Positions 1 through 38,579 of a DNA stretch of 38,579 nucleotides are shown piece by piece (within the stretch, counting starts at the first letter, position 1; each line of letters opens with the position of its first letter). The notes beneath the pieces were generated by a model. The model saw only the letters and a list, made by a program, of their open reading frames with translations. It searched no databases and had not been told where the DNA came from. A program made the position numbers and the translations under genes. The DNA comes from Oscillospiraceae bacterium (GTDB taxonomy: Bacteria; Bacillota; Clostridia; Oscillospirales; Acutalibacteraceae): positions 1-38,579 of the forward strand of contig CACZGD010000007.1 in the NCBI GenBank assembly GCA_902780565.1. The letters are read 5' to 3'.

Positions 1-1077
1 CAGCACCACGCGGGTGTCGTTCTTGGCTGCGTCCACGACCTCCTCGTCGTAGGCCTCGGTCACGACGGTGAGGAACAGACGCTCCACGCCCAGAGACGGC
101 TCGATGCCGGAGGGGATGTAGCGCTCGTTGGTATCGGGATCGAAATAGTCCAGCGCCTTGCCGGAGACCTCCATATGGCGGGAGAGGGCGTAATTCGTGC
201 GGTCGGCAATGCCCCACAGCTCGCCCCAGCCGAACGGGAACAGATACTCGAAGTCGGTGGTCGCCTTGGAATAGAAGCTCAGCTCCTCCTTCTCGTGGGC
301 CCGCAGGCGCAGGTTCTCCGCCTTGATGCCGAGCGAATACAGGAAATCGCGGCAGAAGGCGCGCCAATAGGCGAACCACTCGAGGTCGGTATCGGGCTTG
401 CAGAAGAATTCCAGCTCCATCTGCTCGAACTCGCGCACGCGGAAGATGAAGTTGCCGGGCGTGATCTCGTTGCGGAAGGACTTGCCCACCTGCGCCACGC
501 CGAAGGGCAGCTTTTTGCGGGTGGTGCGCTGGATGTTCGCGAAGTTCACGAAGATGCCCTGCGCGGTCTCGGGACGGAGATACAGCTCGTTTTTGGTGTC
601 CTCTGTCACGCCCTGGAAGGTCTTGAACATCAGGTTAAACTGACGGATATCGGTGAAATTATGCTTGCCGCAGTTGGGGCAGGGGATGTTCTTTTCGTTG
701 ATGTAGTCCATCATCTGCTGATTGGACCAGCCCGCGACGGAGGTGCCGTCGAAATCCTCGATCAGGTTGTCGGCGCGGTGACGGGTCTTGCACTCGCGGC
801 AGTCCATGAGCGGATCGGAAAAGCCGCCGAGGTGGCCGGAGGCGATCCACGTCTGGGGGTTCATGAGGATAGCGGAATCCAGCCCCACGTTATACTTATT
901 CTCCTGCACAAACTTTTTGCGCCAGGCGTTTTTGATGTTGTTTTTCAGCTCCACGCCGAGGGGACCGTAGTCCCAGGTGTTGGCAAGACCGCCGTAGATT
1001 TCGCTCCCGGCGTACACAAAGCCGCGGCCCTTGCACAGCGCCACGATCTTATCCATTGTTTTTTCGGTATTTTTCAT
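1..1077 (-). CDS. glyQS: Glycine--tRNA ligase, single-chain type (5' part; 3' end beyond window)
   Basis: Charges tRNA-Gly with glycine in the cytoplasm. About 359 N-terminal residues are present; the frame runs off the left edge of the window, so the anticodon-binding domain is missing here. The N-terminus ([20 protein letters not shown]) and the segment with [18 protein letters not shown] are typical of the alpha2-type class II glycyl-tRNA synthetase. Four cysteines (CRECK and CPNCG) fit the zinc-like insertion of this family. The class II motif 2 region reads [20 protein letters not shown]. The ATG at 1077 follows an ideal AGGAGG with a 7-base spacer. A strong promoter lies at 1118-1146. 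No T-box-like leader is visible: the predicted untranslated leader is only about 35 bases. Identification is secure. Confidence 0.96.
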
Positions 1078-1117
1078 CGGAATGCCTCCTGTTTTTGTTC
1101 GTTTTCGCGTTCCCTTT

Positions 1118-1146
1118 ATTGTAACAAAGAGCGCCCTCTTTGTCAA
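1118..1146 (-). promoter_or_regulatory. glyQS promoter with a dyad in its spacer
   Basis: On the minus strand TTGACA (1141-1146) and TACAAT (1118-1123) are separated by exactly 17 bases. The spacer and the edge of the -35 form a perfect inverted repeat, ACAAAGAG-CGCC-CTCTTTGT (1124-1143). The promoter is well supported by its near-consensus match. That the dyad is an operator is inference. Confidence 0.8.
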
Positions 1147-1272
1147 GCGTACCGAATTGATTTTTCAGAAAAAAAGAGAACAGGAAAAACAGGAGGACCC
1201 CTTGAAAAACCGGCTTTGTGCGGTATTGTAAAGATGCCGCACAATTAACAGATATTGGGCTTATAAAGAAGC

Positions 1273-1306
1273 AGAGCGGGTCGCAAAAGCCCGCTCTTTC
1301 TTTATA
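1273..1306. terminator. Hairpin with T-rich flank upstream of glyQS
   Basis: Perfect 8-bp stem AGAGCGGG (1273-1280) and CCCGCTCT (1290-1297) with a 9-base loop. On the plus strand it is followed by TTCTTTAT. On the minus strand the flank is GCTTCTTTAT. It probably backs up the terminator at 1311-1336 and insulates glyQS from upstream transcription. Direction is uncertain. Confidence 0.5.
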
Positions 1307-1310
1307 TCAG

Positions 1311-1336
1311 AAAAAGCCGCCCCCGGCGGGAGCGGC
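1311..1336 (-). terminator. Rho-independent terminator of the hypothetical gene at 1349-2026
   Basis: On the minus strand a 9-bp GC-rich stem (one T-G pair) with a 3-base loop is followed by five T, 13 bases after the stop codon. A 32-bp block containing it (1308-1339) recurs identically at 2223-2254. Confidence 0.85.
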
Positions 1337-1348
1337 GAAGACAGTGCG

Positions 1349-2026
1349 TTATTCCGCGACTGCAATGCTATCCACATCGTACGGTGTGACATACTTTTTA
1401 TCAGAAGCATAGCTCAAATCCTCATTCCGGTAAGCGTCCATACATTGTTTCAGCAGTTCGCCGTTTTCAGGAGCACTTAAAACACGGTCGAAATCTGATT
1501 CATTGTTCAGTTCTGACATCTCATATGCCAAATTCACATAAAGATTCTGATCATTTGCAACGCCCGAATATAGAACGTAACACTTGCCGGCATCCAACAA
1601 CGGCGTAATATATACAATTTCTTTTTCGTCAATGGAGACTCCGCCATATTGATAGAGTTTTATATTTTCAGTCTTTGTCAAATTGCCCTTCATATTTTCC
1701 AGAACCTTTGCAGAATATACCGTATATGGTGTTCCCCTGATTTGACCTTCGTCTTCTCTGACGTTCTGATAAATCGTACCTTCCTTTTTTTCAACGTAAA
1801 TGACTGTAATATAATCCGAATAACCGGACATCATTTCTTTATTATTTGGATCAAACAGAAAACAAGCTTCCTGCTGCACCAAAGGGTAATTCACATCTTC
1901 CGCTTTTGGAGCTCTTACGGTTGTCGTATATTTGTTTAGTTTCCCGGAGCTTATGATCGTAACGGTGAAAAGCAGCAAACCGATCAGGCAGACTGCAAAC
2001 AAAGTTATGCAAATTATTCTTTTCAT
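1349..2026 (-). CDS. Hypothetical membrane-anchored extracytoplasmic protein, AT-rich
   Basis: Product of 225 residues that I do not recognise. It starts with a basic N-terminus (MKRI) and one hydrophobic segment (about residues 4-27), so it is probably anchored in the membrane with the rest outside. There is no convincing lipobox cysteine. The body is polar, tyrosine-rich and without obvious repeats or catalytic motif. I chose the ATG at 2026 because AGGGGG lies 8 bases upstream; the ATG at 2032 would leave only 2 bases, and a TTG further upstream (2044) contains the ribosome site. Base composition is clearly more AT-rich than the neighbours, and the gene sits between two identical terminators, which suggests acquisition or local duplication. 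It ends in a strong terminator and has its own candidate promoter, so it is probably monocistronic. Confidence 0.75.
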   Translation of the reverse strand: MKRIICITLFAVCLIGLLLFTVTIISSGKLNKYTTTVRAPKAEDVNYPLVQQEACFLFDPNNKEMMSGYSDYITVIYVEKKEGTIYQNVREDEGQIRGTPYTVYSAKVLENMKGNLTKTENIKLYQYGGVSIDEKEIVYITPLLDAGKCYVLYSGVANDQNLYVNLAYEMSELNNESDFDRVLSAPENGELLKQCMDAYRNEDLSYASDKKYVTPYDVDSIAVAE

Positions 2027-2067
2027 TTTCATAACCCCCTTCAATAGTTAGCATTATCCATCTTTAT

Positions 2068-2095
2068 TCTATAACAATTATTATGTACACGTCAA
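2068..2095 (-). promoter_or_regulatory. Candidate promoter of the hypothetical gene at 1349-2026
   Basis: Minus strand TTGACG (2090-2095) and TATAGA (2068-2073) with a 16-base spacer, about 40 bases upstream of the chosen start. The surrounding 180 bases are very AT-rich, so chance matches are likelier than elsewhere. Confidence 0.45.
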
Positions 2096-2142
2096 GATAT
2101 ATTTATTTTTGTTTAATTATTAAGACAACAATATTATTCTAC

Positions 2143-2162
2143 AACATGATAAGAATCATGTT
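2143..2162. repeat. Short perfect inverted repeat in AT-rich intergenic region
   Basis: AACATGAT-AAGA-ATCATGTT: two 8-bp arms with a 4-base loop. It lies 80 bases upstream of the hypothetical gene and 64 bases before the terminator of the transporter gene. It has no T-tail. It could be an operator; nothing shows this directly. Confidence 0.4.
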
Positions 2163-2225
2163 ATCTGATTAAGTCCGGTTTCAACACGCACAAAAATGGA
2201 TCATTCGGATGAAAATAGGAAACAG

Positions 2226-2251
2226 AAAAAGCCGCCCCCGGCGGGAGCGGC
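2226..2251 (-). terminator. Rho-independent terminator of the GPH transporter gene
   Basis: Same stem, loop and T-tail as at 1311-1336, located 15 bases after the transporter stop codon. Confidence 0.85.
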
Positions 2252-2265
2252 GAACACATACGGGT

Positions 2266-3804
2266 TTATTCGGCGACCGTGAAGCCGTCGGCCTCGCGCT
2301 TGGCGGCGAGGGCCTTTTGCATCTCCTTCTTTTTCTGTCCGGAGATCTCGTAAAAGAACATGGGGATCGCGCACAGCAGGAGGCTGACGCCGGGGACGAT
2401 GGAGACGAGGGAGAACATGGCGAAGTTCTGCCCGCGGGTGAGCTCCGTCGCCGCCGTGATGACCTCGCTGTTCAGCATTTCGGCGGGCTTGAAGCCGATG
2501 ACCATATACATGACCACGATGCCGCAGGTGGAAACGGCGGAGCCGAGCTTGTTGATGAAGCCCTGGCAGGCGGAGCCGAGCGCGTTGTCGCGGTGCCCGG
2601 TTTTCAGCTCCATATAGTCGAGGCAGTCATAGATCATGGCGATGGAGATCGTGTTGATGACGCCCAGCGGCACGCAGGAGATGATGACGAAGGGGATGCA
2701 GACGTAAAGATTGATGGGGTTCGGCAGGAACCAGCCCACAAGCGTGGTGCCGATGCTGGACACAAAGCCCGCAAGGCAGGTCGTGATGAGCAGCTTTTTA
2801 TAGTCGAACTTCTTCATTAAGAAGGGCATCAGGATCGTGGCGCCGAACATACCGACGATGGCGCAGACCTGGAAAATGGTCTTGACCGTGGAAACGGACG
2901 CAGAAATGGCGGCGGTTTTCTCCGCAGTCGACATATTCGAGAAGTCCGGCCCGATATAGAAGGCGTAACGCGCGACGTGGATCGCGGCGGCCTGCACCAT
3001 GTAGCGCCCGGAGGAGAGCACGCCCATGCAGATGACCAGCAGCAGCGGCTTGCAGTGGAAGATGCGGGAGAGCTGACCGGGCTCGCCGGGTTCCTTTTTC
3101 CGGACCGGCGGGACCGCGCGCTCCTTGATGTGGAAATAGGAGTTGACGTAGAGGATGGAGCCGATCACAACGACCGCGATGGCGATAATGAGATACTTTT
3201 TCTTTTCATACGCCTCGGGGTCCGCCGTGGAAATGAGCTTCGGCAGCAGAATGCCCGCGACGAAGAAGAACACCTCCGGCAGCGCGGAGCCGATGGAGTT
3301 CCAGATCTTGGAGAAGGAGACGACGGAGGAGCGCTCCTCCGCGTTCGGCGTGAGGACGTTCGGCAGGCTCCAGAACGGCACGTCCGCCATGGTATAGACC
3401 ATGCCCCAGAGCACGTAGACGACCGCGGAATAGATCATGAGGGGCGTCATGTCCAGATTCGGGCTCAGGTACATTAAGAACGTGAGCATCGCAATGGGCC
3501 CGGCGGCAAACAGGATATAGGGCTTCAGCTTGCCCCACTTGGTGGTGTGACGGTCCACGATCATGCCCATCAGCGGGTCGTTGATCGCGTCCCAAAGGCG
3601 GGCAAGCAGCATCAGCAGCAGCACGAAGATGGGCGCGAGATGCAGCACGTTCATATAGTAGTCGCTGATGTAGCTGGACATCATGGCATAGATCATGCCC
3701 TGCCCGAGTCCGCCGAGCGAGAACATCCACAGCTCCTTTTTGCCGACGTATTTTTTCGGCGCATACAGCGACGCGGCGGCCGGAGCGGCCTGTTTTTTAC
3801 CCAT
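2266..3804 (-). CDS. GPH-family (MelB-like) sugar:cation symporter, MFS superfamily
   Basis: Predicted 512-residue inner-membrane transporter with about 12 hydrophobic segments. The N-terminal half carries typical glycoside-pentoside-hexuronide family features: LARLWDAINDPLMGMIVDRH (the RxxDAxxDPxxG signature), followed by WGKLKPYILFA and the ADVPFWSLPNVLTP segment. The family imports glycosides or uronides together with H+ or Na+; substrate cannot be read from sequence, and no glycosidase lies next to it. I chose the ATG at 3804 because AAAGGAG stands 8 bases before it; the longer in-frame start would include the ribosome site in the coding region. It has its own promoter (3854-3882) and terminator and is divergent from hflX. 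A cytoplasmic loop of about 20 residues rich in K, E and P lies mid-protein (near KKEPGEPGQ). The family call is confident. Confidence 0.88.
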   Translation of the reverse strand: MGKKQAAPAAASLYAPKKYVGKKELWMFSLGGLGQGMIYAMMSSYISDYYMNVLHLAPIFVLLLMLLARLWDAINDPLMGMIVDRHTTKWGKLKPYILFAAGPIAMLTFLMYLSPNLDMTPLMIYSAVVYVLWGMVYTMADVPFWSLPNVLTPNAEERSSVVSFSKIWNSIGSALPEVFFFVAGILLPKLISTADPEAYEKKKYLIIAIAVVVIGSILYVNSYFHIKERAVPPVRKKEPGEPGQLSRIFHCKPLLLVICMGVLSSGRYMVQAAAIHVARYAFYIGPDFSNMSTAEKTAAISASVSTVKTIFQVCAIVGMFGATILMPFLMKKFDYKKLLITTCLAGFVSSIGTTLVGWFLPNPINLYVCIPFVIISCVPLGVINTISIAMIYDCLDYMELKTGHRDNALGSACQGFINKLGSAVSTCGIVVMYMVIGFKPAEMLNSEVITAATELTRGQNFAMFSLVSIVPGVSLLLCAIPMFFYEISGQKKKEMQKALAAKREADGFTVAE

Positions 3805-3853
3805 AGGGATGGCTCCTTTCATGCGGGGAACCGCATTTCTTCATAATATATTC

Positions 3854-3882
3854 ATTATAAACGATAAACGCGCTTTTTACAA
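3854..3882 (-). promoter_or_regulatory. Promoter of the GPH transporter gene
   Basis: Minus strand TTGTAA (3877-3882), a 17-base spacer, then consensus TATAAT (3854-3859). The predicted leader is about 40 bases. It lies close to the divergent hflX promoter. Confidence 0.75.
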
Positions 3883-3904
3883 TAGAATATTTGTGGAATT
3901 TTGA

Positions 3905-3933
3905 TTGCAATTTTCGTGCATTTCTGCTACACT
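3905..3933 (+). promoter_or_regulatory. Candidate hflX promoter
   Basis: TTGCAA (3905-3910) and TACACT (3928-3933) with a 17-base spacer. The predicted transcription start falls within a base or two of the ATG at 3941. Translation would then be nearly leaderless, or would begin at the ATG at 3953. Confidence 0.55.
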
Positions 3934-3940
3934 TAGGAAT

Positions 3941-5197
3941 ATGGAAACGACAATGAAAAACGAAACCGCCGAGCGGGTGCTGATCCTGTCGGCGGATACA
4001 GGTGAATACGACAACGAATGGAGCGTGCAGGAGCTGAGAGAGCTGATCCGCACCGCAGGCGGCGAGACCGAGGGCGTGATCATCCAGAGGCTGGAGCGGG
4101 CGAACGCGCTCTCCTATATCGGCAGCGGCAAGCTCGCCGAAGCGGAGCTGTTCTGCCATAACCGGGAAATCGACCTTGTGGTGTGCGATACCGAGCTGAC
4201 CGTGACGCAGCAGAGATACCTTGAAAAGACGCTGGAAACGCGCGTGATCGACCGCACGCTGCTGATTCTGGATATCTTCGCCGCGGGCGCAAAGACGAGC
4301 GAGGGCAAGCTGCAGGTGGAGCTGGCGCAGCTCAGCTACGCCCTGTCGAACCTCTCCGGGCACGGCAGCGAATACTCCCGGCTCGGCGGCGGCATCGGTA
4401 CCAGAGGTCCCGGCGAAAGCAAGCTCGAAAGCGACCGGCGGCACATCCGGCGGCGGGTCTATGCCCTCAAGGACCGCCTGAAGGGACTGGAGACGCGCCG
4501 CGCCATGCGGCGGGACAAGCGCAAACGCGACGGCGTGATCACCGCCGCGATCGTGGGCTATACGAACGCGGGCAAGTCCACCCTGCTCAACGCCCTGACG
4601 GGCGCGGGCGTGCTGGCGGAAAACAAGCTGTTCGCCACGCTGGACCCCACCTCCCGCGCGCTGAAGCTGCCGGACGGACGCGAGGTCATGCTGATCGACA
4701 CCGTGGGCTTCATCTCGCGCCTGCCGCATCTGCTGGTGGAGGCCTTCCACTCCACGCTGGAGGAGGCCGCCGACGCGGACGTGCTGATCCTGCTTGGGGA
4801 CGCCGCCGACCCCGCCGTGGAAACGCAGTTGGACGAGGCAAGGGCGATCCTGAAGGACCTCGGCGCGGAGCATACCCCCACCGTGACCGTCTATAACAAA
4901 TGCGATATCGCGAACGCCTATCTGCTGCCCGTCACGCGCCACACGGTGCGCATTTCCGCCCTGAAGGGCGTGGGGCTGACCGCGCTGCTCCGGGAGATCG
5001 CGGACGTGATCCCCGGCGGGACCGCCGAGATCCGGGTGGTCCTCCCCTACCGCGAAACCGCCCTCGCCGCCTTTCTGCACGAAAAAGGACGGGTGCTAAG
5101 CGAAGCCTATGAGGAGGACGGCGTGCATATTACCGCCGTGCTGGATCAGGTGTTTTTGTATAAGTACTTCCCGTTTCTGGAGGAAGGGAAAAGCTGA
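3941..5197 (+). CDS. hflX: Ribosome-associated GTPase HflX
   Basis: GTPase of about 418 residues that, in studied bacteria, splits stalled or stress-inactivated 70S ribosomes. The glycine-rich family signature GGGIGTRGPGESKLE and the following RRHIRRR helix are present near residues 150-175. Then come the G-domain motifs: Walker A GYTNAGKST, the G3 motif DTVGFI, and NKCD as G4. The N-terminal HflX domain (LIRTAGGETEG, then IGSGKLAEAE) is complete. Length is normal for Firmicutes. The ATG at 3941 is preceded by AGGA; the in-frame ATG at 3953 is an alternative, because the best promoter would start the RNA almost at 3940. It ends before a strong bidirectional terminator shared with the convergent DUF4041 gene. 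Confidence 0.93.
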   Translation: METTMKNETAERVLILSADTGEYDNEWSVQELRELIRTAGGETEGVIIQRLERANALSYIGSGKLAEAELFCHNREIDLVVCDTELTVTQQRYLEKTLETRVIDRTLLILDIFAAGAKTSEGKLQVELAQLSYALSNLSGHGSEYSRLGGGIGTRGPGESKLESDRRHIRRRVYALKDRLKGLETRRAMRRDKRKRDGVITAAIVGYTNAGKSTLLNALTGAGVLAENKLFATLDPTSRALKLPDGREVMLIDTVGFISRLPHLLVEAFHSTLEEAADADVLILLGDAADPAVETQLDEARAILKDLGAEHTPTVTVYNKCDIANAYLLPVTRHTVRISALKGVGLTALLREIADVIPGGTAEIRVVLPYRETALAAFLHEKGRVLSEAYEEDGVHITAVLDQVFLYKYFPFLEEGKS

Positions 5198-5266
5198 TAG
5201 CTTCTGATCCGCTCAAAGCGGAAAGAAAATCAGATAGATTCTTGACGCAAAAATTATACTGCATGA

Positions 5267-5305
5267 AAGAACGAGCCAATCAAGCGATTGACTCGTTCTT
5301 TTTTC
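5267..5305 (+). terminator. Bidirectional terminator between hflX and the DUF4041 gene
   Basis: Long stem AAGAACGAGCCAATC / GATTGACTCGTTCTT with one C-A mismatch and an AAGC loop (5267-5300), followed by six T on the plus strand. On the minus strand a shorter T-tail (TTTC) follows, so it can serve both convergent genes. Confidence 0.85.
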
Positions 5306-5323
5306 AACAGAAAATTCCTCTGG

Positions 5324-6835
5324 TTATTCATCGTCATCTTCTTCAAAAGAATAATCTGATGTATAATTCTCCGTAGTAGAAAGTGATTGCCGGTATTCTT
5401 CAGCAGCCATTGTTCTATTAAACACTGCTGTAGGATCCAACTCGTAGACAAGGTTTTCCAAATCATCAAGCGGAATGCGGAAGAACTCTTTTCTCAAATT
5501 GACTTTATTGACTCTGTATTCATTCAGCCTTTGATGCATCTTTGTTTCAAGATCAACCGCATTATCTGAGAAAATAAAGCTATGGACATCGAACTTAAAC
5601 GGAACACTGGCGTCACCTAATTCATTTACGCGCTCCTCTGGTTTACTTCTTCTTGTCATTCCGACTTTAAACACGTCTTCGCCAAAAGAACCGAGATTAG
5701 AGATGATATAGACGTTTCCTGCTTTACCGTTTTGCAGTTTTGTTATCTCATCCTTCTTAATGATGATATCTGCACGCTGACTCTCAAGTTCCTTAATATG
5801 TAACTTGAGCTGTTCTAATTCATCTTCCTTCGCTTCAAGCAATTGTTTACGAAGATTCTCAATAGCATCATTGTACTTTTGTTCTTCCTTTTCTATTTTT
5901 TTCTTTTCATCCTCCAATGCTTTCCGTTCCTGTGCTTCAATACGCATTTGCTCACGGATCGCCTGTTGTTCTTGTTTTATCTGTTCTTGTTTTACATAGT
6001 AATTATACTCTATTTTAACAGCATTTATAAACAAGTACTCAATCTGACCGACAAATTTAGTAAGCGTTCCGGCGATATTTTGATTTCCATCTGCAGCAAT
6101 AGACAAATACTTTGAGGTTACTTTTTTCACATTGTCAATTGCAGAATCCAGCTTATCATATTTCAACGCAACCAGAATATTCTGAAGTTCAGCACGAAGC
6201 GCAATAACCATCAACTGGTAGATAGTTTTGTTCCCTTTCGTCGTATATCGGGAAACATACTGTTCCATAACAGATTCGATTTCCTTGTTGTTCTTTCGGA
6301 ATGCCTTTTGCAGATCTCTCACATCCATGCTATGGAGATGAAGCGTAACAGAAGGCGCATATTCCTCTAAATCGCTGTTATTTGAATTTGGAAGTTGAAA
6401 TCTTACTGCAGCAGGTTCATAACTCAGATAATTAGAAACAGCATAATCTATACTGCGTCTAAGCTCCGACATTTTTGCAAGTTTCTTTTTCTCTGTTCCT
6501 GTTTTCTTTTCTAATTGGCTCAGAGATTCATTTAATTTCGCAATTTCCTGTTGCAAAGAATTAATCAGATTATTGTTATTCTGAATAATTCCATTTGTGT
6601 ACGCTAATCGTTCTGCTGCTTGACGCTCTGCTTCCTTATTGTTGCTGTACGCAATATACTCAGGAGAAGATAGAATCTGCCTACTGATGTTTATTTCATT
6701 TGTTTGTGCTTCATTCTCTTTTTGATACTTGATTAATAGAAGAATCCCTACTACAAGTGGAATCACCAAAGGCCAGCCAGCAAAACAAATCGCAATGATC
6801 AGCGGCATAGATTTATTATCTTTCACATTATTCAT
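5324..6835 (-). CDS. DUF4041-type coiled-coil protein with C-terminal T5orf172/GIY-YIG-like domain
   Basis: 503-residue protein of a family seen mostly in phages and mobile regions; the function is unknown to me. Visible parts: a hydrophobic membrane segment near residues 12-35 (PLIIAICFAGWPLVIPLVVG); a first coiled coil (about 60-135); a helical central region; a long charged coiled coil (about 280-370); and a C-terminal domain (about 370-460). In the last, VYIISNLGSFGEDVFKVGMT, RVNELGDASVPF and NKVNLRKEFF match the T5orf172/MUG113 branch of the GIY-YIG nuclease superfamily. An acidic tail (EEDDDE) ends it. The ATG at 6835 follows GAGGGG by 9 bases; a TTG at 6844 is the alternative. The gene is much more AT-rich than its surroundings and has its own promoter and terminator, so it was probably acquired horizontally. 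A defence role or a phage remnant is possible; neither is shown. Confidence 0.8.
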   Translation of the reverse strand: MNNVKDNKSMPLIIAICFAGWPLVIPLVVGILLLIKYQKENEAQTNEINISRQILSSPEYIAYSNNKEAERQAAERLAYTNGIIQNNNNLINSLQQEIAKLNESLSQLEKKTGTEKKKLAKMSELRRSIDYAVSNYLSYEPAAVRFQLPNSNNSDLEEYAPSVTLHLHSMDVRDLQKAFRKNNKEIESVMEQYVSRYTTKGNKTIYQLMVIALRAELQNILVALKYDKLDSAIDNVKKVTSKYLSIAADGNQNIAGTLTKFVGQIEYLFINAVKIEYNYYVKQEQIKQEQQAIREQMRIEAQERKALEDEKKKIEKEEQKYNDAIENLRKQLLEAKEDELEQLKLHIKELESQRADIIIKKDEITKLQNGKAGNVYIISNLGSFGEDVFKVGMTRRSKPEERVNELGDASVPFKFDVHSFIFSDNAVDLETKMHQRLNEYRVNKVNLRKEFFRIPLDDLENLVYELDPTAVFNRTMAAEEYRQSLSTTENYTSDYSFEEDDDE

Positions 6836-6876
6836 TAATCTCAACCCCTCAAAAAATTCACAATAAACAATTCAGA

Positions 6877-6904
6877 GTTTTATAGTTTATCTAAAAATAG
6901 TCAA
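6877..6904 (-). promoter_or_regulatory. Candidate promoter of the DUF4041 gene
   Basis: Minus strand TTGACT (6899-6904) and TAAAAC (6877-6882), 16-base spacer, starting 2 bases after the stop codon of the upstream nucleotidyltransferase gene. The -35 is good, the -10 is weak. Confidence 0.45.
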
Positions 6905-6906
6905 GA

Positions 6907-7197
6907 TTACGCAATCAGGGTTCCCTCGCGCATAACCGTCTCATAAAAGGGGGTGCCGACGTTGACCTCGCTGATCTCGAAGGCGTCCACGGACTTCCCG
7001 GTCAAATCCCGCAGATCCTCTGCGAAGGCGAAGACGTTGGTCTTTTTGAAGGCGTCGCCGCCGAACACGATCACGTCCACGTCGGAATCCGGGGACGCGT
7101 TCCCGCGGGCGTAGGAGCCGAAAAGCAGCGCGGAGGAAGCGTGATACCGCCGCAGCAGCAAACGGATGGTCTGTTCCAATTCAGAACGGGTCAGCAT
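6907..7197 (-). CDS. Small MNT-type nucleotidyltransferase-fold protein
   Basis: 96-residue protein with the minimal nucleotidyltransferase core: LLFGSYARGNASPDSDVDV (about residues 24-42), i.e. GSxARG followed by SDxDV. These residues bind nucleotide and metal in this superfamily. Such proteins are often the MntA half of HEPN/MNT toxin-antitoxin pairs, where they AMPylate the HEPN toxin, but no HEPN-like gene lies beside it here. The ATG at 7197 follows AAAGGAG by 7 bases. The gene begins 55 bases after the nadC stop with no visible promoter or terminator between, so it may be read through from nadBC. GC content resembles the chromosome, unlike the AT-rich gene downstream. The fold call is firm; the role is open. 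Confidence 0.85.
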   Translation of the reverse strand: MLTRSELEQTIRLLLRRYHASSALLFGSYARGNASPDSDVDVIVFGGDAFKKTNVFAFAEDLRDLTGKSVDAFEISEVNVGTPFYETVMREGTLIA

Positions 7198-7252
7198 AGC
7201 TTATCTCCTTTCGTCAGGATCAGTTTGCCCGGGACGGGCGGGCGCATACGGA

Positions 7253-8089
7253 TCATTTGATCTTCATGGAGATGTCGAGCGCCGTGACAGAGTGGGTCAG
7301 CGCGCCCATGGAAATGATATCCACGCCGCTTTTCGCTTTTTCGGCGAGGTTTTCGAGGGTGATGTTGCCGGAGGCCTCGGTGAGCGCGCGCCCGGCGATG
7401 TAGGCGGTCGCCTCGCGCATCTGGTCGGCGGTCATGTTGTCGAGCATGATGATATCCGCGCCGACGGCGACGGCTTCCTTCACCTCGTCCATGTTGCGGG
7501 TCTCGACCTCGATCTTGACCGTGTGCCCCAGCTTTTCGCGCAGCACGCCGACGGTCTTCGTGATGCCGCCGCCCGCGTCGATGTGGTTATCCTTGAGCAT
7601 GGCGGCGTCCGAGAGGTTGAAGCGGTGGTTGCGCCCGCCGCCCATCATGACCGCGTACTTTTCCAGCGCGCGCAGCCCCGGCAGGGTCTTGCGGGTATCG
7701 GCGATCGACGCGCCGGTGCCCGCCGTGAGCTTCACGGCGCGGTTCGTGGCGGTGGCGACGCCGGACATATGCTGCAGGAGGTTCAGCGCGGTACGCTCGC
7801 CCTGCAGCAGCGCCCGGGTGGGCCCCGTGAGCGTGGCGATCACGTCGCCCTTTTGCAGCGCGTCGCCGTCATGCTTCATCACCTCGGCGGTGACGGAGGC
7901 GTCCAGCAGCTCGAACACGCGCAGCGCGACCTCCAGCCCCGCCAGCACGCCGTCCGCCTTCGCAAGAAAGCGCGCGGTGGAGACGCTCGTCTCCGGGATC
8001 ACGAACGCCGTGGCCTGATCGACGTAGTTCACGTCCTCCAGCAGCGCGTTTTTGATCACGTCGTCAACGTAAAACTTGTTCAGGATCAT
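7253..8089 (-). CDS. nadC: Nicotinate-nucleotide diphosphorylase (carboxylating), quinolinate phosphoribosyltransferase
   Basis: Converts quinolinate and PRPP to nicotinate mononucleotide, CO2 and PPi in de novo NAD synthesis. 278 residues, normal length. Recognisable elements: LLEDVNYVDQAT near the N-terminus; GERTALNLLQHMSGVAT; the DTRKTLPGLRALEKYAV segment that contributes PRPP- and quinolinate-binding basic residues; GGGRNHRFNLSD; the metal-site region KIEVETRN; and the C-terminal barrel strands IIMLDNM and SGNITLEN. The ATG at 8089 follows AGGAGG by 6 bases; a longer frame upstream runs into repeat sequence and is rejected. It lies 265 bases downstream of nadB, with an inverted-repeat element between them. 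nadA is not in the window. Confidence 0.96.
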   Translation of the reverse strand: MILNKFYVDDVIKNALLEDVNYVDQATAFVIPETSVSTARFLAKADGVLAGLEVALRVFELLDASVTAEVMKHDGDALQKGDVIATLTGPTRALLQGERTALNLLQHMSGVATATNRAVKLTAGTGASIADTRKTLPGLRALEKYAVMMGGGRNHRFNLSDAAMLKDNHIDAGGGITKTVGVLREKLGHTVKIEVETRNMDEVKEAVAVGADIIMLDNMTADQMREATAYIAGRALTEASGNITLENLAEKAKSGVDIISMGALTHSVTALDISMKIK

Positions 8090-8142
8090 AAGGGACCTCC
8101 TTTTTTGATGACAAGAGAAAACAGATATGAGACGGATGCAAC

Positions 8143-8340
8143 ATGCAAAATGCAAAATACTGAATACTGAATTTCGGATGGGGCTGCGCCCCATACCCCA
8201 TTTTAAGACGAGGGGTCAGGGGTCGTTACCGGAAACGGAGCCGGGTCGGGATGCCAACCCATATTCCCATCGCCGCGAAGCGGCTTAAAATGCAGACCGC
8301 AGGTCCCGGAATTTTGTATTCTGCATCCTGCATTCTGCAT
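8143..8340. repeat. MITE-like intergenic element between nadB and nadC (copy A)
   Basis: About 198 bases with imperfect terminal inverted repeats of about 35 bases (8143-8177 and 8306-8340, made of tgcaaaat/tgcattct-like units). Inside are two hairpins: ATGGGGC-tgc-GCCCCAT (8178-8194) and GCCGC-gaa-GCGGC (8272-8284). Blocks gaatttcgg and gaccgcaggtcccg recur at 9857-9950, and the central part resembles sequence near 38203-38250. It has no coding capacity. It lies in the leader between two cotranscribed-looking genes. Confidence 0.6.
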
Positions 8341-8354
8341 TTCAGAAAGAGACC

Positions 8355-9821
8355 TCACTCAGCGGCAGCTTCTTTTAAAACGATATACGCCACGGTGGCG
8401 AGGGACAGCGCCTCGGTGTTTTCCACGGTGAGGGCGTAGTCGCCGGTTTTCAGGTCCGCCAGGATCTCGGTGATCTCGGCAAGGCCCTCGCGGGCTTTTT
8501 TCGCGTCCGGCAGAACGAAGTGGCTTTTCTGCATGATGCCGCGAATGCGCTCCGGCAGGTCCGGGCGCACGCTTTTGCCGGTCAGGTTCGGCTTCATGCA
8601 GCGGTGGACGGGCGTTTTGACGCGCCCCGCCGCGAACAGCGCCGCCATGCTTGCCGCCGCGCGGCGCGAGAAGACCAGCGCCTCCAGCAGCGAATTGCTG
8701 GCGAGGCGGTTTTTGCCGTGCACGCCGGTGTTGGAGCACTCCCCGGCGGCGTAAAGCCCCGGCACGGTGGTGCGGGAATCGAGGTCCACTTCAATGCCGC
8801 CCATCAGGTAATGCTGGCAGGGATAGACCGGGATCAGGTCCTTTGTAAAATCCACGCCGTGCTTCAGGCACCCCTCGTTGATCGCGGGGAAGCGGTCGCG
8901 CAGGAAGGCGGCGTCCTCGTGCGTGATATCCAGATAAAAGTCGGAGCTGCCGGTGCGCTGCTCCTCCAGCATGATGGAGCGGCTGACCACGTCGCGCGGG
9001 GCAAGCTCCAGCCGGTCGTCATAGCGGTCCATGAAGCGCTGCCGGTCGCAGTTGAGCAGATACGCCCCCTCGCCGCGCACGGATTCGCTGATCAAAAACT
9101 GCTCGCCGTCCTCCGAATGGAAGGCGGTGGGATGGAACTGGATCCAGGACAGATCCTTTATGAACGCGCCGAGCTCCCACGCGAGGCGCACGCCGTCGCC
9201 GGTGGACGCCCGGGGATTGGTGGTATAGCGATAGACCCGCCCGATGCCGCCGGTGGCCAGCAGCACGAAGGGCGCATAGACCGGGAACACGCCGCCGCCG
9301 ACGTTCACCAGCGCGCCGAAGCCCCCGCCCGGCATTTTTTGCAGGGACAGGACCGCCGCGTTTTCAACGAGGGTGACGTTTTCGCGCCGCCGGACCTCCT
9401 CGGACAGCGCGCGCACCAGCTCCGCGCCCGTGCAGTCCCGGTGGTGGACGATGCGGCGGCGGCAATGGCCGCCCTCCAGCGTTTTGTCGAGCTCGCCGTC
9501 GGCGTTGCGGTCAAAGTCCGCGCCGAAGTCCATGACCCGGCGCACGTCGTCCGGGCCCTCCCGGACCAGCGTTTCCACCGCCAAACGGTCGTTTGCCTGC
9601 CGCCCGGCGATCATGGTGTCGCGGATGTGCAGCTCGAAGGAGTCGTCCTCGAACGAAAGCACCGCCGCCACGCCCCCCTGCGCGAGATTGGAGGAGGACA
9701 CGTCCAGCGCGTATTTTGCCAGCAGCAGCACGCGCCTGTCGGACGGCAGATTCAGCGCGCCGTACATCCCGGCGACGCCCGCCCCGACGATCAATACGTC
9801 ATAATCTTGTTGGAGTTCCAT
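8355..9821 (-). CDS. nadB: L-aspartate oxidase
   Basis: FAD enzyme that oxidises L-aspartate to iminoaspartate, the first step of de novo NAD synthesis. 488 residues. N-terminal dinucleotide fold DVLIVGAGVAGMYGAL (residues 8-23); SSSNLAQGGVAA substrate/flavin segment; capping-domain residues HHRDCTGAELV; FVLLATGGIGRVY; FHPTAF; the conserved ESVRGEGAYL; and the C-terminal flavin segment GLYAAGECSNTGVHGKNRLASNSLLEALVF. The C-terminal helical domain is somewhat short compared with E. coli NadB. The ATG at 9821 is preceded by AGAGG with an 8-base gap. It probably forms a transcription unit with nadC downstream. The product needs NadA to make quinolinate; that gene must be elsewhere or absent. Confidence 0.95.
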   Translation of the reverse strand: MELQQDYDVLIVGAGVAGMYGALNLPSDRRVLLLAKYALDVSSSNLAQGGVAAVLSFEDDSFELHIRDTMIAGRQANDRLAVETLVREGPDDVRRVMDFGADFDRNADGELDKTLEGGHCRRRIVHHRDCTGAELVRALSEEVRRRENVTLVENAAVLSLQKMPGGGFGALVNVGGGVFPVYAPFVLLATGGIGRVYRYTTNPRASTGDGVRLAWELGAFIKDLSWIQFHPTAFHSEDGEQFLISESVRGEGAYLLNCDRQRFMDRYDDRLELAPRDVVSRSIMLEEQRTGSSDFYLDITHEDAAFLRDRFPAINEGCLKHGVDFTKDLIPVYPCQHYLMGGIEVDLDSRTTVPGLYAAGECSNTGVHGKNRLASNSLLEALVFSRRAAASMAALFAAGRVKTPVHRCMKPNLTGKSVRPDLPERIRGIMQKSHFVLPDAKKAREGLAEITEILADLKTGDYALTVENTEALSLATVAYIVLKEAAAE

Positions 9822-9856
9822 GTTGATTGCCTCTTTTGCTGAAATAGAAATATAAA

Positions 9857-9950
9857 GTGCAGAATTTCGGAAGGGCTTCGACCCTACCCAATTTTAACAT
9901 GCCGACCGCAGGTCCCGCAATTTTGTTTTTTGCACCCCGCATGCCGCATG
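9857..9950. repeat. Shorter copy B of the intergenic element, upstream of nadB
   Basis: Shares gaatttcgg (9862-9870), a following hairpin (AGGG-cttcga-CCCT), an attttaa block, and gaccgcaggtcccg (9904-9917) with copy A in the same order, but lacks the central 70-80 bases. This resembles the internal deletions typical of non-autonomous elements. Confidence 0.5.
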
Positions 9951-9998
9951 TTTTCCCGCGTGCCCGCGCGCCCGTTTCCCGCCGGGCAGCGCCCGGTC

Positions 9999-11345
9999 TT
10001 ACGCGGTCAGGCGCACGACCAGCGTAAACACGCCGTCCTCGGCCTTCGCCAGCAGCTCGCCGCGATATTTGGCGGCGGCGGATTCAATGGATTTGAGCCC
10101 GAAGCCGTGGGATTCCGCGTCCGTCGTCTTCGTGGTGTTGAACAGCCCCGCCGCGTTCTTTTTCGGCGCGTCCTTCACGGGGTTCGAGACCGAGATCACG
10201 CTGAAGGTCTCGTTGCCGTGGACCTTGAGGCGGATATAGCGCGATTCCTTCTCCTCGATCTTCAGGTTCGCCTCGATCGCGTTATCGAGGGCGTTGGAGA
10301 GGATCACGCACAGATCCAGCGGCTCGATGTTGTTTTTATCCAGATTGATCACGTCGAAGCTGGTGGTGATATCCTTCGCCTGCGCTTCGTACATTTTTTC
10401 GTTGAGGATCGCGTCCACGGCGGAAATCCCGGAGATGCGCACGTAGTCCGACTCGTCGATCACGCCGGACATATCCCGCAGGTACTTTTTCAGCGCCTCG
10501 TAGTCCCCTTTTTCCGCCAGCACGTTCATGAGCAGGATGTGGTTCTTGATATCGTGCCGGAAGGCGCGCGTGCGGTTATAGAGCGTCTCAAGCCGTGTGA
10601 TGGATTCCGTTTGCAGGGAAAGCTGGGAGGAGAGCATATCCCGCTCGCGGCGCAGCTCCAACTGCTTCTGCAGCCGCCCGAACAGCACGAAGACGAGCAC
10701 GTTGATGAACACCATGCCCACGCCCGACACGTAGATATAGGTGAGGATGCGCTGGTTTTCGGGGTAATTTTCGACGTAGAACTGATAGACCGAAAAGGTG
10801 ATCAGCGTGATGGCGGGCACCAGCAGCAGCGTGACCCAGAGCAGCAGGGGCGCGTCCGACGAGCGGTAGTGCCGGCTGAGGATGCCCACCAGCGCCGCGA
10901 CCGCGATCATAATGAGGGTGGACACGCCGGAGGACGCGAGGACCATATAGCTGTCCTCGCCGCCGACGAAATGCAGCGGCCCCGACAGGACGGAGAGGAT
11001 GAGCCGCGAGGCAATGACGGAGGCGGAAAGCAGCACGACGAAGATCATGCCGCCCAGCACCTTGCGCTTGACGCTGCCCTCGTAAAACAGGAACAATATG
11101 CCGATCAGCGCCGCGCTTTCCACCGCGTACTTCGGCGCGCCGGACAGGAGACCGCGCTCCTGCAGCAGGATCATGACGACCGCAAGCCCCACAAAGGGCA
11201 GCACGTCCAGCTTTTTCTGCTTGAAGCGGTAGGCATAAAAGCTGCCTGCCAGGATATACGCCAGCACGATCTCGAACACCGAGGAGAAGATGCGGGCGGT
11301 GTGAAACAGGATATTCTGATATTCGGAGGCGATGAAATCCAGCAT
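9999..11345 (-). CDS. GHKL-type sensor histidine kinase (AgrC/LytS-like)
   Basis: 448-residue membrane kinase. The N-terminal half has about six hydrophobic segments (residues 10-225) as in AgrC-type peptide sensors. A coiled linker (QKQLELRRERDMLSSQL) follows, then the phospho-acceptor segment RAFRHDIKNHILLM (His264). The GHKL ATPase domain has the N-box CVILSNALDNAIEA and a G-box GFGLKSI. It is encoded directly after the LytTR regulator: that gene's TGA overlaps a GTG (11354), and the ATG at 11345 has AGGTGA 5 bases upstream, so I prefer the ATG. The two form a two-component pair. No AgrB/AgrD-like peptide genes are nearby, so the signal is unknown. Confidence 0.9.
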   Translation of the reverse strand: MLDFIASEYQNILFHTARIFSSVFEIVLAYILAGSFYAYRFKQKKLDVLPFVGLAVVMILLQERGLLSGAPKYAVESAALIGILFLFYEGSVKRKVLGGMIFVVLLSASVIASRLILSVLSGPLHFVGGEDSYMVLASSGVSTLIMIAVAALVGILSRHYRSSDAPLLLWVTLLLVPAITLITFSVYQFYVENYPENQRILTYIYVSGVGMVFINVLVFVLFGRLQKQLELRRERDMLSSQLSLQTESITRLETLYNRTRAFRHDIKNHILLMNVLAEKGDYEALKKYLRDMSGVIDESDYVRISGISAVDAILNEKMYEAQAKDITTSFDVINLDKNNIEPLDLCVILSNALDNAIEANLKIEEKESRYIRLKVHGNETFSVISVSNPVKDAPKKNAAGLFNTTKTTDAESHGFGLKSIESAAAKYRGELLAKAEDGVFTLVVRLTA

Positions 11346-11350
11346 GGCGG

Positions 11351-12064
11351 TCACCTGAGCGCCCAGAGGAAGGCCTCGTTCGTCTCCTTGGCGCGGTGCT
11401 TGCTGACCGGGACGGCGCTGCCGTCCGTGAGCGTGACTTCGTTCTGCCCGAGGGAGACGATTTTCAGGGCGTTGATGAGAAAGGACTGGTGGCAGCGCAC
11501 GAAATCGTGCTTTTTCAGCGTCTCCTCCACCGCGTCCAGCTTGCCGTAGAAGCTGTATTCCCGTTCGCCCGCGCAGTGGATCAGGATCTTGCGCTTGTCG
11601 CTTTCAAAAAACAGGATATCGCGGATCGGGACCCACACGGTCTTCGACCCCGCCTGGAACGAAAAGCGCACCTCGTCCGCCTTCGTGAGCTCCTTCAGGC
11701 AGTCGCGGAACACGCCGGGGAAGCCGTTCATGAGGTCGGGCTTGAGCAGATAGCGGAAGGCGCGGACCTCGTAGCCCGAAAACACGAACTCGGCGGAGGC
11801 GGTGACGAACACCAGCATCACGCTTTTATCCACCTCCCGGATGCGCTTGGCGACGGTCAGCCCGTCCGCGCCCGGCATGGTGATATCCAGAAACAGCAGG
11901 TCGAAATCCGCCTTGCCGCTTTCGTAAAGGGCGCAAAGGCTCTCCCCGTCCGGGAACAGGGCGACGCGCCCGTCCAGATCCGCGTCCGCCAGCAGATCGT
12001 AGATCCGGGACGAGAGATACTCCCGGACCTCCTTTTCATCGTCGCAGACCGCAAACTTCAGCAT
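11351..12064 (-). CDS. LytTR-family response regulator
   Basis: 237 residues. The receiver domain begins MLKFAVCDDEKEVREYL, with the acidic pair near residues 8-9, phospho-acceptor Asp60 in LLFLDITMPGADG, and a conserved Lys in AFRYLLKP. The LytTR DNA-binding domain (about residues 130-237) ends with the conserved KHDFVRCHQSFLINALKI, LTDGSAVPVSKHRAKE pattern. The ATG at 12064 follows AAGGGAG by 7 bases and lies 2 bases from the gtrA stop; it also overlaps the kinase start region. The order is therefore gtrA, regulator, kinase in one operon. Targets are not evident. Confidence 0.92.
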   Translation of the reverse strand: MLKFAVCDDEKEVREYLSSRIYDLLADADLDGRVALFPDGESLCALYESGKADFDLLFLDITMPGADGLTVAKRIREVDKSVMLVFVTASAEFVFSGYEVRAFRYLLKPDLMNGFPGVFRDCLKELTKADEVRFSFQAGSKTVWVPIRDILFFESDKRKILIHCAGEREYSFYGKLDAVEETLKKHDFVRCHQSFLINALKIVSLGQNEVTLTDGSAVPVSKHRAKETNEAFLWALR

Positions 12065-12066
12065 GG

Positions 12067-12618
12067 TCAGGCTCCCTTCTTCCGGAAGATCACAAGCTTG
12101 GAGGCGAAATAGTTGAAAATGACGTTCACCACGGCGGAGAGGATCTTCGGGAGCCAATAGCCGCCCATGAGCTTCTGCAGCCCCGCGAAGAGCAGCAGCT
12201 CGAACAGCAGAAGGGACAGCACTCTTGCGCCCACGAACGAGGAGATCTCACGCGCAAGGCCCCCGGCGGACTTTTCCTTCGATTCAAACACAAAGAGCTT
12301 GTTCGTGATGAACGCGAAAATAACGGCGGCGACCCAGCCCACGGTGTTTGTCAGGTACGTCCACAGGATCGGCAGCTTGCCGACGGAGAACAGCACGTAT
12401 TCGTCATACTTCACGTCCGTCTGCCAGAGGGACGGCAGGCGGTTCATGACCCAGCACGCGACAAAATTCACCAGCGTGGTCAGCACGCCGAAGAACAGAT
12501 AGGACACGACTTCATATTCCAGGAGCTTATGGATCGCGGGAACGGCGTAAAGCTTTTTGAACACGCCGACCGAAACGATCTTATCCCGCAGATTTTCATA
12601 AAAGGTTTTCAGTTTCAT
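12067..12618 (-). CDS. GtrA-family membrane protein
   Basis: 183 residues with four hydrophobic helices (about 37-58, 80-105, 125-147, 152-172) and the family features VVSYLFFGVLTTLVNFVACW and FAFITNKLFVFESKEK. GtrA-like proteins are thought to move lipid-linked sugars across the membrane for cell-surface polysaccharide decoration. It is the first gene of the operon with the LytTR regulator and kinase, only 2 bases before the regulator. That suggests the two-component system regulates surface carbohydrate or is simply cotranscribed. No glycosyltransferase is adjacent, which is unusual for this family. The ribosome site before the ATG at 12618 is weak (TTAAGGA). Confidence 0.85.
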   Translation of the reverse strand: MKLKTFYENLRDKIVSVGVFKKLYAVPAIHKLLEYEVVSYLFFGVLTTLVNFVACWVMNRLPSLWQTDVKYDEYVLFSVGKLPILWTYLTNTVGWVAAVIFAFITNKLFVFESKEKSAGGLAREISSFVGARVLSLLLFELLLFAGLQKLMGGYWLPKILSAVVNVIFNYFASKLVIFRKKGA

Positions 12619-12660
12619 GCGTTTAGGATTCCTTAAAGAGAAAAATATTATATTTAATAT

Positions 12661-12689
12661 AGTATAACAGACCTTGCAATTTTTTGCAA
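12661..12689 (-). promoter_or_regulatory. Promoter of the gtrA-regulator-kinase operon
   Basis: Minus strand TTGCAA (12684-12689), a 17-base spacer and TATACT (12661-12666). The -35 is one of two TTGCAA hexamers spaced by 4 T (12674-12689). The second could serve as the -35 of the divergent rqcP gene (TATAAA at 12695-12700, only 15 bases away, or TATAAT at 12710-12715). Confidence 0.7.
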
Positions 12690-12739
12690 CATGTTATAAA
12701 ATGAAAGCGTATAATTTTCGTAAAAAAAGGAGAACCCCT

Positions 12740-12979
12740 ATGCGGCTCGATAAATTTCTGAAGGTCTCGCGCCTTGTCAAGCGCAGGACCGTGGCAAACG
12801 AACTGTGCGATGCCAAGCACGTGGAGGTCAACGGCAAAATCGCCCGCGCCAGCTATGAGATCAAGGTCGGGGACGAGATCCTGATCCAGATGGGCGCGAA
12901 CCGGATCCGCGCCCGCGTGACGGACGTGAAGGAGTACGCGACCAAGGAGAACGCGCCCTCCATGTATGAGCTGCTGTGA
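12740..12979 (+). CDS. rqcP: RqcP/YabO-type S4-domain RNA-binding protein
   Basis: 79 residues, one S4 domain: MRLDKFLKVSRLVKRRTVAN, then VEVNGKIARASYEIKVGDEI. In Bacillus, RqcP works with RqcH on the obstructed 50S subunit during ribosome-associated quality control and C-terminal alanine tailing. Length and start match that family exactly. The ATG at 12740 follows AAAGGAG by 7 bases; an earlier in-frame ATG would include promoter sequence. Its stop at 12979 lies 17 bases before the start of the HtrA-like gene, so the two are probably cotranscribed. Confidence 0.93.
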   Translation: MRLDKFLKVSRLVKRRTVANELCDAKHVEVNGKIARASYEIKVGDEILIQMGANRIRARVTDVKEYATKENAPSMYELL

Positions 12980-12996
12980 CGACGGGAGGACAAGCC

Positions 12997-14304
12997 GTGA
13001 ACGACGATACGATCCTGACCGCCGACGCGGACGGCGAGGAGAAAAAGCCGGAGAAAAAACCGAAAAAGAAACGCCCGAAGGACGGCAAAAGCGCCCTTTC
13101 GCTGCTGCTCACCTTTTTGCTGGGGCTTGCGGGCGGACTGCTCGGGGCGGCGCTGGTGCTTTGGTTCTTTCCGGGGGACGCCGCGAAAAAGGACGAAACG
13201 CCCGCTGTGATCGCGCCGGGGGTGGTGAACGTGCTGCCGCCGGAGACCGCCGCGCCGCAGGACCAAACCGACGCCCCGCAGACGCAGGATGAAGACGGGA
13301 CCGGGAACGACGCCGACCCCCCCGCCGGGGATCTGCCCACGCCCGGGCAGATCTACGCCATGGCGGTGCCCTCCACCGTGGGCATCCGCGCCACGCGCAC
13401 GGAGGAAACGACCGGCTTTTTGGGCAAAAAGAGCAGCCGCGAGGCCGTGGCGACCGGCAGCGGCTTCGCCGTGCGTCAGGGCGGCTATATCGTGACGAAT
13501 TACCACGTGGTCAAGGACGCGCACACCATCCGCGTGACGACCTATAACGGCGTCGGCGTGGAGGCGCAGCTCCTCGGGACCGACCCCACCTGCGACGTGG
13601 CGGTGCTGCGCATCGACGCCGCGCTGCCCGCCGTGACGCTCGGCTCCGCCGCTTCCCTTTCGGTCGGGGATAAGATCTACGTGGTGGGCAATCCCCTGTC
13701 CGACCTCGCCTATACCTTCACCGACGGCATCGTCAGCTACAAGAACCGCGTGATCCTGGGCGCGGACGAGCAGCTCATCAACACCTTCCAGACCAACGCC
13801 GCGATCAACGAGGGCAACTCCGGCGGGCCCGTGTTCGACGAAAAGGGCGCGCTGGTGGGCATTGCCACCGCGAAATACGCCGCCTCCTCCATCGAGGGGC
13901 TGGGGTTCTGCATCCCGGTGGACGGCGTGCTGAGCTCCGTGAACGAGATCATCGAGACCGGCGGCGTGGCCGCGAAGCCGAGCCTCGGGCTTTCCGCCCA
14001 AAGCGTGACCGCGGGTATGGCCGGCGAGCAGGGTCTGCCCGCAGGCTGCTACGTGGTGTTCGTGGAGGCGGGCTCCCCCGCGGACGAGGCAGGGATCCAG
14101 GTGGGCGACGTGATCGTGCAGGCGGATTCCGCCGCGGTGCCGACCGTGAACGCCCTGTCCGCCGTGCTGAGCAGCAAAAAAATCGGCGACAGCGTCTCGC
14201 TGAAGATCAGCCGCAACGGCGCGTCCTTCGTCTATCCCCTCACCCTCGCCGAACGCGCGAGCGCCGAAAAGCGCACCGGGAACGCCTACGCGATCGATTA
14301 TTGA
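12997..14304 (+). CDS. HtrA/DegP-like membrane-anchored trypsin-type serine protease with PDZ domain
   Basis: 435-residue surface protease that would degrade or process misfolded envelope proteins. Order: a cytoplasmic Lys/Glu/Pro-rich N-terminus (about residues 15-31); one membrane helix (LSLLLTFLLGLAGGLLGAAL, about 35-56); an acidic, Pro-rich linker (60-120); a trypsin fold with His170 (TNYHVV), Asp200 (CDVAVLRI) and Ser275 (GNSGGPVF); and a C-terminal PDZ domain (about 325-420, VEAGSPADEAGIQVGDVIV). All three catalytic residues are present. I chose the GTG at 12997 because GGGAGG lies 7 bases upstream; the longer GTG frame would overlap rqcP. It ends at a strong terminator shared with the convergent methyltransferase. 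Confidence 0.92.
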   Translation: MNDDTILTADADGEEKKPEKKPKKKRPKDGKSALSLLLTFLLGLAGGLLGAALVLWFFPGDAAKKDETPAVIAPGVVNVLPPETAAPQDQTDAPQTQDEDGTGNDADPPAGDLPTPGQIYAMAVPSTVGIRATRTEETTGFLGKKSSREAVATGSGFAVRQGGYIVTNYHVVKDAHTIRVTTYNGVGVEAQLLGTDPTCDVAVLRIDAALPAVTLGSAASLSVGDKIYVVGNPLSDLAYTFTDGIVSYKNRVILGADEQLINTFQTNAAINEGNSGGPVFDEKGALVGIATAKYAASSIEGLGFCIPVDGVLSSVNEIIETGGVAAKPSLGLSAQSVTAGMAGEQGLPAGCYVVFVEAGSPADEAGIQVGDVIVQADSAAVPTVNALSAVLSSKKIGDSVSLKISRNGASFVYPLTLAERASAEKRTGNAYAIDY

Positions 14305-14320
14305 TCGGACCAAATGATTA

Positions 14321-14362
14321 CGCCCGGCAAGTCAGACCGACTTGCCGGGCGTTTCCGTTTTA
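14321..14362 (+). terminator. Terminator after the HtrA-like gene
   Basis: Perfect 13-bp stem (CGCCCGGCAAGTC at 14321-14333 with its complement at 14339-14351), 5-base loop, then a T-rich tract TTTCCGTTTTATTT. It overlaps the end of the convergent methyltransferase gene. The opposite flank is not T-rich. Confidence 0.85.
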
Positions 14363-15265
14363 TTTCTTCAGGAATTCCCCGTTTTCATAGCCCTGAATGC
14401 GGGGGTCCTTTTCCGCGTTTTCGAGGCGCAGGCGGGTCCACGCGCAGTAGAGCTCGCTTTTTTCGACGGTAGTGAAGCGCCGCCCCAGCTTTTTGGCGAC
14501 GACGGCGGTCGTGCCCGACCCCGCGAACGGATCGAGGATCAGGTCCCCGGGCGCGGAGGACGCGAGCACGAGCTTTGCGAACAGCTTTTCGGGCTTTTGC
14601 GTGGGGTGGGCGGTGTTTTCGGGCATGCTCCAGAACGGGATGGTGAGATCGTCCCAGAAGTTGGAGGGGCAGGTCAGGCGGGTCTTGCCCGCTTCGGTCT
14701 GGGTCCAGTCCTTCGGTTCGCCGTTTTCGCGGTAGGGCGCTTTGACCGCGCGGCGCATTTTGACCGCGTTGAGGTCGAAATAATAGTCGTCCGAGACCGT
14801 GCAGAACCACACGTCCTCGAGGCAGTTCTTCCAGTTTTTGGCGGCTCCCCTGCCCTTTTCGCGCTGCCACGTGATGCGGCTGCGCACGGTGAAGAAGTCC
14901 GACAGCAGGGGCGCTAAAATCACCCCGGTCTGCCAGTCGGCGCAGACGTAAAGGCTGCCGTCCGGCGTGAGCAGGCGGCGCACCTCGGCAAGCCAGCGGC
15001 GCGTGAAATCCGCATAGGCGGCGGCGTCCGTTTTGTAAAAGGTCTCCCCGGCGTATACCTTGGTCAGGTTATAGGGCGGGTCCGCGATCACAAGGCGGAA
15101 GGCGGCGTCTGGCAGCAGCGGCGCGACGGCGAAGAAATCCCCGCAGATGGTCTGATCCGTCGCCGCCGGGACAGACAGCGCCTGCGTGGGGCGCAGACAG
15201 GCGGCAAGGTAGTCCCCGCACTGCTCCGGCGGCAGATCGATGGTTTTGTTGCGCGGCGATTTCAT
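14360..15265 (-). CDS. Orphan beta-class DNA methyltransferase (N6-adenine or N4-cytosine)
   Basis: 301 residues. The catalytic motif IV DPPYNLTKVY occurs early (about residues 62-71) and the AdoMet-binding motif I FAGSGTT late (about 247-253), with the presumed target-recognition region between. That order defines the beta class, as in many type II enzymes such as the MboII type. It would transfer a methyl group to adenine N6 or cytosine N4; the target site cannot be read. No restriction endonuclease is nearby, so it may be a solitary regulatory or protective enzyme. The ATG at 15265 has GGAGG 7 bases upstream. Composition matches the chromosome. Class assignment is secure. Confidence 0.9.
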   Translation of the reverse strand: MKSPRNKTIDLPPEQCGDYLAACLRPTQALSVPAATDQTICGDFFAVAPLLPDAAFRLVIADPPYNLTKVYAGETFYKTDAAAYADFTRRWLAEVRRLLTPDGSLYVCADWQTGVILAPLLSDFFTVRSRITWQREKGRGAAKNWKNCLEDVWFCTVSDDYYFDLNAVKMRRAVKAPYRENGEPKDWTQTEAGKTRLTCPSNFWDDLTIPFWSMPENTAHPTQKPEKLFAKLVLASSAPGDLILDPFAGSGTTAVVAKKLGRRFTTVEKSELYCAWTRLRLENAEKDPRIQGYENGEFLKK

Positions 15266-15351
15266 ACACGGACCTCCACAAAAAAACGAAATGAAACGAA
15301 TAACTGACTGTTTCGCGGGAAAACTGATAGAAAAAGAAGGAGGAACGACCG

Positions 15352-15786
15352 ATGCCGAGAGAAGACACCAAGGGCATTCTGCAGGAGTGCGATTCCGGCG
15401 TGCAGATGGGGCTGGAAAGCATTGACGAGGTGATCGACCGCGTGCAGAACCCCGCCATGCGCGAGGCGCTGCAAAGAAGCCGCACGGAGCACGTGGCGCT
15501 GCAAAACGAGATCCACAGCGCCCTGAACGAGCACGGCTGGAGCGGCAAGGACCCGAACATGATCGCGGAGCTGATGAGCAAGCTGAAGATCAAGACCGAG
15601 CTGACTATGGACCCCACCGACGCGAGGATCGCCGACCTGATGTTCGACGGCTGCGACATGGGCGTGAAAAAGCTGAGTCAGTATATCAACCGCTTCCCGA
15701 CCTCAAAGTCCCCCGCCGTGCACATCGCCGAGCGGCTGATCAAATCCGAGCAGGAGCTGGCGGACGCCATGCGCACCTTCCTGTAA
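15352..15786 (+). CDS. Hypothetical helical protein, ferritin-like bundle suspected
   Basis: 144 residues, almost entirely predicted helix, rich in charged residues and Met, with no signal peptide or membrane segment. The pattern resembles small four-helix-bundle proteins of the DUF2383/PA2169 kind (for example VQNPAMREALQRSRTEHVALQNEIHSAL and a C-terminal IKSEQELADAMRTFL). This resemblance is by eye and weak, and no metal-ligand set is clear. The ATG at 15352 follows a perfect AAGGAGGA by 6-7 bases, so expression is likely. It converges with the 62-residue gene, with only 3 bases between the stop codons. Confidence 0.8.
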   Translation: MPREDTKGILQECDSGVQMGLESIDEVIDRVQNPAMREALQRSRTEHVALQNEIHSALNEHGWSGKDPNMIAELMSKLKIKTELTMDPTDARIADLMFDGCDMGVKKLSQYINRFPTSKSPAVHIAERLIKSEQELADAMRTFL

Positions 15787-15789
15787 GCC

Positions 15790-15978
15790 TTACGCGTCGT
15801 CCTCGATCTCGAGGGCGACGTATTGTTTGCCATCCTTTTTCACCACGCCCGCGGACGAATAACAGGCGTAAACGTCCTGAAGCTCCCCGAGCAGCGCCCG
15901 GGCGTCCTTCCCCTCCGCGCTGAAATACAGCACCGTGGAGGTTTCTTTGTTTTCGGTAAAATCGGGATACAGGATCAT
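15790..15978 (-). CDS. Small hypothetical protein, 62 residues
   Basis: Short soluble protein, acidic, ending EIEDDA, with a beta-alpha-beta-like pattern (STVLYFSAEGKDARALLGEL, then KDGKQYVALEIE). I do not recognise it. The ATG at 15978 has AAAGGAG 9 bases upstream. The longer frame upstream runs through structured non-coding sequence without a ribosome site and is rejected. An inverted repeat followed by a T-run lies just upstream (16012-16096), so its expression may depend on attenuation or begin after a terminator. Confidence 0.65.
   Translation of the reverse strand: MILYPDFTENKETSTVLYFSAEGKDARALLGELQDVYACYSSAGVVKKDGKQYVALEIEDDA
15795..15820 (+). terminator. Possible terminator of the helical hypothetical gene, inside the convergent gene
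   Basis: CGTCG-t-CCTC / GAGG-g-CGACG hairpin starting 9 bases after the stop at 15786, followed by TATTGTTT. It lies in the 3' coding end of the opposing 62-residue gene. The T-tail is weak. Confidence 0.35.
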
Positions 15979-16011
15979 GGGATCAGACTCCTTTCTGATA
16001 GTGGCTGTTGA

Positions 16012-16096
16012 AAAAAGCGGACGCGCGGGATCGGGGTGTAACCATGTTACCGCTGTTACCACAAAAGAACTTATCACTGTATTTTTTATCCCGCGC
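16012..16096 (-). promoter_or_regulatory. Structured leader or terminator upstream of the 62-residue gene
   Basis: Nine-base arms GCGCGGGAT and ATCCCGCGC (16023-16031 and 16088-16096) enclose a segment with three GTAAC/GTTAC units (16038-16060). On the minus strand the closing arm is followed by GTCCGC and six T (16012-16017). It could terminate the MATE transcript, which ends at 16163, or act as an attenuator of the small gene. Confidence 0.4.
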
Positions 16097-16162
16097 CGTG
16101 TGCGGCAAAATACCATACGCCCGTTCACCCGCCGGACCTTGCCCGGAAAAGCGGCGCGTCTG

Positions 16163-17548
16163 TTACACGAGCGTTCTGATCCACACCTTTTTATGCACAA
16201 GGGTGAGGCCGAGCACGTCCTTGATGATCTCGAGCGACATGACGATGGGATAGACCCAATAGATGCTCAGGTGCCCGACGTAATACAGCAGATAGGCTGT
16301 GGGGACCGCGATGAGCCAGACGGAGCCGGAATCGAACAGCGAGGTGATTACGGTCTTGCCGCCGGAGCGCAGCGTGAAATAGGAGGCGTTGGAGATCGCC
16401 TGCAGCGGCAGGGCGCACGCCGAAACGCGGATGAAATACCGCGCGAGCCCGATACTCGCCTCGCTGGTGTTATAGAACCGCGTGATCTCGCCGCCCACGG
16501 CGAACATGATGAGCCCCACGACCACGCTGATGGCAAAGGAGAAGGCGGTGAGCTTTCTGGCGGCGTCGTAGGCCTTGTCGCCGTCCCCCGCGCCGAGGTG
16601 CTTGCCCGCGATGATGCCGATGGCGGAGCCCATGGTGAGGAACGCCATGGCGAACAGGTTCGAGATCGTGGACGAGATGGAATAGCCCGCCACAACGTCC
16701 AGCCCGTGCAGCGAATAGGCGATGGACATGGCCGTCATGCCGCCGGACCACAGGATCTCGTTGAACAGGATCGGCAGGCCCTTGCGCGCCATCTGCCCCA
16801 GCGCCTCGCCGGGAATATAAAGACTGCGGAACGCGCCGCGGATATAGGGGAATCTCCGCTTGTGCGTATAGACGAACAAAATCAGGATCACGCATTCCAC
16901 AAAGCGCGAAAAGACCGTGGCGACCGCCGCGCCGGTCACGCCCCAGCCGGGGAAGCCGACGAGCGGATGCGGGAAGATGAGCAGAAAATTGAACAGGCAG
17001 TTCGTGCCGACCGCAAGGAAGCCCACGACCATGGGCGTGAGGGTATCGCCGGTCTGACGCATGGTATCCGCAAACACCTGCGTGAACGCGAAGGGCAGCA
17101 GCCCGAAGAGCATGACGAACAGATACTCCTTCGCATAGTCCATGGTCAGGGTGAGGTCGCCCTCATATTCCCCGTCGTGCAGGAAGAGGTTGATCAGCGG
17201 CTCCTGAAACAGCACAAGGATCGCCGCGCCGACCGCGAAGATCAGCACCGCCAGGATCGCCTTGAGGCGCAGGGTATAGCGTACGCCGTCCTCATCCTTC
17301 TTGCCGTAATACTGCGCGGTGAATATGCCGATGCCGCTGAGGCCCCCGAAGACCGCGAGGGTGAAAATAAACAGGATCTGATTCACGATGGAAACGCCGG
17401 ACATCTGCTCGGTGCCGAGGCTCCCCACCATGATGTTATCGAGCATGCTGACCAGATTCGTGATGAGGTTCTGCAGCATGATGGGCAGGGCGACGGTCAG
17501 CGCGGTTTTATAAAACGCCTTGTCGCCGATGAATTTTTTCAGAAACAT
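16163..17548 (-). CDS. MATE-family multidrug/metabolite exporter
   Basis: 461 residues with 12 hydrophobic segments and the MATE pattern from the start: FYKTALTVALPIMLQNLITNLVSMLDNIMVGSLGTEQMSGVSIVNQI. The second half repeats the fold (ARKGLPILFNEILWSGGMTAMSIAY). The family exports cationic drugs or metabolites using Na+ or H+ gradients; the substrate is unknown. The ribosome site before the ATG at 17548 is poor: the nearest purine-rich run (GAGAGAG) is about 15 bases away. Translation may therefore be weak or coupled. It lies 71 bases after folA on the same strand, so it may be the third gene of a thyA-folA unit. Confidence 0.93.
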   Translation of the reverse strand: MFLKKFIGDKAFYKTALTVALPIMLQNLITNLVSMLDNIMVGSLGTEQMSGVSIVNQILFIFTLAVFGGLSGIGIFTAQYYGKKDEDGVRYTLRLKAILAVLIFAVGAAILVLFQEPLINLFLHDGEYEGDLTLTMDYAKEYLFVMLFGLLPFAFTQVFADTMRQTGDTLTPMVVGFLAVGTNCLFNFLLIFPHPLVGFPGWGVTGAAVATVFSRFVECVILILFVYTHKRRFPYIRGAFRSLYIPGEALGQMARKGLPILFNEILWSGGMTAMSIAYSLHGLDVVAGYSISSTISNLFAMAFLTMGSAIGIIAGKHLGAGDGDKAYDAARKLTAFSFAISVVVGLIMFAVGGEITRFYNTSEASIGLARYFIRVSACALPLQAISNASYFTLRSGGKTVITSLFDSGSVWLIAVPTAYLLYYVGHLSIYWVYPIVMSLEIIKDVLGLTLVHKKVWIRTLV

Positions 17549-17619
17549 ACAAATGATTCAGGCTCTCTCGCCTGCGCCTTTCTTTTTTTCTTAACGTGCG
17601 GAGCGGTAAACGACCGGTC

Positions 17620-18117
17620 TCAGGCGTTTGCGTCCGCGCCCTTCTTTCGTTCATAAAGAACGTGTCTGTATGGGATGCCCTCCCGGTTTTCGTCCAGCAC
17701 CGTGCGGGTATAGTCGTTCGGGTCGAACGCCGGGAACCAGGTATCCGCCGAGGGGTCGGCAGCCGCGGCCTCGGTCAGGTAGAGCCTGTCCGCCAGCGGC
17801 AGGAACGCGCGGTAGATCTGCCCGCCGCCGATCACAAAGACCTCCGGCGCGTCCGGAACGAGGTCCAGCGCCGAAACGGGGGATTCCGCCGTCACAGCCC
17901 CGGGAGCGGTATAGTCCCGGCTTTTCGTGATCACGATATTGAGCCGCCCGGGCAGCGCGCGGGGCAGGCTTTCAAAGGTTTTGCGCCCCATAAGCACGGG
18001 GCAGCCCATGGTGACGCGCTTGAAAAACGGCAGGTCGCCCGGCAGCCGCCACAGCAGCGCGTTGTTTTTGCCAAGCTCGCCGTGTTCGCCCACGGCGGCG
18101 ATCAGGGACAGGATCAT
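17620..18117 (-). CDS. folA: Dihydrofolate reductase
   Basis: NADPH-dependent reduction of dihydrofolate to tetrahydrofolate; it recycles the dihydrofolate made by ThyA encoded just upstream. 165 residues, normal length. Motifs: MILSLIAAVGEHGELGKNN, the active-site segment LLWRLPGDLPFFK with the conserved acidic residue, VLMGRKTFESLP, GRLNIVITKS, and the cofactor loop VFVIGGGQIYRAFL. The ATG at 18117 follows AAAGGAG by 6 bases. It lies 18 bases after the thyA stop, so the two are translated from one message. Confidence 0.96.
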   Translation of the reverse strand: MILSLIAAVGEHGELGKNNALLWRLPGDLPFFKRVTMGCPVLMGRKTFESLPRALPGRLNIVITKSRDYTAPGAVTAESPVSALDLVPDAPEVFVIGGGQIYRAFLPLADRLYLTEAAAADPSADTWFPAFDPNDYTRTVLDENREGIPYRHVLYERKKGADANA

Positions 18118-18135
18118 GAGGGGCTCCTTTCTGAA

Positions 18136-19038
18136 TTACTGCGCGATCGGGAACGAGATCTTGCCCATATGCTCGTAGCCGATGAGCTTCACGTCGCGGC
18201 AGTCCTTGGAATTGTCGAAGGCGAAAAAGTCCGTCACGTCGGGATTCAGCCAGAGCTGCGGGGCGGGCAGGTGCCCCTTTTCATCGAAGCGGGCGATCTG
18301 CTCCTTCACGCCGTCCACCTGATTGACGTAGATATGCGCGTCCTTGATGGACCAGTAAAGGTGGCCGGGCTTCAGCCCCGTGATCTGCGCCAGCATATAC
18401 AGGAGCGTGGCGTACTGCGTGACGTTGAAGGGCAGGCCCAGCGGCACGTCGCAGGAGCGCTGATGCACCCACGCGGACAGGCGGCCGTTTGTGACGTCCC
18501 ACTCGCTGGACCAGACGCAGGAGGGCAGCACAGCCGTGGGCAGATAGTCGTTCTGCCACAGGGACATGAGCATACGCCGGTCCGTGCGCGCGTTTTTGAG
18601 CTTGTCGATGAGCTGCTGCGTGAGCCCGAATTTACGGACGATCCAGCCGTAGGCGGTGCCGATGGTGTGCGCCCACTCCTTGCCGAATTCCCGCGTCACG
18701 CGCTGACGGACGAGCTTGCCGTCCGCGTCCGGCAGCAGTTGCTCGGCGGTCCAGAAGCCGTTTTCGTCGATCTCCCACTCGTCCCAGATATGTACGTTCC
18801 GTTCCTGCAGCCAGCGCACGTCGTTGGACTGGACCTGATAGATCCACAGCATTTCCAGCACCGCCTGCCGGATGAAGAGCTGCTTCGTGGTCAGGATCGG
18901 GTATTCGGCGGCAAGGTCGAAATCAAAGGTATACGCCGGCAGCTTGATCGTATCGATCCCCGTGCGGTTCTCCACCCGCACGCCGTCGGCAAGGATCTTT
19001 TTGCAAAGACCGATATAGTCAACGTCCCATTGTGACAT
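18136..19038 (-). CDS. thyA: Thymidylate synthase (ThyA family, divergent active-site loop)
   Basis: Makes dTMP from dUMP with methylenetetrahydrofolate. 300 residues. Recognisable: RTGIDTIKLPAYTFDFDL (the usual RTGxxT start), WDEW, RQRVTREFG, catalytic Cys174 in LPSCVWSSEW, the dUMP-binding HQRSCDVPLGLPFNVTQYA, and DAHIYVNQ. In well-studied enzymes the Cys is followed by His (PCH) and QF; here it is followed by Val, Trp and later EW. This marks a divergent subfamily, though the Cys, QRS and Asn residues are intact. The ATG at 19038 is preceded by AGGGGGA. Its own promoter precedes it, and folA follows it. Confidence 0.93.
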   Translation of the reverse strand: MSQWDVDYIGLCKKILADGVRVENRTGIDTIKLPAYTFDFDLAAEYPILTTKQLFIRQAVLEMLWIYQVQSNDVRWLQERNVHIWDEWEIDENGFWTAEQLLPDADGKLVRQRVTREFGKEWAHTIGTAYGWIVRKFGLTQQLIDKLKNARTDRRMLMSLWQNDYLPTAVLPSCVWSSEWDVTNGRLSAWVHQRSCDVPLGLPFNVTQYATLLYMLAQITGLKPGHLYWSIKDAHIYVNQVDGVKEQIARFDEKGHLPAPQLWLNPDVTDFFAFDNSKDCRDVKLIGYEHMGKISFPIAQ

Positions 19039-19067
19039 CGCAAAGTCCCCCTATTATAGTTTGCTCT

Positions 19068-19096
19068 ATTGTATCATACGCAGACGCGAAAAGCAA
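19068..19096 (-). promoter_or_regulatory. thyA-folA promoter
   Basis: Minus strand TTGCTT (19091-19096), 17-base spacer, TACAAT (19068-19073), giving a leader of about 23-30 bases. A second TATAAT-like hexamer lies nearer the gene but has no -35. Confidence 0.6.
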
Positions 19097-19128
19097 GGAC
19101 AAAATCCCGCGCTGTCCGGCAAACGGGG

Positions 19129-19157
19129 TTTACTTTTCGCGCGCGATTTGCTATACT
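19129..19157 (+). promoter_or_regulatory. recG promoter
   Basis: TTTACT (19129-19134), 17-base spacer, TATACT (19152-19157), 35 bases upstream of the recG start and divergent from the thyA promoter. Confidence 0.65.
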
Positions 19158-19192
19158 GAGAGCATCAACAAACCGGAAGGGAGACTGCCCGT

Positions 19193-21247
19193 ATGGATCT
19201 GCTCGATTCGTCCGTCAAATACTTAAAGGGCGTCGGCGAACGCCGCGCCGCGCTTCTCGGCAAGCTCGGGATCGTGACGGTGCGCGACCTGCTTTACGCC
19301 TTTCCCTTCCGCTATGAGGACTGGGGCAGCACAACCGCGATCGCGGACCTTGCGATCGGGCAGACGCAGTGCGTGCGGGTGAACGTGGCCTACCGCCCCA
19401 GCGAGGCGCGCACCGCCGGGGGGACGCTGCTGACCAAGGCCACCGTGACCGACGGCACAGGCTACCTGCGGCTGCTGTTTTTCAACAACGCCTATATCTA
19501 TAAGGATCTGCTGGACGAGGAGACCGAGTTCCTGTTCTTCGGCAAGGTGGAGCCGGACCGCGAGGGGCACCTGAGCATGACGGGCCCCAGAATGCTGAAA
19601 GCGGCGGGCAACGCCTGCCTGCACCCCGTGTATCACGCCGTGAAGGGCGTCACCTCCAGACAGATCGAAAGCGTGGTGAAGACCGCGCTGGAAAAATGCG
19701 GCGACGCGGTCGGCGATCCGCTGGGCGAGGAGACGCGAATAGGCTATCATCTGCCGGACCTTGCCGACGCGCTGCGGGCGATGCACTTCCCGACCGACGA
19801 AGCGGACCTTGCCGCTGCCAGACGTCGGCTGATCTATGACGAATTGCTGGTGCTGCAGCTCGGAATCCTGAAGGAGGGGCAAAAGACGCACGGCGGGAAC
19901 GCCCCCGCGATTCCGGATACGGCGCTGGAGCCGTTCTGGGCAAGGCTCCCCTTTTCCCCGACCGGGGCGCAGAGACGCGCGGCGGCGGAGTGCCTGCGCG
20001 ATATGGCAGGCGGCGGGCGGCCCATGCGCCGTTTGCTGCAAGGGGACGTGGGCAGCGGCAAGACCGCCGTGGCGGCGGCGCTGATCGCCTGCGCGGCGAA
20101 ATCCGGGTACCAGAGCGTGCTGATGGCGCCGACCGAGGTGCTGGCGACCCAGCATTACGCCACGTTCTGCCGCTTTTTTGAGGGGACGGACGTGACGGTG
20201 CGGCTGCTGACCGGCAGCACGCGGGCCGGGGAGCGGCGCGAGATCCTGGCGTCCCTGGCGTCCGGCGAGACCGCCCTTTTGATCGGGACGCACGCGGTGA
20301 TCACGCCGGACGTGACGTTTCACGATCTGGCGCTGGCGGTCACGGACGAGCAGCACCGCTTCGGCGTGGGGCAGCGCGGCGCGCTTTCCGCCAAGGGACG
20401 CGCCCCGCACGTGCTGGTGATGTCCGCCACCCCCATTCCGCGCACGCTGTCGCTGATCGTGTACGGCGACCTTGCGATCTCGGTGCTGGACGAAAAACCC
20501 AAGGGACGGCAGGAGATCGATACCTACGCGGTGCCGTCGTCCTTCCATCCCCGCATCTACGCCTTTCTCAAAAAGCACCTCGATCTGGGCAGGCAGGCCT
20601 ATATCGTGTGTCCGCTGGCGGAGGAAAAGCCGGACGAGGACGAGCTGGAGACCGCCAGCCGCCTTTCCGCCGAGGCCTATATGAAGGAGCTTTCCGCCGG
20701 GGTGTTCAAAGACTATAAAACCGCCCTGCTGCACGGCAAAATGAAACCGAAGGAAAAGGACGCGATCATGGCGGATTTCGTGCGCGGGGACACGCAGCTT
20801 CTCATTTGCACCGTGGTGATCGAGGTAGGCATCGACGTGCCGAACGCGAACGTGATCGTGATCGAAAACGCGGAGTGCTTCGGGCTGTCGCAGCTCCATC
20901 AGCTTCGCGGACGCGTGGGTCGCGGCGACGCGAAATCCTATTGCGTGCTGATCAGCGACGCCGAGGGCGAGACCGCCAAGGAGCGCTTTGCGATCATGAC
21001 CGAGACCAACGACGGCTTTCAGATCGCCGAAAAGGACCTGGAGATGCGCGGCCCCGGCGACTTTTTCGGGGCAAGGCAGTCCGGTCTGCCGGACCTGCGG
21101 CTGGCGAACCTGATGACCGACAGCCGCGTGCTGTATACCGCGCAGCGGGACGCGAAGACCATCCTTGCCGCCGACCCCGACCTCACGGACCCGCGCCACG
21201 TTGCCCTCGCCGCCGCCGTAAAACGGCTGTTCGCGGAAATCTCGTGA
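19193..21247 (+). CDS. recG: ATP-dependent DNA helicase RecG
   Basis: Branch-migrating superfamily 2 helicase that regresses stalled forks and resolves recombination intermediates. 684 residues, full length for the family. N-terminal VKYLKGVGERRAALLGKLGI and the wedge/OB domain precede the helicase core. The core has Walker A GDVGSGKTAVAAAL (about residue 283-296), the characteristic DEQHRFGVGQR (about 384-394), SATPIPRTL, and the C-terminal VVIEVGIDVPNANVIVIENAE with QLRGRVGRG. The ATG at 19193 has GGGAG about 9 bases upstream. It appears monocistronic. Identification is secure. Confidence 0.96.
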   Translation: MDLLDSSVKYLKGVGERRAALLGKLGIVTVRDLLYAFPFRYEDWGSTTAIADLAIGQTQCVRVNVAYRPSEARTAGGTLLTKATVTDGTGYLRLLFFNNAYIYKDLLDEETEFLFFGKVEPDREGHLSMTGPRMLKAAGNACLHPVYHAVKGVTSRQIESVVKTALEKCGDAVGDPLGEETRIGYHLPDLADALRAMHFPTDEADLAAARRRLIYDELLVLQLGILKEGQKTHGGNAPAIPDTALEPFWARLPFSPTGAQRRAAAECLRDMAGGGRPMRRLLQGDVGSGKTAVAAALIACAAKSGYQSVLMAPTEVLATQHYATFCRFFEGTDVTVRLLTGSTRAGERREILASLASGETALLIGTHAVITPDVTFHDLALAVTDEQHRFGVGQRGALSAKGRAPHVLVMSATPIPRTLSLIVYGDLAISVLDEKPKGRQEIDTYAVPSSFHPRIYAFLKKHLDLGRQAYIVCPLAEEKPDEDELETASRLSAEAYMKELSAGVFKDYKTALLHGKMKPKEKDAIMADFVRGDTQLLICTVVIEVGIDVPNANVIVIENAECFGLSQLHQLRGRVGRGDAKSYCVLISDAEGETAKERFAIMTETNDGFQIAEKDLEMRGPGDFFGARQSGLPDLRLANLMTDSRVLYTAQRDAKTILAADPDLTDPRHVALAAAVKRLFAEIS

Positions 21248-21349
21248 GCCGGGCTTTGCACGGCGGGTACACGGGTGAAGGGATAAAAAAGGAAAAAACA
21301 CAGGACCCGCGGTCGGCATTGCAAGCCGGACGGCGGCGCCATTATGCAA

Positions 21350-21381
21350 GCGGCGGCGAAGCCAAATGGCTTCACCGCCGC
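21350..21381. terminator. Long hairpin between recG and the LRR surface-protein gene
   Basis: 14-bp stem GCGGCGGCGAAGCC with one mismatch against its partner and an AAAT loop, in the 155-base convergent gap. It has no run of T on either side (TCTTC on plus, TTGCATAAT on minus), so termination efficiency is uncertain. It is the only strong hairpin available to either gene. Confidence 0.5.
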
Positions 21382-21402
21382 TCTTCATACAAGGGAAAAA
21401 AG

Positions 21403-21564
21403 TTAACGGAACAGGTTTTTGAAGAAGTACGCAATATGATGGAAGAACTTGATGAGCCCGGCAAAAGGACCGGTATGGTATTTGCCGCAAACGCAGTTGG
21501 ATTCTTCCTTCCCGCCCAGCTTCGCGCCGCAGGCGTCGCAGGCGCCGTCGCCGTTACCGTCGTG
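21403..21564 (-). other. Shared C-terminal tail module, copy in the LRR protein
   Basis: The last 53 residues: HDGNGDGACDACG, a short linker (AKLGGKEESN), CVCGKYH, TGPFAGL, then an aromatic hydrophobic helix with FFHHIAYFFKNLF. It matches the end of the subtilase at 29534-29749 in order and spacing of knuckle, linker, knuckle, helix and terminal NLF. The role in retention or sorting is inferred. Confidence 0.6.
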
Positions 21565-24500
21565 ATGCGCGAGCTTCTGGATCTTCAGGGTCTCAACGTG
21601 GCGGCTGTCGTTTCCGCACACACGCTGCTGCAGGCCCTCTTGCGTGCAGGTCGGTTCTTTCACGACGGTCCAGCTTCCGTAACGGTGGCCGGTCGCTTTG
21701 ATGCTCTCGGTCCTTCCGCCGCCGCAAACCGCGCAGGTATAGCGTTTGACGCCTGCCGCCGTACACGTGGGCGAGCTTTCCACAACGCCCTGATCCCACT
21801 GATGCGCCGCCGTTTCAACGTGCGAAGGATCGTTGGCGCACACACGCCGGTGGGTGGTCCCGTCCAGCGCCGTCCAGTCGCCGTAACGGTGACCTGTCGG
21901 GGCGATGGACGAGGAAGCGGTCAGGACCGCGTTGCAGACGCGGCAGCGGATCTCTACGGTGTTGCCCGCAGCGGTACAGGTCGCCGCCTTCGCTTCCCTG
22001 CTTGTATAAGGCGTATGGTCCACAATGGGCAGGCTTTCTTCCTTTCTGTCGCCGCAGACGCAGACTCCGGTCTTCAGACCTGTCTTTGTGCAGGTGGGTT
22101 CCTGCGTCACGGTCCAGGTGTATTCGTGAATGCAGGCCACGGTGATCTTTTCGCTGATCAGCTCGCCGGCATAGCTGCCGGTCGCCGTGATCTTCACAAA
22201 GATTTGGGCGCCGACGTCGGCGGGAGTCAGGGTATAGGTTTCCTGCGTGGCGTCCGCGATCGGTTCGTCATTGCGATACCACCGGAAGATAACCTGCGCG
22301 TCGGAGACCGGCGCAAACACCGCGCGGACCGTATTGCCGCGTTCGGGCGCGCCCTCGATCGTAACAGTCCCCTCCAGCGGAAGCGCTTCGGTCCGAACGG
22401 TGAGCGGCGTGCTTTCCCCGCCCGCCGTATGGGAGGGCGTTTCGGCCTTGCGCACCACGAAAACGTATTCCGTGTTCGGGATCAGATCCGTGAACACCGG
22501 CGAATCGCTCCATGCGCCGTCCGCGCATTTATACTGGTAGCCGTCAAACGCCGTAAGCTCAACGGTGCGGCTGCCGACGGTTTTTGCAACAGGCGCAAGG
22601 ACCGTTGCGCCGGGCGCCTTCACAGGCACAACGGCCTGCGCCGTAAGCGCGCCGGTATTGGAATTGATTCCCTGCAGGACGGCGGAGATCTGTCTGCCGA
22701 CGTCCTCTGCCGTCAGTGTATACTGTTCGGTCCGCGCCACGCACACGCCGTCGCGCAGCCACTGCGTTTCATATTCCGCGTCTTCGGTCGTGACCGCGTC
22801 CGTATTGACCGTGAGCGTTTCCCCATACACGGCGCTGCCGACGATGGAGATCTCGCCCTGCAGCATAACGGGAGTCGTATCCGTAACGGTCAGCAAAAGG
22901 AGCTGCACGTTTTCGTTTTCTTCGCCCTCGTTGAACACGCATTCAAGCGTATGCGAGCCGGGCGAAAGCGTGGACAGGTAGGCGGCGGACAGCGTGAGAA
23001 CGCTGTCGCTGTATGTGTAATCGCTTTCGGAAAGACCGCGCACACGGCTGAAGGTGTTTGCGTTCTCACGGATCTCCACCGAGACGTCCTGCACGGCTGC
23101 AAGGTCCGTTACGGCTGCGTCCGGCGTCAGGACCGGCGCGACACACACAAGCTCCTCGTCATAGAACAGCTCCGTTTCCTCAAAATTGAGGATCGCAAGC
23201 GTCATGGCGTCGTTGCCCGCATTCGCGTCCTCGCCGTCGGTCTCTACCCATGCCGTGATCTGACCGTTGAGCGACTCATCTGTAAAGACAGAATCGGACA
23301 GCTCCAGCGTGTAGGTGGCCGTTTCGCCGGGGGCAATGCTTTCAAGCTCGATCTCGGCGTAGATTTCGGTTTCCGCCTCGGGATCCTGTTTGCCGAGCGC
23401 GGTTTTCAGCATACCAGGCGCGGAGGGCAGGGTCCCCTCGTTCGTCACGTTGATGATCAGGCTGTTATCCGCGCCGACGGAAAACTGCTGCGCTTCCACG
23501 TGCAGATCCGCCTGCCAGAACCGGAACGGGAACGCTTCACTCGCGCCGCTGTCTTCTGCTGCCACGGTGACGGTATAATCCGCGTCGAGCGCTTCATCCG
23601 GCGCGGTCAGCAGAACGGCAAGCTCGCTGCTTTCGCCTGCCCCGATCGAAACGGCTCTGGTTTCCTGCAGCAGCACGCCGCCGTTGGGATCCAGAACGGT
23701 AATCACGGCGTTTTCGACGTCCGCGAAACCGTTATTGCGCACGGTGAGCGTAAGCGCGCGCTGCGCCCCGGGCACGGAACCGGTTTCCGTTTCCACGTTC
23801 GTCACGGTCAGAGCCGCGGCGGGATGATTCTGCGTCACGCAAAGGCGGGCTGTCGTTTCATAGCTGTCCTCGCCGAAGGTGACCTCGTTTTCGCGGTACG
23901 CAAGCATCCATTTGCCGTTTGCGAACACCGCGCCGTAAGCGCCGACGTAATGCTCGGAATCGGTCAAAGCGATCGGCTGCGTCCATCTCGCGCCGTCATA
24001 ATAAAGCGCATAGACGTTGCTGCTTTCTTCCTCCGAGGAAGTATAGGTGATCGCGTAACGGCCGTCTTTGCAGTCGACCCAGCGGAAATTGCAGTCGACT
24101 GCCGTTTCGCCGAGGTCGATCGTCTGCGCCTCGCCCTCGGGATCGGTCAGATAGCGGATCTGCCCGTTTTCATACCACATGAGGACGTTTGCGCCCTTGA
24201 AGGTCGTAAATTGCAGGTTGCCCTTTATGCCGGGCTCCCCGACCTCGCGGCTTTCGCCCGTTTCGGAGAAGAGGACCAGCGTTCTGTCGGTTTCGGTAAC
24301 AGGGTCGCCGTCCGCGTCCATCACGGCAGCCGTAACAGCCGCGCCGTTCCATGCGCCGACTGCCAGATCCGGGATCAGATTGACCCCTCGGACATAGGTC
24401 ACGGGCTCGCTCCAGACGCCGTTTTCAAGCTTTGACATCCGGATCCGGTTGCTGCCGTCCGCGCCAAAGATCTCGCCGTTTTCATTCGACGCCCAAACGG

Positions 24501-26274
24501 CGACGGGCGTGCCGTTGACAATGGCAAGATCTGCGACCAGATCGTAGGTATCGTCCGCCGTCACCGCGCCGAGAGAAATAAACGACTTGGAGGCGGGATC
24601 ATATTTCGCGGCGTAAACGTCCATTGCGGAAACGAACTGCGCAGGCGTCGCCCCGGCAGGAAGCTGCTTGTTCGCGGCGGTGTAAACGACGTAGATATCG
24701 CTGCCGTCGCTGAAAGCCCGATAGTAGTTATCCATTGTGCCGCTGTCGGCGATCAGCGCGGGCGCGGTCCACGTGCCGGCGCTCTCGTCATACACGGAGT
24801 ACACCAGCCCCTGCAGGTTCTCGGCGGTGCGCCCGGCGATATCGTCCGCATACACCATCATCGTAACGCCGTTGCAGCGCACGAGCTGCGGCTCCAGATA
24901 GCTATACGCGTTCGTCTGCAGCACGCTTGCCTGTGTTGCCGGCACGGCATTCACAGAAGCCGGCGCGGCGTTCACAGCGGCAGGAGCGGCGGGGCTGCCG
25001 AGCCAGGCGGAACGCACCGCGAGATAGTCCCGCTCGATCGGCGCATATGCGCTGATATCATAAAGATCTTCCCGCCGGAAGGAATCGCTTGTCCTTGAGG
25101 CGCTGCGCTTACGCGGCAGTAACTGCGTCTTTTTCCAATTGGCGAATTCCTTTCTGTATTCCCAACAACCGGCCCTTCCGTAACCGCCGACGCTGCCGCT
25201 GCCGTAAAGCTTGCTCGGGATCTTCCACTCGAGGGTAAATCCGCCGTACACACCGGCAGAAGCCCATTTATTCCCAATGCCGAGGGACGCCTCCCCCTTC
25301 ACTTTCAGGGTTGTGTCAAAGTTGCATGAGAGCCGGAATTTCTGTCCGTCGAAAGTCGCGGGATTGGAAAAGCGCAGCAGCAGCTCGCCGGAAAGTCCGA
25401 TATCCATCGTCAAGGGCAAAATGTAAAGCCAGACGTCAACGGAATGCTCCACGCTGACCTTCACGAACAGATACGCCGAGCTCTTCGGGAAATAGAAGGT
25501 CTTTCGTTCGGCGTTATACGCGACCTCCAGGCTGGCGACCAACCCGCCTGAGACGCTGAGACCGCGCTCTACTCTGCCGTATTTGTTTTTTACCTCTTTG
25601 ATGAGGTCCTTATCCCATTTCGGCTGGGGGGTATTGATCCCAAGCTCGAAGGTATCCGGATTGTTTTTATAGCTGAAACTCATACCGCTGAGCTTCGTCC
25701 ATTTTTGAAGAGGAATCGTCAGCTTGATGCCGCTGAGGATATCCTCGCCGGTAGCGGAGAGATCAATCTGAGGATCGCTTTGTTTGTCATTGTTTGGTTC
25801 GTCCTTGCTTTTCTTAAAGCCGATATCCAGATCAAGCATCACGGGGTCGAACACGCCGATCTTCAGCGTTTTCTGCAGCGTTTTGCCGTCGCGCGTCTGC
25901 ATACGTACGACAACGGGCGCATCCTTCTTAAACGACTTGTGATAGACCGTGAAGATATGCGTGCCCGCGTTGACGTTGGTCTTTTTCGCAATCACGGTAT
26001 TGCCGCTCAGCAGCTCCAGGGATTTGATCCGGAAGGGCGAAGAGACGTTTACCTCGAAATCGCTGGAGCCGGAATACGCACGGTTGAGACTCGAATAGCC
26101 GTTCAGCACGTTCGTCCCGTTGAACTTGACCGAGCTGATCGAATGGACAGCCCCGAGGCTGAACACGGCGGTGGATTCTTTTTTATTCAGCCGATAGGCG
26201 CCGTAGCTGACGGTTGCGTAATTCCCGGCTTGGACGGTGACGCTTGCCGTGCTGCCGGTCGGCATCTGGAACAC
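21403..26274 (-). CDS. C-terminal part of a giant secreted LRR surface protein (split by frameshift)
   Basis: This frame is open from the homopolymer at 26507-26513 to the stop at 21403. The GTG at 26274 is only the first possible start and has no good ribosome site, so I regard it as the continuation of the gene at 26444-28384, not a gene of its own. Residues counted from 26274: a short carboxypeptidase-regulatory-like beta unit spans the start; a structural region to about 430; repeated strands like a beta-propeller or sialidase-type fold (about 455-815); two CARDB-like domains (about 820-1010); Ig- and Fn3-like domains (about 1135-1380); and Cys-rich repeats of the form HRYGxW...PTCTxxG...C (1385-1580). 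The end is the HD...CxxCG / CxCGxxH tail with a hydrophobic helix and NLF. No LPXTG, SLH or choline-binding motif is seen. Confidence 0.75.
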   Translation of the reverse strand: MFQMPTGSTASVTVQAGNYATVSYGAYRLNKKESTAVFSLGAVHSISSVKFNGTNVLNGYSSLNRAYSGSSDFEVNVSSPFRIKSLELLSGNTVIAKKTNVNAGTHIFTVYHKSFKKDAPVVVRMQTRDGKTLQKTLKIGVFDPVMLDLDIGFKKSKDEPNNDKQSDPQIDLSATGEDILSGIKLTIPLQKWTKLSGMSFSYKNNPDTFELGINTPQPKWDKDLIKEVKNKYGRVERGLSVSGGLVASLEVAYNAERKTFYFPKSSAYLFVKVSVEHSVDVWLYILPLTMDIGLSGELLLRFSNPATFDGQKFRLSCNFDTTLKVKGEASLGIGNKWASAGVYGGFTLEWKIPSKLYGSGSVGGYGRAGCWEYRKEFANWKKTQLLPRKRSASRTSDSFRREDLYDISAYAPIERDYLAVRSAWLGSPAAPAAVNAAPASVNAVPATQASVLQTNAYSYLEPQLVRCNGVTMMVYADDIAGRTAENLQGLVYSVYDESAGTWTAPALIADSGTMDNYYRAFSDGSDIYVVYTAANKQLPAGATPAQFVSAMDVYAAKYDPASKSFISLGAVTADDTYDLVADLAIVNGTPVAVWASNENGEIFGADGSNRIRMSKLENGVWSEPVTYVRGVNLIPDLAVGAWNGAAVTAAVMDADGDPVTETDRTLVLFSETGESREVGEPGIKGNLQFTTFKGANVLMWYENGQIRYLTDPEGEAQTIDLGETAVDCNFRWVDCKDGRYAITYTSSEEESSNVYALYYDGARWTQPIALTDSEHYVGAYGAVFANGKWMLAYRENEVTFGEDSYETTARLCVTQNHPAAALTVTNVETETGSVPGAQRALTLTVRNNGFADVENAVITVLDPNGGVLLQETRAVSIGAGESSELAVLLTAPDEALDADYTVTVAAEDSGASEAFPFRFWQADLHVEAQQFSVGADNSLIINVTNEGTLPSAPGMLKTALGKQDPEAETEIYAEIELESIAPGETATYTLELSDSVFTDESLNGQITAWVETDGEDANAGNDAMTLAILNFEETELFYDEELVCVAPVLTPDAAVTDLAAVQDVSVEIRENANTFSRVRGLSESDYTYSDSVLTLSAAYLSTLSPGSHTLECVFNEGEENENVQLLLLTVTDTTPVMLQGEISIVGSAVYGETLTVNTDAVTTEDAEYETQWLRDGVCVARTEQYTLTAEDVGRQISAVLQGINSNTGALTAQAVVPVKAPGATVLAPVAKTVGSRTVELTAFDGYQYKCADGAWSDSPVFTDLIPNTEYVFVVRKAETPSHTAGGESTPLTVRTEALPLEGTVTIEGAPERGNTVRAVFAPVSDAQVIFRWYRNDEPIADATQETYTLTPADVGAQIFVKITATGSYAGELISEKITVACIHEYTWTVTQEPTCTKTGLKTGVCVCGDRKEESLPIVDHTPYTSREAKAATCTAAGNTVEIRCRVCNAVLTASSSIAPTGHRYGDWTALDGTTHRRVCANDPSHVETAAHQWDQGVVESSPTCTAAGVKRYTCAVCGGGRTESIKATGHRYGSWTVVKEPTCTQEGLQQRVCGNDSRHVETLKIQKLAHHDGNGDGACDACGAKLGGKEESNCVCGKYHTGPFAGLIKFFHHIAYFFKNLFR

Positions 26275-26443
26275 GGCGGTGCCGTAGCTGTCCGTGGTTT
26301 TACGGGAGCCGTTGACCGTGACCGCAGCGCCCTTCAGCGCGTCGCCGTAAGTATTTGTGACCTTAATGATCCAGGGACGGACCAGACCGCTCCCCGCCCG
26401 TGCGATCAGGTTGACGGAATAGGCAAAGAAGCCGTTCCATTTT

Positions 26444-28384
26444 TCATTGCTGACCTGTCTGTTCCACTGCGCGTTGTTGGACCGGTACTGAATGAAGAAA
26501 TGATCGCCCCCCCGGGAAAACGGAGGACCCGATGCCTGCCGGCGGATCCGCCTTGAAGTCGGCGCAGGAAAGATTGGAGCACTGCGCGAAGGCGGTGTTG
26601 CCGATCCGGTTCGGTGTACCGTTGAAAACAGCCGTTTGAATGCCGGTGCAGCCCTTGAAGGCGTTCACGCCGATCGTTTTGACGGACGCGGGGATCGTGA
26701 CCCCGACGAAGGAACGGCAGTTTTCAAACGCCGAATCGCCGATGGTCACAAGCGTTCCGGGCAGGGACACGCCGCCGAGCGACGTGCAGCCATTAAACGC
26801 GTTCGCGGGGATCTCGGTCAGTTTGCTGAGATGATCGAAGGACTTGAGCGACGTGCAGTTCATGAACGCGCCGCTGCCGAGCTGCTTCAGCGTGCCCTCC
26901 AGACGGATCTCCTGCAGCGCCGTGCAGCCCTTGCAGGCGTTTGCGGGAATGGCGCCGATCGCCTTCGTCAGCGTAAGGGACTTCAGAGTCGTATTGCCGG
27001 AAAACGCATCGGCAGTAAAAGCCGTGACGTTATAGGAGACGCTGTCCTTCACGATCCGTCGGGGCATGATTGCGGTCGAGCCGCCGCGATAGCCGACGAC
27101 AGATGCCGTGAAGGCAGCCGCGTCGTACGCATACACAAAACCGAGCTCGTCCGTGTCGTTTTCATCCACGTTGCTGTAAAGCTGTCCGGGCGGATCGTAG
27201 CCCTCCAGCGGAAAGCCTGCCCAGGAAGCCTGATAAGCAAGCCAGTCGTCCTTGAACTGAAGAAAATACACGAAAATACAGTCAAGCGCGGTATCGGCAA
27301 ACGGCGCCGCCCCCACCGTGATCGGCTTTTTATGACGGAAATACACGCCGCCCAGATTGTCGCAGCCCGAAAACGCGCCGTCGCCGATCCATGCCACAGA
27401 TTCGGGGAAGGTGATCTCCTCGAGCCCATCGCAGTTCCGGAAGCTGTTTGCGCCGATCTTCACAAGCCCGTCGTGCAGCACGACGCGTTCGATCCCGGCG
27501 CAGTTTTCAAACGCGGATTCACAGATCTCCGTCACGCTTTCCGGAATCCTGAATTCGCGGCACCGAAGCGCGGTCGGGACCTTATAGATTTTGGAATAGT
27601 CCTCGCTGTACTCCACGCCGTATTCGTCGATATTCACGACCCGGGAAAGGACCTCGACCGTGTCGCTCGGCTCCACCGGCGTGCGGTCCCATGCGGACCA
27701 GGGGGACCACTGATAGAAATGATAGAGCAGATCGGCGTCCATATAGCGGTACATCGTGTAACCGGGCGTCGCCTCGACCGTCTTGGTCGGGTTCGCACCG
27801 GTGTAATCCGTGCCGACGTACCATTTCGTACAGCCGTTCGGGCAGCCCTTATCGGAGAGATAATAGCCGCCGGAGCCATAGGTATTCTCTTTGTAATTCG
27901 TCAGCTTGTTGTCGAACGTTGTGGTGTGGTAGATGGTCGCAGACTCATACACACAGTTGCCCCAGTACGTACCGGCGGAATTGCAATAATGGAAATACTG
28001 GTACACCGTTTTGTAGGTGGGCTGGATATACTTTGTCTCGACCTTCCGGTAGTCGGTAGCCGTCACCGCGGCGCGCTGCCACTCCGACCAGTCCGACCAG
28101 CCGGTGATCTCCGTCTCATACAGCGTCCAGCCCTCCAGTTGAGGGCTGAGATCCGTTGTGACGGATTTCGTCCGATACTGATACTTCGTCACGGTCTCGA
28201 CCGTGTTCACTTCGCTGTAAACGTCGGTTTCGGTTTTGTAGGGACCGAACGCGTCGGCGATCAGCTCGGCGACCTGCGAGGGAAGGCAGGTCCAAAGCAT
28301 CAGCGCCGCCAGACACACCGCAAACACTTTTGCGGCATAACGCCTGACGGACCGAGGATGTTCGTTTTGTCGTCCTCTTGTCAT
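26444..28384 (-). CDS. N-terminal part of BspA-like leucine-rich-repeat surface protein (frameshifted)
   Basis: 646 residues as read, of which about 624 are authentic. A basic N-terminus and hydrophobic segment (about residues 18-40) form a secretion signal or anchor. A Tyr/Trp-rich region with WSDWSEW and WSPWSAW motifs follows (about 60-245). Then two blocks of LRR_5 (BspA-type) repeats run at about 265-365 and 455-612, with units such as LPGTLVTIGDSAFENCRSF. After VFPGG the frame shifts and the tail (RSFLHSVPVQQ...) is nonsense. Removing one G from the seven-G run gives VFPGGDHFFIQYRS, continuous with the downstream frame, for a total of about 2326 residues. BspA-type LRR proteins mediate adhesion in other species. 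The ATG at 28384 has AGGAGG 6 bases upstream. Candidate LytTR sites lie upstream. Confidence 0.85.
   Translation of the reverse strand: MTRGRQNEHPRSVRRYAAKVFAVCLAALMLWTCLPSQVAELIADAFGPYKTETDVYSEVNTVETVTKYQYRTKSVTTDLSPQLEGWTLYETEITGWSDWSEWQRAAVTATDYRKVETKYIQPTYKTVYQYFHYCNSAGTYWGNCVYESATIYHTTTFDNKLTNYKENTYGSGGYYLSDKGCPNGCTKWYVGTDYTGANPTKTVEATPGYTMYRYMDADLLYHFYQWSPWSAWDRTPVEPSDTVEVLSRVVNIDEYGVEYSEDYSKIYKVPTALRCREFRIPESVTEICESAFENCAGIERVVLHDGLVKIGANSFRNCDGLEEITFPESVAWIGDGAFSGCDNLGGVYFRHKKPITVGAAPFADTALDCIFVYFLQFKDDWLAYQASWAGFPLEGYDPPGQLYSNVDENDTDELGFVYAYDAAAFTASVVGYRGGSTAIMPRRIVKDSVSYNVTAFTADAFSGNTTLKSLTLTKAIGAIPANACKGCTALQEIRLEGTLKQLGSGAFMNCTSLKSFDHLSKLTEIPANAFNGCTSLGGVSLPGTLVTIGDSAFENCRSFVGVTIPASVKTIGVNAFKGCTGIQTAVFNGTPNRIGNTAFAQCSNLSCADFKADPPAGIGSSVFPGGRSFLHSVPVQQRAVEQTGQQ
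26507..26513 (-). other. Seven-base homopolymer at the frameshift
   Basis: Seven C on the plus strand (seven G on the coding strand), preceded on the coding strand by TTTTCCC. Six or nine G would join the two frames into one open frame without a stop. It could be a phase-variation tract, a true mutation, or a base-calling or assembly error; the sequence alone cannot separate these. Confidence 0.8.
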
Positions 28385-28415
28385 ACGTTACCTCCTGCGT
28401 ATCTTTGGATTCAGA

Positions 28416-28434
28416 AAGGAAACAGACTTTCCTT
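28416..28434. repeat. Inverted repeat in the LRR gene leader
   Basis: AAGGAAA-cagac-TTTCCTT, 7-bp arms with a 5-base loop, between the predicted transcription start (about 28442) and the ribosome site. It could form a small hairpin in the leader. Confidence 0.4.
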
Positions 28435-28448
28435 CTTATTTTTTACTT

Positions 28449-28512
28449 ATCATAAACGCACGGAAAAATCAAGCCGCCGCCGGGTGAACGCCCTTTGAAA
28501 ACCGTGTGAACG
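28449..28512 (-). promoter_or_regulatory. Candidate LytTR-activated promoter of the LRR surface gene
   Basis: On the minus strand TATGAT (28449-28454, five of six matches) has no good -35. Upstream lie two CGTTCAC heptamers in direct orientation (28484-28490 and 28506-28512), 22 bases apart, which is two helical turns. From a start near 28442 they sit at about -42 and -64. LytTR regulators are known to bind GTT-containing 9-mers repeated at about 21-22 bases upstream of weak promoters. A third CGTTCAC on the plus strand is at 28563-28569. Binding is inferred. Confidence 0.5.
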
Positions 28513-28612
28513 AAACCTGACGCTTGACGGGCATTCTCCCTTTTTCGCCGAAACAAAGGTGCCGTTCACATCGATTTCGGCGCTCATTCAGACAAATTCC
28601 GAAAGACAAAGC

Positions 28613-28641
28613 TTGCAAATCCGGGGCGGATTCGATATACT
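28613..28641 (+). promoter_or_regulatory. Promoter of the LytTR regulator gene without adjacent kinase
   Basis: TTGCAA (28613-28618), 17-base spacer, TATACT (28636-28641), about 30 bases upstream of the start codon. A CGTTCAC copy lies 44 bases upstream of the -35, so autoregulation is possible. Confidence 0.7.
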
Positions 28642-28674
28642 GATAGCATCCTATTTCAGAATCCGGTGAAGAAA

Positions 28675-29394
28675 ATGCGTTTTGCAATCGTTGAAGACAA
28701 TCCCGATCAGGCCGCCGCCCTGAAAGACCAAATGCTTGCCCTGCTGGCAGGCCGCGCCGTTGTGTCGGCGTGCGACCTGTTTTCGTCCTGCAGCGCCTGT
28801 CTGCAAAGCAAACAGCCCTATGATCTTTATATCATTGACTGTCTTTTGCCGGACGGCAACGGGGTGGAGCTCGCAAAATCACTGCGGGAAACGCATCCGG
28901 ATGCCGAGATTATTTTTACAACCGCACATCTGGAATACGCCGCGAACGGTTATGAAACAGACGCGCTGCGATATCTGCTCAAACCCGTAAAAGACGACAA
29001 GCTGCTGGAGGCGTTGAATTATTTCCTGCGTCGGCGCAGCCTGGACCCCGTGATCGAGCTGACCGGGACAACCCGTTTCCCGGATTTTGTGAAAGCCTCC
29101 CGGATCCTCTATATCGAATACGCGGACAGTCGCGTGCTTGTCCGTCTTGCTTCCCGCACGGTGGAGACGCAGAAATACATCCGGGATTTTGAAAAGGAGC
29201 TTCCGGACGACTGTTTTTTCAGAACGTCGCGGTCCTTTCTCGTCAACCTGCGGCACATTTCGGAAAAGCAGGGGAACACGCTGATCATCAGCAACGGCGA
29301 ACGCGTTACGCTCAGCAAGCGCAGACTGTCGGCGTTCAATCAGGCGTATCTGCAATTCCTGAAGCAAAAAACCGCGCGCGGCACGACCGCGTAA
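28675..29394 (+). CDS. Orphan LytTR-family response regulator
   Basis: 239 residues from the ATG at 28675 (a GTG at 28666 would add three). The receiver domain starts MRFAIVEDNPDQAAAL and has the phospho-acceptor Asp55 in LYIIDCLLPDGNGVEL and the conserved Lys in LRYLLKPV. The LytTR domain (about 130-230) contains FFRTSRSFLVNLRHI and ISNGERVTLSKRRLSAF. No histidine kinase is adjacent; the other kinase in the window, at 9999-11345, has its own partner. It lies between two giant secreted proteins, divergent from the LRR gene and convergent with the subtilase. Candidate LytTR sites lie in the shared 281-base gap. I infer that it controls at least the LRR gene. Confidence 0.92.
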   Translation: MRFAIVEDNPDQAAALKDQMLALLAGRAVVSACDLFSSCSACLQSKQPYDLYIIDCLLPDGNGVELAKSLRETHPDAEIIFTTAHLEYAANGYETDALRYLLKPVKDDKLLEALNYFLRRRSLDPVIELTGTTRFPDFVKASRILYIEYADSRVLVRLASRTVETQKYIRDFEKELPDDCFFRTSRSFLVNLRHISEKQGNTLIISNGERVTLSKRRLSAFNQAYLQFLKQKTARGTTA

Positions 29395-29489
29395 CCCGTG
29401 GGATACAGCCTGCGGAACGGAGCTTTGCCCCGTTCCCCCTCAGCTTGCCTGCAGCAGCCGCCAACATCCGACGCGCAATACCAAACGTC

Positions 29490-29519
29490 AAAAAAAGCGC
29501 CCCGGCGAGGGGCGCTTTT
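29490..29519 (-). terminator. Bidirectional terminator between the LytTR regulator and the subtilase gene
   Basis: Perfect 11-bp stem AAAAGCGCCCC / GGGGCGCTTTT (29493-29503, 29509-29519) with loop GGCGA. On the minus strand it ends in seven T, 14 bases after the subtilase stop. On the plus strand four T are followed by GTGTT. Confidence 0.88.
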
Positions 29520-29533
29520 GTGTTGCACGTGGC

Positions 29534-29749
29534 TCAGTTGCCGCCGAACAGGTTGGTGAGGAAGCGGACGATGAGCAGGATGGAATGGACGAGGCGGGTC
29601 CAGCTTCCGGAGAGGGTCCTTTCGTGGACCTCGCCGCAGTATTTGCAGACCGCGCCGCCGGAGGGATTCGCGCCGGGCTCGTCGGGATTGTCGGACGGGG
29701 TCTTCCCGTCGCCGCAGCGGCGGCAGACGCCGTTTTCGTCCCGGTCATG
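29534..29749 (-). other. Shared C-terminal tail module, copy in the subtilase
   Basis: The last 71 residues: HDRDENGVCRRCG, a Pro/Gly/Asp-rich linker (about 20 residues), CKYCGEVH, RTLSGSWTRL, then VHSILLIVRFLTNLFGGN. It has the same arrangement as at 21403-21564, with a longer linker. The helix is more hydrophobic here. Confidence 0.6.
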
Positions 29750-32700
29750 CCCGAGGGCCGCGACCGGCAGGGACTTTTCATCCCGATAGGTCTCGCCGTC
29801 CGGTCCGGTCGAAACGGCGGTGAACAGGAGCTGCCCCGCTTCGGTACAGGTGGGGGCGGTCTCCGTGCGCGTCACGGCGGCGGTCAAGGTCAGGGTGTGC
29901 GACGCGTCGTGGGCGCAGGTGAGCGTGACCGAGGCGGCGGCATTGTCCGCGCTCCAGCTCCATTCGGCTTCATAAGCATGGCCGGTGGCGGGCAGCACGG
30001 TGACGCGCGCGTCGGTATAGGTCTCGCCGTCCGGTCCCGTCGCGGTCGCGGTCTCGGTTCTGAGTCCGTCCGCCTCGCAGGTCGCGGCGGTCTCCTCGGC
30101 GGTCACGGCAGCGGGGACGCGGGTCTCGGCGTCATTGTTATGGTGATCGACGAACACGGCCTCGGCGCCGGTCTCGGTCCAGACAAAGCCGGTCATCTCC
30201 CATGCGGGGTCGAGCTGCGGCAAGACCTCGGTCTGCTCGTCCGTGTAGGTCGCGCCGTCCGGTCCCGTGACGGTCGCTGTGTAGACGACCTGCCCGGGAG
30301 CGACAGAGGTGGCGGGCGTGGTGACGGCGGTCACGGTGGCGGGCAGCACGGTCTCGGCGTCATTGTTATTGTGATCGACGAAGGCGGCAGAGGCGGTGCG
30401 AGCATCCGTCCACGTAAATCCGACCAGCGCCCAATCGGGGGCAAGGCGCGGGATCGCGACGCGCTTTTCGTCCGTGTAGGTCCTGCCGTCCGGTCCCGTC
30501 GCGGTCGCGGTATAGCGGGTCTCGCCTTCGGACGCGGAGGTGGCGGGGGTCTCGGTCACGGTCACGGCGGCGGTCGCCTCGGCAGTGTGGGCGGGATCCC
30601 TGCGGCAGGTAAAGGCGGCGACGGCGGCGGTGTAGCCGGAGGCATCGTCGCCGGTCCAGGTCCAGGAGGGCTGGCCCCAGTCATGCCCCGCGCCGGGGAT
30701 CGTGAGGTCCTCGGTCCCGGTCATGCCGAGGGAGGCGTTCAGCTCGGCGGTCAGCAGCGCGGCGTGTTCATCCAGACAGCCGCCGGTGAAGGTGAGGGTC
30801 ACGAGGGTCTCCCCTGCCGGGACGGCGGGCAGGGCGGTCAGGGCGACGCGCACGCGCCCGGGTTCGGCGTTGATTACGGCGCGGCCCTGCGGCGCGGCGG
30901 AGACGAAGGACACGGCGGCGGGATCGAAGGAAACGTCCAGCAGCGCGTTCTCGGTGGTCTGCCCTGCCGGGATCTCCAGCGTGAGGGTCTCGGCAGCGGG
31001 GGCGGGCGCGGGCGCGGCAGGTTCGCCGTCGTCAGCGGCAAGGGCGGTCACACGCGCGGGGGCTGCGACAGAAGCAGGAGCGACGACCTCGCTATGCACA
31101 GCCTCGCGGTACAGATAGATCGCAGCGGGGTCGGCGCCGAGCGAATAGGCGTTGTTTTCATAACGCAGGAAATATGACGCAGCAGCGGTTTTTCCGGAAA
31201 GAGCGCCGTTTTCGTAGGTCCAGACGAGCGCGTTTTCGGGCGACGAGACGAAGCGGATGCTGCCGTCCGCCGCGTTGACGGACAGGTACTGCCCGCCGTT
31301 TTGCAGGGTCAGATCGTCGTCAAGGGTCCAGACGGCGGTCTCGGGCACCCCGGACGCGAGGATGTACGGCGCGTCGGCGGCGTAAACGTTGACGGAGGCG
31401 CGCCCGGCGGTGCGGTAGCCCAGCGCCAGCGCGTGGGTGGACCCGGCGGCATTCACGGGCGCGATCACGTAGCGCGCGCCGGGAACGAGTTCATTCGTGA
31501 GGGCGAAGACGGCGGTTTCGGCGACCACCTCGCCGGGGGCGAAGCGCACCAGCGCCGCGGTCTCGTTGCCCGCGTAGTCGCCGACGAAGACCGTGACGGC
31601 GTTGGTGAGCCCGTAGGCGGCGGGATCGAAGGTGAAGGTCGCCTCCTCGCCCGGCTCGTTTTCGGGCACGACGGAGAGGAGCGCAGTCTTGCCGTCCACC
31701 GTGAGCAGACGCAGCACGGCGACGTAGGCGTTATCCGTAAAGCGCAGGGTGACGGTGCCGTCCGCGTTCACGGTCGGTTCGCCGAGGGTGGGCGCGGTAT
31801 CGTCCAGCATGACGGTGTAGCCGATCGAAGCGCCCTTGCCGTAACACCCGCTTTCGAGCAGCCGCGTGAAGGTCGCCTTGGTATAGGAGCCGTCGCGGTT
31901 CGTGCCGTTCAGACGGAAGGCGTAATATTCCGGGAAGGCGTAGTAGCCGAAGGTGAAGCGCTGCCCGGCGGACAGCCCGAAGGAGGCGGGCGTGCGGTCC
32001 AGATTCGCCATGGAGACGGCGGTGTTCACCCAGCCGGGGGTGCGCGACTGCGTGTTATAGAACGCGGCGTTCAGGTCCGCGCCGGGCGTCGCGGTATAAA
32101 CGACCTTGCCGGATTCATCCAGCAGGGCGATCGCGCCGCCGGAGGCCGCGCGGATCAGGTTGAAGCGCGCGCCTGCCAGCGCGGTATCCGTGCGCAGGGC
32201 AAGCTTTTCCGCCGGGAAAGAAGCCTCCGCTTCATACGGGTTGCCGGTGAACCACTGCGTTTTGCCCCCGGCGGGCGTGACGCGCCAGCCGTTGGTCTCG
32301 GTCGCGCCGAAATAGGAGGTCTTTTCGCTGCCGTAGATCGCGTCGGTATAGCGGACCGCGTCGAACATGGACGCGTCCGTCCACGAGCCGTAGAAGCCGA
32401 GCACGGGGATGGAATAGGTCACGTCCGCGTCGCTTTCGATAAAGGTGAAGGCCTCAAAGTACGCGCCGCCCGCGCGTTCGGCGTTCAGCGTTTCGCGCTC
32501 GGCGTCCGTCAGGCGGATGGAGACGGTCACGCGCCGGGTCTCCCCGGCGGGGACGGTCCCCGTCGCGGATTCCGCCAGCGCTTCGGTCAGAGCCGCTTCG
32601 AGCAGATACGCGTCGCGCGTGGTGACGCTGCCGTCGCCGTCACGGTCCGCGGCGGCGAGGTCATAATCGCCGGGCAGCCCGGCGGCGTGGGACAGAATCG

Positions 32701-34720
32701 CCTCCACGTCGGACAGGTCGGTCATGCCGTCCCGGTTCACGTCGGCGGCAAGCGCCGGGGCTTCTTCGCCCTCCCACACGGCGGTCACGGTGGCAGAAAG
32801 CGGCGTCACGGTATGCTCCATGCGCGTTTTGTCGGCGGAGAGCGCCTGCGTAAACACGTCCGTGCGCACGGTGTATTCGATCGCGGTATCGGAGAGGTTC
32901 TGCACCGAGAAGGCGTAGGTATACGTGCCGGTGCGGTCCGGGTCGTCGCCGAGCTCCGCCTTGACCTTGCCGTCGGCAGCGGAGCGGGAGGCTTCGCCGT
33001 CCATGCGGATCACGGCGGCGGCGGACACGGCGGCGTCCAGATCCGCAAGCCCCGCGCCCTGCTTGAGCAGGGAGTAGTAATAGCCGGAATCCGCCTCCAC
33101 GATCGGCACGGCGGTGCTCATCAGCGCGCCCTGCGCGTACTGCCGCAGGGTCATGCCCGTTTTTTCACGCACGTCGGCGGCTTCGTAATGCCCCGCCAGC
33201 GCGGCAACAAGGCCGGTGATCTGCGGCGCGGCCATGGAGGTGCCGCTCATATATTCATAGGCCTCGTGCCCGCCCGCGAAGGCGGACAGCACGGTGCGGT
33301 GGTAGCCGTTCAGGGACTTGACGCTGCCGCCGGGGGCGGTGATCTCAGGCTTCAGGACCAGGGCGCCGGGCACGCCCCACGCGGAGAAGCCGGACATGGG
33401 ATAGGTCACGGTGCCCGGCAGGGGCGAGACCGCCCCCGTGAGGCCGCTGTCGTAGACGGAAGCGACCGTAAAGCTGTTGTTGAAGGAGCCGGGCGAGCCG
33501 CCGGTCATCAGGTTCACGTCGTCGGCATAGAGCTGCTTATCATAGTCCCACGACGTATTGTTGCCCATGGAGCAGGACAGGACGAAATCCGTCCCCTCCA
33601 GCGAGTCGAGAACCTTCTGATAGGACGTGGAGACCGTGAAGCCCGCAACGCCGGAGCCGAGCGACAGGTTCGCGGACGCGGCGCCGAGCGCCACGGCGTC
33701 CTCCACCGCGGCGAAGTAGTCCGCATCGTAAGCGCCGCCGCCCACGCCGAAGACCTTCATCACGAAGACCTGCGCGTCGGGCGCCTGCCCGACCACGCCC
33801 ACGGTATCGGCTGCGGAGACGAAGCCGCCGTCCTTCGGCAGATAGCGGTTCGCGGCGGCGATGCCCGCCACGTGGGAGCCGTGCTCGCCCTCATAGTCGC
33901 CGGGGGCGGTGTGGGTCACGTCGGTATTGTTGTCCACATAGTTATAGGCAAAGGGGATCTTGGCGCTCAGATACACGCCGTTTTTCGCGTTCAGACCGGC
34001 CTTCAGCAGCTCCACCTGCCGTTCGGTGAGCAGCTCCACGGGGGTCCCGTTCGCGAGATCCTCGTCGATCGCGTGCAGGAAGGCGGCTTCGTCAAAGGAC
34101 TGATGCTCGATATCGAGGCCGGTATCGATCACGGCGAGCTTCGCCCCGGCGCCGGTGTAGGCGGAGGCGTGCGGGCCGTTCGCGCCCACCATATCGCGCG
34201 CGTCGGTCATATCGGGCGCGGCGGGTTCGGTTTCGTCCGGGCGGTACTGCGTTTCCAGCTCCACGCTTTTCACGCCCGGCAGGGAGCGGATCGCGTCCAG
34301 ATCGCCGTAGGGCACGACCATGGACACGGCGTTGACGAGCAGCGTCAGGTTCCAGCGCACGTCCGGCGTGTGACCGGTGACGGCGGCGATTCTGGAGGTA
34401 AGGTCCGCCTGCGTCTTCTGCAGGGACTGCCGGTAGGTGAGCGCCGCGGCGTTCACGCCGACGCCGTCAAGGGCAAAGCCCCTGTCGCGCGCGGCGGGCG
34501 CGGTGAGAAAGACGGAAACGCGCACCCGCTCGTTCGGGTCGCGTGCGGGAACGGGGGCGTCCGAAAGCGACTCCTGCCCGAGGCGGGCGACGGACAGCGA
34601 CGCCGGATCGACCGGGGTGAGAGAGACGGCGGGTCCCGCGGCAAACGCCGGGGTCAAGAGGGAGACCGTCAGCAAAAGCGAGAGCAGCAGGGATAACAGG
34701 ATCTTGCGCAGCTTGTTCAT
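29534..34720 (-). CDS. Giant secreted subtilisin-family (S8) protease with dockerin-like insert and tandem repeats
   Basis: 1728 residues. Signal peptide ending TPAFA at about residue 27; an I9-type propeptide (about 66-160); an S8 domain with Asp199 (AVIDTGLD), His280 (GEHGSHVAGI), oxyanion Asn387 and Ser495 (GTSMAAP). All catalytic residues are intact. Then comes an Fn3-like region of the C5a-peptidase kind (about 596-800) interrupted by a dockerin-like pair of EF-hand loops (659-711: DVNRDGMTDLSDVEAIL and DRDGDGSVTTRDAYLLEAAL). Further beta domains follow, then an Ala/Pro-rich segment and a cohesin-like or BIG-type stretch. Four repeats of about 77 residues (about 1343-1655) end in TGPDGxTYTDE. 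The shared knuckle-and-helix tail closes the protein. The ATG at 34720 has AAAGGAG 7 bases upstream. It probably cleaves host or dietary proteins at the cell surface. No LPXTG is present. Confidence 0.9.
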   Translation of the reverse strand: MNKLRKILLSLLLSLLLTVSLLTPAFAAGPAVSLTPVDPASLSVARLGQESLSDAPVPARDPNERVRVSVFLTAPAARDRGFALDGVGVNAAALTYRQSLQKTQADLTSRIAAVTGHTPDVRWNLTLLVNAVSMVVPYGDLDAIRSLPGVKSVELETQYRPDETEPAAPDMTDARDMVGANGPHASAYTGAGAKLAVIDTGLDIEHQSFDEAAFLHAIDEDLANGTPVELLTERQVELLKAGLNAKNGVYLSAKIPFAYNYVDNNTDVTHTAPGDYEGEHGSHVAGIAAANRYLPKDGGFVSAADTVGVVGQAPDAQVFVMKVFGVGGGAYDADYFAAVEDAVALGAASANLSLGSGVAGFTVSTSYQKVLDSLEGTDFVLSCSMGNNTSWDYDKQLYADDVNLMTGGSPGSFNNSFTVASVYDSGLTGAVSPLPGTVTYPMSGFSAWGVPGALVLKPEITAPGGSVKSLNGYHRTVLSAFAGGHEAYEYMSGTSMAAPQITGLVAALAGHYEAADVREKTGMTLRQYAQGALMSTAVPIVEADSGYYYSLLKQGAGLADLDAAVSAAAVIRMDGEASRSAADGKVKAELGDDPDRTGTYTYAFSVQNLSDTAIEYTVRTDVFTQALSADKTRMEHTVTPLSATVTAVWEGEEAPALAADVNRDGMTDLSDVEAILSHAAGLPGDYDLAAADRDGDGSVTTRDAYLLEAALTEALAESATGTVPAGETRRVTVSIRLTDAERETLNAERAGGAYFEAFTFIESDADVTYSIPVLGFYGSWTDASMFDAVRYTDAIYGSEKTSYFGATETNGWRVTPAGGKTQWFTGNPYEAEASFPAEKLALRTDTALAGARFNLIRAASGGAIALLDESGKVVYTATPGADLNAAFYNTQSRTPGWVNTAVSMANLDRTPASFGLSAGQRFTFGYYAFPEYYAFRLNGTNRDGSYTKATFTRLLESGCYGKGASIGYTVMLDDTAPTLGEPTVNADGTVTLRFTDNAYVAVLRLLTVDGKTALLSVVPENEPGEEATFTFDPAAYGLTNAVTVFVGDYAGNETAALVRFAPGEVVAETAVFALTNELVPGARYVIAPVNAAGSTHALALGYRTAGRASVNVYAADAPYILASGVPETAVWTLDDDLTLQNGGQYLSVNAADGSIRFVSSPENALVWTYENGALSGKTAAASYFLRYENNAYSLGADPAAIYLYREAVHSEVVAPASVAAPARVTALAADDGEPAAPAPAPAAETLTLEIPAGQTTENALLDVSFDPAAVSFVSAAPQGRAVINAEPGRVRVALTALPAVPAGETLVTLTFTGGCLDEHAALLTAELNASLGMTGTEDLTIPGAGHDWGQPSWTWTGDDASGYTAAVAAFTCRRDPAHTAEATAAVTVTETPATSASEGETRYTATATGPDGRTYTDEKRVAIPRLAPDWALVGFTWTDARTASAAFVDHNNNDAETVLPATVTAVTTPATSVAPGQVVYTATVTGPDGATYTDEQTEVLPQLDPAWEMTGFVWTETGAEAVFVDHHNNDAETRVPAAVTAEETAATCEADGLRTETATATGPDGETYTDARVTVLPATGHAYEAEWSWSADNAAASVTLTCAHDASHTLTLTAAVTRTETAPTCTEAGQLLFTAVSTGPDGETYRDEKSLPVAALGHDRDENGVCRRCGDGKTPSDNPDEPGANPSGGAVCKYCGEVHERTLSGSWTRLVHSILLIVRFLTNLFGGN
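29760..30695 (-). repeat. Four tandem protein-coding repeats of about 231 bases
   Basis: Each unit encodes about 77 residues with a W at the start, a central TAAVT or PATVTA stretch, and a TGPDGxTYTDE end. The DNA word gccgtccggtcc recurs at a spacing of about 230-231 bases (near 29795, 30025, 30256 and 30486), so copies are related at DNA level and could recombine. Units 1 and 4 carry a Cys/His pattern (FTCRRDPAHT, LTCAHDASHT); units 2 and 3 have FVDHNNNDAET instead. Confidence 0.7.
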
Positions 34721-34756
34721 ACCAACACTCCTTTTTTGGTTATTCTCTTACTTCCT

Positions 34757-34784
34757 ATTTTACACGATATATCGATTCCCGCAA
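34757..34784 (-). promoter_or_regulatory. Candidate promoter of the subtilase gene
   Basis: Minus strand TTGCGG (34779-34784), 16-base spacer, TAAAAT (34757-34762). The spacer contains the perfect 10-bp palindrome CGATATATCG (34765-34774), a possible operator. Confidence 0.5.
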
Positions 34785-34950
34785 GGGGGGAAGACAAAAA
34801 AAATAAACAAAATTAAAATATTTTATGCAAATTCACAAACACGCGCGAAAAAGTTGGTGAGAGAACCGACATTTTCCGCCCGGCAATTTTGGCGATTTCG
34901 ACAAAAAAGTGAAAAAATTTCAATTTTGTAATTTTTTTTTGGATTTCCTC

Positions 34951-34979
34951 TTTATTTTATCTGCGGATTGTGCTATAGT
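34951..34979 (+). promoter_or_regulatory. Candidate murA promoter
   Basis: Extended -10 TGCTATAGT (TATAGT at 34974-34979) with a weak -35, TTTATT (34951-34956), spacer 17. The predicted leader is about 100 bases. Confidence 0.55.
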
Positions 34980-35086
34980 ATATAAGCTTATGAGTATGTA
35001 ACGGCCGTACCCGGAAATACTCCTATTACTTGATTTCTTCTCTTTTTTATAAAACACAGGAAAATAATCAGATTGGAAGTGCCAAT

Positions 35087-36379
35087 GTGGAAAAGTTTGT
35101 AATTAAAGGCAATCGGCCTTTGATCGGCGAGATCGATATCAGCGGCGCGAAAAACGCCGCGGTGGCGATCCTTCCCGCGACTTTGCTGGCAAAAGACGTA
35201 TTCTTGATCGAAAACGTTCCCGATATCCGGGATATCAACTCCATGCTCCAGATTTTAGAGTCCATGGGCGCGCAGATCTCCTACGCCAACCGCTCCACCG
35301 TAAAAATCGATACGCGTCACGTGCAGCCCGGCACCGTGGACTACGAGCTGACCAAAAACCTGCGTGCGTCGTATTATCTGCTCGGCGCCATGCTCGGCAT
35401 GTATAATTCCGCCAAGGTCGCCATGCCCGGCGGCTGCAATTTCGGCGGCGTGCGCCCCATCGACCTGCACCTGAAGGGCTTTTCCGCCCTCGGCGCCATG
35501 ATCAGCACCGACGGGGGCATGATCGTTGCCAAGGCCAACAAGCTGCTCGGCGCGTCCATTTATTTCGATAAGGTCAGCGTCGGCGCAACAATCAACGTCA
35601 TGCTCGCTGCCGTGAAGGCCAGGGGCATCACCATCATCGAGAACGCCGCAAGGGAGCCGCACATCGTGGACCTGGCGAACTTCCTGAACCTGATGGGCGC
35701 AAGGATCAAGGGCGCGGGCACCGAGGTCATCAAGATCGAGGGCGTGGGCGAGCTGCACGGCTGCAACTATTCCATCATCCCGGACCAGATCGAGGCCGGT
35801 ACCTATATGGTCGCGGCTGCCGCCACCTGCGGCGATCTGCTGATCAAAAACGTGATCCCGAAGCATCTGGACCCCATCTCCGCCAAGCTCAGGGAGTGCG
35901 GCGCGACCGTGGAGGAGTTCGACGATTCCATCCGCGTCTCCGCCGGGGGCAGACTGCACGGGTGCAATATCAAGACCATGCCGCATCCCGGCTTCCCGAC
36001 CGATATGCAGCCGCAGTTCACGGTGCTGCTCAGCCTTTGCGAGGGCATCAGCATTGTGACCGACTCGGTGTGGGATAACCGCTTCCGCTATGTGGACCAG
36101 CTCACCCGCATGGGCGCGCAGATCCAGATCGAGGGCAAGGCGGCCATTGTGCAGGGCAGCGCGGCGCTGAAGGGCGCGCCCGTGAAGGCGGACGATCTGC
36201 GCGCAGGCGCGGCAATGATCATTGCGGGCCTTTGCGCGAAGGGCACGACCGAGATCGAGGATATCATCCACATCGACCGCGGCTATGAGGACGTGGTGAA
36301 GAAGCTGACCGCCGTTGGCGCCACCATCGCCCGCGTCAACTTCCCCGACCCGCAGAACGTGGTCGCGAAACGCGCGTGA
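35087..36379 (+). CDS. murA: UDP-N-acetylglucosamine 1-carboxyvinyltransferase
   Basis: First committed step of peptidoglycan synthesis: transfers enolpyruvate from PEP to UDP-GlcNAc; target of fosfomycin. 430 residues from the GTG at 35087, which has GGAAG 7 bases upstream; a TTG at 35030 would add 19 residues not typical of the family. Motifs: GEIDISGAKNAAVAILPA (substrate Lys-Asn pair), KNLRASYYLLGAMLG, catalytic Cys117 in MPGGCNFGGVRPIDLHLKGF, and the C-terminal GFPTDMQPQF and RAGAAMIIAGL. In many MurA proteins the loop reads GGCAIG; here it is GGCNFGG, a modest variation with the Cys kept, so fosfomycin sensitivity would be expected. A strong terminator follows. Confidence 0.95.
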   Translation: MEKFVIKGNRPLIGEIDISGAKNAAVAILPATLLAKDVFLIENVPDIRDINSMLQILESMGAQISYANRSTVKIDTRHVQPGTVDYELTKNLRASYYLLGAMLGMYNSAKVAMPGGCNFGGVRPIDLHLKGFSALGAMISTDGGMIVAKANKLLGASIYFDKVSVGATINVMLAAVKARGITIIENAAREPHIVDLANFLNLMGARIKGAGTEVIKIEGVGELHGCNYSIIPDQIEAGTYMVAAAATCGDLLIKNVIPKHLDPISAKLRECGATVEEFDDSIRVSAGGRLHGCNIKTMPHPGFPTDMQPQFTVLLSLCEGISIVTDSVWDNRFRYVDQLTRMGAQIQIEGKAAIVQGSAALKGAPVKADDLRAGAAMIIAGLCAKGTTEIEDIIHIDRGYEDVVKKLTAVGATIARVNFPDPQNVVAKRA

Positions 36380-36395
36380 CGTTTGCAAAAGAAAT

Positions 36396-36430
36396 AACGA
36401 CCTGTCGTTTGGCAGGTCGTTTTTGTTTTA
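36396..36430 (+). terminator. murA terminator
   Basis: AACGACCTG / CAGGTCGTT stem (36396-36404, 36413-36421) with an 8-base loop, then TTTTTGTTTT. It ends at the stop codon of the convergent SufB/D-like gene. Confidence 0.85.
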
Positions 36431-37354
36431 TCGCAGGAAGCCGTTGATGATCTGTTCCTCGGCTTCGGCCTCGGTGAGACCGAGGGTCATGAGCTTGACG
36501 ATCTGTTCCCCGGCGATCTTGCCGATGGCGGCCTCGTGCACGAGCGCGGCGTCCACGTTGTTGGCCTCGAGCCCCGGGACGGCAAGGATGCGCCCCTCGT
36601 CCATGATGATGGAGTCGCACTCGGTGTGGCCGGAGCAGGCGGCGTTGCCCACGATTTTGGCGTCGAACTTCTGGAAGGAGCGGTCCCTTGCGACGGAGCG
36701 GGACACCACGTCCGCGGTCGCGCCCTCGCCGTTCAGCGTGACGACGTAGGTGGACACGGCGTTCTGCTCGCCGTGGGTCATCAGGCGCTCGCGGACCACG
36801 AGCTTCGCGCCCGCCTTCAGTTCGGCGGTGGTGGTGCGCACGGTGTCGTCCACGCCCTTGATCTGGACCATTTCCATCTCCACAACGGAATTTTCGTCCT
36901 GATGGACCTCGGTGCCGGGGTTCAGGATGCGCTTGCCCGTGCCAGTGCCCGAGCCGTAATGCTTTTCCACGTATTTGATCTTCGCGTTTTTGCCGACGAA
37001 GAAGCGGTGGATGCCGTCGTGCTCCGAATCCCCGGGGCCGCAGTTATCGATCCCGCAGCCCGCGACGATGACCACGTCCGCGTCGTCGCCGATATAAAAG
37101 TCGTTATACACGACCTCCTTCAGCCCGGACTGCGTCATGACCACGGGGATGTGCACGCTTTCGTTCTTCGTGCCGGGCTTGATATGGATATCGATGCCGG
37201 AGACGTCCGTCTTCGGGGTGATCTCGATGTTCGCGGTGGACTGCCGCCCCAGCGCCTCGGAATTGGAGCGGATATTATACGCGCCCTCGGGGACCTTGTG
37301 CAGGTCCGCCACCTCGCGCAGCAGGCGCTTCTGAATCTCATCCAGCTTGATCAT
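36428..37354 (-). CDS. SufB/SufD-like iron-sulfur cluster assembly scaffold, short form
   Basis: 308 residues with the beta-helix core of the SufB/SufD family: HIKPGTKNESVHIPVVMTQSG, FYIGDDADVVIVAGCGIDNCG, HRFFVGKNAKIKYVEKHYGSG, and the conserved C-terminal SGHTECDSIIMDEGRILAVPGLEANNVDAALVHEAAIGKIAGEQI. That segment holds the His and Glu residues important for cluster assembly. It is much shorter than E. coli SufB (about 495) or SufD (about 423). With a single SufC it resembles the proposed minimal SMS system (SmsCB); that assignment is my inference. Its ATG overlaps the sufC stop (ATGA), so the two are translationally coupled. No cysteine desulfurase or SufU is in the window. Confidence 0.88.
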   Translation of the reverse strand: MIKLDEIQKRLLREVADLHKVPEGAYNIRSNSEALGRQSTANIEITPKTDVSGIDIHIKPGTKNESVHIPVVMTQSGLKEVVYNDFYIGDDADVVIVAGCGIDNCGPGDSEHDGIHRFFVGKNAKIKYVEKHYGSGTGTGKRILNPGTEVHQDENSVVEMEMVQIKGVDDTVRTTTAELKAGAKLVVRERLMTHGEQNAVSTYVVTLNGEGATADVVSRSVARDRSFQKFDAKIVGNAACSGHTECDSIIMDEGRILAVPGLEANNVDAALVHEAAIGKIAGEQIVKLMTLGLTEAEAEEQIINGFLR

Positions 37355-38094
37355 GCCTTCGCTCCTTCCTGCGTTTTGCGGCAGCCCGGAACTGCCGAAC
37401 GCGTACCGATCAGGGTGGGCAGGACCGTTTCGCGGTCTCCCCTGTTCTCCACCGTGCCGGCGTTGATCACAATGATTTCATCCGCGATGTTCAGAATGCG
37501 CTCCTGATGCGAAATGATGAGGATGGACGAATCGCGGATCTCGCGGCGCAGGTTCTGAAAGACCTGGATCAGATTCTGAAAGCTCCACAGGTCGATGCCC
37601 GCCTCCGGCTCGTCAAAGACAGAAAGCCGCGCCTTCCGCGCCAGAACGGTCGCGATCTCGATGCGCTTGAGCTCGCCGCCGGACAGACTGGCGTTCACCT
37701 CGCGCTCCAGATAGTCGTTGGCGCAGAGGCCCACGCCGGACAGGTAGTCGCACGCCTCGGAGACCGACAGCTTTTTGCCCGCGGCAAGGCGCAGCAGATC
37801 CATGACCCGGATACCCTTGAAGCGGACGGGCTGCTGAAAGGCGAAGGCGATGCCCCGCTTGGCGCGGTCGGTGATGGACAGGTCCGTGATGTCCTCGCCG
37901 TCCATCAGGATGCGCCCGGCAGTGGGCTTCTCCACGCCCGCGATCAGCCGCGCAAGGGTCGACTTGCCGCCGCCGTTCGGTCCGGTGATTACGATCAGCT
38001 TGTTATCGGGCACCGTGAGGCTCACGTCCCGGATGATCTCTTTGTCAGATCCCTCGTCGGAGACCTGAAACGATAGGTTTTGCAGCTCCAGCAA
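37351..38094 (-). CDS. sufC: SufC-like ABC ATPase of iron-sulfur cluster assembly
   Basis: 247-residue soluble ABC ATPase that would pair with the SufB/D-like scaffold and drive its conformational change during Fe-S assembly. Walker A GPNGGGKST (about residues 38-46), Q-loop FAFQQPVRFKG, signature LSGGELKRIEIA, Walker B LSVFDEPEAGID and the H-loop ISHQ are all present and of SufC type. The start is a TTG at 38094 with AGGAG 7 bases upstream; there is no in-frame ATG nearby. It overlaps the scaffold gene by 4 bases. Promoter and dyad lie at 38114-38158. Confidence 0.92.
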   Translation of the reverse strand: MLELQNLSFQVSDEGSDKEIIRDVSLTVPDNKLIVITGPNGGGKSTLARLIAGVEKPTAGRILMDGEDITDLSITDRAKRGIAFAFQQPVRFKGIRVMDLLRLAAGKKLSVSEACDYLSGVGLCANDYLEREVNASLSGGELKRIEIATVLARKARLSVFDEPEAGIDLWSFQNLIQVFQNLRREIRDSSILIISHQERILNIADEIIVINAGTVENRGDRETVLPTLIGTRSAVPGCRKTQEGAKA

Positions 38095-38113
38095 ATGAAT
38101 GCTCCTCTCTGAT

Positions 38114-38158
38114 ATTTGCGTTTCATAATACTATATCATATTATTGACGCAAATTCAA
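38114..38158 (-). promoter_or_regulatory. suf promoter overlapped by a long dyad
   Basis: Minus strand TTGAAT (38153-38158), 17-base spacer, TATAGT (38130-38135). A near-symmetric dyad covers it: outer arms ATTTGCGT / ACGCAAAT (38114-38121, 38147-38154) and inner arms ATAATA / TATTAT (38125-38130, 38139-38144). It is well placed for a repressor sensing iron or cluster status; no regulator gene is adjacent. Confidence 0.65.
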
Positions 38159-38164
38159 CTGCTT

Positions 38165-38579
38165 GTTCGGGGATTTCGGAAAAATAGGTGCGATTGCTAA
38201 GGGGCGAGGGCCAAGGATCGTTCCCGGGAACGGAAACGGGTACCAATCCGCCGGTAGCACGGCACCTCAGTGCCGTTCAGGACTAATGATATTACCCTTT
38301 ATTCTGCCGTTTCCAACCCGGTTGGGCATAACGGAGCCGGGTACCAATCCGTCCGGTCGGCACGCCGTCCCGAACCCCGACCGCCTCACGTCCGAAAGGC
38401 ATAAAAAATAACATCGCATCGAACGGCACTGAGGTGCCGTGCTACAAGACCGGCACACCGTTCCCATTCCCCGACCGTTTCCCGGCAGGGACGTTTCGGC
38501 ACCGGATTAATGAGCTATCCCGCTCCCCTGCCCGGTCCTGCCCACTGGCATGACAATTCCCCGCCCGGGACCCGGACGG
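38165..38579. repeat. Non-coding repeat region at the right end
   Basis: No credible gene. It contains a perfect 25-bp inverted repeat (38254-38278 and 38421-38445) enclosing 142 bases, with arms that are themselves partly self-complementary (GGCAC-ctca-GTGCC). There is also a direct repeat of the form cggannngggtaccaatccg (38231-38254 and 38332-38355), a 14-bp palindrome CGTTCCCGGGAACG (38219-38232), and similarity to the middle of the element at 8143-8340. It probably continues beyond the window. Confidence 0.6.

Follow-up and report, generated by a model that had tools for sequence, protein, structure and literature searches.

A portable knuckle-and-helix tail on unrelated exported proteins of an Oscillospiraceae bacterium and its relatives: a putative metal-pinned membrane anchor

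Why should two giant proteins that are otherwise unrelated end in the same short tail, and what might such a tail do? The question is raised by a stretch of 38,579 nt (here called the window) from an Oscillospiraceae bacterium (GCA_902780565.1, contig CACZGD010000007.1, positions 1-38,579, forward strand). A frame with its stop side at 21403 (-) has the C-terminal end HDGNGDGACDACG-linker-CVCGKYH-helix-NLFR, and a subtilase with its stop side at 29534 (-) ends as HDRDENGVCRRCG-linker-CKYCGEVH-helix-NLFGGN. Retention at the cell surface is the most likely role of the tail, and we lean, with moderate confidence, towards a zinc-stapled anchor lying in the plane of the membrane, like that of PBP5, as opposed to a cleaved sorting signal. 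The features of the window on which the analysis turns are as follows.

21406..21495, minus strand: type-A module, a CVCGKYH knuckle and amphipathic helix (GPFAGLIKFFHHIAYFFKNLFR) at the extreme C-terminus (profile, AF2 model)
21496..21564, minus strand: upstream HDxxxxGxCxxCG knuckle and linker, outside the general module (sequence)
21403..26274, minus strand: ORF with the type-A tail and CBM_X2, NPCBM_assoc and CARDB domains (Pfam scan)
26444..28384, minus strand: BspA-type LRR ORF (Pfam) with a signal-peptide-like N-terminus (by reading)
26507..26513, minus strand: G7 run within the overlap of the two LRR frames (sequence)
29537..29647, minus strand: type-B module of the subtilase, with CKYCGEVH knuckle, ERTLSGSW spacer, helix with His and NLFGGN end
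29648..29749, minus strand: upstream HDxxxxGxCxxCG knuckle of the subtilase and a Pro/Gly/Ser/Asp linker (sequence)
29534..34720, minus strand: secreted subtilase of 1728 aa, with signal peptide (by reading), Peptidase_S8, dockerin and type-B tail
32588..32746, minus strand: Dockerin_1, residues 659-711 of the subtilase, between its catalytic and C-terminal regions (Pfam)

The shared tail of the two window proteins

A first-pass annotation of this DNA had assigned one of the tails to an LRR protein. The tail is present at 21403 (-), but as assembled this protein consists of two ORFs in different frames, which overlap at 26444-26664 (-). No signal peptide was seen in the frame 21403..26274 (-), and the LRR ORF at 26444..28384 is probably the N-terminal half of the same gene. 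The G7 run at 26507-26513 is a possible frameshift site, whether through assembly error, decay or slippage. The annotation had further stated that neither protein has LPXTG or another known anchor. Neither has an LPXTG-like motif in its last 120 residues, but the subtilase contains a type I Dockerin_1 domain (27.6 bits against a cut-off of 22.9 in the Pfam scan), which may on its sequence be another attachment domain besides the tail.

That the two proteins share a knuckle, a helix and an NLF ending was confirmed with profiles from which their own tails had been left out. Such a type-A profile scores the LRR tail and the subtilase tail at 34.9 and 23.3 bits, ranking them first and second among the 701 ORFs of the window; the next window ORF reaches 5.1 bits and the highest score among 14,020 shuffled ORFs is 8.6, so that chance similarity was ruled out. 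The two tails fall into different subtypes, the LRR tail into type A and the subtilase tail into type B, and a type-B profile built without the subtilase scores it at 29.6 bits. With the LRR tail as sole query 23 places were found in its own genome, itself included (E 1e-17 to 0.63), and the subtilase tail was not among them. A mobile DNA repeat as the source of the likeness is unsupported, an exact 15-mer being shared by 20 of the 210 own-genome pairs of tails; codons differ at the conserved residues.

The HDxxxxGxCxxCG knuckle, originally taken as part of the module, does not belong to it. Among 151 C-terminal knuckle matches, of which about 11 are probably chance frames, 35 have a knuckle of this kind no more than 60 residues upstream, which rules out a definition by two knuckles. 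The module is instead C-x2-C-G-x2-H, followed by a Phe-rich amphipathic helix that carries the His of a fourth ligand. In agreement with the earlier view that the tail could not be assigned to a named family, none in Pfam, NCBIfam or the PDB covers it. Zinc families gave weak matches only, each in one of 22 rows (best E 0.078), and PDB matches to a segment of influenza M2 (E 0.1 and worse) were taken as chance from the hydrophobic helix. No description of the tail was found in the titles and abstract openings of open-licence PMC articles.

Cargo, placement and distribution

A Pfam scan was carried out on 33 ORFs, the three of the window and 30 others, one of which (L043) lacks the knuckle and has just the helix. 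The cargo domains include Peptidase_S8, papain-like C1, C39, M6, Metallophos, LRR_5, Lectin_C, beta-helix, DUF6273 and Cthe_2159; ten of the 30 non-window ORFs have no Pfam family at E ≤ 0.001, and SLH repeats occur in none of the 33. The same module is thus found on subtilases, C1 and M6 peptidases, metallophosphatases and LRR, lectin and beta-helix proteins, as the proposal of a tail common to otherwise unrelated exported proteins had it. The question of export itself was addressed with a home-made rule, applied to tail ORFs with an upstream stop and, as controls, to the other ORFs of loci L146-L204. A signal-peptide-like start was seen in 47 of 54 tail ORFs, as against 44 of 175 controls. 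Several of the seven tail ORFs that lack one resemble fragments.

The module sits almost always at the end of the protein, with 119 of 123 closed knuckle modules ending 13 residues or fewer from the stop. The other four end 23, 53, 293 and 293 residues from it. The two at 293 are metallophosphatases of 390 residues (L013/L024 and L172), in which the module follows directly after the signal peptide; they are 72% identical and all four ligands are kept in the N-terminal module. Two further loci (L168, L189) resemble these enzymes but run off their contigs. The expectation that the module is always C-terminal therefore holds for the great majority and fails for this metallophosphatase family. Some tails end about 20 residues after the knuckle (L186, L187, L190, L195, L197, L200 and others; for example HGGAFGWLVKFFHSIFAIFKR), and these could possibly represent the minimal functional form.

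The host genome (3.29 Mb in 240 contigs, 97% complete) contains about 35 tail matches when type A, type B and weaker copies are taken together. The type-A profile A2 has 23 matches at E < 1e-10, the subtilase included, and 22 of these are themselves rows of the profile, C171 being the one that is not. Ten further matches are of type B, with the form CPYCGxxHDxxTxSGWWTELxHH; nine are rows of profile A4 and were first found by A2 at E 2e-6 to 0.003. Of the type-B matches, three (C33, C82 and C54) lie in frames of fewer than 100 residues and C82 lacks the first Cys. The two weaker copies are C125 and the N-terminal C133.

All 26 genomes of the genus (G000, G391-G415) have at least one A2 match at E ≤ 0.001. 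They divide into 16 with at least eight tails and 10 with one to three matches, mostly weak and often helix-only. Among these ten, G407 has a single match (E 1e-11) and the other nine have one to three weak ones. The best match of four of these nine (G391, G393, G394, G398) is a helix-only C-terminal tail. In three (G392, G395, G400) it is an N-terminal helix, while G403 has a Cys-variant tail and G405 a helix that lacks the usual knuckle. In the family 12 of 150 genomes match, six of them at E < 1e-9, and in the class at least two of 391, one weakly, with the best 20 candidates scored per genome. A profile search of Clostridia, which had been suggested at the outset, finds the tail on dozens of relatives' proteins: at least 59 loci come from records titled Clostridia, Clostridiales, Ruminococcaceae, Clostridiaceae or Oscillospiraceae, and among the matches listed 17 of 59 are from records naming rumen or omasum. 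These loci overlap in part with the genus and family genome sets (CAMOVW, for example, is G412) and are not independent samples; identical tail stretches were counted once, and alignment A5 omits 14 of 52 of the tails from this set. Plasmids, phages and viral contigs gave no match to one 32-residue tail or to alignment A3, and an origin of the tail in such elements was rejected on that result.

The many-to-one pattern within one genome and the strong division of one genus into tail-rich and tail-poor members would both be expected of a tripartite sorting signal, processed by a membrane enzyme devoted to it, which cleaves the signal and passes the protein on to the wall or to a lipid. The order of the parts also fits, with a motif, a hydrophobic helix and often basic last residues, and a conserved Cys is a feature of MYXO-CTERM. 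According to PMC11980579, MYXO-CTERM has an invariant Cys in a short motif followed by a hydrophobic C-terminal helix, occurs dozens of times per genome, and has a transmembrane helix with an Arg cluster that is cleaved by a CPBP protease. The present tail differs from it in its amphipathic helix, its CCHH motif and its N-terminal copies, and these conserved copies are not explained by a C-terminal signal that is cleaved off. Against such a signal are also the helix, which is short and amphipathic with a polar face running through its middle, and the tails that stop about 20 residues past the knuckle.

The enzymes tell against it as well. Co-occurrence with one membrane enzyme family had been anticipated for a sorting signal, and of the four families sought in the 26 genus genomes sortase, exosortase and rhomboid do not follow the number of tails, nor was a clear link seen for CPBP. 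Sortase is present in all 26, tail-rich or tail-poor, with one in the tail-rich G402 (25 matches) and three each in the tail-poor G391, G393, G394 and G395. Exosortase was found in 0 of 26. Rhomboid occurs in five (four tail-rich, one tail-poor) and was not found in the tail-rich G396, G397, G402 and G404, which are 74-97% complete. CPBP occurs in 24, in one copy in 16, and the two genomes without it are tail-rich and 58% complete. While the tail resembles LPXTG/sortase substrates in being C-terminal, Gram-positive and found on many cargoes, an LPXTG-like [LIN]PxT[GASN] motif is present in the last 120 residues of just 13 of 127 knuckle rows, many of which read IPATG as in Cys-rich repeats, and strict LPxTG in one (L079). 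It likewise shares a many-to-one C-terminal module with the GlyGly-CTERM/rhombosortase system (PMC3237569, PMC6219818). That system has a Gly/Ser motif and a rhomboid enzyme, the latter here confined to the five genomes mentioned. Altogether we regard a cleaved sorting signal as unlikely, though an enzyme from a family beyond these four might act on the tail.

The putative metal site and the helix

The ligand columns were examined in 148 distinct stretches, 127 with the knuckle and 21 without. The first position is Cys in 125 of the 127 knuckle rows (the exceptions are L072 and L133), position 4 is Cys in 121 and Asp in six, and position 8 is His in all 127. The helix His, present in 122 of the 148 stretches, covaries with the knuckle: both are found in 121, the knuckle alone in six, the His alone in one (L110) and neither in 20, the corresponding numbers for 84 clusters being 71, 6, 1 and 6. 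Two of the six knuckle-only rows are of type B (the subtilase and L128) and have the His in a shifted register, L089, L107 and L124 have a Cys three residues earlier, one turn up on the same helix face, and L072 is a weak match in a 66-residue frame. Since sets found by profile are biased towards the His, a profile-independent regular expression was also used. It gave 151 knuckle matches near the C-terminal end, 136 with a His at +11 to +14; the remaining 15 are four Cys variants (from three loci) and 11 that look like chance frames.

In the CxWD subgroup (L198, L178, L021, L061, L202 and L191) the second Cys is replaced by Asp. The exchanges of Cys for Asp and of His for Cys, as read from the sequences, are compatible with zinc ligands but not with a disulfide. 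The four ligands are also kept in all 10 aligned rows of type B, at a spacing similar to that of type A; the type-B-like L133, without the first Cys, was left out of this alignment (A4). The four CCHH ligands are therefore conserved together in columns, in co-occurrence and in the regular-expression counts, and the early suggestion that the tail is perhaps metal-binding is borne out to the extent that it has the pattern of a metal site. It resembles zinc ribbons and zinc knuckles in its CxxCG-type ligand pairs and differs from them in placing the fourth ligand in an amphipathic helix of membrane type.

The helix has a mean moment of 0.51 and a mean hydrophobicity of 0.48 (on an approximate scale), with a sharp periodicity peak at 100 degrees. 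Of 57 gap-free representatives 98% are more amphipathic than their shuffles at p < 0.05, and the two window helices are so at p 0.0002 and 0.010, in each case for the best-scoring of several windows of 18 residues. After the knuckle 22.5% of the residues are Phe, and 109 of 127 knuckle rows carry a net positive charge. An AlphaFold (AF2) model of the LRR tail (40 residues, 40 alignment rows) has a single helix of 17 residues (22-38) at a mean pLDDT of 77; Foldseek found no match to it in the PDB.

An ordinary single-pass transmembrane anchor, in which the Cys/His motif would be decorative, could account for a hydrophobic stretch of about 20 residues near the C-terminal end that often finishes in Arg or Lys. 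The transmembrane insertion cost, however, is unfavourable, with a mean of +4.3 (5-95%: +2.0 to +6.4) by a crude score. Polar residues recur every 3-4 positions, the polar face passes through the middle of the helix, and the shortest tails are too short to span a membrane. We therefore consider a transmembrane anchor very improbable; the helix looks surface-seeking.

A C-terminal amphipathic membrane anchor is known from E. coli PBP5 (DacA). There, according to PMC2909392, the last 18 residues form a membrane-binding amphipathic helix by which the exported enzyme is tethered to the inner membrane on its outer face, and removal of the anchor leaves the enzyme soluble and misplaced. The tail described here is similarly an amphipathic helix at the extreme C-terminus of exported proteins (98% of 57, 119/123 and 47/54 for the three properties, respectively). 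Whereas the PBP5 anchor belongs to one enzyme family, the tail is portable and is found on dozens of unrelated giant proteins. We know of no metal knuckle in the PBP5 anchor.

Metallophosphatase relatives and the proposed anchor

A comparison of protein relatives with and without the tail was possible for one metallophosphatase, of another family than the one with the N-terminal module. The search, with up to the best six candidates per genome, gave at least 134 matches in 59 of 300 family genomes; 70 of these matches were compared together with three from the set of at least 59 Clostridia loci, making 73 loci. A C-terminal extension is present in 12; in four of them it comprises knuckle and helix, in eight only the helix. 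All 12 have an N-terminal hydrophobic export-like segment that by eye is a plain signal peptide. Another 35 have an N-terminal hydrophobic segment and no C-terminal tail, and 26 have neither. The C-terminal tail counted against AxA gives 10, 2, 1 and 60, with a Fisher p of 1e-9 by raw count; on the tree, however, the C-terminal tail has a single origin, and its association with a cleavable signal peptide therefore amounts to one event. An exchange of C-terminal tail and N-terminal anchor in these enzymes, as a single event, is thus suggestive. The knuckle and helix-only states need three changes each (one forced by well supported branches), which makes the helix the constant element, to which the knuckle is an addition. 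The esterases did not provide a second case of exchange: the C-terminal tail is in 0 of the 30 loci compared (30 of 76 matches), and 26 of the 30 have an N-terminal hydrophobic segment by eye.

N-terminal helices of a related appearance were seen in several of these proteins. Alpha/beta-hydrolase-like proteins of related genomes (L308-L337, L134 and L141, named by reading) often start with a helix like M-x-x-KIIAFFMSIIAFFxxLFG, and metallophosphatases such as L090, L092 and L108 have a similar one. Both are like the C-terminal helix but have no knuckle, and they may act in export, in anchoring or in both. A large enzyme-like protein, L095, has an N-terminal helix of the esterase type. The esterase-like L314, by contrast, begins in the manner of a lipoprotein, with LALIFTISCANTG, and such a start would likewise place the protein on the membrane.

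Our proposal is as follows. After Sec export the C-x2-C-(G)-x2-H knuckle and the His on the polar face of the helix would bind one metal ion, most likely Zn2+, through C-C-H-H ligands or their C-D-H-H and C-C-H-C variants. The metal site would pin the start of a Phe-rich, cationic amphipathic helix of 17-22 residues, which would lie in the outer leaflet of the cytoplasmic membrane and keep the protein, uncleaved, on the cell surface in the manner of PBP5. We infer the identity of the metal as zinc, the binding to membrane and the lack of cleavage. Against the anchor may be set L110, which has the His without the knuckle, the type-B-like L133, which lacks the first Cys, the 35 metallophosphatase relatives in which an N-terminal hydrophobic segment is accompanied by no C-terminal tail, the scarcity of tails in 10 of the 26 genus genomes and the seven tail ORFs that lack a signal-peptide-like start.

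Amphipathic helices are also able to bind to proteins, and the zinc-pinned helix might bind a partner in the wall or surface layer, or self-assemble, in place of binding lipid. The type-A helix is very constant (FFH-x-I-x-YFF), perhaps more so than lipid binding alone would require, and type B combines a different helix with a similar ligand spacing. As the helix is Phe-rich and net positive, and its sequence is loose in the helix-only relatives, we find docking on protein doubtful. It is similarly not very probable that retention by the anchor is gated by metal, in which case zinc at the knuckle would control the exposure of the helix to the membrane, and dozens of exported enzymes and adhesins would be held or released in concert by the metal of the gut. 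A stronger form of such gating would bring in further machinery, able to recognise the module whether it stands at the N- or the C-terminus.

Many uncultured gut Clostridia have giant exported proteins in which no anchor is recognised. The recurrent tail makes part of their surface proteome predictable and provides a rule for annotation, namely a knuckle followed by an amphipathic helix near the C-terminal end. If the anchor works alone it would be a compact display tag for which sortase is not needed, and for these organisms the tail gives a concrete hypothesis, that surface proteins may be retained under the control of metal.
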